NCBI GenBank assembly: GCA_947176605.1
Contig: CAMWRH010000007.1
Location: forward strand, 1-64,000
DNA: 64,000 nt
DNA from: an uncultured Porphyromonadaceae bacterium
GTDB lineage: Bacteria > Bacteroidota > Bacteroidia > Bacteroidales > Muribaculaceae
Reading direction: 5' to 3'
In this document: positions 1 through 64,000 of the stretch, one piece after another
How the letters are laid out: the number at the start of each line of letters is the position of its first letter
Numbering within the stretch: the first letter of the stretch is position 1
The notes under the pieces: model-generated
What the model was told of the DNA's origin: nothing
The model's database searches: none
Seen by the model: the letters and a program-made list of their open reading frames with translations, nothing else
Program-made: the position numbers and the translations under genes

Positions 1-26
1 GGTGAGGAGGGGTGCGTGGGGGTGGA

Positions 27-1157
27 TCAGTCGGGATTGGAAATCAGTTCGGCGGCATATTTCGGGGCCACGGTAGTGCCCAGGCGGCGGCGCATCAGGC
101 GGTAGCCGTTGATCTGCCATTCACGGCGCGGGCTGGGCTGCAGCAGCGGGGCGAGTTCGCGGATGATATTGGGCACGGTGCACTTGTGCACCAGAAGTTC
201 CGGCACGATCGAATTCCCCACGATCAGATTCGGGAGCGACACATACTTCACCTTCAGCAGCTTCTCCATCACCTTATAGCTCCACTTCCGTCCGTTGGCG
301 CGGTAGCACACCACCTGCGGGGTGCCTACGAGGGCCGTCTCCAGAGTGGCGGTGCCCGAAGTGACCAGAGCCGCCTTCGAATACTTGATAAGCGTCGGCG
401 TGGCGCCGAACGCCACCTTCAGCCCCGGATCCTGGGCCACCTCCCGATAGAAGATTTCCGGTATGGCCGGCGCGGCGGCCACCACATACTGGAACTCCGG
501 ATAATGCCTTGCGGCCTCGATCATCAGCGGGAGGTTGTTGCGGATCTCCCCTCGGCGCGAGCCGGGCACAAGCGCGATGATGGGGCGCTGGTCGGTAATC
601 CCCTGGCGCTCCATGAAATGGCGCAGCGGGGCGATGTGCCCCATGGCATAGTCGATTTCCTCGACCGAAGGATTGCCTACATATGTAATATGGTCGTATC
701 CCCGTCGGCGGTAGAAATCCACCTCAAAGGGGAGTATCGAATAGAGCCTGTCGACGTAGCGGCGTATCGACTTGATGCGCCACTCCTTCCAGGCCCATAT
801 CTTTGGCGAAATGTAATAGTCCACACGTATGCCGAGGCGCGATGCGAAGCGGGCGAGCTTAAGGTTGAATCCGGGGAAATCGACAAGCACCAGCACATCC
901 GGGCGCCATTGGGCCACAATCTCCTTGGCGCGGCGCAGATTGCGCCACAGCGAGGGGAGATGGCGCAGCACCTCGCTGAATCCCATCACATTCAGCCGGT
1001 CATAATGTATGTCGGGTTCCACTCCGGCCTTTGCGGCCATGAGGTCGCCGCCGATGAAGCGGAACGTGGCGGCCGCATCCTCCTTGCGGAGCGCTTCGAT
1101 AAGGCGGGAGGCATGGAGGTCGCCCGATGCCTCGCCGGCAATCAGCATATATTTCAT
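27..1157 (-). CDS. lpxB: Lipid-A-disaccharide synthase
   Basis: 376 aa; starts MKYMLIAGEASGDLHASRLIEAL and contains PGSRRGEI, both typical of LpxB. Confidence 0.93.
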   Translation of the reverse strand: MKYMLIAGEASGDLHASRLIEALRKEDAAATFRFIGGDLMAAKAGVEPDIHYDRLNVMGFSEVLRHLPSLWRNLRRAKEIVAQWRPDVLVLVDFPGFNLKLARFASRLGIRVDYYISPKIWAWKEWRIKSIRRYVDRLYSILPFEVDFYRRRGYDHITYVGNPSVEEIDYAMGHIAPLRHFMERQGITDQRPIIALVPGSRRGEIRNNLPLMIEAARHYPEFQYVVAAAPAIPEIFYREVAQDPGLKVAFGATPTLIKYSKAALVTSGTATLETALVGTPQVVCYRANGRKWSYKVMEKLLKVKYVSLPNLIVGNSIVPELLVHKCTVPNIIRELAPLLQPSPRREWQINGYRLMRRRLGTTVAPKYAAELISNPD

Positions 1158-1405
1158 AGTTGGTCGACGAATCAGTCAGATCCCCCTTCGTGACGCGGGC
1201 CAAGGGATGCGGGGTGCCCCCCTCGGTAGGGCTCCGGGTGATACTAAGGGGGGTATCCTTGCGTTATATCACAATAGGAGCCTTTCGGCACGGTCTGCGC
1301 CGGTCACGAGGCGTGATTATGCTGCAAATTTAGCAAATATTCCGTCATGCTCCAATATATGACCGGCCAATAACCGGTCAATAACCTATTAATATTGTCA
1401 ACACG

Positions 1406-2809
1406 ATGCGATATCTCCTGATACTGTTTTTCCTGCTGCTCGCCTCCGTGGGTGTGCAGTCGTGCATATCCGATGATTTCACCGATTCGTCATCGGTGCG
1501 TCTGCGCTTCTCTACGGATACGGTCACATTCGATACCGTATTCACCGGACTCGGCACCCCGACGGCGCGCCTGAAGGTGTTCAATCCCGATAAAAAGGGG
1601 GTCAACATCTCGTCGATACGTTTCAGCAATCCGGAGTCGGCCTTCTCGATGAATGTGGACGGTGTGAGCGGTTCTTCTTTCAGCAACGTGGAGATACGCG
1701 GCGGCGACTCGATATTCATCTTCATAGAGTGTTACATACCCGAAGACCGGGAGCAGCGCCCGTTTCTTGTGGAGGACCGTCTGCAGTTCACCACCAACGG
1801 CACCACGCAGAGCGTGCAGGTAGAGGCCTACGGGCAGAATGTCAGCCGGCTGCGCAACGTGGAGGTCACATCCGACATGACCCTTACGGCCGACATCCCC
1901 TATGTGGTGTTTGATTCGCTTACCGTGCGCCCCGGGGCCACGCTGCGCATCAATCCGGGAGTGCAGCTGCTTTTCCACGACAAGGCCTCGCTCGTGGTGG
2001 AAGGCACGCTTGAGGCCATCGGCGAACCCGGCAAACTGATCGCCATGCGTGGCGACCGCCTCGACGACGTGCTCCCCGACGTGGGCTACGATATCATGGC
2101 CGGACAGTGGAAGGGGGTGCGCATAGCCGCCGGATCATTCGGCAACCGTATGGAATACTGCGACATGCGCAGCACCTCCGAAGGGCTCCGCATCGACTCC
2201 ACGGCCGACTTGACCCGGCAGAAACTGACCCTCGTCAATTCATGGCTGCACAATTCGCAGACCACCGTGCTCAGTAGCCGCTACGCCAAGGTGGATGCCT
2301 ACGGGTGCATCTTCTCCGAGGCCGCCGGAGCGGTGGTGAGCCTTACGGGAGGGGTGCATGACTTCTCGCAGTGCACACTGGCCAACTATTACCTCTTCAG
2401 CGTGATTTCCAGTCCGATACTGTCGCTCTACCATCTTCTGCCTGAAGATGCCGCATCGGGCAATCCGAATCCGCTGATGAGCGCCACCTTCTCCAACAGC
2501 ATCATCTACGGTCTTGCCTCCGACATCAACGAGGGAGACCTGACCGGATCCGACGTATATCTTCGCTACGTGCTGATGAAGGCAGCAGGGAGCGATGATG
2601 CCAACTTCATCCACTGCCTGTGGGACACCGACCCCGAATTCGAGACCATCCGCGAAGATTACTACTTCAACTACCGTCTCAAAGAGGATTCTCCGGCCAT
2701 CGGGGCCGGCGACGCCACCCTGACTGCCCCGCAGACAGCGAGCGACATCGACGGCATACGCCGCGCCGTTCCCCCGGCCCTCGGCGCCTACTCGGCCGCC
2801 GACCGCTGA
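1406..2809 (+). CDS. Secreted lipoprotein with right-handed beta-helix-like repeats
   Basis: 467 aa; signal peptide and lipobox (SVGVQSC); beta-helix-like sequence. Confidence 0.6.
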   Translation: MRYLLILFFLLLASVGVQSCISDDFTDSSSVRLRFSTDTVTFDTVFTGLGTPTARLKVFNPDKKGVNISSIRFSNPESAFSMNVDGVSGSSFSNVEIRGGDSIFIFIECYIPEDREQRPFLVEDRLQFTTNGTTQSVQVEAYGQNVSRLRNVEVTSDMTLTADIPYVVFDSLTVRPGATLRINPGVQLLFHDKASLVVEGTLEAIGEPGKLIAMRGDRLDDVLPDVGYDIMAGQWKGVRIAAGSFGNRMEYCDMRSTSEGLRIDSTADLTRQKLTLVNSWLHNSQTTVLSSRYAKVDAYGCIFSEAAGAVVSLTGGVHDFSQCTLANYYLFSVISSPILSLYHLLPEDAASGNPNPLMSATFSNSIIYGLASDINEGDLTGSDVYLRYVLMKAAGSDDANFIHCLWDTDPEFETIREDYYFNYRLKEDSPAIGAGDATLTAPQTASDIDGIRRAVPPALGAYSAADR

Positions 2810-2815
2810 CCTTGT

Positions 2816-3925
2816 TTACCCTGAAATCTTGGCCGCACGATATCCACGTATATTCGAGCAGTATGTCTCATGTTTATACCGTGATACTGCCACTATCGCG
2901 CTAATACCGTTTTTTTCGGCCTCCCTGGCAATGGTACTGACCACTATGTCAGGCATCAGGCTTGTGGGCCGGGCCGATATGATACGCGCCCATTTTTCGG
3001 GGGATATAAGGGCATTATTGGCAAATTCATCAGCCTCAATATCCTCTTTGGAAGTTGATTTCCTGTCATCTCCAATGGAAATATATGATTTGCCACTTGT
3101 AAAATGCAGCTTGATATGCCCTAATTCATGCAGCACGTCAAACACAAGACGCTCTCTGTCATGATGTCTGTCGGCGACAGCTATGGCAGGCTTACCCTCC
3201 ACCATCATCGAACAGGCATTGACCGGAGCCCCGTCAAAAGCGGGTAACTGCAGATATGTGATGCCATTATTGCAAAGCACTTCCCTGATCCGGTCGCATG
3301 CAGGGTGGCTGCTATTTGCAATTTCGGCAACCTGTGCGGCTGCGGTGTCACAATTATCGGGGCAGTAGACTTGGGTGATTTCAGATCTTGCAGCCTCCGA
3401 CCATGCGAGAAGAAGCCATGTCCGCATGTTGACCTCATCAAACGTCCGGCTTTCATTGCGTGAGAAATACCCTACGGTATTTACTTCCAGCGCCTGGAGT
3501 CTGTTTAGATCAATGTCAAGCATCTCCTTAAGGGTCTGCAATCTGATTTCAGACTTCGGGCTGGAAATGTCGAAATACCTGTATAATGCATGGAGATTAA
3601 GACGTGAACCCAGTGATTGCTCTTCTGTCAAAGCTTCCAATCCGGCGGTGTCAAGTTGCGCTTGACGTTTGGTCACATAAAAATACCGGTTTTGCAGATT
3701 CATCCAGTTCTGGAAGGGGATTCCGAGGGCATCCTGCAGTTTTATGGCAATAGCTTCCGTGATGTTTCGTTTCCCTTTAATCAGGTCACTCAGATTCGGA
3801 GCCGGCATACCAATTGCAGCTGCAAAGTCTTTCTGCTTAATGCCACGGGCTTTAAGTTCCTTTTTCAGCACCACACCCGGATGGGTTGCGGTAATGGGGA
3901 TTATCGGGTTAGCGTTTGTTGCCAT
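2816..3925 (-). CDS. HigA-type XRE antitoxin fused to ImmA/IrrE-type metallopeptidase domain
   Basis: N-terminal HTH (HPGVVLKKELKARGIKQKDFAAAIGMPAPNLSDLIKGKRNIT); C-terminal zinc-peptidase motif VLHELGHIKLH; immediately follows a HigB-like ORF. Confidence 0.8.
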   Translation of the reverse strand: MATNANPIIPITATHPGVVLKKELKARGIKQKDFAAAIGMPAPNLSDLIKGKRNITEAIAIKLQDALGIPFQNWMNLQNRYFYVTKRQAQLDTAGLEALTEEQSLGSRLNLHALYRYFDISSPKSEIRLQTLKEMLDIDLNRLQALEVNTVGYFSRNESRTFDEVNMRTWLLLAWSEAARSEITQVYCPDNCDTAAAQVAEIANSSHPACDRIREVLCNNGITYLQLPAFDGAPVNACSMMVEGKPAIAVADRHHDRERLVFDVLHELGHIKLHFTSGKSYISIGDDRKSTSKEDIEADEFANNALISPEKWARIISARPTSLMPDIVVSTIAREAEKNGISAIVAVSRYKHETYCSNIRGYRAAKISG

Positions 3926-4232
3926 AATGAGTCGAATCTATTTCAATTAATCTAACTTCAATACCATCTTCATGTTCGGTAAACAGTAGCCTTTCTACGC
4001 GGCCATTATCTATCCTTACCGAACTTTCAGGCCGGTATCTTAATTTCTCATAATGCAGGTAGCTGTATGATTTCAGGTCATTTACCGTATCTACCGAGAA
4101 CATCAGATCTACGACCGCTATAAAATCGTCAACGAAACGTCTACTGCGGCATAGTTTCTTGTATCTGCTGTCTTTAGTCTTGCCTGTTTCATACATTTCC
4201 TGCAGGGAGTTGTCTGTAAAAGTAACGTTCAT
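3909..4232 (-). CDS. HigB/RelE-like toxin (start MNVTF)
   Basis: Small basic ORF overlapping the start of the HigA-like gene; sequence pattern RYKKLCRSRRFVDDF...LHYEKLRY resembles HigB. Confidence 0.6.
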   Translation of the reverse strand: MNVTFTDNSLQEMYETGKTKDSRYKKLCRSRRFVDDFIAVVDLMFSVDTVNDLKSYSYLHYEKLRYRPESSVRIDNGRVERLLFTEHEDGIEVRLIEIDSTHYGNKR

Positions 4233-4340
4233 GTGCGGTGAAATGATGCGCAAAGATAGTTGGAATTATCTGTTTTTGATAATTTTATTTGTTAAAATAA
4301 CCTAAACATAAATGCGTATTGGAATATTGGGGATAACAGC

Positions 4341-4363
4341 GCCGGCCCGCATCGCGGGCCGGC
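4341..4363. terminator. GC-rich hairpin (10-bp stem)
   Basis: gccggcccgc-atc-gcgggccggc, between 4232 and the convergently placed end of the 4396 gene. Confidence 0.5.
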
Positions 4364-4395
4364 GGATATGATGGGTCAGTCGGGGTCAGTCGGGA

Positions 4396-5487
4396 TCAAT
4401 CGGTAGATTCGGGGGCATCGTATTCCATGTATTCAAGATACATGATTGTGGGGCGGCGGTGGTGGAAGATCCATATCGGTTCGGCTTCCCTCAGAGGGTC
4501 AAGGGTGCGGTACCATCTGCCTTTCTTAGACGTATAATTGAATACGGCGATTGTAAAATCTTCATCGGGGATGAAGTTGTACGGTTCCACGGTAAGTACC
4601 GCAGTAGGAGGCATGTCGAGCGGCACGGGCAACTTATACAGAAACGTATTCCCTTTCACATCCTCCTTATGGATGTCGAAATAGATCGGTTCGTAAATTT
4701 CCACCGGCCTGCGCCCCGGAGTAGAGATGGTGTCACCATCGTATATCCTCACTCTGAACGATATGCAGGGCACCATGCGGTCGGAGTTGACGATATTTAT
4801 CCCTACTCCTGTCAGTCGGTTGAATTTATTTTTTCTGGTTTCCAGTTCGATACCCATGAAATATGTCACCCCTACCGACAGAATCCGGCCGAGCGAGTCG
4901 AGCTGTCCGGCTGTAGGCGGGGTGTTGGGTACCCCCATTTTAGCCTTAATCAACCCTTTCCGTTTTCTTCCGAGATATTTCAGTTTGCCGTTCTTAAGGG
5001 GGGTCACCGTAGTTTCCCACAGTGTCAGATATGCCGGTTCAAGAGATGCCACAAACAGGTCGTCGGTCACTTGCCCGGCCGATATGGAGCATTTCAGCGG
5101 TTTGTGGTTAAAAGCCGTGATGTAGCCCCTTACGGATGTGGTGTCATTTGGGAGATCGAACCGCAGTTCGCCATTTGCATCGGCCACGCCATATCCGATT
5201 GGATGGAGGTCGATTGTAGCGAAAGGGATAGGCTCATTGTTATCAGCAGATATCACGCGGATTGTCAAGGCATTTGCGACTCCGGTGAGCAAGGCCAACG
5301 AAAAGGCAAGCAATACTGCCAGACAGCGGTGGATATCTGTAATTCGCCGCAGGGCGTATGTGTGTATTTCAGACAGATGGGATGTGATATTCATAATGGC
5401 AGGCAGATGTGTATGATTGCGTATTATTGTTGGGGTAACGGGTAAATCTGTTATGATATAGTGGAAATATATTAAATTCCGTAGCAA
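4396..5487 (-). CDS. Carboxypeptidase-regulatory-like domain surface protein
   Basis: 363 aa with signal peptide then TIRVISADNNEPIPFATIDLHPIGYGVADANGELRFDLP (CarboxypepD_reg-like). The N-terminal start is uncertain. Confidence 0.55.
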   Translation of the reverse strand: MLRNLIYFHYIITDLPVTPTIIRNHTHLPAIMNITSHLSEIHTYALRRITDIHRCLAVLLAFSLALLTGVANALTIRVISADNNEPIPFATIDLHPIGYGVADANGELRFDLPNDTTSVRGYITAFNHKPLKCSISAGQVTDDLFVASLEPAYLTLWETTVTPLKNGKLKYLGRKRKGLIKAKMGVPNTPPTAGQLDSLGRILSVGVTYFMGIELETRKNKFNRLTGVGINIVNSDRMVPCISFRVRIYDGDTISTPGRRPVEIYEPIYFDIHKEDVKGNTFLYKLPVPLDMPPTAVLTVEPYNFIPDEDFTIAVFNYTSKKGRWYRTLDPLREAEPIWIFHHRRPTIMYLEYMEYDAPESTD

Positions 5488-5995
5488 AATTAATGATTAT
5501 AATTTGAAAATCAAAATATCTGATTGTTTTTTTTAGGGAAAATTTTGAAGCTGATGTAAATATATGGTGCGTATCACAGTGTATTGTGATGGAAGAGTGG
5601 CGTATGGATGTGTATTGTGAAAGCGATCGTAGACTCCGGCAGAAGGATTTTTCGTGGGAGAGGGTCTTAATCCATTCTGACGCAGATTTTTTATAACATA
5701 AAATTTACAGAAATTACTATTGGTTAGTGATTGATAGCAGCTGCGCGAAAATCAGACTGTAGCATAATGATTCTACAGATGTAAAATCATTATTAAAATC
5801 CTTGTTTCAGTAGTCACGGCGCAATTTATAAAATGTAAGATATAAACTTTTGTCACACTTCATCCGTTGTATGCGTTGTAACAAATCCAAATATTTTTTG
5901 CCGATTTCGGTGCGGAGCGAAATCGACTAAAAAATAAACTCGCAGATTGTATAAAATTGAACACTTACTTATTGGTTTAACTTTACAAAACTGTA

Positions 5996-6477
5996 ATGCG
6001 TATGAAAGGTCACACTTCTACCTTTGCCATCGCTATGTCTGTACTCGTATTAACGGTGGCAGCTCAATCAGCTTCGGTTTCGGCTCAGTCGGGTGTCGCG
6101 GATACCGACAGTGTCGCGTCGGTTATGCCGAAGAGTGCAATTCCCGCAACGGTTTATGCCGACAGTGTCGCGTCGCCAGTGCCTGACCCGGCATTTACAG
6201 CAGGGGAATATGCCGATAATATGGAGTATTCGGATACTACGGATTACACAGATCTGGATGAAATCGTGATTACGGCCGACCTTCAGCAGCGTGAAGGAAC
6301 GCGCGATCTTATCACTGTCACCAAAAGCATGCAGGAATCATCGAAAAATACCGGCGAATTGATGGGGCAGGTGCCGGGAATGTTTTATAACACGCTGTCG
6401 GATGAACTCATATATCGTGGTTCGCAGAATGTGATTATACTTGTAGACGGTGTAAAGAAAGATGCCGGATATATAAA
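5996..6477 (+). pseudogene. TonB-dependent receptor, N-terminal plug fragment, truncated
   Basis: Signal peptide, LDEIVITADLQQREGTRD and plug-like YRGSQNVIILVDGVKKDAGYIK, then abrupt loss of homology at the IS110 junction. Confidence 0.75.
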
Positions 6478-6616
6478 GCTTTCTATAATCATTTCCAAAT
6501 TTTTTTTTTAAAAAAATGGAACTTTTGTCCAATTTATAATTGTAGAAGTCTCGATGGCTCAACGGGGGCTCCGCCCCCTCGCCGCCGGGCTTCCCCCGGA
6601 GAAGAGAGGAATGTCT

Positions 6617-7663
6617 TTATACTGCGGTTCCCCAATTCTTCTTTGATTTTGCATGCTTCTCAATATCGAACGGAGTATGATTGCGCACCATTGCCAGAAG
6701 AACGTTGATTACCTTGAACTTGCAGTTGTTTTTTGCCTTATACGGGTGAACTCCTCTTGCCACAAGCCTGTCATAATAAGGCCTTATGACCGGATTGTCA
6801 TGCACGATGGCACTGTTTACGCAGGCGGTGATGAGAGCATTTGTAGATCCGTCTCTGTACCTACTTGTACGTGCGGGCTTGTCAATGCTTGTCCCGGATT
6901 GCTTCCTGTGCGGAACAACACCGATATAGCATCCTAACTCTTTGGAATCGGTCATATTCTGAAAGTTCCTCGTCTTTATGGTCAGAGCGGCGATGGTGAC
7001 AAATCCGACACCCTTAAATGACTTCAGGATTTCGTATGTATGACTGAACTCCTCTGATTCCTTAAGCAGTTTCTCAATCTCCCTGTCTATTTTATTCAAG
7101 GTTTTCTTCACACTGTCAAGCTGGCTTAAAATCAACTTCCTTGCACACGGAGAATCATCGAGAGCTCCACTTTTGAGCTGATTGTTCTTGGCCACCTTGT
7201 CCTTTGTCAGCATGACATGGGCTGCATAAAGGGATTTGAGCTTTTTCATGTCCTGGCTGTCAAGAGAATACGCCTTGATCTCGTCGCTGTAATTCGTCAG
7301 GGCATATCTGGCTATCCTGCTTGAGTCGATCCTGTCGTTCTTTTCACGGACTATTCCACACTTGCGGTGGATAACCAAAGCTGATTCCAACCACATGAAA
7401 TATTTTTTCTTCGCAAGGTAGTCACAAAGGCCGATGCTGTACACACCGGTATGTTCTCCGCAAAAGATCCATGAGGACTTATCCTTCGCTTCAGGAGTTG
7501 GCTTCAAGGTGTTCTTCACCCATTTCTCGAACTCTCTGAATCCTTTGGAGTCGTTGTTGAACTTGTTGTAACCGAGCTCCTGGAAGCGGTCGTCCTCACG
7601 ACGCAACACAGTGGCATCGAAAGTTTTTTTGGAAAAATCTATTCCAATTGAAATTTTCTTCAT
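6617..7663 (-). CDS. IS110-family DEDD transposase/recombinase
   Basis: MKKISIGIDFSKKTFDATVL..., ...KNDRIDSSRIARYA..., C-terminal FKGVGFVTIAALTIKTRNFQNMTDSKELGCYIGVVPHRKQSG...; likely start at MKKISIG rather than the longer ORF. Confidence 0.9.
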   Translation of the reverse strand: MKKISIGIDFSKKTFDATVLRREDDRFQELGYNKFNNDSKGFREFEKWVKNTLKPTPEAKDKSSWIFCGEHTGVYSIGLCDYLAKKKYFMWLESALVIHRKCGIVREKNDRIDSSRIARYALTNYSDEIKAYSLDSQDMKKLKSLYAAHVMLTKDKVAKNNQLKSGALDDSPCARKLILSQLDSVKKTLNKIDREIEKLLKESEEFSHTYEILKSFKGVGFVTIAALTIKTRNFQNMTDSKELGCYIGVVPHRKQSGTSIDKPARTSRYRDGSTNALITACVNSAIVHDNPVIRPYYDRLVARGVHPYKAKNNCKFKVINVLLAMVRNHTPFDIEKHAKSKKNWGTAV

Positions 7664-7679
7664 ACCTTTATACTTTGAA

Positions 7680-7916
7680 ATATTAGAAATGACCGATATA
7701 ACTGCGGTGACTGACACTTTATTTTGGCTCTGAGCCCAGCTTTCTATTTTGTCTCCAGTTATAAAACCCACCGGATCTTCTGCGGTTATTTGGTTCAAGA
7801 CCAAGCGTACTGGTTAGTTTATCCGGTGGGGAGGTCATCTCCTTAATACAACAAAGGTAGAACAAACCTCGGTTTTTAACTAGAGTAAAAGCGAACTATT
7901 TACCAATTCGTCTTTC
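7680..7916 (-). ncRNA. Candidate IS110 bridge RNA (two guide-loop domains)
   Basis: Two stem/internal-loop/apical-hairpin domains (7767-7830 with 10-bp stem; 7697-7763 with 8-bp stem). Loop sequences match the IS/target junctions. RNA ends are estimated. Confidence 0.65.
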
Positions 7917-8154
7917 ACGATGCAAATATAAAGCGTACATACAGCTGGGCGTAGCCCAAGCTGTATGTGCGCGGACTGCATGTCTTCTCTCTATTACCCC
8001 CGCTGTCGCGGAGCGACAGCGGGGGTATACATTTACAGTCCACGCCTCGACGTATAGTGTTGTCGCTCCGCGACAAAGAATAAGTATGGAGGGCTTTTTC
8101 CGCGCACCGGCAGCCTCGGCTGCGCCTCGCCGCCGGTACGGTTATCAGGCCATG

Positions 8155-8345
8155 CAACCGCTCCGCGTTATAGCGGTCGGAAGACTAAGTTTTGAGTTGA
8201 ACTGATGGTTTTCTAAGCCCAATGGACTTGACTTCGTGACGTTCTATATAATAAGTTGGACAATATCTATTGGCTGTTTCATACTATTAGAACACATAAC
8301 AACCACCTTTTTTAGTCTTCCGACCGCTAGAACGCTCCGCGGTTG
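8155..8345. repeat. MITE-like segment with ~34-bp imperfect terminal inverted repeats
   Basis: Arms 8155-8188 and 8312-8345; inner 17 bp perfect (agcggtcggaagactaa / ttagtcttccgaccgct), 30 of 34 positions paired by my count. Confidence 0.5.
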
Positions 8346-8427
8346 AGAGGTCATACGGCTACTCCACGGTTACTGTTGCAGATATGAAGCAATTGGAACT
8401 GGAATTTAACTTGCGAAGGTTTAGTAA

Positions 8428-9039
8428 TCAGTAATAGGTTATGGTGCGGGTTTCGGTAATGACGGGGGTGTCGGTCATCGCGATGCGGCTGTCGGGGAAG
8501 GTCATCTTGAGGTCGCGTTTCACCCAGTTGCCATAGGAATCATATTCCATATTGGAATACTCAAGGTTGAAGGGGGGCATTCCGCCGGGGATCATCTCGG
8601 CGAGAGCCGGATCCTTAAGCAGTGGAGTGAGGGTTGATGACACCAGTTTGCCGTCGCGGTATTCGTTGGTGGTGGTGATTGTCATGGCCATCGGTTTGTC
8701 GATTTCCATTACATATTGCGAGCATCGGTTGTCGGCAGAATACTCCACCGTTACCGTCCCGTCGAAATTCGGGTCGTCAATCTTTACCGACACCGGATAC
8801 CCGGCCTCATTATACCGGCAGGATTCATCTTCCATCTGACCGTTGGGCTTGAAGCGCATGTCGACCGTTTCCAAAGTCGGGGCGGATGTGTCAACAGATG
8901 GAGAAGTCTTCACTACCTCCTTGACAGGGCCGTTAAGGCCGAACATGGCCGGGGCATGGTATGTGCGTTCCTCGGCGTGAGCCAAAGAGATGCAGCCTAC
9001 TGAAAGTATTGCTGCCGCCAAAGTCTTAAAGTGTGCCAT
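8428..9039 (-). CDS. Secreted hypothetical protein
   Basis: 203 aa ORF with signal peptide (MAHFKTLAAAILSVGCISLAHA). Confidence 0.6.
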   Translation of the reverse strand: MAHFKTLAAAILSVGCISLAHAEERTYHAPAMFGLNGPVKEVVKTSPSVDTSAPTLETVDMRFKPNGQMEDESCRYNEAGYPVSVKIDDPNFDGTVTVEYSADNRCSQYVMEIDKPMAMTITTTNEYRDGKLVSSTLTPLLKDPALAEMIPGGMPPFNLEYSNMEYDSYGNWVKRDLKMTFPDSRIAMTDTPVITETRTITYY

Positions 9040-9275
9040 ATGTATTGATGTTTTGGTGTTGTTGCATTAATAGTATGTGTTGAGGTGCCGTTATATAAGT
9101 AGCCAGCTAAGAAATAAATGGTTATTTGTTTCAGAATTTCACATGAGAGAGTTTGTTTCAGTGCGATTCTACAAAGATACTTCGGGTGAAAATCTTTTAG
9201 TTGCATCCTCATCAACTTGGAAAATAAGTTCAAGAACAAACAACAACATATTCTTAGCTGCTACTTATAGAGATG

Positions 9276-10346
9276 TTATTTGACAATTACAGATCCATCT
9301 ATTTCTCTCCATAAAAGCACACTTGCTGGAGCAACATGTAATGATGTGATTAATTGAGACTTGATGTCATTATCAATAGATGTTTGTTCTTCTACGAGAT
9401 TGCAATATTCGCAGCAGAGTACATCAATTTCATCAATTGCCTGTTGGTAGGGTTTATTGGCAACATTCTGAAGACCCTGTTTATATAGCCTAAGAACGTT
9501 ACTCATATACATAGGCATTACGTATGGTGGAATAAAGAAACCAGGGGGGGTTTCTCCTTTATAATAGTAATTAATATTTGAATAGATGTGCTTGCTATAA
9601 TCACTTTTGAAAATAGCTAAATCATCCTCATTAAATACTTGATTGATTGCAGTGGTTGGAATGAGTTTATTTTGTAAATTAATGTATTCTCGAACTACTG
9701 CGTTATGAAATGATGCCATTCTGATCGGATCAGAACTTTGAGGCCTTGCGCTCGTTTTGCGATAAGTTCTCGTGAAGTTGTTTTGATCTGTCAAATAAGA
9801 GTTGCTGTTTAAATAAGTTTTAGCCACAGCTCCTTCAAGAAACAGATATCCGGTTTCGGGATTTGAAGGCAGACCAAATGAAGATGTTATTGATAGCTGT
9901 ATATATGCAGCTAATGAATACAAAGCACCATAGATGCCTGCATAGAGTAGACCATTAGCTAGATTGCCATTGCTTTTGTTTGCATAGTAGCCATAGTTAA
10001 ATCCATTAGCCATTCCATAAGCATCTGCCCAAAGTATAATCACTTGGTTTAAGACATCAATGGCGCTTTGAGGTTGAGCCGTGGATATGTTGGGGAACTC
10101 CTTGGCAAGACTATCATTTAGTGCTGCCATTTTTTGAAGTGAGATAATCTCACTGTCCGATAGTCCATGCCACTCATCGGGAAGTGTCATAGAACTATTT
10201 GCTATTTCAGGCTCATCAGGAATAGCATCATTCCATCCAGAACATGCAGTGAATAGCATGAATACTGTTGGAAATAACAGGTTTATAATTTTAAACTTGC
10301 TCATAATGTTGGGTTTTATGATTCGATTGCAAATGTAAAAAAACAT
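9276..10346 (-). CDS. Hypothetical lipoprotein
   Basis: Lipobox VFMLFTACSG; AT-rich relative to neighbours. Confidence 0.6.
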   Translation of the reverse strand: MFFYICNRIIKPNIMSKFKIINLLFPTVFMLFTACSGWNDAIPDEPEIANSSMTLPDEWHGLSDSEIISLQKMAALNDSLAKEFPNISTAQPQSAIDVLNQVIILWADAYGMANGFNYGYYANKSNGNLANGLLYAGIYGALYSLAAYIQLSITSSFGLPSNPETGYLFLEGAVAKTYLNSNSYLTDQNNFTRTYRKTSARPQSSDPIRMASFHNAVVREYINLQNKLIPTTAINQVFNEDDLAIFKSDYSKHIYSNINYYYKGETPPGFFIPPYVMPMYMSNVLRLYKQGLQNVANKPYQQAIDEIDVLCCEYCNLVEEQTSIDNDIKSQLITSLHVAPASVLLWREIDGSVIVK

Positions 10347-10701
10347 TTTTGAATTTCCAAATGGATAAAGTACTTATTAATATATATCAATTATATAATA
10401 ATAATGACTAAAACGGCTAAACATGGTGGTTTTTATATAAAAAAATAGCATTATGCTTCTATTGCAGAGATGTCAATTTGAGAATAGCGTGTTTGAGGTG
10501 TCAGTTTTAAAATTTAAATCGGTAGTAATTTCAAAATAAATTCATCCAGATAATCAACAAAGTTTAAATCCTACTCCAGCGATAAATTGTAGTCACTATA
10601 TTTTTTTATCATTGAAGATAATATCTGGTAGTATGATATAATAATGCATATTGTACGTGTAAAGCAGATCTTGTTAGGTGTATTTGAGTGGGGATAAAAA
10701 G

Positions 10702-10734
10702 AAGGTCAGCGCCGCCGGGTGGGGCGCTGACCTT
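10702..10734 (-). terminator. Hairpin downstream of the GH31 gene
   Basis: aaggtcagcgcc/ggcgctgacctt, 12-bp stem. Confidence 0.6.
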
Positions 10735-10754
10735 ATGGGTATTGTGGGGGGATA

Positions 10755-13196
10755 TCAGCGGATGGTGAGGGTGGTCACTCCGGGAGGATAGGGGAAGCGG
10801 AGGTGGGCAGTGCGTGTGGCCGCATCGTAGACGTAGCCGTACTGGCGGATAGCCTTGAGCGACTGCGAACGCGGCAGAGCCGTGCCGTTCCACATGATCT
10901 CCTTCGGTGAGGCAATCCCTATTACCGAGAACTCGATCATCTTCCCTTCGGGCATATCCTTGTAGCCACCTTCGGTAGAGATCTTCACCTCGGTGATGCC
11001 GTCCTTGCGCTCACCCTCAAACTTCACCAGGGCATATTCACCCTTCTCAAGTGATTCGGGCGACTTGCGGTCGTCCTCAAACAGAGTGTACTCGCTCTTG
11101 GCATCAGCCGGATAGTAGCGCACGCTAAGATAAGTGGGATCATACTGACCCACATTCTCGATCGGACGCTCATACTGCGGTATGAACGATCCCGCCTTCA
11201 CAAACAGCGGGAGCTCATCGAGCGGAGCCTGCACCGTATAGCTCTTGCCTCCGGCATAGCGCTTGGCAGGATTCCACCATGAAATCCATTCCCCTTCGGG
11301 GAAGAGGACCGTGCGGCTGCGGGCACCCTGCGTCATGACGGGAGCCACGAGCACCTCGTCGCCCCAGAGATACTCATCATCAAGCAGCGAGAAGTCAATC
11401 TCCGGATTGGCGCCACGGAAATTGAGCGGGCGTGCCAGCGGCAGACCGTAGCGGGAGTTCTCGTAGGCAAGCGTATAGTTGTAGGGGAGCCACTCGTAGC
11501 GCATATTGATGTAGCGCTTAAGTATCTTCTCCTGTTCGGGATAATGGTAGGGTTCGGGCTTAACAGTGGCATGTGTGCGGAGCGTGGGGGTGAACACACC
11601 CATTTCCAGCCAGCGCACATAAAGCTCCGGATCTACGGGATTCTTCTGATCGACCGCGAAACCGCCTATGTCGGAACTCATGTATCCAAGACCCGACATA
11701 CCGGAATTGACCATCAGATTGACCTGCGGACCCAGGCCGCCCCAGGAGCGCGACACGTCGGTGGTCCAGGGCACTACGGCGTAGCGCTGCAGACCGGCGG
11801 TGCCGCCGCGCATCAGCAGAATCGGACGCATGTCGGGATAATCCTGACGCAGACCCTCGTAGATGAGGCGCGACCATTCATTGCCGTATACATTGTGATA
11901 CTGCGTGGCTGTCTGGCCGTTGGCGTGCACCATCGATTCGGGATGCACCTCCGGTTCGCCCAGATCGCCCCACCAGCCCGACAGACCGTCCTGCGTCAGG
12001 TCGCGCAGACGGCTCCAGAGCCAGTCGCGGGTCTCGGGATTGCTGACATCGAGCATACCGGCATCGCCTACCCAGGTCTCCACATCGTGGGTCTTCCCGT
12101 CGGCATCGCGCACGAGCATCGAGCGCTCGGAGAGGAAGTTATAGTTGTCGATGGCACCGTTCTTATTGATATACGGCTGCGAGATGACCACCATATTTAC
12201 CCCCTTGTCCTTCAGATCGCTGAGCATCTGACGGTGGTCGGGCCACTGGGAGGGTTCCCATTCAAGGCGCCCCATATCCTTCTCCACGCCATACCAGTAG
12301 AGGTCGAGCACGATGCCGTCGAGCGGATAGCCTCGGGTCTTGAGCGAGTCGACCACACCGAGCGTCTCCTGCTGCGTGCGGTAACCGTATTTTGACGTGA
12401 TGTACCCCAGACTCCAGAACGGGGGGAGTGGCTGGCGGCCGGTCAGTTCGGAATAATTCGACACCACCCCGGCCAGGTTGCCGGCCGGAGAATTTATGAA
12501 ATAATACGACAGCGCCCTCGGGGTGTCGGAGGTATATACGATCGTATCGCCAAGAGCCAGAGAAGCCTTGTTATAGTCATCGAAGAGTATGCCGAATCCC
12601 TTGTCGGATGCGAAATATGGCACCGAGATACCCATCTGCGATATGCGCGGGTCACCCTTCGTGTAGCCGTAGTTCTGGCGGTTGTACATCGTCAGCGAGT
12701 CGCCGTTGAGGCTCAGACGGTGGCCGCGTTCGCCGGCGCCGTAGAGGCGTCCGGCCTTCGAGCCGTCGAAACTGACGCTTTTCACGGTGCCGGAATTGTC
12801 GACACCTCCGGTTTCGGTCAGGATTTCGCGACCGGCGGCATCAAGGAAACTGACGGCGCCCGTGGCTCGGTCCACGCGCACCTGCACCGAGCGGCTCATC
12901 AGCGCGGCCCATTGCGGAGTGATCACCTCCACCACCTCATCCGAAGCGGCGGGCTGCATCACAGCCGACTGAGAGGGGAAATAGCGGGTGGCGGCAGTAT
13001 CGGCCGGGAGCACCGTCACACGGAAAATATCATTCGAATAGGGTGTCACCATCACCTCCCCCTTCGGGGTGGCCACATGCATCGAGCCGTCGGGACGGCG
13101 TGTCACCTCGCCCTCCTTCAGGGCACCATGGGCAGAAAGCAGAGATGCTCCGGCAGCCAGAGCGAGGGCTGCCGGAAGTATCAGTGTATGTCTCAT
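10755..13196 (-). CDS. Glycoside hydrolase family 31 (alpha-glucosidase/xylosidase-like)
   Basis: 813 aa; GH31 motifs DGIVLDLYWYG, WWGDLGEPEVHPESMVH, YMSSDIGGF. Confidence 0.9.
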   Translation of the reverse strand: MRHTLILPAALALAAGASLLSAHGALKEGEVTRRPDGSMHVATPKGEVMVTPYSNDIFRVTVLPADTAATRYFPSQSAVMQPAASDEVVEVITPQWAALMSRSVQVRVDRATGAVSFLDAAGREILTETGGVDNSGTVKSVSFDGSKAGRLYGAGERGHRLSLNGDSLTMYNRQNYGYTKGDPRISQMGISVPYFASDKGFGILFDDYNKASLALGDTIVYTSDTPRALSYYFINSPAGNLAGVVSNYSELTGRQPLPPFWSLGYITSKYGYRTQQETLGVVDSLKTRGYPLDGIVLDLYWYGVEKDMGRLEWEPSQWPDHRQMLSDLKDKGVNMVVISQPYINKNGAIDNYNFLSERSMLVRDADGKTHDVETWVGDAGMLDVSNPETRDWLWSRLRDLTQDGLSGWWGDLGEPEVHPESMVHANGQTATQYHNVYGNEWSRLIYEGLRQDYPDMRPILLMRGGTAGLQRYAVVPWTTDVSRSWGGLGPQVNLMVNSGMSGLGYMSSDIGGFAVDQKNPVDPELYVRWLEMGVFTPTLRTHATVKPEPYHYPEQEKILKRYINMRYEWLPYNYTLAYENSRYGLPLARPLNFRGANPEIDFSLLDDEYLWGDEVLVAPVMTQGARSRTVLFPEGEWISWWNPAKRYAGGKSYTVQAPLDELPLFVKAGSFIPQYERPIENVGQYDPTYLSVRYYPADAKSEYTLFEDDRKSPESLEKGEYALVKFEGERKDGITEVKISTEGGYKDMPEGKMIEFSVIGIASPKEIMWNGTALPRSQSLKAIRQYGYVYDAATRTAHLRFPYPPGVTTLTIR

Positions 13197-14398
13197 TTGT
13201 CGTTGAATTCGATGTCTTCGTCAATAATCACATGCCAGGGAAGTCCGGACACGGCAAGTTTCTCCAGGAACGGGTCGGGATTGAACTCCTCCACATTGTG
13301 CACGCCGGGCATCACCCACTGGCCGGTCAGGAACATATAGGCGCCCACCATGGCCGGAACGCCGGTGGTGTAGCTTACGGCCTGTGCGCCGGTCTCGCGA
13401 TAGGCTTCCTGGTGCGAGCAGTTGTTGTAGATGTAATATGTGGATTCCTTCCCTTCCTTGTCGAGGCCGGAGATGCGGCAGCCGATGGAAGTCTCGCCGG
13501 TATAGTTCTCTCCAAGCGAGCCGGGGTCGGGGAGCACGGCCTTCAGGAACTGGATCGGGATTATCTCCTTACCCTCGTACATCACCGGATCGATGCGGGC
13601 CATACCTATATCCTGGATCACGCGCAGGTGAGTGAGGTATTCCTGTCCGAAAGTCATCCAGAAGCGGGCACGCTTGATTGTGGGGAAATTCTGCACCAGC
13701 GACTCCAGCTCCTCATGATAGAGCAGATAGCTTTCGCGCTCGCCGATGTTGGGGTAGTTGAGGGGGCGGTGGATTTCGAGGTTTTCGGTCTCCACCCACT
13801 TGCCGTCCTGCCAGTACTTACCCTTCTGGGTGATTTCGCGGATATTGATTTCGGGGTTGAAATTGGTGGCGAAAGCCTTGCCGTGGTTGCCGGCGTTGCA
13901 GTCCACGATATCAAGATACTCCATCTTCGAGAAATGGTGCTTTGCGGCATAAGCCACAAACACCGCCGACACGCCCGGGTCGAATCCGCACCCCAGGATA
14001 GCCGTCAGCCCGGCCTTCTCAAAGCGCTCGCGGTATGCCCACTGCCATGAATACTCGAAATGGGCCTCATCCTTCGGCTCATAGTTGGCGGTATCGAGAT
14101 AATTGACACCGCACTGCAGGCAGGCCTCCATGATGGTGAGGTCCTGATAGGGGAGGGCCACATTGATGCAGATATCGGGTTTATGGCGATTGAAAAGCTC
14201 CACGATCTGCTCCACATAGTCGGCATCCACCTGGTCGGTGATGATATTCTTCGCGCCGATCTTCTCCACGAGACGGTCGCACTTCTCCTTACGGCGGGAG
14301 GCCAGCACGATTTCAGTGAAGACCTCCGGATTCTGGGCGCACTTGGCGGCCACAACGCTGCCGACACCGCCGGCACCGATAATCAAGACTTTTCCCAT
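13193..14398 (-). CDS. Saccharopine dehydrogenase family protein (carboxynorspermidine dehydrogenase-like)
   Basis: MGKVLIIGAGGVGSVVAAKCA Rossmann motif; GCGFDPGVSAVF. Confidence 0.85.
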   Translation of the reverse strand: MGKVLIIGAGGVGSVVAAKCAQNPEVFTEIVLASRRKEKCDRLVEKIGAKNIITDQVDADYVEQIVELFNRHKPDICINVALPYQDLTIMEACLQCGVNYLDTANYEPKDEAHFEYSWQWAYRERFEKAGLTAILGCGFDPGVSAVFVAYAAKHHFSKMEYLDIVDCNAGNHGKAFATNFNPEINIREITQKGKYWQDGKWVETENLEIHRPLNYPNIGERESYLLYHEELESLVQNFPTIKRARFWMTFGQEYLTHLRVIQDIGMARIDPVMYEGKEIIPIQFLKAVLPDPGSLGENYTGETSIGCRISGLDKEGKESTYYIYNNCSHQEAYRETGAQAVSYTTGVPAMVGAYMFLTGQWVMPGVHNVEEFNPDPFLEKLAVSGLPWHVIIDEDIEFNDK

Positions 14399-14615
14399 TA
14401 TTTCAATAATTGATTTGTCGTAAATAAAGTCACTTGCCACGGCGCGACCGCCCCTTTCGGGGTGAGGTGGCCGCGGTATAGTTCAATTTGCGAATTTACA
14501 AAAAAAAAATGAGAAAAGCCTGCTTATTCATTGCCATAGGGTTAAATCCGGGTTAAATATTGTAGATACCGGGGCGGGGAGGGGAACGATAACCGCTCCT
14601 CCTCGCAGCCCGGCG

Positions 14616-15668
14616 CTACCTCACCGAGGTCCTCGCAGCAGCCTGAGGCGCCGTGCGGCGTGAGAGCAGGATGTAGGCTATCGTGAACAGGCCGAGCAGT
14701 ATGAGCATCACCGTCTGGCCGCTCCACTGGAGCATCGAGAAGGCCGTGCCCTGCGCCTCGCTCACGCCGTAGAGGGCGAGGCCGAACATTATGGCGATGT
14801 TCCAGGGGCCGAGGCCGCCGTTGCTGGGTATCCCCATGGCGATCGAACTCAGCACGAAGGCCACCAGGCAGGGGAGCAGTCCGAATCCCAATCCGGCTGT
14901 CGCGCAAAGCTCACGTGTGAACGGGAAGGCATAGAATGCCACATACAGTTGCATGTAATAGCAACCCCACAGCAGCAGCGACAGGATGATGAACGCCGAG
15001 CGGTGGCGCATATTCAGCACCGAGGCGAATCCCTGCCACAGTTCGAGTCCCCATTGCCGCAGGCGGCTTACGAAGCGTGTGCCGCGCCAGCGGCGGTAGG
15101 CGGCGGCCATAAGCAGCAGGGCGGCCGCAAGAGCCACCCATAGCCAGGGGGAGGAGAGGAGGGCGAGCATGTCGCGCCCTACGGGATAGCGTTCGAGAAA
15201 GGCGTCGATGGCCGGGCGTGCCAGCACAAGGGTAAGCAGAAAGAGGAGCAGCACGCTGAAGGAGTCGGCCAGGCGGTCGGATACCATCGAGCCGATCACG
15301 GTGGTGAGCTGCGCCTTCTGCCGCTTGGCGATATAGGTGCATCGCCAGATGTCGCCAAGTCGCGGGAAGATGATATTGAGCGCATAGCATCCGAAGATGG
15401 AGCAGCACAGAGCCATATACGGAGGGCGGATGCCGAGGGCGTTGAGCTGGAGCTGCCAGCGCCGTGCGCGGATCATGTGGGATACTATCGAGAGTCCCAT
15501 CGCGCAGAGAATCCAGCTGTAGTCCACGCCGGTGCGTATGATGCGCATCATGTCGGCGAAATTGACCTTGCTGAAGAGATACCACAGCAGCGCCACCGTC
15601 AGGCCTGCGGCCAGACTCCAGCGCAGCGCGCCGGAAAGCAGCTTTCGGGTTTTCGGAGAAATCGGCAT
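14616..15668 (-). CDS. Lysylphosphatidylglycerol synthase TM-region/flippase-like membrane protein
   Basis: 350 aa polytopic membrane protein; MIRARRWQLQLNALG, FPRLGDIWRCTYIAKRQ, GIPSNGGLGPWNIA. Confidence 0.75.
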   Translation of the reverse strand: MPISPKTRKLLSGALRWSLAAGLTVALLWYLFSKVNFADMMRIIRTGVDYSWILCAMGLSIVSHMIRARRWQLQLNALGIRPPYMALCCSIFGCYALNIIFPRLGDIWRCTYIAKRQKAQLTTVIGSMVSDRLADSFSVLLLFLLTLVLARPAIDAFLERYPVGRDMLALLSSPWLWVALAAALLLMAAAYRRWRGTRFVSRLRQWGLELWQGFASVLNMRHRSAFIILSLLLWGCYYMQLYVAFYAFPFTRELCATAGLGFGLLPCLVAFVLSSIAMGIPSNGGLGPWNIAIMFGLALYGVSEAQGTAFSMLQWSGQTVMLILLGLFTIAYILLSRRTAPQAAARTSVR

Positions 15669-15804
15669 ATGGATAAAGTCTTATAAAGATACCGCCTGCC
15701 CGATCCGGAGCCGGATGGCGGGCAGGCGGTGGTGTATAAGGGAGATGAGTCATCTCCGGCGCTTAAGTCCGGAGATGCCCGGGTATGGTGTCACGTAGAG
15801 GTGA

Positions 15805-18777
15805 TCAGTTGAAGCGGCGGTTGCCCTGCAGCGCGGGTTTCCCCTCGGCTGCGGCAGTCTGCTTCTTCTGACCGCGGCGCAGGATGGCCCATGCCACGGG
15901 AGCGGCGCAGAAGAGTGTGCAGAATGTGCCCACAACAACACCGAAGATCATTGCAAACGTGAAGGAGCGGATCGTGTCGCCACCGAGGAAGAAGATGCAG
16001 AGGAGCACCAGCAGAGTCGAGAACGAAGTCATCACCGTACGTGAGAGGGTCGTGTTGAGACTCTTGTTGATGGTCAGGAAGCGGTCTTCCTTCGGATATA
16101 CCTTCATCATCTCGCGCACGCGGTCGAATACCACCACCGTATCGTTGATCTGATAACCGATGATGGTCAGCACGGCGGCGATGAACGACTGGTCAATCTC
16201 CATCGAGAAGGGGAAGAAGCCCCAGCAGATGGAGTAGAAGCCGATGATGAGGAATGCCGTAAGGGCCACGGCGCATACCGCACCTACGGAGAAGGCGATG
16301 TTGCGGAAACGCAGCAGGATGTAGAGGAACATGCAGACAAGCGCGATTCCCACAGCCCAGTATGCGTCGGCACGCATGTCGTCGGCCACGCTCGGACCCA
16401 CCTTCTGGATCGAGATGATACCGTTGTTCTCGTCGGCCACGCGGAATGCGTTGATGTCCATCGTCTTGCCCGAAGCGTCGGTGAGTTCGGACTGGAGGTT
16501 CTTGTAGAGGATGTCGGTGATCTCGTTCTCTACACCTTCGCTTTCATCAGCGATCTTGTAGTTGGTAGAGATACGCACCTTCGAGGGGCCGTCGATGGTG
16601 ATTACATTCACCGAAACGGTCTTGTCGTCGGCGGCAGTCTGGAATGCGTCAAGCAGTTTTGCCTCCACATCCTTCGGATTCACATCCTTGGCGAGCTGCA
16701 CCACATAGTTGCGGCCACCGGAGAAGTCGATACCCTGGTTCATACCGCGGATGGCGAGCGAAGCGATTGAGATCACGATAAGGGCGAGCCATACCACAGA
16801 GGCCACCTTCGTCTTGCCGAGGAAGTTGATCTTCGTGTCGGTGAGGAAGTTGCGGCTAAGGCCGGTAGAGAAGGTCATGCCGGAGCAGCGGCCGTTCTTT
16901 GTGATGAGTTCGAAGGCTATGCGTGTCAGGAATACTGCTGTAAAGAACGAGCAGACCAGACCGATGATAAGCGTCGTAGCGAAGCCCTTGATCGGGCCCG
17001 AACCGAAGATAAGCAGGATCACGCCGGTGATGACCGAAGTGAGGTTGGAGTCGAAGATGGCCGAGAAGGCATTCGAGTAACCCTCCGCGATGGCCTGACG
17101 GAGCTTCTTGCCCGATTTGAGTTCCTCCTTGGTGCGCTCGAAGATAAGCACATTGGCGTCGACGGCCATACCCAGGGCGAGCACGATACCGGCGATACCC
17201 GACAGTGTGAGCACAGCCTGGAGCGAAGCGAGGATACCGAGAGTGAAGAAGAGGTTGAGGATCAGACCTACGTTGGCCACCAGACCGGGCACCACGCCGT
17301 AGATGCAGATCATGAAGATCATCAGCAGCACCAGAGCCACGATAAACGAGATGAAGCCCTGCTGGATGGCCTCGGCGCCGAGCGACGGACCGATCACATT
17401 GTTGCTCACCACCTTCACCTGGGCCGACATCTTGCCCGACTTAAGCACGTTGGCAAGGTCGTTGGCCTCTTCGGGGGTGAAATTACCGGTGATTTCAGAA
17501 GAGCCGCCGGTGATTTCGTTGTTGACGTTGGGGTAGGAATACACATGGTTGTCGAGCACGATGGCGATCGGGCGGCCGATGTTGTTGCGGGTCAGAGTGG
17601 CCCATTCGCGTGCGCCGCGGTCGTTCATGCGCATGTTGACCACATTGCCGCGCATGTTGTCGTACTCGGAGTTGGCCGAAGTCACGGCGTCACCCTCGAG
17701 GGCTGCCTCACCCTTCAGGGCGATAAGCTGCCAGTAGGGGGTGGTGCGGTATTCCTTGTCGTTTTTCTTGATGGGGTTGCCCTGGGCGTCGGTCAGCGGG
17801 ATTTCCACCGGCTTCACTTCCCATACGAGCGAGAGGTCGCTGGGGAGCTTCGACTTGGCGAGCGGAGAAGCGAAGATGCTGTCCACGAGCGCCTGATTGG
17901 CCGGAGATACCAGACCCACCACCGGGCTGCCCTCACGCTGGCGGCCGCCGAGCAGAGCTATCACATTGGTATGGTTGATGGTGTCCTGTGCTGCGTAAGC
18001 CTCAGCGAAAGCGGCCAGTTCGGGGAGGATTTCATTGTAATTGTATACCTCATAGAACTCCAGATTGGCCGACGACTTAAGCAGGTCGGTCACACGCTCC
18101 GGCTCCTTCACACCCGGGAGCTCGAGCAGGATCTGACCTGTCTTGTCCTGAAGCTTCTGGATGTTGGGCGCCACCACGCCAAACTGGTCGATACGGGTGC
18201 GGAAGATATTGAAAGCGGCATCCACCTGGCTTTCCACCTGGCTGTTGAGAGCGGCGGTCACTTCCGAATTGGATGAAGAATTCTTGAGTTTACCGAGATA
18301 TTCACCTTCGCGAGTGAAGAGCGAGGCCATGGTGCCGGGCTGGAAATTGGCGGCCACCTTCTGCACGAAATCCTTATCGGCAGCCTTGGCGCCATTCTTC
18401 TCGGCGGCAGCGATGGCGGCATTTACCTGCTTGAGAGCGGCTTCGCCGTTGGCATACTGACGGAGAATGTCGGGCACAGAGATTTCGAGCACCACGTTCA
18501 TGCCCCCCTTGAGGTCAAGACCGAGGCCGATCTCATTCTTGCGCACCTGATTGTAGGTGTAGCCGAGATAGACTTTCTCTTTGTCGATAGAGTCGTTGAA
18601 TTGCTTCAGACTTTGCTTGTAGACGTCGTTGGTGACGTCCGAGGTGCCCGCTGCCTTGGCTGCGAACTCACGCGCCTGCTTTTCGTAATGAGAGGTCACG
18701 AAAGAGAAGCTGATGTAGAATCCGCAGATAAGAATCAGGAGCACTGCGATGGTGCTGATAAACCCTTTGTTCTGCAT
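15805..18777 (-). CDS. secDF: SecDF fusion protein-export membrane protein
   Basis: 990 aa; GLGLDLKGGMNVVLEI (SecD), GMAVDANVLIFERTKEEL, and C-terminal SecF part (GIDFSGGRNYVVQL, GYQINDTVVVFDRVRE). Confidence 0.95.
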   Translation of the reverse strand: MQNKGFISTIAVLLILICGFYISFSFVTSHYEKQAREFAAKAAGTSDVTNDVYKQSLKQFNDSIDKEKVYLGYTYNQVRKNEIGLGLDLKGGMNVVLEISVPDILRQYANGEAALKQVNAAIAAAEKNGAKAADKDFVQKVAANFQPGTMASLFTREGEYLGKLKNSSSNSEVTAALNSQVESQVDAAFNIFRTRIDQFGVVAPNIQKLQDKTGQILLELPGVKEPERVTDLLKSSANLEFYEVYNYNEILPELAAFAEAYAAQDTINHTNVIALLGGRQREGSPVVGLVSPANQALVDSIFASPLAKSKLPSDLSLVWEVKPVEIPLTDAQGNPIKKNDKEYRTTPYWQLIALKGEAALEGDAVTSANSEYDNMRGNVVNMRMNDRGAREWATLTRNNIGRPIAIVLDNHVYSYPNVNNEITGGSSEITGNFTPEEANDLANVLKSGKMSAQVKVVSNNVIGPSLGAEAIQQGFISFIVALVLLMIFMICIYGVVPGLVANVGLILNLFFTLGILASLQAVLTLSGIAGIVLALGMAVDANVLIFERTKEELKSGKKLRQAIAEGYSNAFSAIFDSNLTSVITGVILLIFGSGPIKGFATTLIIGLVCSFFTAVFLTRIAFELITKNGRCSGMTFSTGLSRNFLTDTKINFLGKTKVASVVWLALIVISIASLAIRGMNQGIDFSGGRNYVVQLAKDVNPKDVEAKLLDAFQTAADDKTVSVNVITIDGPSKVRISTNYKIADESEGVENEITDILYKNLQSELTDASGKTMDINAFRVADENNGIISIQKVGPSVADDMRADAYWAVGIALVCMFLYILLRFRNIAFSVGAVCAVALTAFLIIGFYSICWGFFPFSMEIDQSFIAAVLTIIGYQINDTVVVFDRVREMMKVYPKEDRFLTINKSLNTTLSRTVMTSFSTLLVLLCIFFLGGDTIRSFTFAMIFGVVVGTFCTLFCAAPVAWAILRRGQKKQTAAAEGKPALQGNRRFN

Positions 18778-18951
18778 TGTGAAGTTAAGTTGTTATATAT
18801 GTTTTAATTTTTCTCTTGAGTCGCCATTTCCGGCAGGTGCCGAAGCCTCTTTGGACCGGGTTGCGGCATGTTGCCGCGACACACTCCGGGGAGGGTATGG
18901 CGTTTCAACCTGCAAATATAGTGCAAATTTTTCAGCTGATAAAGAGTAAAG

Positions 18952-19008
18952 GGGTGAAAATCGGTGTATAATGGTATTTTTTACCACTTTACACACCGAT
19001 TTTCACCC
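18952..19008 (-). terminator. Long hairpin (16-bp perfect stem) downstream of the OMP gene
   Basis: gggtgaaaatcggtgt (18952-18967) / acaccgattttcaccc (18993-19008). Confidence 0.55.
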
Positions 19009-19124
19009 TTTCGTCAATGCTGACCGCCGCCGAAGCGCCCTGCGGCACTCTCTGAGGGGGAGCCATGCATGATTGCCCGGATGAGACGGCATGCCGGCAT
19101 CGCCCCTTGTCTCAATATGGATGT

Positions 19125-21245
19125 CTATTTCTTCAGGATGCCGGATTGGATACCATTATCGACATTGATATCCGAAGCCCGGTTGATCTGCTTGCCGTAT
19201 CTGAACGTGTAAGTCACCGAGAGGGTCACGTGTCGATGCCTTACCGACGACCATTCCGTTTCAACGCAATTGTATACCGGATCTATGACTTCGTTGATGA
19301 AGCCGCTGTAACTGCTGCTGAAGAAATTGGCTGCCTTAAGGAATATATTGAATGAATTGATGGTATATCCGGCCGTGACGGCATAATACCACATGTTTTT
19401 CCCTTTTGTTCCGGGATTGACATACCATCTGGGACTCTCCATCCCGACCCCGAATTGAAACTGGCCGAGATAATACTGAGCCCCGAAGTTTATGGGCACT
19501 GAAGAGGATTTGATAAGGGAGAAGGCTTTGTTTCGGTAGCTTTCGATGCCGACATTGGCATTGCATATAAGCGACTGGTCGAGCAACTTCAGAGTCGCGC
19601 CGATGTTGCCTGCAAATGTCGTAAAATAACCGGTATTGACAAATCTGCGTACCATCAGCGGTTGTCCGCCGGATAGTTCGGGAGTATATTCCGGAGTCAC
19701 GGGGCGGTGTCGGTGGTTGATCCACATCTTTGCCGCCAGTGATAAGTGAGATGTCCCTATCCAGTTGTAGCTTAGAGATCCCATATAGACATTTGTAGGT
19801 TTGAGATCCGGATTGCCGGTAATCACATCCAGAAGAGTTGTCTGAAACCGAGCCGTATTCAGGTCTGAAATAGAATTAGGATATGTATGCCATCCTGCCC
19901 ACAGTCTGAGAGTATGTCCGTTGGCCGGAGAGTATCCCACATTAAGGGAAGTGTTGGGATTAAAAAATGTACGTCGGGTCTTATTGAGGTCTTCAAATGA
20001 TACTTTGCCTGAAAGATTATAGTAGATTGAAATCCTGTTAATCTGGTGCGAACCTGCAAAAAGAAAACTCAGGTCGGTATTGCTGTAATCGACGTTCTGA
20101 TTATCCTGACTGAGATACTTCATTTCATCATTCATGTGCTGTCCCCCCACGGAAATGCTGAAATCATTATTCCCTTTTGTGATATAAAGCCATGCTGAGA
20201 GACTGGCATTCCATGCGTGTTCATTGATTTTATAGGAAATATCTTCAGTCTCCGTTGTGAAAGCCTGGTCATGTATGTTGCGGGAATATCCCAGTCCGGG
20301 ATAAAGCTGAAGTGATACCGATTTGCGGAGTGGAATGAATATTATTCCTTCCCAGAATCCGGAAGTCGACCTCACCCGTTTGGACACGGATGTTCTGGAA
20401 TCTTCAAAAATCTGCGGATCATAGGTATACAGACTCGTGATCGAGTTGGTAGGCGATGGTGATCCTGAAATTCCGATTGTGTTGACCACATGCAGATTAC
20501 GGCTGTTTTTGTAATGCGCTTTAAATGAGGCGAAATAATTACGCGTACGGCTCAGCGGAAGTTCGGATTTTGTGGTCACATCTATCTCCTGTGCCGGGAA
20601 GAGATATGAGCTTTCAGACTCCTTAAGTCCTCCGTCATGCAGACTTGAATACGAATAGCCACCAATCGCCTGATATGTCATGTCTTTATAGCTTGTCTTG
20701 TCATACAGGCTGTAATCTCCGGTATTACGCCAGAAACCTTGTTCGGCCACGGCTTTGGCATAACCCCCGTATTCATACTTCTTCATTATGAAATTGACCA
20801 CATTTTTAGCTCCCTGGAATCTGGGGTCTGTGGGAGTGTGTAGCACTTCTACGCGGATCACCGATGTCGGGTCCAGATTCTTGCATTCATCGGCAGATGC
20901 AGGCATATGGTCAATAAAATATGAAATAGGCTCTCCATCGAGCGTTTTGATTTCTCCGGAAGCTACATCCGCATACAGCGATGGGATAGCCATACGCTGC
21001 AGCAGGGATGAGGCCGAATAAGAGAACTTTTTAGCGTTTTTATCAGGTTCATACGCCACCCCATCCTTTATATTGTAGGAGGACGCGCCCGTAATCACGA
21101 TCTCGTCAAGTTCAGTGGCCGATGCGGTTGAATCGTTGGGGAGGGTTGTATCGGAATCCGCTTGCTGCGCAAAACCGGGAGCAGCAAAAGATAAGACCAT
21201 TACAAATGCGATCAGCGTATGGATATAGCCTCTGACTGTTCTCAT
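19125..21245 (-). CDS. Outer-membrane beta-barrel protein, TonB-receptor-like
   Basis: 706 aa; signal peptide, LDEIVITGASSYNIKDGVAYEPDKNAKKFSYSASSLLQRM plug-like region, aromatic beta-strands to the C-terminus. Confidence 0.8.
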   Translation of the reverse strand: MRTVRGYIHTLIAFVMVLSFAAPGFAQQADSDTTLPNDSTASATELDEIVITGASSYNIKDGVAYEPDKNAKKFSYSASSLLQRMAIPSLYADVASGEIKTLDGEPISYFIDHMPASADECKNLDPTSVIRVEVLHTPTDPRFQGAKNVVNFIMKKYEYGGYAKAVAEQGFWRNTGDYSLYDKTSYKDMTYQAIGGYSYSSLHDGGLKESESSYLFPAQEIDVTTKSELPLSRTRNYFASFKAHYKNSRNLHVVNTIGISGSPSPTNSITSLYTYDPQIFEDSRTSVSKRVRSTSGFWEGIIFIPLRKSVSLQLYPGLGYSRNIHDQAFTTETEDISYKINEHAWNASLSAWLYITKGNNDFSISVGGQHMNDEMKYLSQDNQNVDYSNTDLSFLFAGSHQINRISIYYNLSGKVSFEDLNKTRRTFFNPNTSLNVGYSPANGHTLRLWAGWHTYPNSISDLNTARFQTTLLDVITGNPDLKPTNVYMGSLSYNWIGTSHLSLAAKMWINHRHRPVTPEYTPELSGGQPLMVRRFVNTGYFTTFAGNIGATLKLLDQSLICNANVGIESYRNKAFSLIKSSSVPINFGAQYYLGQFQFGVGMESPRWYVNPGTKGKNMWYYAVTAGYTINSFNIFLKAANFFSSSYSGFINEVIDPVYNCVETEWSSVRHRHVTLSVTYTFRYGKQINRASDINVDNGIQSGILKK

Positions 21246-21437
21246 AAGCGTAGATAGATATAGGGTTAAGTGACTTTGAGAAATTGGTTTCTATTGAAGT
21301 CGCTCTTTGAATGATGTATATCAAAGTTTATTTTATTGTATGAACTGACAGTCAGTTGTTTGGGCTGCCAAACAGATTTTGCAATTCATAATATAATGAA
21401 AACTTAATATGCATCAAAAATAAATCCTTGTAGGTGC

Positions 21438-22748
21438 TTAATCTGGATTGATATTTACGATTTCAGATAATGTCCCATCAAGCAGAGCCTTTTCAAGGAT
21501 TGTATCTTCTTTTAATGCAGAGCATTGGTCGTAAATGCCGTTTTCAAAGAGATTCTTATATCGGTAGTAGCCGCATCCCGCATCGCATATCGGAAAAATT
21601 TTACAATCCTTACATTTGCCAGAAAATGGAGTGCAGCAGATCATATATCGCGTTAGAAGAGTCGTGTTTAGAGATTTTACGTCAGAAATATTCCCGATTA
21701 TTTTATCTGAAACCGAGACATCATTCCAGCATTTATATAATTCTCCTTCCGGACCAACGATATAAGAATTTTGAGAGAACATCATGCATCCTCGAGTCTG
21801 TTTTTCAGGGAAAATTGACTCAAGTATTCCTTTCTCGCGAAGAAGCGCATTTATCTCAATTAAATCTTTAGATTGTATGCAGTGAGCTGCAAGCGATCGT
21901 CCATCATTTGTATCTTCTCTGATTAAGCCGGGATAGACTCTAATCATGGAGTCATCGCGGAAATCATTATTGACCTTGGTGTAAAGGTCAATGAAATCCT
22001 GAACATTATTCTTGTTGATATTAACTCTGATGAGAATCTTGCATTCGGGGATTAGTCTTCTTACAAGCCCCACATTTTCATAAATGATATGGAATGAAGG
22101 TCTTCTGTTTGTTTTGAAGCATCTTGTTTTATTATGACTTTCTTCATTCCCATCAATGGTAATCTGAATTGAATTCAAGCCCACCTCATTGAAGAAGTTG
22201 CAGACTTCTTCATTAATCAAAGATCCATTGGTAATCATCGTTTGAGAAGAGATTCTGGGAAGATCTTCTGCTTTAAGATCCTGATAGATTTCTTTGATTT
22301 TGTCGAATGCCAAAAGAGGCTCTCCACCATACCATGTTACTGCAAGTCGCTTTGCATTTTCATGCAAACGGATGAACTTTATCAAATCAGAAATCTTTTC
22401 TGATGATATGGTTTTAGGTGAGAGTTTTGGTTCGAAACAATATGGGCAATTGAAATTACATGCCGTAGTAGGAGCTATAACAAGACCCAACGTTGATTGA
22501 TCATAATTCCTACTCTGGAATTTGAGGTTCTGCATGTTATAGAAATCGTATTTGGTTTTTTCCGATTCGATAACATGTCTCTCAATCAAGTAGTTTATCG
22601 TGTCTGTGTCAATTCGGTTCCAATCCCTATTTGATAATATATCTATCAGTTCTTCTTCGACTTTACCGAAGAAGCCAGACTGAGCGTTATAGATATATCC
22701 TATGTGTCCCCGTTTGAACAGATGCGTATACAATCCAATGATATACAT
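21438..22748 (-). CDS. Radical SAM/SPASM peptide maturase
   Basis: CX3CX2C motif in TTACNFNCPYCFEP; Cys-rich SPASM-like C-terminus (CCTPFSGKCKDCKIFPICDAGCGYYRY). Confidence 0.88.
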   Translation of the reverse strand: MYIIGLYTHLFKRGHIGYIYNAQSGFFGKVEEELIDILSNRDWNRIDTDTINYLIERHVIESEKTKYDFYNMQNLKFQSRNYDQSTLGLVIAPTTACNFNCPYCFEPKLSPKTISSEKISDLIKFIRLHENAKRLAVTWYGGEPLLAFDKIKEIYQDLKAEDLPRISSQTMITNGSLINEEVCNFFNEVGLNSIQITIDGNEESHNKTRCFKTNRRPSFHIIYENVGLVRRLIPECKILIRVNINKNNVQDFIDLYTKVNNDFRDDSMIRVYPGLIREDTNDGRSLAAHCIQSKDLIEINALLREKGILESIFPEKQTRGCMMFSQNSYIVGPEGELYKCWNDVSVSDKIIGNISDVKSLNTTLLTRYMICCTPFSGKCKDCKIFPICDAGCGYYRYKNLFENGIYDQCSALKEDTILEKALLDGTLSEIVNINPD

Positions 22749-22772
22749 ATGTCAAAAGTTTTTGTGATTATT

Positions 22773-22806
22773 ATAGTTCGGGATGATTTCAATCATCCCG
22801 AACTAT
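22773..22806. promoter_or_regulatory. Intercistronic 15-bp perfect hairpin
   Basis: atagttcgggatgat-ttca-atcatcccgaactat between the RiPP precursor and maturase genes. Confidence 0.75.
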
Positions 22807-22988
22807 GGAAAGGTACTATTTAAAGTACGAGATGCTTGATGCAGTAGGGTAGATTACCTGTATGTAAGTTAAATATCAAATGTCATGGAGCACGCATTCA
22901 AGTCGAGTAAATATCTATATGATAATTTCTCAGGCTTAAGCATGAAACTTATGGTTTCTGAAATCTTACATATGGCCTACGATTTTTC

Positions 22989-23195
22989 TTAGCCCTGCAG
23001 ACTTTTACCAGTACACGTTGAGTGGGTTGGACAGGTATTGGACGGACAGTTTTCCCCACATACCAGCTTCGGGCAATTTACATTGCAAAGCTGCGCCGCT
23101 TCACAACCGCTTCCCGTGATACCACCGGTTAGATCAAGGAGACTATCCTCAATCATTGACTCCTCATGGAGTACCTCAATAAAGAATCTCTTCAT
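22989..23195 (-). CDS. Cys-rich RiPP precursor peptide with GG-containing leader
   Basis: 68 aa; leader MKRFFIEVLHEESMIEDSLLDLTGG, core with 7 Cys; directly upstream of the radical SAM/SPASM gene on the same strand. Confidence 0.75.
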   Translation of the reverse strand: MKRFFIEVLHEESMIEDSLLDLTGGITGSGCEAAQLCNVNCPKLVCGENCPSNTCPTHSTCTGKSLQG

Positions 23196-23346
23196 TACGT
23201 TTGGTGTTTTTTGTGAAAATTATGATAGTTAACTCTATGAGGCAAATAAGCCCCATTTTTATAAAAGTAATGACTGACGGTATTATTAGAAGGCTATTTG
23301 ATGAATAAGCTTCTCTTGATTAATACAGTGTGATTTTACTTTCATT

Positions 23347-23355
23347 TGCAAATAT
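23347..23355 (-). promoter_or_regulatory. Candidate Bacteroidetes -7 element for the RiPP precursor
   Basis: gcaaatata on + = TATATTTGC on -, ~150 nt upstream of the precursor start. Confidence 0.4.
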
Positions 23356-23608
23356 ATGTACAAATATTGATAATGACAAATTTATTAGAGTTGATTTACA
23401 AAAATTAACATAGTAGGAGTGATGATAGCTGTTCACCAAATCTTAATATTAACTCACATGCGGGGAGTGTCATAAATATATCGGTTCTAAATAAAATGAC
23501 TATACGATGTGGGATTACTTCTTGAAGTGGTCAAACCATATGACAAATTGAAATACGGACCTCCGTGTCAATGCCGGGTGGCATCGGCAGCAGGGTAATG
23601 ACTATTTA

Positions 23609-23667
23609 ATAACGTCCGGAATTGACGGGATGTGTATGCGGCACATCCCGTCAATTCCGGACGTTAT
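23609..23667. terminator. 26-bp perfect hairpin
   Basis: ataacgtccggaattgacgggatgtg (23609-23634) / cacatcccgtcaattccggacgttat (23642-23667), 7-nt loop, just 3' of the minus-strand gene ending at 23693. Confidence 0.6.
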
Positions 23668-23692
23668 CTGTGAATGTCAGAAGCTGTTAGGG

Positions 23693-25750
23693 TTACTGCA
23701 GACGGCTTGAGGGGAACTGATTGTAGAAATCATCCTCGTCGTCCTCTTCTTCGGGGTTGGTCTGGTTGTTGTTGCGCTCGTTCTTGCGCGGTGTGGGCTT
23801 GTTCTTGAGCAGGGTCGAGGGTTTCATCTCGTCGGCCGGTGTGTCGAACACGCGCCAGGTCTCTTCCTTGTTCCAGTTCTGTTTTACGGATATGGATTTG
23901 GGATAGTAGAATGCCGGTTCGGGCTGGCGCCCTTCGAGTATGTCGCCCGAGTCCCAGCGGCCGTTGCCGTTGAGGTCGGCCACGATGCGGAAGTAGAACT
24001 TGCCGGGCTGCAGATGGTTGAATCTCACCCGTCCTCCTTCGAGAGGCATACGGCGTGTCGGCGCATCCGACTGGCTCAGGATTTCCACAAATGCCGGAAG
24101 CGCGGCGGGCCAGTCAGCCACATTCAGTATCAGCGAACAGTATTCCTTTTCGGCCTTTGTGCTGAATTCCTGACTGAACGGTGCCGTAGAGAGACCGTAG
24201 ATGCTCTCCATGGCAAGGGTATCGGCTGAAAGGCGGTATTTAGTGCCGTATTTCCACGGGCGCTCGATGCGGTATAGGCGCGGATTGAGCGAATCGCGTT
24301 GCAGACGGGGGCGCCCGGTGTCGGTCCAAAGGGTATCCACGAGTTCTTCGAGCCGGAACGCCGCCGAGTCCAGGCGTGCCAGAGGTGCGTCGGTCTGAAT
24401 CAGCAGCGGGCGGTCGACATCAAGCTGACTGCTGACCAGACTGTACTGCATCAGTTTTACCGGCGGCGGGGTAGTGTCGGCCTCCGCCTCCTTCTTTTTC
24501 TTGTCGGCCTTGGGAGCCTTCGGTTTGCGGGGGCGGTTGGTAGTGAGGCGCAGCGTGTCGCTCACGGTAATGTAGCGGCTCAGCGAGTCGAGTTTCTGAT
24601 ACCCCACGGCCAGGCGCAGCGTGTCGGTAGCGATGATGCGCGGATCCTTGATCCACAGCGAGATGGTATCGGCCCCTTCGGAGCGCTCCATCACATACCA
24701 GTCGGCGGCATCATCGATTCCGGCAAGCGCGAAAGTGGGTGCCGGACGGTTGGGCGCGTTGAACACCAGATTGATGCGTGTGGAATCCTGACGTGTATAC
24801 GAACTTACAAACTGCTGTTTCCTGTCGGTCAGAAACGAGCGGAGCAGCAGGTCGTTGGGAAGGAAAACGGTGCGCGGGCGGGTGACGATACTGTCGACTG
24901 TGCCGAGTTTGGTATTGAAGATGGTATCGGTGGCGGTGGCGCTTTCGGAGTATGGCTCTACCACCGTCTCATAGAAAGCCATCTCCTCTTCGGGGGAGGA
25001 GAAGAGATAGTCGGAATTGGTATCATCAAGTGCATATACGCGGTAACGTCCGGGAGCCAGACCCTCGATAGAGAAGCGTCCGCGGTCGTCGGTGCGGGCC
25101 ACGCGGTCAAACATCCGGTGGAAGATTGCGGGCAGGGCCTGCATATTGGCCGTAGTGTCGGATAGCGGAGGGAGGGGGCGCACATCGGGTATCATCACCG
25201 AGTCGGCATCGTAGGCCACGCGGTGCACGCCTACGATCTTGGACTGCATCGGTTCCATACCTAAGGCCGAGAGCACGCGTCCGGCGATGCGCAGCGAATC
25301 GACCACAGGACCGGTGGAAAACGTATATGAGAAATTCACCAGCGGATTCGCCTCATTGTTATCCTCGATGGCATCAGCGAAATCGATGGTATAAGTGGTA
25401 TTCGGGAGCAGCGAATCGGTGAAACTCACCGTCACGCGTCGCCCCTGCGAGGCCACACGCGGAACGCTTTTCGACGGAGGCGACACCACCACCTTCTGCA
25501 TGGCATCCTTAACGTTTACCAATTCGTCGAAATCTATGTTGACCTTATCGGCAGAGAGGGGCACATTTGCCGAGTTCGGAGCGGGATTAGCGCGCACGAA
25601 TCTTGGCGGCTGCTCATCGCGGGCGCCCCCCGAAGGATTGCCGATGCTGGCGCAGGCCGCGGCGAGCAACGTCACCGTCGCCAGCAGTGCGATATGAAGA
25701 GAATTCCATTTCATGACTGCAAATTTAGCGATTTGCCTCCATTCTACCAC
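23693..25750 (-). CDS. Ig-like (Big_5-type) domain lipoprotein
   Basis: Lipobox LLAAACASIG; PPRFVRANPAPNSANVPLSADKVNIDFDELV typical of Bacteroidetes Ig-like domain proteins. Confidence 0.75.
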   Translation of the reverse strand: MVEWRQIAKFAVMKWNSLHIALLATVTLLAAACASIGNPSGGARDEQPPRFVRANPAPNSANVPLSADKVNIDFDELVNVKDAMQKVVVSPPSKSVPRVASQGRRVTVSFTDSLLPNTTYTIDFADAIEDNNEANPLVNFSYTFSTGPVVDSLRIAGRVLSALGMEPMQSKIVGVHRVAYDADSVMIPDVRPLPPLSDTTANMQALPAIFHRMFDRVARTDDRGRFSIEGLAPGRYRVYALDDTNSDYLFSSPEEEMAFYETVVEPYSESATATDTIFNTKLGTVDSIVTRPRTVFLPNDLLLRSFLTDRKQQFVSSYTRQDSTRINLVFNAPNRPAPTFALAGIDDAADWYVMERSEGADTISLWIKDPRIIATDTLRLAVGYQKLDSLSRYITVSDTLRLTTNRPRKPKAPKADKKKKEAEADTTPPPVKLMQYSLVSSQLDVDRPLLIQTDAPLARLDSAAFRLEELVDTLWTDTGRPRLQRDSLNPRLYRIERPWKYGTKYRLSADTLAMESIYGLSTAPFSQEFSTKAEKEYCSLILNVADWPAALPAFVEILSQSDAPTRRMPLEGGRVRFNHLQPGKFYFRIVADLNGNGRWDSGDILEGRQPEPAFYYPKSISVKQNWNKEETWRVFDTPADEMKPSTLLKNKPTPRKNERNNNQTNPEEEDDEDDFYNQFPSSRLQ

Positions 25751-25887
25751 CAGTTAAGTCAAGAAAAAGCATCCGGCATCCGGGAAGTCAGACGCCGGAT
25801 GCCTGTCTGGCACGAATCCGACAATGAGGTAGACGACTATGAGCCGCATCCGGCCACAGTGTCTAACGTTCTCGGCGGGGAGGAAAA

Positions 25888-25927
25888 AGACAGCCGCGGC
25901 AAGCGGTGAGGCTTATCGCGGCTGTCG
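25888..25927 (-). terminator. Hairpin downstream of sdhB/frdB
   Basis: gacagccgcg ... cgcggctgtc, 10-bp stem. Confidence 0.5.
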
Positions 25928-25957
25928 GTATGGGAAGTGTAGGGAGTGGCCGGAGGC

Positions 25958-26713
25958 TTACTCCTTGCACTTGGCGGCGATGAAGTGGCGGTTCATGCGG
26001 CCGATGTTGTAGAGCTTGATGTTCTTCGGGCACTCGGCGGAGCAGGCACCGGTGTTGGTGCAGTTGCCGAAGCCGAGTTCGTCCATCTTGGCTACCATGG
26101 CGCGCACGCGGCGGTCCTTCTCCACGGCACCCTGCGGGAGCAGGGCGAGCTGGCTGATCTTGGCCGACACGAAGAGCATGGCCGAACCGTTCTTACATGC
26201 TGCCACGCATGCACCGCAGCCGATGCAGCTGGCCGAGTCCATCGACTCGTCGGCGTTGACCTTCGAGATCGGGAGGTCATTGGCATCCTGGGCGCCGCCG
26301 CAGTTGAAGCTGACGTAGCCGCCGGCCTGCTGGATCTTGTCGAACGCGTTGCGGTCGACCATCAGGTCCTTGATAACCGGGAAAGCGGCCGAACGCCAGG
26401 GCTCCACCGTGATGGTCTCGCCATCCTTGAAGCGGCGCATATAGAGCTGGCAGGTAGTGGCACCTGTAGCCGGGCCGTGCGGGTGACCGTTGATATAGAG
26501 CGAGCACATGCCGCAGATACCCTCGCGGCAATCGTGGTCGAATACGATGGGCTCCTCATGATTCTCCACGAGCTGCTCGTTGAGGATGTCAAGAGTTTCG
26601 AGGAAAGAAGTGTCAGGGGTAGTCTCGACATTCATATAAGTCTTAAACTCGCCCTTCTCCCGAGGTCCGGCCTGACGCCACACCTTGAGATTGACTTTCA
26701 TTATATCATCCAT
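25958..26713 (-). CDS. sdhB: Succinate dehydrogenase/fumarate reductase iron-sulfur subunit
   Basis: [21 protein letters not shown] and [19 protein letters not shown] Fe-S motifs. Confidence 0.92.
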
Positions 26714-26742
26714 TGTGTTGTCTGTGTGTGTTTTAGAGAGGT

Positions 26743-28770
<2,028 letters not shown>

Positions 28771-28787
28771 ATCGTCAGTGAAATGAT

Positions 28788-29774
28788 TTATTTACGGGTG
28801 GAAGGAGCTGCCACACCAGCGGAGGGAGCCACGGCATCCTCGTCGACAACGGGATGCGATTCGAGATAATCGATGAAGTCGACCTGATGCTGCAGAAAGT
28901 TGATCATCCCCTCGTACTTGTCGCCGAAATAAGCGGCGGCCTGGGGATTCTGCATCTGCTGGTACTGACCCTTTACCATCTGCACATACTCATCGTAGCT
29001 TGCCGACGAGAGGGCCTGCACGGCGGCGGGGCCGAAGTCGTCCTCATACTCGGGCACTACCATATCCTTGTACTGCTCGCGGAGCTGGGGATCGTTGAGA
29101 TAGTGGTGACGGTGGGCATTGACAGTGAACACGATACCCTCGGCGATAAAGAGAGCCACCACGATAGAGCACCACCATGTGCCGATCTTCTTCAGACGCG
29201 GGATCCATACAGTGCTGTCCCAGCCTACAGACTGGAACATAGACCAGATACCGTGGTTGAGGTGGAACCAGAGAGCCACGAAACCGATGCAGTACACGAT
29301 AAGAGTCCAGGGCTGCTGGAAGGCTTCCTGCAGGAAGAGGGTGCCGGCTGCGGCGGGGATTTTCGTGTGCTCACCGAGGATTTCCACGAGCTGCATCTTG
29401 GCCCAGAACTGGATCATGTGCACCACGAGGAATGCCAGGATTACGATACCGAGCACGAGCATGTTCTGCGACGACCACTCCACCGTCTTCGGACGGCGAG
29501 ACACGGCATAGCGCTCGTGGCCGCGTGCGCGGCGGTTCTGCAGCGTCAGCATGACGGCATAGATGATGTGAACGACGATAAACGCTGCCAGACCGGCCGA
29601 GGCGATCAGCGCATACCAGTTAGCCCCAAGGAAGAGGCAGACTGAGTTGTAGGCTGCGGGCCAGGCGATGGCGACTGCGTTCATCAAACAGTGAAAAGTC
29701 AGGAACAGTACCAGCACGGCACCAGTGATGGCCATGATGAACTTACGTCCTACTGAAGAGTTTGATAACCACAT
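28788..29774 (-). CDS. sdhC: Succinate dehydrogenase/fumarate reductase cytochrome b subunit
   Basis: Membrane protein with conserved His; [44 protein letters not shown]; contiguous with sdhA/B. Confidence 0.9.
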
Positions 29775-29983
29775 AGCAGTTCTGTAAAATTTTAGAGTTT
29801 TATTTAATTGTTTTTGATTTTCAGACTCTGTTTCATGACAGATTTATGCAGTATCGGCCACTTCGGAAGCGTGATTGCACGCGGGTCGGGAGGTGCTGAC
29901 ACGGCATAGCCCGGTCAATAACTGCAAAATTATTATAAATCTATCTATCCACAAAGAAAAAGACTTAAAAAATTGGCACCGCC

Positions 29984-29999
29984 TACCTAAAAATGAGTA
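29984..29999. repeat. 16-bp direct repeat, copy 1 (tacctaaaaatgagta)
   Basis: Identical to 31350-31365; flanks the AAA-ATPase-like gene. Confidence 0.85.
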
Positions 30000-30205
30000 T
30001 CGCCCCTGCCGCGCCCCCTCGCCGCTGCCCCCTCGCAGGCGGGGGGCGCGCCGGGATGTGAGACTGTGGATGGAAGGTGTATTGGCACGCGGCGGCATGA
30101 TGCCTGGATATGCCGATATATATGTGTATATATGTGCGGTCTTAATGCGGAAATGTCGCGGAAATGTGTTATATTTGCAATCTAATCAAACCCGCAGATA
30201 TCCCC

Positions 30206-31366
30206 ATGAGCAGAAAGTACCCTATCGGAATACAGAGCTTTGAGAAACTGAGGTCGGCCGGATACGTCTACGTCGACAAGACCCGATACGTATGGCAACT
30301 TGTGCAGGAAGGGGAGTATTATTTCATGAGTCGTCCGCGGCGTTTCGGAAAGAGTCTGCTCATATCTACCCTTGAGGCCTTCTTCCGGGGACGGCGGGAT
30401 CTGTTTGCCGGTCTGTATATTGATGGCGTTGATTATGACTGGACCGAGTACCCGGTACTGCATATTGACCTCAACTCGCAGAATTACAATTCAGATGACG
30501 GGAGTCTTGACCGTATGCTCGACAGCGCACTTGCCGAATGGGAACAAGACTTCGGCCTTACTCCGAAATATCCCGATGCGTCACTGCGCTTTGCCAGTGT
30601 GATCAAAACCATATATCAGGTTACGGGGCGGCGTGTCGTGGTGCTTATCGATGAATATGACAAGCCCCTTCTTGACAATATCTTCAATACACGGCGCACT
30701 GAGGATTTCAGAAATACACTCAAGGCTTTTTACGGTGTGCTGAAGAGCTGCGACCCTTACATACGGTTTGCCTTTCTGACAGGAGTGACCCGATTTGGGA
30801 AAGTCAGTGTATTCTCCGACCTCAACAACCTGCGCGACATCACCCTTCAGCCTACTTACAACGCGCTATGCGGGGTGTCGGAATCCGAGCTTGCAGGGGT
30901 GTTTGGCGAGGATATCCGTAATTTGGCCGACAGTATCGGGGATGATTACGGCGATACTTTGGTCAGACTGAAAAGATGCTATGATGGCTACCGCTTCACA
31001 CGCAAGGCTACAGAGGGTATATACAATCCGTACAGCCTGCTGAATGTGCTGCAGAACAGGATGTTTGACGATTATTGGTTTAATACCGGCACGCCGGCAA
31101 TGCTCGTAGAGCTGATAAAGCGTACTAATATGCCACTTTATGACTTCGACAACATAGAGCGTACGAGCGGTGACCTGACCGGACTCGAACCGGCTTTTCG
31201 TGATCCGGTGCCAATATTGTTCCAAAGCGGCTACCTTACAGTCAAAGGGTTTGACGAGCGCCGCGCCCGGTATCGACTTGGCTTCCCCAACGAAGAGGTG
31301 GAACGCGGATTGCTGGAATCCCTGCTTCCGGTATACCTCGGCAAAGATGTACCTAAAAATGAGTAG
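30206..31366 (+). CDS. AAA-ATPase-like / PD-(D/E)XK family protein, C-terminally truncated
   Basis: YPIGIQSFEKLRSAGYVYVDKTRYVWQLV...YFMSRPRRFGKSLL (Walker A-like), VVLIDEYDKPLL; ends ...VYLGKDVPKNE* before the expected nuclease domain. Confidence 0.8.
   Translation: MSRKYPIGIQSFEKLRSAGYVYVDKTRYVWQLVQEGEYYFMSRPRRFGKSLLISTLEAFFRGRRDLFAGLYIDGVDYDWTEYPVLHIDLNSQNYNSDDGSLDRMLDSALAEWEQDFGLTPKYPDASLRFASVIKTIYQVTGRRVVVLIDEYDKPLLDNIFNTRRTEDFRNTLKAFYGVLKSCDPYIRFAFLTGVTRFGKVSVFSDLNNLRDITLQPTYNALCGVSESELAGVFGEDIRNLADSIGDDYGDTLVRLKRCYDGYRFTRKATEGIYNPYSLLNVLQNRMFDDYWFNTGTPAMLVELIKRTNMPLYDFDNIERTSGDLTGLEPAFRDPVPILFQSGYLTVKGFDERRARYRLGFPNEEVERGLLESLLPVYLGKDVPKNE
31350..31365. repeat. 16-bp direct repeat, copy 2
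   Basis: tacctaaaaatgagta; overlaps the truncated ORF's last codons. Confidence 0.85.
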
Positions 31367-31383
31367 GTTGTAAATAAAAAGAC

Positions 31384-31407
31384 AGGGGTCATCCGCAGAT
31401 GACCCCT
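31384..31407 (-). terminator. tRNA-associated hairpin terminator
   Basis: aggggtcatc-cgca-gatgacccct, immediately 3' of the tRNA fragment on the minus strand. Confidence 0.6.
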
Positions 31408-31410
31408 CGG

Positions 31411-31452
31411 TGAAGCGGCTGGGATTCGAACCCAGGACCGACAGCTTAGAAG
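31411..31452 (-). other. 3' half of tRNA-Arg(TCT): prophage attachment remnant
   Basis: Minus strand CTTCTAAGCTGTCGGTCCTGGGTTCGAATCCCAGCCGCTTCA: anticodon loop, variable loop, complete T-arm and acceptor 3' strand; no 5' half. Confidence 0.75.
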
Positions 31453-31531
31453 ACATTTTCGGTCTTAGGTGCTGTCGGCGCTCGGTATCAGGTCGTTAGA
31501 TTTCGTGATTGCTCTGTTTCTTATCTTTTGT

Positions 31532-31954
31532 TCAGTTCCCGCCCGCGATTTCGCCCGCGGTTCCGATACCTCCGGGTGAATCGCCGTTCGTACGTCGGTA
31601 CATCGCCAGCAGCTCTTCTTTAGCTTTTAAAAGCTCTTCTTTCAGCGAAAGCTCAAGCCTGAGGCGTCGGATCTCTTCCGTCTGGTCACACATCGTGATG
31701 TTGCCCCCGCTCATCATCCCGGGACTGTTCGCCCCGCTCGTATGAATCGTGATAGGCTGCTGGGTCCCGCTGAAGAAAAACATCATCGGTACCTCAAGTA
31801 CCTCGCTCAGCTTCTCAAGCGTGCTAACCCTTACGTCGCTCCCCGCCAATAGGCGGTCAAGCGCCGGACGGCTTAACCCCACTCGCTTCGTTATTTCGGT
31901 CTTTGTTAATTTTGAGTTGCGAATCAACTCATTTATGTATTTGATATTCAGCAT
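31532..31954 (-). CDS. XRE/CI-like phage repressor
   Basis: MLNIKYINELIRNSKLTKTEITKRVGLSRPALDRLLAGSDVRVSTLEKLSEVLEVP HTH; divergent from the early operon. Confidence 0.75.
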   Translation of the reverse strand: MLNIKYINELIRNSKLTKTEITKRVGLSRPALDRLLAGSDVRVSTLEKLSEVLEVPMMFFFSGTQQPITIHTSGANSPGMMSGGNITMCDQTEEIRRLRLELSLKEELLKAKEELLAMYRRTNGDSPGGIGTAGEIAGGN

Positions 31955-32024
31955 ATTATAATGCATTAACACTTATTAACGTAATAAATGGAACGCAAAC
32001 GTTACATTTTCAGTTTTTTATGAT

Positions 32025-32032
32025 TAACTTTG
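32025..32032 (+). promoter_or_regulatory. Candidate early promoter -7 element (TAACTTTG)
   Basis: taactttg in the repressor/early-gene divergent region. Confidence 0.5.
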
Positions 32033-32061
32033 CACCACAAAAATAATGATTTTCCCGCGAC

Positions 32062-32277
32062 ATGCAAAACAAATTCGTCCCTATTATACTCGCTGAGGAT
32101 GTGCCTCTGGCCCGATTCATCGCTAACATGCAGCCCGGACAGGCCGCTATCTTTAGTGCTGCTTTCGTTCGTTCAGCTCAGGCCGCTGCATCGAGGACTA
32201 ACGCGGCCGAAGGTGCTAAAAGGGTTAAGGTCGTCGCTTCCGGTATCCCGGGTTTCTTTTGCGTGTTGCGTTACTGA
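32062..32277 (+). CDS. Phage early protein, hypothetical
   Basis: 71 aa ORF downstream of the TAACTTTGC promoter. Confidence 0.5.
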   Translation: MQNKFVPIILAEDVPLARFIANMQPGQAAIFSAAFVRSAQAAASRTNAAEGAKRVKVVASGIPGFFCVLRY

Positions 32278-32297
32278 ATACATTTTGCTGCTTTTTT

Positions 32298-32519
32298 ATG
32301 TATTATACTGTTTCTGACATCAAGCCTTCGGCTCTGTATTCAAGGGCGGAGGCCGCCAGGATCCTCGGGATCTCGGTCTCTACTCTCTTCCGGCTGCGAA
32401 AACGCGGTATGGTGAAGCCTGTGTTCGTCTCTGCTTCCTCTCGTGCTATGTACAAAGGAAGCGATCTTATTTCTCTTTACAAGGCTGGCCCTTCCAAACT
32501 CCGCGTGTATGATTTCTGA
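32298..32519 (+). CDS. Helix-turn-helix (excisionase/MerR-like) protein
   Basis: YSRAEAARILGISVSTLFRLRKRGMVKPVFV; stop overlaps start of primase. Confidence 0.65.
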   Translation: MYYTVSDIKPSALYSRAEAARILGISVSTLFRLRKRGMVKPVFVSASSRAMYKGSDLISLYKAGPSKLRVYDF

Positions 32520-35500
32520 TAAGACTGTCGACGCTGTCCGCGACGCGGATATCGTCTCGGTGCTCCGCCCCTATATGCCGGACATGCACCGAAAGGGTTC
32601 ACGTTTCTTCGCTTGCTGCCCCCTGCACGGCGAGCATACGCCATCGCTGGCCATATCCCCCGACAAGGGGCTATGGCATTGCTTCGGATGCCATGCAGGC
32701 GGTGATGCAATCTCTTTCATTCAGCATAAGGAACACCTCTCGTTCGAGGAAGCGGTCGTTTCTGTGGCACAGTCGCAGAATATTCCGGTGGAGTATCTCT
32801 CCCGCGAACAGTCTGACGAACAGAAGAAGGAGGCCGCACACCGTGAAGCCCTCTTTGAACTCGTGGCCGTCTGCCAGAACCATTTCGTAAAGGCTCTGGA
32901 AGCCGACTCTGTCCCCGCTAAGGCCGCCCGGGATTACGCATACTCCCGTTGGAGCAGGGACTTCGCGGCTGAGGCCGGTATCGGGTACGCCCCGCAGTCT
33001 CAGGCGTTCATGGATTTCGTCAACAGCTATGACCTGCCGAAGGACGATCTCATTGAGCTCGGCATACTCCGGCGTGACCGGCAGTCGGGAAATCTGTATT
33101 TCCTCTTTGCCGGACGCCTCACGATCCCTATCCGGAATCGTACGGGGCGCATCGTCGGATTTACCGCACGCAAGCTCGATGACTCACGCCCGGGAGGAAA
33201 GTACATCAATTCTTCGGATTCTCCGGTTTTCCACAAATCAGACCTACTTTTCGGTATCAACCGCGCCGTAAAGGCCGCCCGCAAGGCGGATTACGTCATT
33301 GTCGTCGAAGGGGCTCCCGACGTCATGCGGTTGCAGTCGATCGGTATAGATAACGCTGTCGCTCCTCTCGGTACCGCCCTGACGCAGTCACAGCTCGAGC
33401 AGCTGCGCAAGTATACGGACGCTGTATGTTTCATTCCGGATTCCGACCCGCAGAAGGATCCAGACACGCTTCCGCCCGGCATCGCGGCTGTCGCTCGCGG
33501 CGGTGCGCTCGCCGTTAAGGCAGGCTTCTTCGTTACCGTCTGCGAAATTCCGCAGTCCCCCGACGGCGAAAAGCAGGATGCCGATTCGTTTATCTCTTCG
33601 CGCGATGACTTCTTTGCCATCGAGGAACAGCCGTTCATCCCCTGGCTCGCGGAAAAGCGATTCGCCATGGCCCGCCGCCTCGCTTCGCGGCAGAAGGTCA
33701 TTGCGGAAATCGCCGACATTCTCGCCGCCTGTCCCCAGGACCGGCTCGACCAGACTTGCCGCGACCTCGCTAAGGTCGACGGATCCGTCTCGCTCTGGAA
33801 GAAGGCCGCAGCACAGGCAAAGGGTTTGCAGGCCCGAAAGGAGGGGCAGCCGACGCAGGAGGAGCTCGATGCCAAGACCCGCCCGCACGGGTTCGTCATC
33901 CGCAACAATTCTTATTATTCCATCGATGAGAACGACAATGAGATCCGCCTGTCGAATTTCATTCTCATTCCACATTTCCATCTCATCAAGCCGGAGGACT
34001 CGATACGTATCTTTACGATACGCAATGAGGAAGGGCAGGAGAGTACACTCGTGCTCAAACAGTCCGATTTCTTTGCAATTCAGTCGTTCTGCACGCGCGT
34101 TACTTCGCTCGGTTCTTACATCTGGCTGGCAAAGTCGGACAAACTGAGCAAGATCCTCTGGTACTGTTTCCAGAACACCCGGTCCGCTTTCCCTGTCAAC
34201 GCTCTCGGCTGGTCTGCCGAACACCGTCTCTACGCTTTCGGCAATGGAATATATCTTGACGGATCTTTTCACCCCGTAGACGATATGGGAATCGTTTCGC
34301 CTGACGGAAAGCGGAATTTCTTTATCCCGGCTACTTCGGACCTCTATAAGTCCGATCCGATGGCATATCAGTTCGAACGTTCTTTCATCTGCACCCCGGA
34401 GTCCCCTGGCGCTTTGTCGATGCACGGTTTCGTCTCGGGTATTACGGAGTCTTTCGGAGATGCCGGTGCGATCGCTTTCTCTTATCTGCTGGCGGCCTGT
34501 TTCCGGGATGTCTGTTACCCGCTTAATCAGGGGGCTTTCCCGATCCTGAACCTTTTCGGTGAAAAGGGTACCGGTAAGTCTACTCTCGCTTCGCTGCTGC
34601 AGACGGTGTTCATGCGTTTCTGCAAACCCCCTTCGCTCGATGCCCTGACTATCCCGGCGTTTAACGACTTGATGACTCAGTCGGTCAATTACCTCAATGT
34701 GGTCGATGAGTACAAAAATGACGTGCATCCCTCTAAGATCAATTTCCTTAAGACCGTTTTTGACGGTGCCGGACAGTCTAAGAAGAACATGGACGGGGAC
34801 AAACGCATCTTCCGCTCCGTCGTTACTTCTTCTCTCGCAATCTGCGGACAGGATAAACCCACACAGGACATGGCGCTTTTCTCGCGTCTGATCTTCATTC
34901 ATCTTACCAGGACCCAGTTCTCTGAGGAGCAGCTCTGCCGCCTGAATGATTTCGTGGCCCGCTGCGCTAAGGGCAACATACATCTGCTGCTCCGCATTCT
35001 TGATTGCCGCAAGGATTTTGAAGCACGGTTCCCTGATGCTTTCGAAAGGGCACGAAAGGATCTCTCGGAGCTGGCCGGACGCGGAGTCGTGGCTCGTGTT
35101 CTTAATTCATGGAGCATATGTATGGCCGCCCTGGCGGTAATGCAGGACCTTATCGATATTCCGATCAGTTATGAGGCGCTCCTGCCGGTGGCCGCCGGAT
35201 TCCTTATCCGGCAGAATGAGGACCTTGACCAGAATTCGGAAATGTCCGATTTCTGGAATGTGTTCCAGGGGCTGTATTCGCAGGGACGCATTGTCGATAC
35301 CGCTCATTTCCGTATCAAGGAGCTGCGCTCGTTCACCCCGATAGGAAAGGCCGCTGATGCGGTTTCTTTCGCTAAGCCGAGAAAGCTGCTTTTCCTCAAT
35401 CCGGCTGCAATTCAGCTCCTTTTCTCCAAAGGCCCGTCGGCAAGCCCGACTGCAAATAAGTCAAATTGGCCCACGCTTCTCTCTTATCTCAAGGCGCAGC

Positions 35501-35751
35501 CTTATTTCCTCGGACTCAAGCAGGACCGCTTTTATCTGCTCAAGCAGTCCGGTGAGTTCGATGTTACTTGGGAAGGCTCCGGACCTGCCGCGCGCAAACT
35601 CATGAAGTCCGTCCGCCCTAAGGCGCTTTGCTTCGATTATGAGGTGCTGCGCGACCGTTACGGGCTCGCCCTTGAATCCGAACTTGTGTTCGAGTCAGCA
35701 CTCTCCGGACCCGTCGCCGACGATGATGATTCCGTTTTTTTCCGTCAATAA
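32509..35751 (+). CDS. DnaG-like primase (CHC2 zinc finger + Toprim) fused to helicase-like domain
   Basis: CPLHGEHTPSLAISPDKGLWHCFGCHAGGDAISFI; Toprim-like YVIVVEGAPDVMRLQSIG; Walker A LNLFGEKGTGKSTLASLL. Confidence 0.85.
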   Translation: MISDKTVDAVRDADIVSVLRPYMPDMHRKGSRFFACCPLHGEHTPSLAISPDKGLWHCFGCHAGGDAISFIQHKEHLSFEEAVVSVAQSQNIPVEYLSREQSDEQKKEAAHREALFELVAVCQNHFVKALEADSVPAKAARDYAYSRWSRDFAAEAGIGYAPQSQAFMDFVNSYDLPKDDLIELGILRRDRQSGNLYFLFAGRLTIPIRNRTGRIVGFTARKLDDSRPGGKYINSSDSPVFHKSDLLFGINRAVKAARKADYVIVVEGAPDVMRLQSIGIDNAVAPLGTALTQSQLEQLRKYTDAVCFIPDSDPQKDPDTLPPGIAAVARGGALAVKAGFFVTVCEIPQSPDGEKQDADSFISSRDDFFAIEEQPFIPWLAEKRFAMARRLASRQKVIAEIADILAACPQDRLDQTCRDLAKVDGSVSLWKKAAAQAKGLQARKEGQPTQEELDAKTRPHGFVIRNNSYYSIDENDNEIRLSNFILIPHFHLIKPEDSIRIFTIRNEEGQESTLVLKQSDFFAIQSFCTRVTSLGSYIWLAKSDKLSKILWYCFQNTRSAFPVNALGWSAEHRLYAFGNGIYLDGSFHPVDDMGIVSPDGKRNFFIPATSDLYKSDPMAYQFERSFICTPESPGALSMHGFVSGITESFGDAGAIAFSYLLAACFRDVCYPLNQGAFPILNLFGEKGTGKSTLASLLQTVFMRFCKPPSLDALTIPAFNDLMTQSVNYLNVVDEYKNDVHPSKINFLKTVFDGAGQSKKNMDGDKRIFRSVVTSSLAICGQDKPTQDMALFSRLIFIHLTRTQFSEEQLCRLNDFVARCAKGNIHLLLRILDCRKDFEARFPDAFERARKDLSELAGRGVVARVLNSWSICMAALAVMQDLIDIPISYEALLPVAAGFLIRQNEDLDQNSEMSDFWNVFQGLYSQGRIVDTAHFRIKELRSFTPIGKAADAVSFAKPRKLLFLNPAAIQLLFSKGPSASPTANKSNWPTLLSYLKAQPYFLGLKQDRFYLLKQSGEFDVTWEGSGPAARKLMKSVRPKALCFDYEVLRDRYGLALESELVFESALSGPVADDDDSVFFRQ

Positions 35752-35770
35752 CCTTTAACCCCACGATACA

Positions 35771-36049
35771 ATGAAAATAAACACTAATCAAGTCATGGAG
35801 CTGTCCCGTGCGCTCCATAAGGCTATCGAGGACTACACTGCCGCTTCCCATGGCGGGCTGCAGGTCGCTGCCTTGATCGCCGCATTGGAAATAGTCTCCG
35901 CCCAAACAATCCGGACTTTGGCGCTATCCGATGATGAGACCGCGATGCGCCTCGCCAAACAGTTTGGAAAACACCTTGCAGAGTTAGTCCAGGACGCTCA
36001 GCTTCCCAAAGCTCATGTAGTAATCATAGAACGACACGAAAATGACTGA
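35771..36049 (+). CDS. Phage hypothetical protein
   Basis: 92 aa ORF in a tightly packed operon. Confidence 0.5.
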   Translation: MKINTNQVMELSRALHKAIEDYTAASHGGLQVAALIAALEIVSAQTIRTLALSDDETAMRLAKQFGKHLAELVQDAQLPKAHVVIIERHEND

Positions 36050-36359
36050 ACAACAGACCGAACTCGAAGTCTCTTACCGCCTCTCGCAGACTATCGCCGA
36101 TGCTATTGATTCGTTTTGCCGTTCCGATCCGCAGGCGGGTGTCCTGACCCCCGGGCTCGTTATGGGGGCCATGGCCGTACAAATCGCCAATCTCGCACTC
36201 GTAATCCCCACCAAACAGGAGGCGATGGATAGAGTGCCCGCTGCGGTGGCCATGACAGTCAGGGATCTGCTCAACACGACTCCGGATGCCTTCTTCAATT
36301 CCAACGAGTACGGACTCCGGCCCGATCCCGAGCCGGCTCCCGATGCGCCCGATACATGA
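36042..36359 (+). CDS. Phage hypothetical protein
   Basis: 105 aa ORF, 8-nt overlap with preceding gene. Confidence 0.5.
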   Translation: MTEQQTELEVSYRLSQTIADAIDSFCRSDPQAGVLTPGLVMGAMAVQIANLALVIPTKQEAMDRVPAAVAMTVRDLLNTTPDAFFNSNEYGLRPDPEPAPDAPDT

Positions 36360-36396
36360 TTTTGCTTTCATGACGTTTTTCTGATTCGCTCCATGA

Positions 36397-36432
36397 AGCG
36401 GAGGGTCCCGCCGTGTACCCTCCGCTTTTTTC
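36397..36432 (+). terminator. Rho-independent terminator of early operon
   Basis: agcggagggt-cccgccgtgt-accctccgct then tttttt. Confidence 0.8.
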
Positions 36433-36467
36433 AGCGTTGTACCGTTGCAGGTTTTTCGGATTTTTTA

Positions 36468-36475
36468 TATATTTG
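36468..36475 (+). promoter_or_regulatory. Candidate promoter -7 (TATATTTG)
   Basis: gttg-N20-tatatttg upstream of 36522. Confidence 0.5.
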
Positions 36476-36521
36476 CACCTGTTTTGATTTTATCTTTTTT
36501 GCTTCTTTCTTTTTCTGCTTC

Positions 36522-36995
36522 ATGACGATTCCAATTACCCTTGACCCCTACCTGGCCCAGTGGTGGCGGTTCGACTCCGGTGGGGCAGACCCCATAGAAA
36601 TCCGCAGGGGCTCGCCGGAGGCTGATTTTCTGCAGGTCTTCCTCCGTCGGCCCCCGGCGGATTTCCGGCCAGAGCCGCCCGGACCCGACTCCGTGTCCGT
36701 CCTGCTCCCTTCGTTCGCGGCTAAGGATACCAGATATTACTTCTGGCTCTCGCCGACCGCCTGCAGGCTGTTTGTCGATCTCATCCGCACACGCTTCGAC
36801 GTTGCCCTCTGGAAGGCCCTACACCGCTTCCAGGCCGTCTTCCGGCGTCAGGATGACCTGATCTACGCTTTCATGGAGGCTAACGGCATCGAGCCCGATG
36901 AACGAAATTTCAATGCCATCGCAAAGCGTTATCAGCGTAAGCGCGATGTCTACAGAAAGGCCGCCCTGCGGCAAGCGAAAAAATGCGCGAAATGA
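36522..36995 (+). CDS. Phage hypothetical protein
   Basis: 157 aa from MTIPITLDPYLAQWWRFDSG; basic C-terminus. Confidence 0.55.
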   Translation: MTIPITLDPYLAQWWRFDSGGADPIEIRRGSPEADFLQVFLRRPPADFRPEPPGPDSVSVLLPSFAAKDTRYYFWLSPTACRLFVDLIRTRFDVALWKALHRFQAVFRRQDDLIYAFMEANGIEPDERNFNAIAKRYQRKRDVYRKAALRQAKKCAK

Positions 36996-37111
36996 CTACA
37001 AGTTCGGAATGCCTTTTTCCGTACATTTCCTTTCGCTTCCTTTCGGACATTTTCTGTCCGGTTTGTCCCGAACGGGGACACATGACATGATTTTACTCTG
37101 TTTCTGCCATT

Positions 37112-37549
37112 ATGTGTGACTTCTATTCTTTACCGGGCATCCGCGCTGTCGGTGTCCTCAATGCTTCCGATCTCCCTCCGTCGGCCCCCCTTATGGCGGT
37201 CGCCGGAATCACCGTGCCCGTCTCGGTCGAGCCGGTCTGGATTCCGGTTGGGGATTCCGCCAAGGCCGTTCGTACCGAAGTCCGCACCGCCCGTAGCCTC
37301 TCGCAGACCGCAAATCTGACTTTCCGTTCTTCCCTGGCGATACCAAGACTCGCCAATCCCGCTTTTGTCGTCATTGACCAGAACGGCGCACAGTGGCTCA
37401 TAATGTCATGCTATCCCCCCTTCCCCAAAATCTCGGAGTCCGCTTCTTCGGGTCTCCTCGGATCCGAGCCCGCTGATTTTTCTTATGAGGTGACGCATAC
37501 CGCCGTCCGCACTCTTTTCCCGTGCGCAGTCCTCTATCCCGATTCGTAA
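37112..37549 (+). CDS. Phage hypothetical protein
   Basis: 145 aa ORF upstream of the protease. Confidence 0.5.
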   Translation: MCDFYSLPGIRAVGVLNASDLPPSAPLMAVAGITVPVSVEPVWIPVGDSAKAVRTEVRTARSLSQTANLTFRSSLAIPRLANPAFVVIDQNGAQWLIMSCYPPFPKISESASSGLLGSEPADFSYEVTHTAVRTLFPCAVLYPDS

Positions 37550-37583
37550 TCAATTTGTTTTGGCTGCCTGTTTATTGGCTGGA

Positions 37584-37623
37584 CCCTTCCGGTGACCCCT
37601 CGCGGCGCCGGAAGGGCTTTTTT
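37584..37623 (+). terminator. Rho-independent terminator
   Basis: cccttccgg ... ccggaaggg cttttttat. Confidence 0.8.
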
Positions 37624-37684
37624 ATAGTCTTTTGAACCTTAGTCACACACCGTTATTTTCGCACTGTAATTTATTGCCCGTATT

Positions 37685-38788
37685 ATGCCCGTCAAGTCTT
37701 ACCACATGCATCTGAAGGGATCCGTCGGCGGTCCCGATTTCGACTCCGATAAGGTCGATGATACTCTCGCCGCGCTCGACCGAAAGAGGGTTTCGGTACT
37801 TGTCAATTCGACCGGTGGCTCATTGGCCACGGGACTTTCCATCTCCGCCGCTTTCCGCAATCACGGTAATGTCTCGGTACATTTCGTAGGACTCAACGCT
37901 TCGGCCGCCACCGTCGCTTCGCTCGGGGCGAAACACGTCTCGATCGACCGCGGGGCAATGTACCTGATACATCAGTGTTCGGTGCAGTTCGCAAAGATAA
38001 ACCAGCTCAACGCCTCGCAGTTCGATTCTCTGATCGCAGAGCTTCGCCAGACCCGCGACGACCTTGACAAGATCGACCGCTGCCTGGCATCCATGTATGC
38101 CGCCCGATGCCGCAAGCCCGAAGCTGAACTGCTCGAGCTCATGAAGGTCGGAGGATGGCTCTCCCCGCAGGAGGCGCTTGACTGGGGGTTTGTCGATGAG
38201 ATCACGGACTATCCCGAGGATGTCCGCGCATGCATCGATGAGTCGCTGGCTGCGGATTTTTCCAAAGCCGGTATCCCCGTGCCGGTCCTCACGGAGGACA
38301 GTACGGCGCAAATCATGGCATCCGCAGAGGAGACATCAACGCAGGAGGACGACCGCTCGCTCTTCGCCAGAGTGCTCGGTTCGGCTGCCGCTTTTTTCGC
38401 CGGAGCACGCTCCCGGGACAACCGCACATCGCCCCCCCTCACATCGCAGCAGGAAACATCAACAGATATGAACAGAAAAATCTTCAATGCAATTTCGGCT
38501 GCCGTCAAGGCGCCCGAAAACGAACCCGTCACCGCCGCCGATGACGGCTCGCTCTCTCTGTCCGCCACACAGGCCGAGGCCCTGGAGGACGCCGTGGCCG
38601 CCCTCGCAAAAGGGGCCGCAGAGCTGACGGCACGCGTCGCCGAACTTGAAAAGGCTCCAGCCGCCCCGGCTCCCGCTGTCGTCGACAACGCCAGGGGCAC
38701 CGCCGCCACGCAGCCGCCCCTTTCCGATGCCGAACGCTTCGTCAAGTCGTTCAATAACGCACGCGCACTGGCCGGCATCCTCCCCTAA
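37685..38788 (+). CDS. ClpP-like (S14) head maturation protease
   Basis: VSVLVNSTGGSLATGLSISAAFRNH, VGLNASAATVASLGAKHVSIDRGAMYLIHQCSV; long Ala/Pro-rich C-terminal scaffold-like part. Confidence 0.82.
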   Translation: MPVKSYHMHLKGSVGGPDFDSDKVDDTLAALDRKRVSVLVNSTGGSLATGLSISAAFRNHGNVSVHFVGLNASAATVASLGAKHVSIDRGAMYLIHQCSVQFAKINQLNASQFDSLIAELRQTRDDLDKIDRCLASMYAARCRKPEAELLELMKVGGWLSPQEALDWGFVDEITDYPEDVRACIDESLAADFSKAGIPVPVLTEDSTAQIMASAEETSTQEDDRSLFARVLGSAAAFFAGARSRDNRTSPPLTSQQETSTDMNRKIFNAISAAVKAPENEPVTAADDGSLSLSATQAEALEDAVAALAKGAAELTARVAELEKAPAAPAPAVVDNARGTAATQPPLSDAERFVKSFNNARALAGILP

Positions 38789-38851
38789 AGCCCAAAGCCT
38801 AAAGCCTAACGCCTAAAGCCTAATTCCTCACTCCTAATTCCTCACTCCTTC
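38789..38851. repeat. Telomere-like (CCTAAAG/CCTAACG) heptamer repeat block A
   Basis: cccaaagcctaaagcctaacgcctaaagcctaattcctcactcctaattcctcactcc. Confidence 0.85.
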
Positions 38852-39808
38852 ATGGGAAAGTTAAAGTTCTCTCTTGAGCAATACCAGGAGGCAGCCGTAA
38901 CATACCGCTCCGACCTCCTTATGCTCCCTATCGTCGGTCTGACGGAAATCCTTCCGTTCGTGACCTCTCGCCCCGGAGTCCGCTACTCGGAGCGCGTCGG
39001 TGACATCACCGGAGAAGCGCAGTTCGCTCCTTACGACCCCGCAAATGTCACGGAATTCGACCTCTCGCTCAATTTCCGTGAACTCCGCACCTACTTCGGT
39101 TCCGTTGTCGCCAATTTCGAGCCTAACTCCGCAATCGGCACCCTGCTCGGACAGGGCGCTACAAAGGGTGACGGTCAGATGTCCGTTCCTACCGCCCTGC
39201 ACGTGCTCGCCCTTATCGCGAAATCCCTTTCGCACAAGCTCAACATGGCCATCTGGTCTGCCGTCCGCAATCCCAAGGGCAACACAACACAGGACCTCTT
39301 TGACGGCTACGACACAATCACCGAAAAGGAAATCGCCGACGGTAACATCTCGGCTGCAAACAGGAACCTCCTGCAGCTCGATGCCCCGGTAACACCGGCC
39401 AACGCCGTCTCCGTCGCAAAGAAGATCCTGCGCGCGATGGACCCCGAACTCCGCGGACAGCAGTGCTATCTCTATTGCACACAGGATTTCCTCGATGACT
39501 ATAACGAAGGATACCAGATGCTCCATGGAGCGCTCCCCTACAATACCGAGTACGGCAAGACCACCGTCGAAGGTTCCGACGGACGTCTCGTTTTCTGCCC
39601 CCTCCAGTCAAAGGCGGGTTCGAAGTTCTTCCATGTCTCCACAAAGGCGAACATGCTCATCGGTTATGACCAGATGGGTGACGAGGAGAATGTGATGGTC
39701 AAGGAATACAAGCCTTTCATCCTCTCTTACATCGCTACCATGTTCTTCGGTGTGCAGTTCGAATCTATTGACCCCCGCCGTCTGCTCGTTGTCGGGCTCG
39801 CGGCATGA
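38852..39808 (+). CDS. Major capsid protein
   Basis: 318 aa immediately downstream of the head protease; capsid-like organisation. Confidence 0.65.
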   Translation: MGKLKFSLEQYQEAAVTYRSDLLMLPIVGLTEILPFVTSRPGVRYSERVGDITGEAQFAPYDPANVTEFDLSLNFRELRTYFGSVVANFEPNSAIGTLLGQGATKGDGQMSVPTALHVLALIAKSLSHKLNMAIWSAVRNPKGNTTQDLFDGYDTITEKEIADGNISAANRNLLQLDAPVTPANAVSVAKKILRAMDPELRGQQCYLYCTQDFLDDYNEGYQMLHGALPYNTEYGKTTVEGSDGRLVFCPLQSKAGSKFFHVSTKANMLIGYDQMGDEENVMVKEYKPFILSYIATMFFGVQFESIDPRRLLVVGLAA

Positions 39809-39826
39809 TAATCCTTTCTCTCTATC

Positions 39827-40396
39827 ATGGCTAAAAAGTGTACTACCCTTCAGAAGTCGGTAGGCTGGTGTCAGGGTACGCCGGAAATGCCTTCCATAAT
39901 GCGCCGTGTATGGTATATCTCGAAGTCGGATATCGTCTCGTTCCCCGATCTTCCCCGCGATGAGCAGGGAAGACCTACTTCGGCAGTCCTGCAGGGCTCT
40001 TTCGTACTGGCCGCAGATGCGGTATTCAAGTATATCGACATTCTCCCCGAGAAGTCCCAGCACCAGTCGGAGGCACAGGGGGAGCAGCCTTCACAGACCC
40101 AGATAAACAAGCTGACGCTCGTTCATCCCGGAGTAGGGGAGGAGGCTTCGGCTCTCGCCTCCTGGCTCAACAATACGGATTCGCTCTTCATATTCCAGGA
40201 CATGAGGAAGAATTTCCGCGTTGTCGGCAATGACCGCTGGACCACAAAGACCACCGTAGCGCAGGACAACGGCCAGGGACCCACCGGCACCACCGCGACT
40301 ACCGTCAGCGTCGAAGTCACAGACGAGATTCCATCCCCCCATTACCGCGGTACATTTAAGACCGAGGACGGTGAGATCGACTGCTCCGCTGCCTGA
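39827..40396 (+). CDS. Phage head-associated hypothetical protein
   Basis: 189 aa ORF directly after the MCP. Confidence 0.5.
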   Translation: MAKKCTTLQKSVGWCQGTPEMPSIMRRVWYISKSDIVSFPDLPRDEQGRPTSAVLQGSFVLAADAVFKYIDILPEKSQHQSEAQGEQPSQTQINKLTLVHPGVGEEASALASWLNNTDSLFIFQDMRKNFRVVGNDRWTTKTTVAQDNGQGPTGTTATTVSVEVTDEIPSPHYRGTFKTEDGEIDCSAA

Positions 40397-41075
40397 GGCG
40401 CTGGCCGCTGATATCCCGCCCCCGGGGGTGACGGATTTCGCTGCGCTCGCATCTCTGGTGCCCGCGCCGGATTCCGCACCTCCGGGGGCCGGCATTCCCC
40501 ACCCGGACGCCGCACCATCCGCTGACCCCGATCCCTTCGCCGCGACGGCCCGCCGCAAATGGAATGCCGACGGCATCGAGCCCCGTTGCGATTTCTCGCC
40601 GGGGCGTTCCCATATGGTGGCCCGTTCCCCCATGTTCATGACCTTCTGCGTATGGCGACGTTCGGTGTTCGGACCTACCCTGAAGGAAATCAAGGAGGAC
40701 CGCTCGAACATTCACCGTTTCGCCGCCGCCGTGGCCGAATACATCCGGAAGGTGCTTCCGGGAGATCTCCGCGCCGCAGGATGGGCCCTGACCGTCCCTC
40801 CGGCAAGACGTCACCGCGACTGGAATTTCGCCATCGAGGCCGGACGCCTGCTGGCGGAAACCCTGGAAATACCCTTCTATCCGGTCGTGGCTGCCGCACG
40901 CTCGCGTGAACGCGTCGGCGCGGTATACGACCTCGTTACGGCTCCACAGGAGCGTAATCTGCTCGTTTTTGACGATATCATTACTACGGGTTCGACTTTT
41001 ACTTCGATGTTCCGGCTGCTCCAGCCGATGGGATATAACATGGTTTTTGCCGTCGGCATCGATAATAAGGCATGA
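40371..41075 (+). CDS. Phage phosphoribosyltransferase-like protein
   Basis: PRPP-binding motif in NLLVFDDIITTGSTFTSMFRLLQ; preceding PVVAAARSRERVGAVYDLV. Confidence 0.75.
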   Translation: MRSTAPLPEALAADIPPPGVTDFAALASLVPAPDSAPPGAGIPHPDAAPSADPDPFAATARRKWNADGIEPRCDFSPGRSHMVARSPMFMTFCVWRRSVFGPTLKEIKEDRSNIHRFAAAVAEYIRKVLPGDLRAAGWALTVPPARRHRDWNFAIEAGRLLAETLEIPFYPVVAAARSRERVGAVYDLVTAPQERNLLVFDDIITTGSTFTSMFRLLQPMGYNMVFAVGIDNKA

Positions 41076-41094
41076 CCCGAAAAAATCCAAGTTC

Positions 41095-41736
41095 ATGAAC
41101 CACGATTTTACTGCCGCGATTAAGGCATGGCTCGATGCCGACCCGCAGGAACGCTCGTTCGAGAAAGGGGCTACGATGCTCCTCCAATTGACCGGCAACC
41201 GTATCCTTTACGCCAACCTCATGGCCGACCCCCTCTCGCGACTCCCCTTCCTGGAGCACGAGCTCCAGAAGTATTATGATTTCCGCGTGCTCGACCTGAC
41301 GCACGACCAGGTCCGCGACATGGAGCGTCAGGTGGATGCGATCGCGGATTCGCTCGCCCTCGGTGAGGACTCCCCGCAGGACAGTGACCGGAAGGCCGAA
41401 AGGCTCCTCGGGCGACGCCCTGACCATGATTCGCTCCCCGATGACGTGATCGCCCGCTATACGGAGAATTATTCGATTCTGCAGCGTATGCGCGAACTCC
41501 ATGTGCGCCTGCGCATGCTGACGCTGACCGACCACCCGTGCCCGGATTCGGAAAGGTATCCCTTCCTGCGGGATCTCATAGCGCTTGACCGCAGGCTGCA
41601 TGAGAATTGGAAGGTATACGATACTTTCACCGCCGCCGCTGACAGTTCGCTTTCGGGCGCACGCTCTGAAGCTACCCCGGCAAAAGCAGAACCCCCCAAG
41701 GCGACCCCGGCTAAGGCGCAACACAAGGAAGCATGA
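41095..41736 (+). CDS. Hypothetical helical protein of the PRTase/PLD module
   Basis: 213 aa (MNHDFTAAIKAWLDADPQERSFEKG...), start overlapped by neighbours. Confidence 0.55.
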   Translation: MNHDFTAAIKAWLDADPQERSFEKGATMLLQLTGNRILYANLMADPLSRLPFLEHELQKYYDFRVLDLTHDQVRDMERQVDAIADSLALGEDSPQDSDRKAERLLGRRPDHDSLPDDVIARYTENYSILQRMRELHVRLRMLTLTDHPCPDSERYPFLRDLIALDRRLHENWKVYDTFTAAADSSLSGARSEATPAKAEPPKATPAKAQHKEA

Positions 41737-42254
41737 AGCGCGGTGCGGACATTTCGGCTTTCCTCCAGCCCCTGGCGGAAGTCCCCACACAGGCTTTTCT
41801 GTCGAATGTCGTGCAGACGGCCGATATCCTGGAGTGGATCCTGGAGCAGACCGGTCCGGCGGAAGTCTGGCAGACTTCTTTCTCCATATCGGAGGAGTTC
41901 CTCAGAAGGCTCCATTTCATTCAGCAGCGCAATCCGGGCACCGAGGTACACCTTGTGCTCGATTTCAAGGCTACGCAGAAGACGCTCCGCCTCTGGGTGT
42001 TCCTCTCGAGGGTGATGAAGTCCGTACATCTGGCCGAAAACCATTCGAAGGTTATCGTCATACGCCCTCGCTCGGCTCCACCGGTCGCTGTGGTGACTTC
42101 GCAGAACCTTACCCGCGGAAATCGTTATGAGGCGCACACCGTGACTTCGGACCCTCCCCTCTGCGCGGCTCTCTTTGACGGGGTCCGCGATATTATTGAC
42201 AATCATTCAGTACCTCTCGATGAATTACTCGGCTCAGGACCTGGAGGCGGTTGA
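41733..42254 (+). CDS. Phospholipase D-like (single HxK half-site) protein
   Basis: ENHSKVIVIRPRSAPPVAVVTSQNLTRGNRYEA resembles PLD HxK...(S)xNLT. Confidence 0.6.
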   Translation: MKRGADISAFLQPLAEVPTQAFLSNVVQTADILEWILEQTGPAEVWQTSFSISEEFLRRLHFIQQRNPGTEVHLVLDFKATQKTLRLWVFLSRVMKSVHLAENHSKVIVIRPRSAPPVAVVTSQNLTRGNRYEAHTVTSDPPLCAALFDGVRDIIDNHSVPLDELLGSGPGGG

Positions 42255-42495
42255 GAAGTTCGCCTCGGTCTATCTCCCTATCTCGGATATGGCGGTGGTG
42301 CTCGGCATCCCCGCAGACGTGCTGCGCCAGGACATCGCTGACCGCTCGACGGCGGTAAGCGAGGCATACCGCCGCGGCAAGACGGCCTCGAAGATCAGGA
42401 TCCTGACTCAGGAGATGGAGCTCGCCAAGGTCGGCTCACCGCTCGCCCTGGAGAACTGCCGCCGATCCCTGCTCGATATGGAGGACGACGAGTAA
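42220..42495 (+). CDS. HTH protein, possible terminase accessory
   Basis: 91 aa from MNYSAQDLEAVEKFASVYLPISDMAVVLGIPADVLRQDI; overlaps PLD-like gene. Confidence 0.5.
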   Translation: MNYSAQDLEAVEKFASVYLPISDMAVVLGIPADVLRQDIADRSTAVSEAYRRGKTASKIRILTQEMELAKVGSPLALENCRRSLLDMEDDE

Positions 42496-42516
42496 TGAAT
42501 AATCCCGTTTGATCTT

Positions 42517-43149
42517 ATGGCTATGGTTTCGGCTATGGAGGCGTGCCGCCTCGATATGTTTACGCGTGAGGACGAACTCAGAAGGAAGTATCCGGAGGAG
42601 ATCGTCGCCAAGGTCCTGCGCATTCGCGAGATGTATAACTGGTTTGTCGCAAATCCGGACGCCCCCGACCGCGAGTTCGTCTCTGAGGTCATGCAGCGCC
42701 ATTCCGTTTCGAAGCCTACGGCTTATTCCGACCTTGCGGTCTGTAAGGCTATGCTTCCCAATCTCGCTCAGGCCGCACGCGAGTTCCACCGATGGCGCTA
42801 CAATGAGATGATCCTCGAGACTTACCGCATGGCACAGAAGCGCAAGGATACGAAGACCATGGAGCGGGCGGCTTCCTCTTACGCACGTCATAACCGCGTT
42901 GACCTCGAAGATGAGAAGGCCATCCCTTATGACCGGATCGTAATACAGCCCTTCACGGCTACCGAGGACCCGCGCGTGCTGGGCATCAAGCCGATTCCGA
43001 ATCTGCAGCAGAAGATCACGCAGCTGCTCGAGAAGTACGGCGCCGAGTCGATGGACATCGAGGATGTGTCCTATGAGGAGGCGGACCTGGAGTTTGACAG
43101 TCTGTTCCCGAAAATGCCGGACGCCGGGCAGGACATCCCGAACACCTGA
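42517..43149 (+). CDS. Terminase small subunit-like protein
   Basis: 210 aa with HTH-like region directly upstream of the large terminase. Confidence 0.55.
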   Translation: MAMVSAMEACRLDMFTREDELRRKYPEEIVAKVLRIREMYNWFVANPDAPDREFVSEVMQRHSVSKPTAYSDLAVCKAMLPNLAQAAREFHRWRYNEMILETYRMAQKRKDTKTMERAASSYARHNRVDLEDEKAIPYDRIVIQPFTATEDPRVLGIKPIPNLQQKITQLLEKYGAESMDIEDVSYEEADLEFDSLFPKMPDAGQDIPNT

Positions 43150-43154
43150 CAGCC

Positions 43155-44780
43155 ATGAAAGTATATTTCAACCGCCCGCAGCGGCTGGCTCAGCTTGTGG
43201 CCGCAAATACTTCGGTCATCGTCGCGGGACGACGTACCGGCAAGACGGACTCGATCGCCGCACCCTTCATGCTCCGCAACATGCAGCGCATGAAGGGCTC
43301 GACCGGGGGTATCGTCGTGCCTACATATAAGCACGGCCTTACGAACACGATCCCGGGGCTGTTGGCCGCATGGAGGCGCTGGGGACTGGTCGAAGGGATT
43401 CATTTCGTCATCGGGAAGAAGCGCCCCAAGGGGTTCGGCGAACCCATTACGCCGGTGGCCGATAACGAGCATGTGATTTCGTTCTATAACGGATCGCAGG
43501 CGGTCGTCATCTCGCAGGACCGCCCGGGTTCGGCCAACTCGCTGACCCTCTCCTGGATCCTGGTCGATGAGGCGAAGTTCATCGATTACCGCAAGCTGAA
43601 GGAGGAAGTCCTGCCGGCCAACGGCGGCATCAAGTCACATTTCGGCCGCCATTCCTGCAATCATTCGATGCTGGTACTTTCGGACATGCCGCAGACTTCG
43701 CGCGGATCCTGGTTCCTCCATTACCGTGAGCGCATGGATCCGGAGCTGATCGCGGCCATCGAGGCGGCCGTATATGAGATTTACAGGCTTAAGCAGAAGG
43801 TGCGCGAATTCACAGCCAAAGGAGTAGCCCCGCCGGACTATCTGCAGGCGCACATCCGACGGCTCGACCGCCGCCTGAACCAGATGCGCTCTGTCGCGGT
43901 ATATTACAGGGAGTATTCATCAATTGAGAATCTGCAGCTCCTCGGTGAGAATTACATCCGCCAGATGAAGCGCGACCTTACACCGCTGACGTTCCAGACT
44001 TCGATCCTGTGCCGGCGCATCGGCATCGCCAAGGACGGGTTTTATTCCTGTCTGCGCGAGGAGCATAAATACGAAGCCGTCGACAACGGCTATCTCGACT
44101 CTCTCGGATACGATTTCGACCCCTCGGCCATCGATTCACGGGCCGACGCCGACCTCGATCCGCTTGCGCCCCTCTGTATCGGGATGGACTATAATGCCAA
44201 CATCAACTGGATCGTGGCCGGACAGCCCGACCCCGCCAACGCCCGACGTTTCAACATCATCCGCTCTTTCTATGTCAAGTACGACCGGAAGATTCCGGAG
44301 CTGATCGCCGATTTCTGCACCCATTACGCCCATCATGCGAATAAGACGGTTGTCTATTATTACGATTCGACCGCGCTGGGCTCGAATTATGCCGTAAACA
44401 ACCAGGACATCTTCTGGACGGTTTGCCATGAATTCGAGCGGTGGGGATGGCGCGTCGAGCCGGTATATCTCGGTAATCCGATGCCCCACCATGAGAAGTA
44501 TCTGCTTATCAATTCGGCCCTGGCCGGACGCGAGCGGTTGGTCCCCATGATCAACCGTTCGGCCAACCAGGATCTGATCCTGGCCCTCCAGGCCGCAGGC
44601 GTACGCCAGGGGCGCAACGGATGGGAGAAGAACAAGGCCGGAGAAAAACTCCCCGAGTCCGAGGAAGACCCCCTCGAGCTCCGCACCGACGGGACCGACG
44701 CCGCGGATACCCTGCTCATCGGCGCCCTCCGCTTCCCGTTCCGCGATTTCTGCCCCGTAAGTATCGCCGGAGCTGTTTGA
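43155..44780 (+). CDS. Terminase large subunit
   Basis: Walker A VIVAGRRTGKTDS; Walker B WILVDEAKF; nuclease-like GMDYNANINWIV. Confidence 0.9.
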   Translation: MKVYFNRPQRLAQLVAANTSVIVAGRRTGKTDSIAAPFMLRNMQRMKGSTGGIVVPTYKHGLTNTIPGLLAAWRRWGLVEGIHFVIGKKRPKGFGEPITPVADNEHVISFYNGSQAVVISQDRPGSANSLTLSWILVDEAKFIDYRKLKEEVLPANGGIKSHFGRHSCNHSMLVLSDMPQTSRGSWFLHYRERMDPELIAAIEAAVYEIYRLKQKVREFTAKGVAPPDYLQAHIRRLDRRLNQMRSVAVYYREYSSIENLQLLGENYIRQMKRDLTPLTFQTSILCRRIGIAKDGFYSCLREEHKYEAVDNGYLDSLGYDFDPSAIDSRADADLDPLAPLCIGMDYNANINWIVAGQPDPANARRFNIIRSFYVKYDRKIPELIADFCTHYAHHANKTVVYYYDSTALGSNYAVNNQDIFWTVCHEFERWGWRVEPVYLGNPMPHHEKYLLINSALAGRERLVPMINRSANQDLILALQAAGVRQGRNGWEKNKAGEKLPESEEDPLELRTDGTDAADTLLIGALRFPFRDFCPVSIAGAV

Positions 44781-44810
44781 TTTCTTGAAAAAAAACATTA
44801 ACTTCGCATT

Positions 44811-45947
44811 ATGTCCGCTTCTTTTTCGAATCTCCCTGACAGAATCCTGTTTTCTTCTGAGCTTGATGACGTATCGCTGTCGACCGACGCGCAATCCGTC
44901 GACGTGACAGTTGTCATCTCTCCGGGCGACGCCGGGCCGGTTTTCGCACAGACGCTATGGCCATACGCCGGCAAGGTGACCCTCCCGCTGGCCGACATCC
45001 TGCAGACGCGTATGCGCGAGCGCGCCGCCGCAGGACGCACCCCCGAGCTGTTTACACTCTCCCTGTCGGTCCGCGACCATGTACAGGACATCCCGCTCAT
45101 CTCCAGACAGGTCCGCGCCATATGCATGCCCGACACATCGCCGGCCATACCGCCGCAGGAGTTCCTCGAATCGGAGTTCCTGACCCCGTCGCGCATACGC
45201 CGCTTCCCCCCCGGAATGGCACATACGCTGTACGCGCTCCTCTCTCCCGGCCACGCTCTGACCCCCGAAATCCGCTACGTCGCCGCCGCCAAGGACGGTA
45301 CGCAGTGGGCTTCCCGCATGTTCCTCGATGACATCCCCGCCCCGGATGATTACACGGTGAAGTCGTTCCGCATCAATCCGGCTGACATTTTGCGCTACGC
45401 CGCACTGAACGATGAACAGGGCTATTACCCGGCTGACAGTCTTTCGCTTCTTTCGGCCACACTTCGGGTCGGTCCACGCCAGGCCACCGTATTCTACGAC
45501 CCCACGCTCGACCCCTCTGAACGGTTCGATTTCCGCAACCGCTTTCTCGCCCCCGAATCCCTCTTTGCCGACTCACCGCCACGCCGCACCCTCGAGTTCC
45601 GCCGCAGTTTCGCCTCCCTCTCGCACCGTTCCGTCCCCTATGGGCCAACCTGCATCGAGGCGTTCCGCTCGCGCGTCCCCGCCGTGACCCCCGAAGAGTT
45701 CTCGCTCCTGTCCGACCTGCTTGACTCGCCGCTCGTCACACGCCCCCTGTGGCGCTACGAGGACGACTTCACCACACAGGAGGAAGAGCCCCTGGTCATC
45801 ACCGAAGCCGAACCCGTATACGGACCCGAAGAGGAAGAGCCTCCCGTAGCAGAGATAACATGGCGCTTCTGCGACGACCGCAGGCAGTTGACCGTCCCCG
45901 ACCGCCGGTCACGGTTCACAGACCAATACGACTCGACATTCTTCTGA
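44811..45947 (+). CDS. Phage structural hypothetical protein
   Basis: 378 aa between terminase and portal. Confidence 0.5.
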   Translation: MSASFSNLPDRILFSSELDDVSLSTDAQSVDVTVVISPGDAGPVFAQTLWPYAGKVTLPLADILQTRMRERAAAGRTPELFTLSLSVRDHVQDIPLISRQVRAICMPDTSPAIPPQEFLESEFLTPSRIRRFPPGMAHTLYALLSPGHALTPEIRYVAAAKDGTQWASRMFLDDIPAPDDYTVKSFRINPADILRYAALNDEQGYYPADSLSLLSATLRVGPRQATVFYDPTLDPSERFDFRNRFLAPESLFADSPPRRTLEFRRSFASLSHRSVPYGPTCIEAFRSRVPAVTPEEFSLLSDLLDSPLVTRPLWRYEDDFTTQEEEPLVITEAEPVYGPEEEEPPVAEITWRFCDDRRQLTVPDRRSRFTDQYDSTFF

Positions 45948-46180
45948 TGGCATCTTCAGTACACATATCCACAGCCAGGGCCATGCTCAACTCCCGCGAC
46001 CCCGTAGACCTGCTCGTCCTCCGCCGCGACGGCCACCCCATGCTCCTGCGCCGCGCCATCTCCCTCAGCTACGATTACTACGGAGGATGGCGAAACATGA
46101 AGCTCCTCGATTCAGGAGTATGCCGCCGCGTCCGCGACGTCTGCATCCTTCAGATCAACGGCCTCGAAGTCTTTCTATGA
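45947..46180 (+). CDS. Phage small hypothetical protein
   Basis: 77 aa; TGATG overlap with preceding gene. Confidence 0.5.
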   Translation: MASSVHISTARAMLNSRDPVDLLVLRRDGHPMLLRRAISLSYDYYGGWRNMKLLDSGVCRRVRDVCILQINGLEVFL

Positions 46181-46319
46181 CCAAAAGCCTAAACCCTAAA
46201 ACCTAAAGCCTAAAACCTGCCCCTCCGGGCCTCGTGGTCCTGCGCCCGAGCTTCAGCGAAGGGAAGTTCATCGCCGGCCAACGCCTAAAACCTAACGCCT
46301 AACGCCTAATTCACCCGAA
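46181..46319. repeat. CCTAAAA/CCTAACG repeat block B
   Basis: agcctaaaccctaaaacctaaagcctaaaacct ... aacgcctaaaacctaacgcctaacgcctaattc. Confidence 0.8.
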
Positions 46320-47624
46320 ATGTCCTCATACTCTTTCGCCTCAATCGAGGAAATCCCCGGATACCGCGCATCCGTAGCATTCACCGAGACTGCCGCAGCC
46401 GTATACCGCGAAGACGGAGTCGCCGTACCCATACCCCTTCCCGGAGGGAAAGGGGAGATCATCCCCTGGGGAGCCTCCAACCGAATGCCGTTCGAAGTCC
46501 TTGACCGCATCGAGGCCGACGAGACAATGTCGGCCTGCATGGAATTCCAGTCGGAAGTTTTCTACGGAGCCGGACTCCAGTTCGACACATCCGCCGAAAA
46601 GTCTGCCCAGTCTCGCCGACAGGCGGAAGAATTCGCCGATGACTCCGACCTGTCCTCTTTCTGGCTCGGCATCGGTGAAGACCTCAAGCATTTCGCTTTC
46701 GCCGTCGCCCTGCTCACGCTCAACGCCGACGGATCGCGCATCGTCGCCCTCTCAAGACTCGAGGCATGTTACTGCCGCTTCGCGCCCGCCGCACCCGACG
46801 GACGGATACCCGCTGTATGTTACGCGAACTGGCGTCACCCTTCGCTCTCTGCCGACGAAATAGAGGTAATCCCCATGCTCGACCCCCGACGCCCTTTCCA
46901 TGACCTGACCGACCGCATGAAGCGGCATTCGGCAGACCGCCGCTTCGCTCTGGTCGTGCGTATGCCCAAGGTCGATTCCACATACTACCCCATACCGACA
47001 TACGCTTCGCTGTTCCGCTCGAAGTGGTACGACATCAAGCGACTCATTGCCGTGGCAAAAGAGGCGAAGCTACGCAATTCCGCCCCCATCAAATACCACA
47101 TCCAGGTATCCGAAAAATACTTCCCGCGCATCTTCAAGGCCGAAGGGATCACCGACCCCGCAAAGCAGCAGCTTCGCGTCATCGAGGAAAAAAAGCGGAT
47201 GGTCGAGTTCCTTACCGGAGCGCACAATTCCGGCAAGGCCTGGTTTTCGATTTCGTATGTCACACCCGACGGAAAGACTCAGTCCGACGTGACCATCACA
47301 CGAATCGAATCCGCAAAGGAAGGTGGCGACTGGGAGACCGACATACAGGAAGCGATCAACATGGTATGTTTCGCGCTGCGCGTACATTCGAATCTCGTGG
47401 GATCCGTCCCCGGAAAATCGCAGTCAAACAACTCCGGATCCGACAAACGCGAACTCTACACCATCGCACAGGCCCTGCAGAAACCCTACCGCGACCTCGC
47501 TTTCGCCGTCCCGCGCCTCATTTGCCGCTACAACGGCTGGCGTGGCGTCCGCCCCGTATGCCCCTTCATACAGCTAACCACGCTCGACGAGCACGCCGAC
47601 GCACGCTCCGTCGACATCCCGTAA
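46320..47624 (+). CDS. Phage portal protein
   Basis: 434 aa; portal-like sequence and position after the large terminase. Confidence 0.65.
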   Translation: MSSYSFASIEEIPGYRASVAFTETAAAVYREDGVAVPIPLPGGKGEIIPWGASNRMPFEVLDRIEADETMSACMEFQSEVFYGAGLQFDTSAEKSAQSRRQAEEFADDSDLSSFWLGIGEDLKHFAFAVALLTLNADGSRIVALSRLEACYCRFAPAAPDGRIPAVCYANWRHPSLSADEIEVIPMLDPRRPFHDLTDRMKRHSADRRFALVVRMPKVDSTYYPIPTYASLFRSKWYDIKRLIAVAKEAKLRNSAPIKYHIQVSEKYFPRIFKAEGITDPAKQQLRVIEEKKRMVEFLTGAHNSGKAWFSISYVTPDGKTQSDVTITRIESAKEGGDWETDIQEAINMVCFALRVHSNLVGSVPGKSQSNNSGSDKRELYTIAQALQKPYRDLAFAVPRLICRYNGWRGVRPVCPFIQLTTLDEHADARSVDIP

Positions 47625-47636
47625 GAACCCGACGGA

Positions 47637-47668
47637 CAAAACCTGAAACCTGAAACCTGAAACCTGAC
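47637..47668. repeat. AACCTGA repeat block C
   Basis: aaacctgaaacctgaaacctgaaacctgac. Confidence 0.75.
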
Positions 47669-47673
47669 TCCCG

Positions 47674-48519
47674 ATGCCCGACATGATAACATCCGACGCC
47701 GACCTCCGGCTCTTTCTCCCCAATTCGGTAATTACCGTAGGACTCGAGACCCCGCTCTTCGACAAACTCGCACCATTCCTCCGCGCCGCCGAAGACACCA
47801 TCGCCCGGTCCGTCGTCTCACCCCCCATACTCGAGGCCGTGGCACGCGCCGAACCCGAACTCATGCATCTCCGCCAGTTCCTGCGCCCGCTCGTCGCAAT
47901 ACGCGCTTTCTGCGATGCCGTCCCTTCGCTCGACATAATACTCACACCGAACGGATTCGGCGTCGTCAGCAATTCCAATGTCGTCCCGGCATCCGAGTCA
48001 CGCGTCCGCGCCCTGCGCGACTCGCTGCTGCTCCGCATCGATCAGCTCACCGAGCAGACCGTCGACGCGCTCCGCCCGTACGCCCCGTGGCGCGACTCCC
48101 CCCAGGGGCGTCTATGGGGTTCCGTGCTCCCCCTTCAGCTCCGGACCGTACGCCGACTGCGTCCCGACCATCACGGCCCCCTGCTCGAGGCCTACGAAGA
48201 CCTGCGCCCGCAGATACGCGACATGGAGGACCGGCTCGCCGACCGGTGGATCTCTCCCGAACTCCTTGAAGAGCTTCGCCGGCACAACCTCGCACGCTCC
48301 CCCTCCGACAGGCAGTCATATGTAATCGCCGCATTCTCGGCCGCCGTCATCGATGCGCTGCGCACGGGTACACCCGATGAGCGCCGCCTGGCGCAGATCG
48401 TCGACGACATACGACGCGACCCGGCTACATTCCACCGTTGGCACAATTCCCGCACCGCACGACTCTTTTCTCCTCCCGTTTTCCGTAACAACCCCCTGTC
48501 GGGGGGATATTTCTTCTGA
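47674..48519 (+). CDS. Phage head-tail region hypothetical protein
   Basis: 281 aa directly downstream of the portal. Confidence 0.5.
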   Translation: MPDMITSDADLRLFLPNSVITVGLETPLFDKLAPFLRAAEDTIARSVVSPPILEAVARAEPELMHLRQFLRPLVAIRAFCDAVPSLDIILTPNGFGVVSNSNVVPASESRVRALRDSLLLRIDQLTEQTVDALRPYAPWRDSPQGRLWGSVLPLQLRTVRRLRPDHHGPLLEAYEDLRPQIRDMEDRLADRWISPELLEELRRHNLARSPSDRQSYVIAAFSAAVIDALRTGTPDERRLAQIVDDIRRDPATFHRWHNSRTARLFSPPVFRNNPLSGGYFF

Positions 48520-48521
48520 TC

Positions 48522-49280
48522 ATGAAAAAGGATATTCTGTCGCGGTATTTCGATTTCCGCCTCCCCGCCGGGTGGGAAGACCTCTCTGAAAAACAGCTCC
48601 GCCTCCTTTACCGCACAATGGCCGCCGCCACAAGCCGCGATGAAGCGAAGTTGCTTTTCCTTTTCCGGATCAACGGTATCCGCACCCTCGGACGCCAGCC
48701 CGACGGGCGTTATCTGCTGCAGGCCGGACGACTCTTTTTCGAGATCTCCCCCCTGCAGTTGGCCGAAGTCTGCGCTTCGCTCGACTGGATCGAGGGGTTC
48801 CCGGAATACCCCGTACGATTCTCCCGCATCGCCCTGCGCCGCGCAAAGGCCCCCGACCTCGAAGACGTCTCATTCGAGGACTGGCTCATTCTCGACAATC
48901 TCTATCAGGGATATATGGCTACCCGCGACGACTCGATGCTCGATGACATGTCGGAAGCCCTGTACGGGCGCCGCATGAGGCTGACTCAGACCCAGCGTCT
49001 GTCCGTTTTCTTCTGGATGGCATCCGTTAAGGCGCTGTTCGCCCGCCGTTGGCCGAATTTCCTCCGCCCCGCAGACCGTCCGGAGCAGTCGGGACCCGAA
49101 CCGCTCGCCGCTCCGCGGCAGTCGGCACAGGATGCATATCTGACTCAGATACGCGCACTGACAAAGGGCGACCTAACGAAGCGTGACCGCATCCTTTCTC
49201 TCCCCTGCCACATAGCCCTGGCCGAGCTTGACGCCCTGGCCCGGGAGTATGAGGAATTCAACTCAAAACACAAGTCATGA
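48522..49280 (+). CDS. Phage hypothetical protein
   Basis: 252 aa ORF in the late operon. Confidence 0.5.
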   Translation: MKKDILSRYFDFRLPAGWEDLSEKQLRLLYRTMAAATSRDEAKLLFLFRINGIRTLGRQPDGRYLLQAGRLFFEISPLQLAEVCASLDWIEGFPEYPVRFSRIALRRAKAPDLEDVSFEDWLILDNLYQGYMATRDDSMLDDMSEALYGRRMRLTQTQRLSVFFWMASVKALFARRWPNFLRPADRPEQSGPEPLAAPRQSAQDAYLTQIRALTKGDLTKRDRILSLPCHIALAELDALAREYEEFNSKHKS

Positions 49281-49960
49281 CACCACATACGGAAAATATC
49301 CCCGTAAATGGCCGCTGGGACGCGGCCTCATATTTCCGAACCCTTACGGAATCAAACCGCATGGCCCGCCATTACGGTTTCCGGTTCGGCATGGTATCCG
49401 GTCTGGACGGTTTCGAGGACGCCCTGGCGGCCCTGCAGTCGCGTACTCCGCTCGTCTGTGTCTCCGACCAGTCGGACGGATATACGTCGCTGTCGGACAC
49501 ACCGCACATCCGCACCGTCAAGACCGTTTTCCTGACAATGCCGCACGCGCAGGGTGACATGCAGGGTCGCGCCCGCGCCCTTGACATCCTGCGCGAGCTG
49601 TTCCGGCAGTTCCTCTCGCATCTGCTGATGCAGCGGACCCGCCTGGCACAGGGCGGAATATATATCGATGACCGCATCGCTTTCTCGGAAATCGACCGCT
49701 ATTTCTACGCGCAGGGTGCCTGCGCTTTCTTTACGGTGACCGTCGACCGGTACGCCGACATTTCGTTTAACCCCGGTGAATGGATTCCGGAAGCGCTCCC
49801 CGGTCTGGCCGCTCCGCTCCCTTACCGCATCATCCCGGATACTCATGGCAAGTCAGCAGAACCGCACACCCCGACAGCGCCTGGAGGAACGTCAGAAGTA
49901 CCTCCGTGCATTCAATTCGACCATGATCAAGATCTGGCGCGAGCAGATCGTCTCCCTTAA
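49277..49960 (+). CDS. Phage hypothetical protein
   Basis: 227 aa ORF, ATGA overlap. Confidence 0.5.
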   Translation: MTPHTENIPVNGRWDAASYFRTLTESNRMARHYGFRFGMVSGLDGFEDALAALQSRTPLVCVSDQSDGYTSLSDTPHIRTVKTVFLTMPHAQGDMQGRARALDILRELFRQFLSHLLMQRTRLAQGGIYIDDRIAFSEIDRYFYAQGACAFFTVTVDRYADISFNPGEWIPEALPGLAAPLPYRIIPDTHGKSAEPHTPTAPGGTSEVPPCIQFDHDQDLARADRLP

Positions 49961-50285
49961 GGTCATCGATACCGGACATCTCTTTTCTTCGGTCGCAGCC
50001 GTCAGCATGACCGCCGACGGGCAGTTCGTCTCCGCCGAACTGCGCCAGACGTTCTCGGAATACGGCATATACCAGGACTACGGCACAGGACGCGAGGTCC
50101 CGCGCGGAAATCCCGGTGACATAGGCCGCGACAAGGTCCGCCGCCGCAGGCGTTGGTTCTCACGAAAGCATTACGCTTCGGTCATGAACATCCGCGAGTT
50201 CTTTGCAGACAATCTCGGCCGCCACATGGCAGATGTCATATCCGACTCGCTCACACCGTCCATACGCCGACGGTTCGGCTCCTGA
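49845..50285 (+). CDS. Phage head-tail/neck-like hypothetical protein
   Basis: 146 aa from MASQQNRTPRQRLEERQKYLRAF; basic; overlaps previous ORF. Confidence 0.5.
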   Translation: MASQQNRTPRQRLEERQKYLRAFNSTMIKIWREQIVSLKVIDTGHLFSSVAAVSMTADGQFVSAELRQTFSEYGIYQDYGTGREVPRGNPGDIGRDKVRRRRRWFSRKHYASVMNIREFFADNLGRHMADVISDSLTPSIRRRFGS

Positions 50286-50329
50286 ACCTGTCTTTTGAAC
50301 CCGCCCCGAAGTACGCTATTTTTGCCCCC

Positions 50330-51445
50330 ATGAACATCTCGACTACCGCTCTGGCAAACACGATTGCCGCTTTCCGCCGCCTTACGGCGTTCGCCTCGGT
50401 CTCTCCGGACTCGCTCGGAGCGATCCTTGAGGCCCTGCGTCTGGCCATCGGCTCGACGGCCTCCGGAGCCGCCGCGGATACGGACCTGCAGAAGATCTCA
50501 GCACGGCTGCAGTCCCTGGAGAAGACGGCTTCTGTGCTCAGTCCCGTCAATTCGCCGGGCTGCGTCCCCGTTCTCTCATCCGAAGGACGCCTGCCGGCTG
50601 CCGTATTGCCCGAAGCCGGTACCCTCTTTTCGGCAATCCTCCCGTGGATTTGGACCCTGATGACCGATGACGGCTACAAGTCGCAGGCGTTTCTCTTCTG
50701 CGATGACCTGGAGTTCCCCGGTGGACAGAATGTGCTGGCTAACGGATATTACCCCGGCCTGCACCCCACACGCCCCTACTTCATGCACGGAGCGTTCTAT
50801 TCCGTACAGCAGGCCGCCGAAATACTGTTCGACCGCTGGGTCATCGGTTCGGGTGGCATCATGCAGCGCGCTCACGCCAACATCCCCCAGGAAGTCAAGG
50901 CGTCCGACTCGCGCATAACCATGGCATATACGGCCACAAACAACTGGAACCCGTACACCATCGCCATCGGTCTGCGCGGCGTCCGCTCCGAGATCGAGCC
51001 CACATCCATCTACCGCGCATTTCACGGCGCCGGAGCCCTGCGGGCCGTCATCGGCACGATCTCGCTCAAGCGCGTCACATCGCAGTTCGAGGCCTCCAGC
51101 GCGTTTCTCAACTGTCCGGAGCTGCGCTTCGTGCTGCTGCGCCGCATCGCCGACTGCATCACCGAACTCGACCTGTCCGGATGCTCGCCGCTCATTGCCG
51201 AGACAATGCGCTTCGACGACGCCGACGCGCAGATGTCCGCCGTCACCTTCAACCCCGTCAAGTACCTCTTTGAGAACATCGACGACCCCGACAGCGGATT
51301 CTGGCGCGACCCCGACGCTCCGCTCCTCATAAAATTCCCTGCCGGAGTGCCGGCCCGCATAATGGCAACATCCGACCTGATGGCCGCCTACCGTGCCGCA
51401 CGCGAGGCCCATCCCGGACTGCGCGTCGAAGGAATGATTGTCTGA
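50330..51445 (+). CDS. Phage tail/fibre protein with LRR/BspA-like segment
   Basis: 371 aa; N-terminal coiled region then LRR-like C-terminal part. Confidence 0.45.
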   Translation: MNISTTALANTIAAFRRLTAFASVSPDSLGAILEALRLAIGSTASGAAADTDLQKISARLQSLEKTASVLSPVNSPGCVPVLSSEGRLPAAVLPEAGTLFSAILPWIWTLMTDDGYKSQAFLFCDDLEFPGGQNVLANGYYPGLHPTRPYFMHGAFYSVQQAAEILFDRWVIGSGGIMQRAHANIPQEVKASDSRITMAYTATNNWNPYTIAIGLRGVRSEIEPTSIYRAFHGAGALRAVIGTISLKRVTSQFEASSAFLNCPELRFVLLRRIADCITELDLSGCSPLIAETMRFDDADAQMSAVTFNPVKYLFENIDDPDSGFWRDPDAPLLIKFPAGVPARIMATSDLMAAYRAAREAHPGLRVEGMIV

Positions 51446-51470
51446 ACCAAACGCAAAAAACTCCGTAAAA

Positions 51471-52154
51471 ATGCAGAATCACGACAGGCACATAACACCG
51501 CATGACGCGCACCGCTTCCCGGACGGACATCACCGCCCCCCGCTGCGCAACATCAACCACAAGGAGGATTTTCCCCTTCCGCTGACCCTGCGCGACTCGC
51601 GCGGCGCCCCGCTGCGCATCCCCGACTACGATTTCACCGTCCGGCTCATCGCCGGATCCGCAGAATATTTCGCCGGACGCTTCAACGGCCGGCTGGTCAA
51701 CTGCCGCCCGGCGCAGCATGATTACTGCACGCTGGTGGTGTTCTGCACCGACCATCACTTCCCCCCGTGCCCCGAACTGATGGCGGAAATCACCTATCAT
51801 GTGCCGGACGCGGATTACGGCTGCCGGGGGTTCCGCAATATCGTGCGCCGACAGCCTACGGGCATATGCCTGACCGTACGCCGGTCGGATCTCCCCGGAT
51901 GGGCCGATTTCGACGGTCTGCCGGAGCATTCGTGCGGCTGCGATACCATCTCGCAGAATGAGATCGACGACATGTGGCTCCGTCTGCAGGCCCCGCTGCA
52001 TCATCCCGGTTGCCGTCCGGAGCCACGTCCGCCACATCATCCGCACCCGCATCCCCCTCACGGACCGTGCGGCGCCGCCCACCATGAGTCCATCTCGCCG
52101 CATGACCTGGATTCGATGTGGCAGCGATTCGAGGCCGATACACGCCGTAAATAG
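51471..52154 (+). CDS. Phage structural protein, His/Pro-rich C-terminus
   Basis: 227 aa; PRPPHHPHPHPPHGPCGAAHHES. Confidence 0.45.
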   Translation: MQNHDRHITPHDAHRFPDGHHRPPLRNINHKEDFPLPLTLRDSRGAPLRIPDYDFTVRLIAGSAEYFAGRFNGRLVNCRPAQHDYCTLVVFCTDHHFPPCPELMAEITYHVPDADYGCRGFRNIVRRQPTGICLTVRRSDLPGWADFDGLPEHSCGCDTISQNEIDDMWLRLQAPLHHPGCRPEPRPPHHPHPHPPHGPCGAAHHESISPHDLDSMWQRFEADTRRK

Positions 52155-52182
52155 TCAATAACCCCATAATTCATCTCTCCAA

Positions 52183-52449
52183 ATGGAAACAGTTTCCTCT
52201 AAGTTTCTCGACCTTAACGGTCTGCGGAATGTACTGGCAAAAGTCAACAAGTCAATCGAGGCCGCGCACACCGACGCGACTCTTCCGGCCACACCGACCC
52301 GCCCGGGTCTCGTAATTCCCGCCGACGGCATCGATGTCGATGAGACCGGCACAATCTCGGTGCGTATCGTCTCCGATGACGAAATCGCCGAAATCTGGAC
52401 CGAAGTGCTCTTCACTGCCGCCGACCGCGATACCGCGGCCGCAGGCTGA
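52183..52449 (+). CDS. Phage structural small protein
   Basis: 88 aa ORF; N-terminus similar to that of the next gene (KFLDLNGLRNVLAKVNK vs KFVDSAGLKTALQKVKS). Confidence 0.5.
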   Translation: METVSSKFLDLNGLRNVLAKVNKSIEAAHTDATLPATPTRPGLVIPADGIDVDETGTISVRIVSDDEIAEIWTEVLFTAADRDTAAAG

Positions 52450-52483
52450 CAATCCGTTTAACCTCTGACCATTACCCACGAAT

Positions 52484-53092
52484 ATGGCAAGTAAATTCGT
52501 TGACAGCGCCGGTCTGAAGACCGCGCTTCAGAAAGTTAAGTCCGAAATCGATACCACGAAGGCCTCGATTCTGGCGCAGAAGGCTACGGCCACCACCCTG
52601 GGTGTCGTGATGCCCGGCACAAACATGACCGTCGGGACCGACGGCAAACTCAATGTCGCCACCGGATCCACCACCGCTCTGGGTGTGCTGAAGGTCGGAT
52701 CGAACCTGGCCTGCACCTCCGGCACGGTTTCGGTCGCTACCGGGTCCACCACCGCTCTGGGTGTGCTTAAGGTCGGATCGAACCTCACATGTACCTCCGG
52801 CACAGTGGCCGTCGATACGACGAAAGTGGCGCTTAAGACCGACATCAATACGGCGATCACGAACCTTATCGGCGGTGCGCCGGAGACGCTCGACACGCTC
52901 CAGGAGATTGCCGACGCCCTCGGGCAGGATGCCAACCTTTCGGCTACCCTGACGGCCTCGATCGCGACCAAGGCCAATTCCGCCGATGTCTACACCAAGA
53001 CCGTGACCGATTCCACATTCGTCAAACAGGCCGACCTCGCGGCCCTCTCGACCACTGAAATCAATACCGTACTCTCCTCGGTATGGGCATGA
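52484..53092 (+). CDS. Head/tail fibre-like protein with 26-aa repeats
   Basis: TTALGVLKVGSNLACTSGTVSVATGS repeated; 78-bp period. Confidence 0.6.
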   Translation: MASKFVDSAGLKTALQKVKSEIDTTKASILAQKATATTLGVVMPGTNMTVGTDGKLNVATGSTTALGVLKVGSNLACTSGTVSVATGSTTALGVLKVGSNLTCTSGTVAVDTTKVALKTDINTAITNLIGGAPETLDTLQEIADALGQDANLSATLTASIATKANSADVYTKTVTDSTFVKQADLAALSTTEINTVLSSVWA

Positions 53093-53162
53093 TTCCCCTT
53101 TTTTCCTTAACCTCAGGGATGTCCGCCACACCCCGGCGGGCATCCCCTCCAACCCCACCGAC

Positions 53163-54167
53163 ATGGCTAAATACATGGATGCGGCCGGAATACGCGCTCT
53201 GGCCGAATCGGCTAAATCCTATTTCGCCGCTATTGACGACCTCGCATCAACAAATGAGATCCAGGAGCGCCTGACAGAAATCCTGATGCAAAATCAGGAA
53301 ACCTTTGATACCATGGCATCTCTGCTTCAGATCATGCTGGGCAGAACATCCGCAGCAAAGATATATTCACTGTATCAGGACCCTACCGCATACAATCTCA
53401 CAAGCTCGATGGGGATGGCCGTGGCGCCTCCTGTGCCCATAGAAGTAGCCACCCTGTCATGCAAGAATTCGAGCGGAATCCAATACTTTCCGGAGGCATA
53501 CATACCCTACGTGACAACGTTGGCCAGTGCTTTCTCCAATGCCGCGCAGCTCAAGGTAGTGGGAAATATCTATGCTGGAAATTGCAAAAGCCTCGCGCAG
53601 GCTTTTTACAATGCGTACAGGCTTCTGATTGTTGAAAACATCTATGCTCCAGAATGCACCGACGCCTCGTACCTTTTCGCAGGCTGCTCGGTCCTTGAAA
53701 GAATCGGGAGGCTCGACATCGGGACTCCTGCTACGGTAGCCGGAATGTTCAAACTCTGCACCGCACTTAAAACGGTGCCGGAAGTGGATACATCTGCCGC
53801 TACAGATCTGAGCTATATGTTTGACGGATCTGCTCAGATAAAACGAATCGAAGGAATCTCCTTTAAGTCAGCTGCAAATATCTCATCCATCTTCAATCAG
53901 ATGGGGGCCAATGTAGAATACGCATATCTCCTCGATCTCGGTTACACCGACGTGATGCCCGATCTGTCGGCTCTGACGAAATGGGGCACCGGCAAAGCTG
54001 AAAATCTGGAGTCGCTACGCTATTCACTTGTAGAGTCCTCCTGCGACCGCGCCGCCGCAGGACTGCCAAACCTTACAATGCGGCCATCTCAGACATCATT
54101 CGCGCTGCTCTCCAGTGAGGACGTAGCGCGTATCATAGCCAAAGGTTATACAATATTTCCTAAATAA
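53163..54167 (+). CDS. Phage fibre-like protein with BspA/DUF285-like repeats
   Basis: ...YLFAGCSVLERIGRLDIGTPATVAGMFKLCTALKTVPEVDTSAATDLSYMFDGS... Confidence 0.55.
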   Translation: MAKYMDAAGIRALAESAKSYFAAIDDLASTNEIQERLTEILMQNQETFDTMASLLQIMLGRTSAAKIYSLYQDPTAYNLTSSMGMAVAPPVPIEVATLSCKNSSGIQYFPEAYIPYVTTLASAFSNAAQLKVVGNIYAGNCKSLAQAFYNAYRLLIVENIYAPECTDASYLFAGCSVLERIGRLDIGTPATVAGMFKLCTALKTVPEVDTSAATDLSYMFDGSAQIKRIEGISFKSAANISSIFNQMGANVEYAYLLDLGYTDVMPDLSALTKWGTGKAENLESLRYSLVESSCDRAAAGLPNLTMRPSQTSFALLSSEDVARIIAKGYTIFPK

Positions 54168-54175
54168 TCACTCTT

Positions 54176-54430
54176 ATGATTGAATCACAATTCTCTGTAA
54201 GATGTCTTGAAGCATCGGAAGGCTATTTCATAACACAGGCTGCAGATGTGCCTGATAGCGCTCGTATGGTCGGCAAACGTGTAATACTGGGAGTGAATGA
54301 TTCCCCCTCCAACTGGAAGGAAATCACGGCTCTTGAGGCGGCCCGTATCCAGACCCTGCAGGGGATGGCCGCAGTCACTGCCCCGCTCCCCGATATCGCT
54401 GAACCCGCTCAGCCGTCAGATCCGGAATAA
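54176..54430 (+). CDS. Phage hypothetical protein
   Basis: 84 aa ORF. Confidence 0.45.
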   Translation: MIESQFSVRCLEASEGYFITQAADVPDSARMVGKRVILGVNDSPSNWKEITALEAARIQTLQGMAAVTAPLPDIAEPAQPSDPE

Positions 54431-54543
54431 CCGCCCCGCAGGTTTCCGCACCGCCGCAGGGCTTCAGCCCTGCCCCCGCTGCTCTCCCTCTCTCCCCGTT
54501 CCCCATTCCTCCCTCCTAATTCCTGATTCCTCTCTCCTCCCCC

Positions 54544-54813
54544 ATGAACAGTCTAAGAAACGAACTGGCCGCCCTCCCTGTCCGCGAACAGGTGCTGTTC
54601 CTGCTCGCAGTGATCTGCATGGTGGCCGCAATGGTGGTGATCTTTATCGCCATGTACACCGCCCCGAAGGGTGAAATCCACTCTTCGGTGCTCACTTATT
54701 TCGGTATCTCGCTCGGTTTCGTCGGGTCGGTATTCGGTATCTCTACCCACTATAACGCCGAACTCGAAAAACTGAAACAGATGGTGGCCGACGCCTCCAA
54801 GCGTCCGGCCTGA
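54544..54813 (+). CDS. Holin-like membrane protein
   Basis: Two predicted TM segments (VLFLLAVICMVAAMVVIFIAMYT, YFGISLGFVGSVFGIS); precedes the amidase. Confidence 0.55.
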   Translation: MNSLRNELAALPVREQVLFLLAVICMVAAMVVIFIAMYTAPKGEIHSSVLTYFGISLGFVGSVFGISTHYNAELEKLKQMVADASKRPA

Positions 54814-54821
54814 CCGACCGC

Positions 54822-55049
54822 TCACAGCGACTCAAGTACCGTGTTGAGCGCCTCGGCCATCGAGACCCCCATGCGCGCCGCATAGGCCTGCAGACGCTCT
54901 TTGGCAAGCGCCGACACCTTCACCCCTATCGCACACGTGCGGTCGGCTTTCGCGGGGCGCCCCGCTCCGGCACGCGCTCCACCGCGCCGCTCCACCTTCT
55001 CCACGCCGGAGACGCAAGCCCCGCCGTCTCGTTTAATTTTCTCTTGCAT
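54822..55049 (-). CDS. Ribbon-helix-helix-like DNA-binding protein
   Basis: 75 aa; GARAGAGRPAKADRTCAIGVKVSALAKERLQAYAARMGVSMAEALNTVLESL; only minus-strand gene in the late region. Confidence 0.55.
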   Translation of the reverse strand: MQEKIKRDGGACVSGVEKVERRGGARAGAGRPAKADRTCAIGVKVSALAKERLQAYAARMGVSMAEALNTVLESL

Positions 55050-55078
55050 AATTCAAATTTAATCGTTAACTTTGTGCC

Positions 55079-55250
55079 ATAACCCTAAAACCGCAAAGGG
55101 CGCCCCGCTGTTGCCGCAGCGGGGACTTTAAAACCTTTGTTACCCTTTTGAGTTTTAGAAGAGCCGGATTCTGAATCTCACGACTTTCTTACTCCAAATC
55201 GAGATTGTGATTTCAACCTTTATCATGATTTGAGGTGGTTTTAGGGTTAT
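55079..55250 (+). ncRNA. Candidate closed-ended structured RNA
   Basis: 5'/3' arms ataaccctaaaacc (55079-55092) / ggttttagggttat (55237-55250), 5 nt after a TAACTTTG element; internal 8-bp hairpin 55103-55124. Confidence 0.5.
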
Positions 55251-55315
55251 TCCCTCCTTTTTCATTGGGCGAGGGGCAATCTCACCGCAATCTCTCTTGA
55301 TTGCATTACAAAGTT

Positions 55316-55361
55316 AGTGATTATTTTTGAATTATCCAAGTATATTTCAAAAATAATCACT
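55316..55361. promoter_or_regulatory. 16-bp perfect inverted repeat overlapping a minus-strand promoter (operator candidate)
   Basis: agtgattatttttgaa / ttcaaaaataatcact; minus-strand TAACTTTGT at 55308-55316. Confidence 0.55.
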
Positions 55362-55387
55362 TATTTTTTCACTTTTCCTCTCTCATC

Positions 55388-55807
55388 ATGAATAAACCGG
55401 AATTTATACTGATCCACTGCTCCGACACGAAGGAGGGCGCGGATTTTTCGGCCAAGGATATCGATGCGTGGCACCGCGCACGCGGTTTCCGTTGCATCGG
55501 GTATCATTATGTCGTGCGCCTCGATGGCACCTACGAACGTGGCCGCCAGGATCTCGAGGAGGGCGCCCATTGCGTCCAGGAGTCGATGAACCGCCGCTCG
55601 GTGGCCATCTGCTACATCGGCGGCCAGTCGAAGGACGGGAAGTATGCCGACACCCGAACCCCGGAGCAGAAGCGCACCATCATCACGCTGATCCGCACGC
55701 TGCGCGGCCGTTACGGGAATCTCCCCGTCCTGGGACACCGCGATGTGAAGGGGGTGGCAAAGGCCTGCCCCTGCTTCGATGCGGCCAAAGAATACGCCAA
55801 CCTCTGA
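55388..55807 (+). CDS. N-acetylmuramoyl-L-alanine amidase (endolysin)
   Basis: FILIHCSDTKEG, GYHYVVRLDGTYERGR, AICYIGG, VLGHRDVKGVAKACPCFDA. Confidence 0.88.
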   Translation: MNKPEFILIHCSDTKEGADFSAKDIDAWHRARGFRCIGYHYVVRLDGTYERGRQDLEEGAHCVQESMNRRSVAICYIGGQSKDGKYADTRTPEQKRTIITLIRTLRGRYGNLPVLGHRDVKGVAKACPCFDAAKEYANL

Positions 55808-55816
55808 TCAGCGCTC

Positions 55817-56074
55817 ATGGACTCTCCGGCCACTCCCCCGCCCCGTCAGTCGCCCGATCTGACACGGATTCTGCTCACGGCGCTGCTCCTGCTGCTCCTG
55901 CTGCTGACATCGACCGGATGCCGCACACAGCAACAGCGCACGGCCATCACCGAGCACCGTCTGACATTCCGCACCGATTCGACCCTGCTGATATCCACGC
56001 GCACCGATACGATCACGACACGCGAACTATCGGTCGACATCCCCATCTGGCAGTTCTTCCCTCTCATACGTTGA
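55817..56074 (+). CDS. Small lipoprotein, Rz1/spanin-like
   Basis: TM/signal then lipobox LLLTSTGC; directly after the endolysin. Confidence 0.5.
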   Translation: MDSPATPPPRQSPDLTRILLTALLLLLLLLTSTGCRTQQQRTAITEHRLTFRTDSTLLISTRTDTITTRELSVDIPIWQFFPLIR

Positions 56075-56113
56075 TGGCGCCGCGCCCCCCTGCTTCGGGA
56101 GGCGCGGCGCCTC
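56059..56113. repeat. ~54-bp direct repeat with hairpin, copy 1
   Basis: ccctctcatacgttgatggcgccgcgcccccctgcttcgggaggcgcggcgcctc. Confidence 0.85.
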
Positions 56114-56177
56114 TGTCACACCCCTGCGATGTCGCTCAACGCCGCAGGGATTTTTTTTGAAAAAAGTTCCCGAAAAA

Positions 56178-56209
56178 TTTGCTTATAATGATTTTATTAT
56201 GTAACTTTG
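56178..56209 (+). promoter_or_regulatory. Bacteroidetes-type promoter TTTG-N20-TAACTTTG
   Basis: TTTG 56178-56181, taactttg 56202-56209. Confidence 0.7.
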
Positions 56210-56247
56210 CAGTATGAAAACAGAACAGAAAGGAGGTGTACAATGAA

Positions 56248-56370
56248 ATGAGCAGAAAAGAAGAATTGATTGCGATCATATTCCGGTTGCTGACACTAAT
56301 CGAAACAAAACGCAATCAATCCATAATTGACCAAATCAGAGGTCTGCTGAATGAGTTAATCAACACGTAA
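56248..56370 (+). CDS. 40-aa small protein MSRKEELIAIIFRLLTLIETKRNQSIIDQIRGLLNELINT
   Basis: Behind promoter and aggaggtg, followed by TTCG-loop terminator; absent from the supplied ORF track because of length. Confidence 0.5.
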   Translation: MSRKEELIAIIFRLLTLIETKRNQSIIDQIRGLLNELINT

Positions 56371-56375
56371 AACCA

Positions 56376-56397
56376 GCCCCCGACTTCGGTCGGGGGC
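56376..56397 (+). terminator. Terminator hairpin with TTCG tetraloop
   Basis: gcccccgac-ttcg-gtcgggggc. Confidence 0.7.
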
Positions 56398-56413
56398 AAA
56401 ATTACTAAAAAAA

Positions 56414-56734
56414 ATGTACTACGGCAAACAAATCCCGCATAATCCACAAAAAGCGGAAGAAGCAAGAAACAAGGTTACTCAGTTCCGCAACGGGGCTGTA
56501 TTCAACGCATTCCTCGAACTTGAGGGGATAATCAATAAGTCGGCACTCGCACGCCAGTACTTCGGCAAGTCACAGGGCTGGCTGTCGCAGCGTATCAACG
56601 GCTGCACAATGTGCGACCGCAAGATGGCATTCTCACCGGACGAAGCACGGCAACTGGCCGATGCATTCCGCGACATCGCGCACCGCCTCAACGGGCTGGC
56701 ATCGGAAATCGACACCGTTGCCGATGTCGAGTGA
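56414..56734 (+). CDS. DUF5053-like phage protein
   Basis: 106 aa; GIINKSALARQYFGKSQGWLSQRINGCTM HTH-like. Confidence 0.55.
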   Translation: MYYGKQIPHNPQKAEEARNKVTQFRNGAVFNAFLELEGIINKSALARQYFGKSQGWLSQRINGCTMCDRKMAFSPDEARQLADAFRDIAHRLNGLASEIDTVADVE

Positions 56735-56748
56735 TTCCGCCATTTGTG

Positions 56749-56802
56749 CCCTCTCATACGTTGATGGCGCCGCGCCCCCTGCTTCGGGAGGCGCGGCGCC
56801 TC
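56749..56802. repeat. ~54-bp direct repeat with hairpin, copy 2
   Basis: ccctctcatacgttgatggcgccgcgccccctgcttcgggaggcgcggcgcctc. Confidence 0.85.
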
Positions 56803-57134
56803 CTTTTCGGGGCGCTCCATCCGCCGCAGGATGGGGTGCCTCACTTAGTTTCGGCCATATCAGCGAGTTAGCTGCACCACACGCCGCCGACACCCCCCTG
56901 CATATACCGCACTGCCGGGTGCCCCGGAGGGGTCGCCGGACAGGCAATCGGGTTGAGTCTTGAGTCAGTCACCGCCTCCGTTTTTTTCACTCCGGCCACC
57001 TTAAACACCGCCAAATCAACAGGTTGACTTTCCCAACCCTTTAAAACTTCCGGTTTTAACAAATACGCCCCGACCGCACCCCGATTTTCAGCCCCTTTTT
57101 CCGGTCCGCACCCCCTCATTTATCCGGCTCTACG

Positions 57135-57166
57135 TTTGCGGATTTGAATTTTAATTACTAACTTTG
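57135..57166 (+). promoter_or_regulatory. Bacteroidetes-type promoter TTTG-N20-TAACTTTG
   Basis: TTTG 57135-57138, taactttg 57159-57166. Confidence 0.75.
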
Positions 57167-57270
57167 CAGTGCTAACAAAATCAAGGGCCTCGGCTCTACC
57201 GTGTGGACATCGGTCAATTGTCCGGACCTCTTACGTGCACCGGAGCATCGGCGCCGCCGCGCTCCCGTAC

Positions 57271-57424
57271 ATGGATTACATTTTGCACAATAGCCAACAC
57301 TAATACAGTGGCGGCTGTCATTCCCGTAATCTTTAGTTCGCCGGTAGGCGTGGCTCTTGGTTTTGTTTAGCGACGGGGAATGGCAGCCGTTTTTTTTCTG
57401 CCTGAAACGCTAAACAGAACCAAG
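57271..57424 (+). promoter_or_regulatory. Leader attenuator: uORF + terminator + competing antiterminator helix
   Basis: uORF MDYILHNSQH* (57271-57303); terminator helix 57312-57327/57373-57389 + T8; competing helix 57356-57372/57408-57424. Confidence 0.65.
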
Positions 57425-57427
57425 ACA

Positions 57428-57655
57428 ATGAAAACTACAACCATCACAATCACCGTACCGGCGATCAGCCCGGCACGCATCGCAGTCAACACACGCGCAG
57501 CCCTGCGCTCGGCCGCACGCGCGGCACGTCAGCTCCCGATCCATCTGGCCGTAGGCGCGGCCGCCGCTTCTTTCACGGCCCTGCTGCTCGACATGCACAC
57601 GGCCGCCGGACTGACGGCTCTCGCCGCCGCAGCCGCCGTGGCACGCACACGATAG
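57428..57655 (+). CDS. Small hydrophobic Ala-rich protein
   Basis: 75 aa; ATG four nt after the antiterminator 3' arm; one TM-like segment. Confidence 0.5.
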   Translation: MKTTTITITVPAISPARIAVNTRAALRSAARAARQLPIHLAVGAAAASFTALLLDMHTAAGLTALAAAAAVARTR

Positions 57656-57735
57656 ATTTTAGGCTTTAGGCTTTAGGCTTTAGGCTTAGACCTAACACCT
57701 AACACCTAACGCCTAACACCTAACGCCTAACGCCG
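57655..57735. repeat. Inverted CTTTAGG / CCTAACG repeat block E
   Basis: ttttaggctttaggctttaggctttaggcttagacctaacacctaacacctaacgcctaacacctaacgcctaacgcc. Confidence 0.85.
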
Positions 57736-57792
57736 TCCTTGCTCCATCACCCCTTATGAGCCATATTTGCGGATAAAAAATTATCCGTAAAT

Positions 57793-60700
57793 ATGGCTCG
57801 CAACGTACAGACCACTACCATCAATCTCGACATGTCGGCCACGCAGGCCCGCTCGGCCCTGCGGGCGCTCCAGACCCAGGCGAAGCAGCTGGAGCGCGAC
57901 CTGGCTGCATGTCAGGACCCCAACCGCGCAAAGCGGCTGCAGCAGGAGCTGAACCGCGTAAATACGCTGATGCGCAACATGCAGACCAACGCCCGTAATG
58001 CCGCACAGGTGCTGGCATCGCTGGAGAATGCCACTCCCAATGAACTGCGCCGCACTCTCTCGACCCTTAACCGACAGATGGGCAATCTCCGGCAGGGCAC
58101 GGAGGCCTATGCCCGCACGGCCGCCGATATCCGCCGCGTGCGCGATCAGCTGGAGACGGTCAATGCCTCGCTGTCGTCGCAGACCTCCCTCTGGCAACGC
58201 CTGAAGAATGCCGGCGCCGGTACGGTGGCCATGGTGATGGGGGCCGTGGGCACGGCGCAGCGCATGGTGGCCATGGCGCATGAAAATGTGGAAGTGTTCG
58301 CCTCCATGGAGGGGGAGATGGCCAATGTGCGCAAGTATTCGGGGATGACGCAGGAGCAGGTGGAGAAGCTGAACGAGGAGTTCCGGAAGATGGACACCCG
58401 CTCGAGCCGCGAGGACCTGAACCGTCTGGCGCAGGATGCCGGCCGACTGGGCAAACAGTCGGTGGAGGATGTGCTGGGGTTCGTGCGTGCGGCCGATAAG
58501 ATCAATGTGGCCCTGGATGATCTGGGCGACGGCGCCACGCTGACGCTATCGAAGCTGGCCGGTCTCTTCGGCATCGAGGAGAAGTATGGCACGGAGGCGG
58601 GGCTGCTGAAGGTGGGCTCGGTGATCAACGACCTTTCGCAGAATTGCTCCGCTTCGGCTCCCTATATCGCTGAATTTACTTCGCGAATGGGGGCGGCCGG
58701 TGTGCAGGCCGGCATGACGGTGGCGCAGATCATGGCGTATGCGGCGGTGATGGATGAGTGTAATGTTAATGTGGAGGCGTCGTCGACCGCGCTTTCACAG
58801 CTTATCATCAAACTTTTCAAGGATCCGGCAAAGTACGCGAAGGCGGCCGGGCTGGATGTGAAGGAGTTTTACGCCACTCTGAAGCGTGACGCCAACGAGG
58901 GGTTCCTTTCGCTTATCGAGGCGCTGAGCAAAAAGGGAGGACTCGACAAACTGGCCCCGATTTTCGCCGAGATGGGGGCCAACGGCTCGGAGGCGCAGAA
59001 GGCGCTCGGTCTGCTGGCACAGAATATCGGTAAGGTCAGGGCGCAGCAGGAGGCGGCGAATGAGTCGTTTGAGCTGGGCACTTCGATCTCGGAGGAGTTT
59101 GCGGTGCAGAACAACACGGTGGCGGCAGGTCTCGACAAGGCCCGCAAGGAAATAACGGAGACCCGCGTGGAGATCGGCCAGAAGCTGCTGCCGGTGGTGG
59201 AGACTTCGCTGTCGGTGACTTCGGCGGGGATGAAGGTGGTGAGCGTGCTGGTGTCGTATCTGATGCAGAATATCGGCGCCATCTCGGGAGCGGCGGCTGC
59301 ATGGGCGCTCTATAAGGTGGCCATGGCGGCGGCAAATGCGGAGACTAAGATCATGATCGCGCTGCAGAAGGGGTACGCGCTTGTGTCGGGGGTGATGAAG
59401 AGTGCGACGCTGCTGGCCACTGCGGCCACGGCCAGTCTGACGGGCAACATATCACGCGCCACGGCCGCCATGCGACTGTTCCGCTCTACGGCTTCGCTCT
59501 CTTCGGGTGTGATCGGACTTGTCGCAGCGGCCATCGGACTGGCCGTGGGGGCGCTGGTGACTTATGTGAAGCGGAAGGAGGAGGCGGCCAAGGCCGAACG
59601 CGAACACCGCGCCGAGCTCGACCGGCTCAACTCTCAGCTCAGTGAGACGAAGCGGCAGGCCGAACGTGACGCACGCGCCGAACTGAACCGCGCCAAGGAC
59701 CTCTATGATGCGGCCACACGCCAGACATCGGCGATGAATCTGCGGCTGGAGGCGGCCAGCAAGCTGATCGCGCTTTATCCGGAGACGTTCAAAAACATGA
59801 CGGCCGAACAGGTGGCGCTCGGTCAGGCCCGCCAGTCCTACGAGAATCTGACGAAGGCCATCCTGCTCAATGCCGAGGCGAAGGCGGCGGCAAAGCAGGT
59901 GGAGAAAAATGCGGAGGAACGCCTGGCCCTGGAGGAGGAAATCGAGAATCTGCGCGATGAACGCGCGGAGGTGGCTAAGGCCCGCAAGGATAAACAGGCG
60001 GTGAATCAAGCCCGGAATTTCAGGGCAGCGCAGGCGGCGCAGACGATGACGGGGGCGCTGGTCATGCAGGGAGGTTCCACTGCCCAGTGGGAGCTTCTGT
60101 CGACTAAGGAGGAAACCGACCGGATCATCGAGATCAATAAGGTCCTGCACCAGAAGTGGGAGAAGCTGCTGGCCACGAATGCGGCCACGGCCCGACTCAT
60201 CAATAAGTATCAGGGCAACGAGACGTTCCGCCAACTGACTGACCCGACGGCCACCACCACCGTCACCACACCGGATCCGCCCGCGGGCGGATTTCCCGAT
60301 CTCCCCTCGGATCCCAAGGCCGAAGAGAAGGCGAAGGCGGAGGCCGAAAAGGCCCGAAAGGCGGCGGAGAAGAAGGCGCGGGAGGATTTTAAAAAACTTC
60401 TGAAGCAGGCGGAGGCCGAACGCAAACTGGCCGATGCGATGAGTATCGCGGCCGAACGTGTGGGGGCGATCAATTATTCGGAGTATCGCCGGCAGCTCCA
60501 GAAGCATGAGGAGCGGATGTATGAGGAGAAGATCCGTATCTATTCGGAGGCGGGGCTGGAGGATGATGAGGATGTGGCCGACCTGCGCCAACGTCTGGAG
60601 CAGGCGAAATCCAGATATAAGGGGGAACGTGAGAAACTGGCGCTGGCCGATATCCGCGATGCCCGCACGCGTGAGGAGAATCAGGCGCAGCTCGATTACG

Positions 60701-62070
60701 CCACGCCGGGCAATGAGCTCTTCCGGGATGAGGAGGGGCTGCAGCGCCGTCTGTTTGAAATCCGGCATAAGTGGCTCGAAGCTACACGCGACCTCTATAC
60801 CGAAGGCACGGAGCAACGCGCCCGCGCCGTGGCCGATATCAAGGAGGCGGAGGCGGCGGAGTTGCTGCGCCGGCAGCAACTGACGGCCTCGCGCCTGGCG
60901 GAGTATGAGGAGCAGTACACGACTCTCCCCATAGAGCGCCGGCGCGATATGGAACTGGCCGCCCTCGATGCGCTCCACGCGGAGAAGCTGATCGGGGAGG
61001 AGGATTACGAGAAGGTCAGGAAGAGCATCGTGGAGAAGTATGAAAAGGAGATTGAGGAAACCCGGAAGAAGATCGATTCGGGGATGAAGGATGAGCCGGA
61101 GCAGTTCAAGGCGGGGAATGAATTTACCTCGATGGTACAGTCGATGTATGACGCGTGGCGGGCGTTTCTGGATACGTCGAAGTGGGATATGGAGGATTGG
61201 GCCGCCAATATCGCCTCGATAGCCCAGGCCACGTTTGCAGTGTTCTCGATGGCGATGCAGTCGGCCTCGCAGCTGATGAGCGCGAATGCGGCCTATGATG
61301 TGGCGGTGGTGGAGAAGGCCTACGACCGGCAGATCTCGCTGGCCCGCGATAATTCGGCCCGTCAGCAGCGGCTGGAGGAGCAGAAGGAGAAGGCGGTGGC
61401 CGCCGCACGCGCCAAAAGCGCAAAGCGTGATTTCGCGCTGCAGGTGGCTACGGCAATCGCGCAGACGGCCTATAATGCGATCCAGGCCTATTGCGAGGGA
61501 CTGAAGATCGGAGGTGTGGCCGGTCTGGTGATGGCTCCCATCGCGGCGGCTATGGCGGTGACGGCCGGTGCGGTGCAGATCGCCACTATCCGCAAGCAGC
61601 AGCAGACGGCCACGCTGTCGGGCTACTCTTCGGGCGGTTTCACGCCGAAGGGGGCCGTGGATGAACCGGCGGGTATCGTGCACGCCGGCGAGTGGGTGGC
61701 GTCGCAGCGGCTGGTCAACAGTCCGGCCACACGCCCGCTGATCGATATGCTGGAGTATGCCCGTACCCATAACACGCTGCCGGCCATTTCGCCGGAGGAT
61801 GTGTCGGGCACGGTGATGGCTCCGGCCATGGCGGTGCGGCAGCTCGACCGTGCACGCGCCGACATGGCGGCGGCACGCGTAAGCCCTGCGGAGACGGCGC
61901 GGGATGCGGCCGCACGCTCGGCCACGGCTGAGCGCATGACGGCGGCGCTGGAGCGGCTCAATGAGCAGCTGGCGGAGCCGATACGCGCGACGGTGGCCGT
62001 GAGCGGGCCGGACGGTATCGACAGCGCCACACGCCGCTACCGCCAGATGATGACGAATAAGAAGAAGTGA
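57793..62070 (+). CDS. Phage tail tape measure protein
   Basis: 1425 aa; TMP-like MEGEMANVRKYSGMTQEQVEKLNEEFRKMDTRSSREDLNRLAQDAGRLGKQSVEDVLGFVRAADKINVALDDLG; coiled-coil and hydrophobic stretches. Confidence 0.92.
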   Translation: MARNVQTTTINLDMSATQARSALRALQTQAKQLERDLAACQDPNRAKRLQQELNRVNTLMRNMQTNARNAAQVLASLENATPNELRRTLSTLNRQMGNLRQGTEAYARTAADIRRVRDQLETVNASLSSQTSLWQRLKNAGAGTVAMVMGAVGTAQRMVAMAHENVEVFASMEGEMANVRKYSGMTQEQVEKLNEEFRKMDTRSSREDLNRLAQDAGRLGKQSVEDVLGFVRAADKINVALDDLGDGATLTLSKLAGLFGIEEKYGTEAGLLKVGSVINDLSQNCSASAPYIAEFTSRMGAAGVQAGMTVAQIMAYAAVMDECNVNVEASSTALSQLIIKLFKDPAKYAKAAGLDVKEFYATLKRDANEGFLSLIEALSKKGGLDKLAPIFAEMGANGSEAQKALGLLAQNIGKVRAQQEAANESFELGTSISEEFAVQNNTVAAGLDKARKEITETRVEIGQKLLPVVETSLSVTSAGMKVVSVLVSYLMQNIGAISGAAAAWALYKVAMAAANAETKIMIALQKGYALVSGVMKSATLLATAATASLTGNISRATAAMRLFRSTASLSSGVIGLVAAAIGLAVGALVTYVKRKEEAAKAEREHRAELDRLNSQLSETKRQAERDARAELNRAKDLYDAATRQTSAMNLRLEAASKLIALYPETFKNMTAEQVALGQARQSYENLTKAILLNAEAKAAAKQVEKNAEERLALEEEIENLRDERAEVAKARKDKQAVNQARNFRAAQAAQTMTGALVMQGGSTAQWELLSTKEETDRIIEINKVLHQKWEKLLATNAATARLINKYQGNETFRQLTDPTATTTVTTPDPPAGGFPDLPSDPKAEEKAKAEAEKARKAAEKKAREDFKKLLKQAEAERKLADAMSIAAERVGAINYSEYRRQLQKHEERMYEEKIRIYSEAGLEDDEDVADLRQRLEQAKSRYKGEREKLALADIRDARTREENQAQLDYATPGNELFRDEEGLQRRLFEIRHKWLEATRDLYTEGTEQRARAVADIKEAEAAELLRRQQLTASRLAEYEEQYTTLPIERRRDMELAALDALHAEKLIGEEDYEKVRKSIVEKYEKEIEETRKKIDSGMKDEPEQFKAGNEFTSMVQSMYDAWRAFLDTSKWDMEDWAANIASIAQATFAVFSMAMQSASQLMSANAAYDVAVVEKAYDRQISLARDNSARQQRLEEQKEKAVAAARAKSAKRDFALQVATAIAQTAYNAIQAYCEGLKIGGVAGLVMAPIAAAMAVTAGAVQIATIRKQQQTATLSGYSSGGFTPKGAVDEPAGIVHAGEWVASQRLVNSPATRPLIDMLEYARTHNTLPAISPEDVSGTVMAPAMAVRQLDRARADMAAARVSPAETARDAAARSATAERMTAALERLNEQLAEPIRATVAVSGPDGIDSATRRYRQMMTNKKK

Positions 62071-62095
62071 CTCCCCTACCCCCTGATTTCAACAC

Positions 62096-64000
62096 ATGAC
62101 ACAACTGACCATTAACGGGCTGCCGGCCGAACTGGCCGAGGATGCCTCTTTTTCCTATTTTGAGGAAAGCCGGTATTTTGATGATGCCGCCGGATATACG
62201 CTCGACATCGAGCTGCCGCTGGCCGGATCCGTGGCCAACCGCGCCATCTTCGGCTATATCGAGCGCCAGCCGCCGGCATCGGCCTCATGGCCGGCCACGC
62301 TGACCATCGACGACATCAGGCGCGAAGGGACGGTGCTGCTGACCGACATCACGCCGCCGACGCTGAAGGTGCAGTTCCTTTACGGCGGCTCGACCGATGA
62401 TTTCAACCGGCTGGAGAAAACCTATGTCAATGAAATCCCGGATCTGCGCGACTGCGTGAGGCTGCTGCATGACCAGGTGCTCCGAACATATCACCCGAAC
62501 TATACCGTCCGCGCGCTGAAGGATTTCCCCGACGCGTATGCCAACGGTTACATCCCGTTTGATCCGTCGGGGTTGATTGCCGGACAGGTGCCGGCCGTGG
62601 CGCTCCCCTGGATCAATGACACGGAGGGCACGCTGCAGAATGAGCAGCATCCCGATATCCCGCTGATGGGGGTCTACTCCCAGAAGGCGGGGCTGTCGTG
62701 GATGCCGTATCTGCGCCCGATGGCCGAACGTATCGCGGAGGCCGTAGGATATACCCCCTATTTTTCGGAATGGCGCAATGATGAGCTGCTCAATAATCTG
62801 ATCATCTGCAATGTGCTCCCGGCTGCCGAACATCCGCAAATGGCGTATCATTGCGGCGCGGCTCTGCCGAGATGGACGGTGAAGGAGTTTTTCAGTTATC
62901 TCGAACCGTTGCTGAATGGCCGGTTTACGTTTGATCATCTGCTGCATCACATCTCTTTTGAGAAGATGGACACTCTGTTGGCCCGCTCCGGCACGGTGGC
63001 CCTCTCGGATGTGGAGGATTCACACTCGCTTACTTCTTCCTACGGCATGGAGGAGACGGAGGGGAATTATCTGCGCTCGAAACCGTTCCGCTACGCTTCG
63101 GCCGACATCGAGCCGTGGAAGTGGATGGATTGCCCCTGGATCATCCCTCAGATTCCGGAGGAGAACCGTCTGGAATTTGCCGATTATCAGGCATTCCTCA
63201 GTTATCTGCGCTCCAATGACGGAGGCGGACAGGTGAGCCTGCAGCGCCGGAATCACGGAAAACTGTTTCATGTGGCCGATATCGATGCGTGGTTCTGCCT
63301 GAAGGCTACGCCGCAACTTTCGGCCAGTACGTCGGATTCACGGAAGTTTACCTATACCTACGCCATTCAGCCGCTGGCGGTGAATCTTTTCGGGCCGGAG
63401 CGTTACGACTCTTCGGCTGATGACGATTACACCGAATTGCAGGTGCTTCCGGTGCCGATAGCTGATGGCCGCATCCATCTGGCTCCGTCGGGAGGGTTCG
63501 ACATGACGGCGTTCCTCCAGGAAGGTGGCGACCCTGATGCGGCGGAGGAGGAGGTGACGGATCTGACCATCGAGGCGGATTGCTATGTCGATGCCCTGGC
63601 CCAGGCGGATTCCGCCACGTATCAGACTCCGGTCGTGGATACCATCTCCAACGGTGAACCGGATTCCGCCACGGCGGCATACGATAAACTGTTTGTAGCC
63701 TATTGGGGCGGCCGCGGCAATAATCCGCAATTGACCGAACCGGCCACGGCAGGGTTCCGTTACGGCTCTCTGAAGATATTTGACGAACCGTTCTCCATGC
63801 GGCTAAATACGGCCCAGGGGCAACCATACGCGGGGATGCCCCGGATTGATGAGTCGGTAAAATATACGTTCGGGTTTCTGACCGATTCGTTCCCGCCGGT
63901 GGATGCAATCTATTACATCAATGCCCGCCGATGGATCTGCCGCCGCCTGGAGGTAACATTTACCGCCAAGGGACGCAGCCGCCGGATTTCGGGCGAGTTC
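62096..64000 (+). CDS. Phage tail protein (open at window end)
   Basis: ATG 62096, open 635 codons to the window edge (MTQLTINGLPAELAEDASFSYFEESRYFDDAAGYTLDIELPL...); missing from the ORF track because no stop is in the window. Confidence 0.75.
   Translation, partial: MTQLTINGLPAELAEDASFSYFEESRYFDDAAGYTLDIELPLAGSVANRAIFGYIERQPPASASWPATLTIDDIRREGTVLLTDITPPTLKVQFLYGGSTDDFNRLEKTYVNEIPDLRDCVRLLHDQVLRTYHPNYTVRALKDFPDAYANGYIPFDPSGLIAGQVPAVALPWINDTEGTLQNEQHPDIPLMGVYSQKAGLSWMPYLRPMAERIAEAVGYTPYFSEWRNDELLNNLIICNVLPAAEHPQMAYHCGAALPRWTVKEFFSYLEPLLNGRFTFDHLLHHISFEKMDTLLARSGTVALSDVEDSHSLTSSYGMEETEGNYLRSKPFRYASADIEPWKWMDCPWIIPQIPEENRLEFADYQAFLSYLRSNDGGGQVSLQRRNHGKLFHVADIDAWFCLKATPQLSASTSDSRKFTYTYAIQPLAVNLFGPERYDSSADDDYTELQVLPVPIADGRIHLAPSGGFDMTAFLQEGGDPDAAEEEVTDLTIEADCYVDALAQADSATYQTPVVDTISNGEPDSATAAYDKLFVAYWGGRGNNPQLTEPATAGFRYGSLKIFDEPFSMRLNTAQGQPYAGMPRIDESVKYTFGFLTDSFPPVDAIYYINARRWICRRLEVTFTAKGRSRRISGEF

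What the first reader, a model, noticed from the sequence alone, without database searches (positions are those of the whole stretch)
7680..7931. IS110 leader encodes a bridge-RNA-like structure whose loops match both IS/target junctions
Seen: on the transposase strand, the leader folds as two stem/internal-loop/hairpin domains. Domain 1: 10-bp stem 7767-7776/7821-7830 with apical hairpin 7790-7804. Domain 2: 8-bp stem 7697-7704/7756-7763 with apical hairpin 7726-7736. In domain 1, GTACGCTT (7803-7810) is identical to the left target plus core at the LE flank (7931-7938). In domain 2, ATAGAAAGCT (7738-7747) is identical to the RE end plus CT core (6477-6486). The 3' side of domain 2 has AUAAAG, complementary to CT+TTAT at the LE start (7928-7933); the 3' side of domain 1 has AUAA, complementary to TTAT on the TonB side (6473-6476). 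Knowledge: IS110 recombinases of the IS621 type use a bridge RNA with target- and donor-binding loops and a CT core. Inference: this is a natural bridge RNA caught with its own insertion site.
Basis: partly seen in the sequence, partly recalled or inferred. Interest (0 to 1): 0.8.

Follow-up and report, generated by a model that had tools for sequence, protein, structure and literature searches.

The report
RNA-guided IS110 element in palindromic repeats

Summary
The leader of this IS110 element encodes a genuine bridge-RNA-type RNA: 5' stem-loop, target-binding loop, donor-binding loop. The structure covaries across nine relatives (14 of 18 pairs change on both sides; 0/500 shuffles). The guide loops track each relative's own flanks (the true left-flank assignment is the best of 40,320; only 6 right-flank assignments are as good).

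Two details of the finding are wrong. Exchange is after one invariant C (core NC, not CT), so the left-target match is GTACGC, not GTACGCTT. And the TonB side is not the right target: the right target guide reads GGTTA. I predicted the intact site GTACGC|GGTTA and found it in a dispersed palindromic repeat of the same genome (9 exact copies, control 1); the IS left flank is such a repeat cut exactly there. A second species carries a 42-bp remnant of the element at the same repeat position.

The right flank, inside a truncated TonB-receptor gene, mimics the element's own left end for 7 bp, suggesting a later recombinase-made deletion. All eight elements with both ends would rebuild a Bacteroidetes promoter (TTG-N20-TAnnTTTG) at the circle junction.

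Verdict: new member of a known kind, with junctions informative about excision.

The parts
6617..7663 (-). IS110-group recombinase gene, 348 aa, DEDD residues D9, E70, D110/D113 and serine S256
   Evidence: PF01548 and PF02371 over cut-off; 0.01-level PDB matches IS621 and ISCro4 at E 1e-12 to 1e-14; catalytic residues invariant in 8 relatives
6479..7932 (-). Whole element; shared core C at 6478 (RE) and 7933 (LE)
   Evidence: LE end C|TTTATATTTG in ten close LE copies, RE end ATAGAAWG|C in three full copies; left boundary confirmed by intact repeats
7885..7918 (-). 5' stem-loop of the bridge RNA
   Evidence: fold; stem kept with different sequence in L022 and L023 by eye
7767..7830 (-). Target-binding loop: stem 7821-7830/7767-7776, apical hairpin 7790-7804
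   Evidence: all 11 counted pairs of stem and hairpin change on both sides among relatives
7805..7810 (-). Left target guide GUACGC
   Evidence: equals left flank 7938-7933; guides match own flanks across relatives, best of 40,320 assignments
7782..7788 (-). Right target guide UAACCGC (reads GC-GGTTA)
   Evidence: predicted the intact site found in the repeats; right guides vs flanks 6 of 40,320
7697..7763 (-). Donor-binding loop: outer stem 7756-7763/7697-7704, hairpin 7726-7736
   Evidence: conserved in L022 and L023; inner stem covaries, 3 of 3 pairs
7739..7747 (-). Left donor guide AUAGAAAGC
   Evidence: identical to the RE end plus C, 6486-6478
7717..7722 (-). Right donor guide AUAAAG
   Evidence: complementary to C-TTTAT at LE, 7933-7928
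7923..7930 (-). -7 promoter box TATATTTG in LE
   Evidence: TTG-N20-TAnnTTTG across the RE-LE junction in 8 of 8 elements, 0 of 8 integrated left flanks
6496..6499 (-). -33 promoter box TTTG in RE
   Evidence: 20 nt from the -7 box only in the circle form
7933..8020 (-). Left half of a dispersed palindromic repeat, cut at GTACGC: the original left target
   Evidence: 88% identical to the intact repeat at G000:C6:38519-38659 up to the IS
6471..6478 (-). Present right flank C-TTTATAT, mimic of the LE start; not the original right target
   Evidence: same 7 nt as 7932-7926; absent from intact repeats
5996..6478 (+). 5' part of a TonB-dependent-receptor-like gene, truncated by the IS
   Evidence: homologues of about 720-750 aa in the genus run on through the cut; rest not found in the genome

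Best explanation
An IS110-group element of a Bacteroidales-type bacterium that uses a bridge RNA. After excision the joined RE-LE ends of the circle form a Bacteroidetes-type promoter that transcribes the leader as bridge RNA (and the recombinase mRNA). The first RNA loop (guides GUACGC and UAACCGC) selects the 11-bp target GTACG-C-GGTTA, the conserved centre of a dispersed palindromic repeat; the second loop (AUAGAAAGC and AUAAAG) holds the donor junction of the circle; the DEDD/serine recombinase exchanges strands after the C. This copy was inserted in such a repeat, and its right neighbour was later replaced by the 5' part of a TonB-receptor gene, most likely by a deletion in which the RE junction recombined with a chance mimic of the LE junction in that gene. 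Shown by sequence: structure, guide-flank agreement, intact sites, promoter halves. Inferred: transcription, recombination activity, and the route by which the right flank was replaced (about 45% for the route given).
For: Covariation of the RNA and unaided consensus fold. Guides match own flanks in relatives with entirely different targets. Right-guide prediction GGTT(A) confirmed in intact repeats of the same genome: pattern with hairpin 3 hits, control 0; 11-mer 9 hits, control 1; repeat alignment cut exactly at the IS. Independent 42-bp remnant at the same repeat position in G058. Recombinase features. Circle-junction promoter in 8 of 8.
Against: No RNA or recombination data. The right flank of this copy does not match the right guide. 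The core differs from IS621 (NC, not CT). LE ends of the distant relatives were placed by me using the donor pairing and the C rule, so the permutation tests are not fully blind for those. The genome is a 145-contig draft.
Confidence: 0.9

Rival explanations
1. Right flank, rival 1: two copies of the IS, one in the repeat and one inserted off-target in the TonB gene, recombined by ordinary homology in direct orientation, leaving one hybrid copy with mixed flanks and deleting the DNA between.
For: Gives flanks from two sites, both exact at the IS ends; IS621 off-target insertions at donor-like sites are reported (PMC11208160).
Against: Needs a prior insertion at a site that fails the right target guide; no second copy or copy end in the assembly; the G058 remnant shows a junction that this route does not make.
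Confidence: 0.3
2. Right flank, rival 2: the contig is chimeric, with the left flank of one copy and the right flank of another joined through a collapsed IS.
For: Draft metagenome-type assembly; IS copies are typical misjoin points; receptor 3' part missing.
Against: No other contig of this genome contains or ends in any part of the IS.
Confidence: 0.15
3. One reading: CT core, right target TTAT in the TonB gene, one original site.
For: In this copy alone CT is present at both ends and AUAA lies in the right internal loop.
Against: The RE-side base after C is A in both full homologues; AUAA is at another loop offset than in the homologues; intact repeats have GGTTA; the receptor gene does not continue on the left side of the IS.
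Confidence: 0.03
4. The leader structure is an ordinary 5' UTR or regulatory element of the transposase, and the loop matches are chance.
For: A single-sequence fold is only moderately better than shuffles; no Rfam match.
Against: Guide loops change in step with flanks in relatives; prediction of the intact site succeeded.
Confidence: 0.02

Closest known systems
IS621 and its bridge RNA (IS110 group; PMC11208160, PMC11208158)
   Same: RNA in the LE upstream of the recombinase; 5' stem-loop, target loop then donor loop; left guide reads bottom strand, right guide top strand, both overlapping at the core; junction promoter rebuilt in the circle; insertion into repetitive extragenic palindromes
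   Different: Invariant core base is C (NC) instead of T (CT); promoter is of the Bacteroidetes -33/-7 type rather than sigma70 -35/-10; different repeat family; recombinase only remotely similar (phmmer E 3e-12)
ISPpu9, ISPpu10, ISPa11 and other IS110 elements in REP sequences (PMC1525189)
   Same: REP-type palindromic repeat as address
   Different: Other hosts (Pseudomonas) and repeats; no relationship between the repeats was tested
IS1111-group seekRNA elements (PMC11187229)
   Same: RNA from the non-coding region guides target choice of a DEDD transposase
   Different: In IS1111 the RNA lies at the other end and the order of top- and bottom-strand matches is reversed; here the RNA is upstream of the gene, as in the IS110 group

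Membership tests
[quoted passage not shown]
   60.9 and 50.5 bits, both over the curated cut-off; NCBIfam NF033542 134 bits, just under its cut-off of 140
IS110 family recombinase | DEDD residues and conserved C-terminal serine | tested here: met
   D9, E70, D110, D113, S256 invariant among 8 relatives and aligned with IS621
IS110 group (versus IS1111) | Long non-coding LE carrying the RNA, short RE | tested here: met
   269 nt before the ATG, about 140 nt after the stop; RNA in the LE
Bridge RNA | Two internal-loop domains with conserved, covarying structure | tested here: met
   14 of 18 pairs with changes on both sides, 0/500 shuffles
Bridge RNA | Target-loop guides match left (bottom strand) and right (top strand) target around the core | tested here: met
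   11-bp target in intact repeats; permutation tests over relatives. Not met by the present right flank, which is judged to be secondary
Bridge RNA | Donor-loop guides match the RE end and LE start | tested here: met
   AUAGAAAGC = RE end plus C; AUAAAG pairs C-TTTAT
IS621-type core | CT core dinucleotide with near-invariant T | tested here: not met
   C is invariant at the exchange point; the base before it varies (G, A, C) and the base after it is not shared
IS110 group | Promoter rebuilt across the RE-LE junction of the circle | tested here: met
   TTG-N20-TAnnTTTG in 8 of 8 predicted junctions, by sequence only
Bridge RNA | RNA is expressed, binds the recombinase and directs recombination | not testable with these tools
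   needs RNA-seq, binding and recombination assays

The most novel reading that the evidence does not exclude
The right flank here and the 42-bp remnant in G058 are fossils of mis-targeted, bridge-RNA-guided excision: the RE junction (left donor + right target) recombined with chance mimics of the LE junction (left target + right donor), ..CGC|TTTATAT in the TonB gene and GTTCGC|TTTTAC inside the element itself. If so, excision is read by mixed use of the two loops (left target guide + right donor guide at LE, left donor guide + right target guide at RE), a point the IS621 structural paper leaves open, and IS110 elements delete neighbouring DNA by the same code.
Probability: 0.35. Interest if true: 0.65.

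Novelty: new member of a known kind. Interest (0 to 1): 0.42.

Why it matters
It shows that the natural address of a bridge RNA can be read from an uncultured genome well enough to predict the intact site before looking, and that the plan holds in Bacteroidales-type bacteria with a different core base and a lineage-specific junction promoter. The rearranged right flank and the second-species remnant give concrete junctions with which to ask whether IS110 excision, not only insertion, is guided by the bridge RNA.

Tried and rejected
Rfam scan of the window: nothing. Protein-pattern scans of genome contigs and viral contigs: no relatives; an exact donor-loop DNA pattern found only the two genomes already known and nothing in viral contigs. 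Plasmid and phage collections hold only remote IS110s, about 30% identical at best. Search for the missing 3' part of the TonB gene in the own genome: empty, but the query was a distant homologue, so this is weak. Rejected: that both flanks are one original site (the receptor does not continue left of the IS; the left flank is half a repeat). Rejected: CT core (ends of relatives disagree). Handshake-guide pairing was checked by eye and fits only L023; not followed. The 8-bp donor outer stem and the 5' stem-loop are not aligned well by MAFFT across distant relatives and were left out of the covariation count. A covariance model was not built, since the permutation tests and the intact-site prediction had answered the question.

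Full report
What is there. The minus strand of 6479-7932 is an intact IS110-group element: a 348-aa recombinase (7663-6617) with both IS110 Pfam domains, related to the solved IS621 and ISCro4 enzymes, with the DEDD residues and the serine (D9, E70, D110/D113, S256) invariant among relatives. It is the only copy, and the only IS110, in its 145-contig genome. The 269-nt leader carries the reported stems at the reported coordinates.

Is the structure real? The single fold is moderately good (z -2.7). The stronger evidence is comparative. In 9 sequences (two close relatives, 66% and 53% identical in the protein, and six distant ones, about 29-36%) the target stem, target hairpin, donor inner stem and donor hairpin keep pairing in 89% of cells, with 14 of 18 pairs changed on both sides and 40 cells with double changes. 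No shuffle of 500 reaches any of the five measures, and sliding by one column nearly halves the pairing. RNAalifold finds the target stem and donor stems unaided; the target hairpin was added by me.

Do the loops read the flanks? In the close copies the 50-nt target loop region aligns without gaps, so the guide position is fixed. At that position the left guide equals the element's own left flank: GTACGC here, GGAATCAC in L022, TCACGC in L023, TCAACCCCC in L006. The same holds in distant relatives (AAAAAAGC, TGAGTAAC, AATTTAA, ACCCC). Over eight elements the true pairing of guides and flanks is the best of all 40,320. Right guides match right flanks (ATCTGT/ACAGAT, CTTTGC/GCAAAG, CACGGGT/ACCCGTG); 6 of 40,320 assignments do as well when the intact repeat is used for this copy, 11 with its present flank. 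Caveat: the LE ends of the distant relatives were placed by me from the right-donor pairing and the C rule.

Core. The base before TTTAT is C in all ten close LE copies, and the RE end is followed by C in all three full copies, but the base after that C at RE differs (T, A, A). So the exchange is after C; the core is NC, not CT.

The prediction. In this copy the right guide UAACCGC predicts GC-GGTTA, but the actual right flank is C-TTTATAT in a TonB-receptor gene. I therefore searched for hairpin-GTACGC-GGTT as the intact site. It occurs three times in the same genome, control none, in copies of a dispersed palindromic repeat whose left half, 88% identical, is exactly the IS left flank and stops at the IS. 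The 11-mer GTACGCGGTTA occurs 9 times in this genome and 9 times in G058 (reversed-pattern controls 1 and 3) and in none of four other genomes of the genus. G058 repeats have other hairpins but the same GTACGC|GGTTA centre; one G058 repeat holds a 42-bp piece of this element's LE between GTACAGC and GGTTAACAGG, an independent insertion at the same position.

The right flank. The receptor gene is cut at 6478, does not continue left of the IS, and its 3' part was not found in the genome. The flank C-TTTATAT equals the element's own LE start for 7 nt after the C (about 6e-5 by chance at a fixed position; simple calculation). Receptor homologues have YIK-R codons that in one case read ACGC|TTTATATA on this strand (L062), a mimic of the LE junction GTACGC|TTTATAT. 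The G058 remnant ends at GTTCGC, which in the window's element is followed by TTTTAC, again a partial mimic of the LE junction, and is joined exactly to the right target. Both fit recombination of the RE junction with a false LE junction. Off-target insertions resembling the donor, and rare deletions and inversions, were reported for IS621 (PMC11208160); whether natural excision is driven by the bridge RNA was left open (PMC11208158). Homologous recombination between two copies, or a chimeric contig, are not excluded.

Promoter. RE and LE of all eight elements with both ends known combine to TTG-N20-TAnnTTTG; none of the eight integrated left flanks provides this. TAnnTTTG at -7 and TTTG near -33 is the consensus of the Bacteroidetes primary sigma factor (PMC7366714). 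This is the counterpart of the sigma70 junction promoter of IS621 (PMC11208160; PMC11208158).

Placement. Every tested defining feature of an IS110-group element with a bridge RNA is met except the CT core. REP-type targets are known for IS110 elements (PMC1525189). So it is a new member of a known kind; the excision fossils are the part that could be new. That the host is Bacteroidales is inferred from the names of the relatives' records and the promoter type.

Noticed in passing
G000, tens of places, e.g. C6:38519-38659 (L079, L084); window 7933-8020 (-) and 8099-8174 (+): A dispersed palindromic repeat family; hairpin arms vary between copies and between species, but the centre GTACGC-GGTTA is kept. 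Some copies lie in facing pairs, like bacterial interspersed mosaic elements. What maintains it was not examined.
   Followed up: partly
G058:C66 (L007, about 1499-1541, - strand): A 42-bp remnant of the LE of the same element inside a repeat, ending exactly at the right target; looks like a scar of a misplaced excision.
   Followed up: partly
L024-L030: A wider Muribaculaceae-type group of IS110 elements (about 30-36% identical recombinases) with the same RNA plan and a very conserved donor loop (ATAGAAnG..TAGGCTnnGAGCCTATTTA).
   Followed up: partly
G032 (L006 and L018): Two copies of a close relative sit at the same short sequence GCGCTTCAACCCCC in two places, matching the left guide TCAACCCCC; the target again seems to be a repeat.
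   Followed up: no
window 5996-6478 (+): TonB-dependent-receptor-like gene broken by the IS; the rest was not found in the genome.
   Followed up: partly
window 2816-4253 (-): Two neighbouring genes that by eye look like a HigB-type toxin (3909-4253) and a HigA-type antitoxin fused to an ImmA/IrrE-like peptidase (2816-3925).
   Followed up: no
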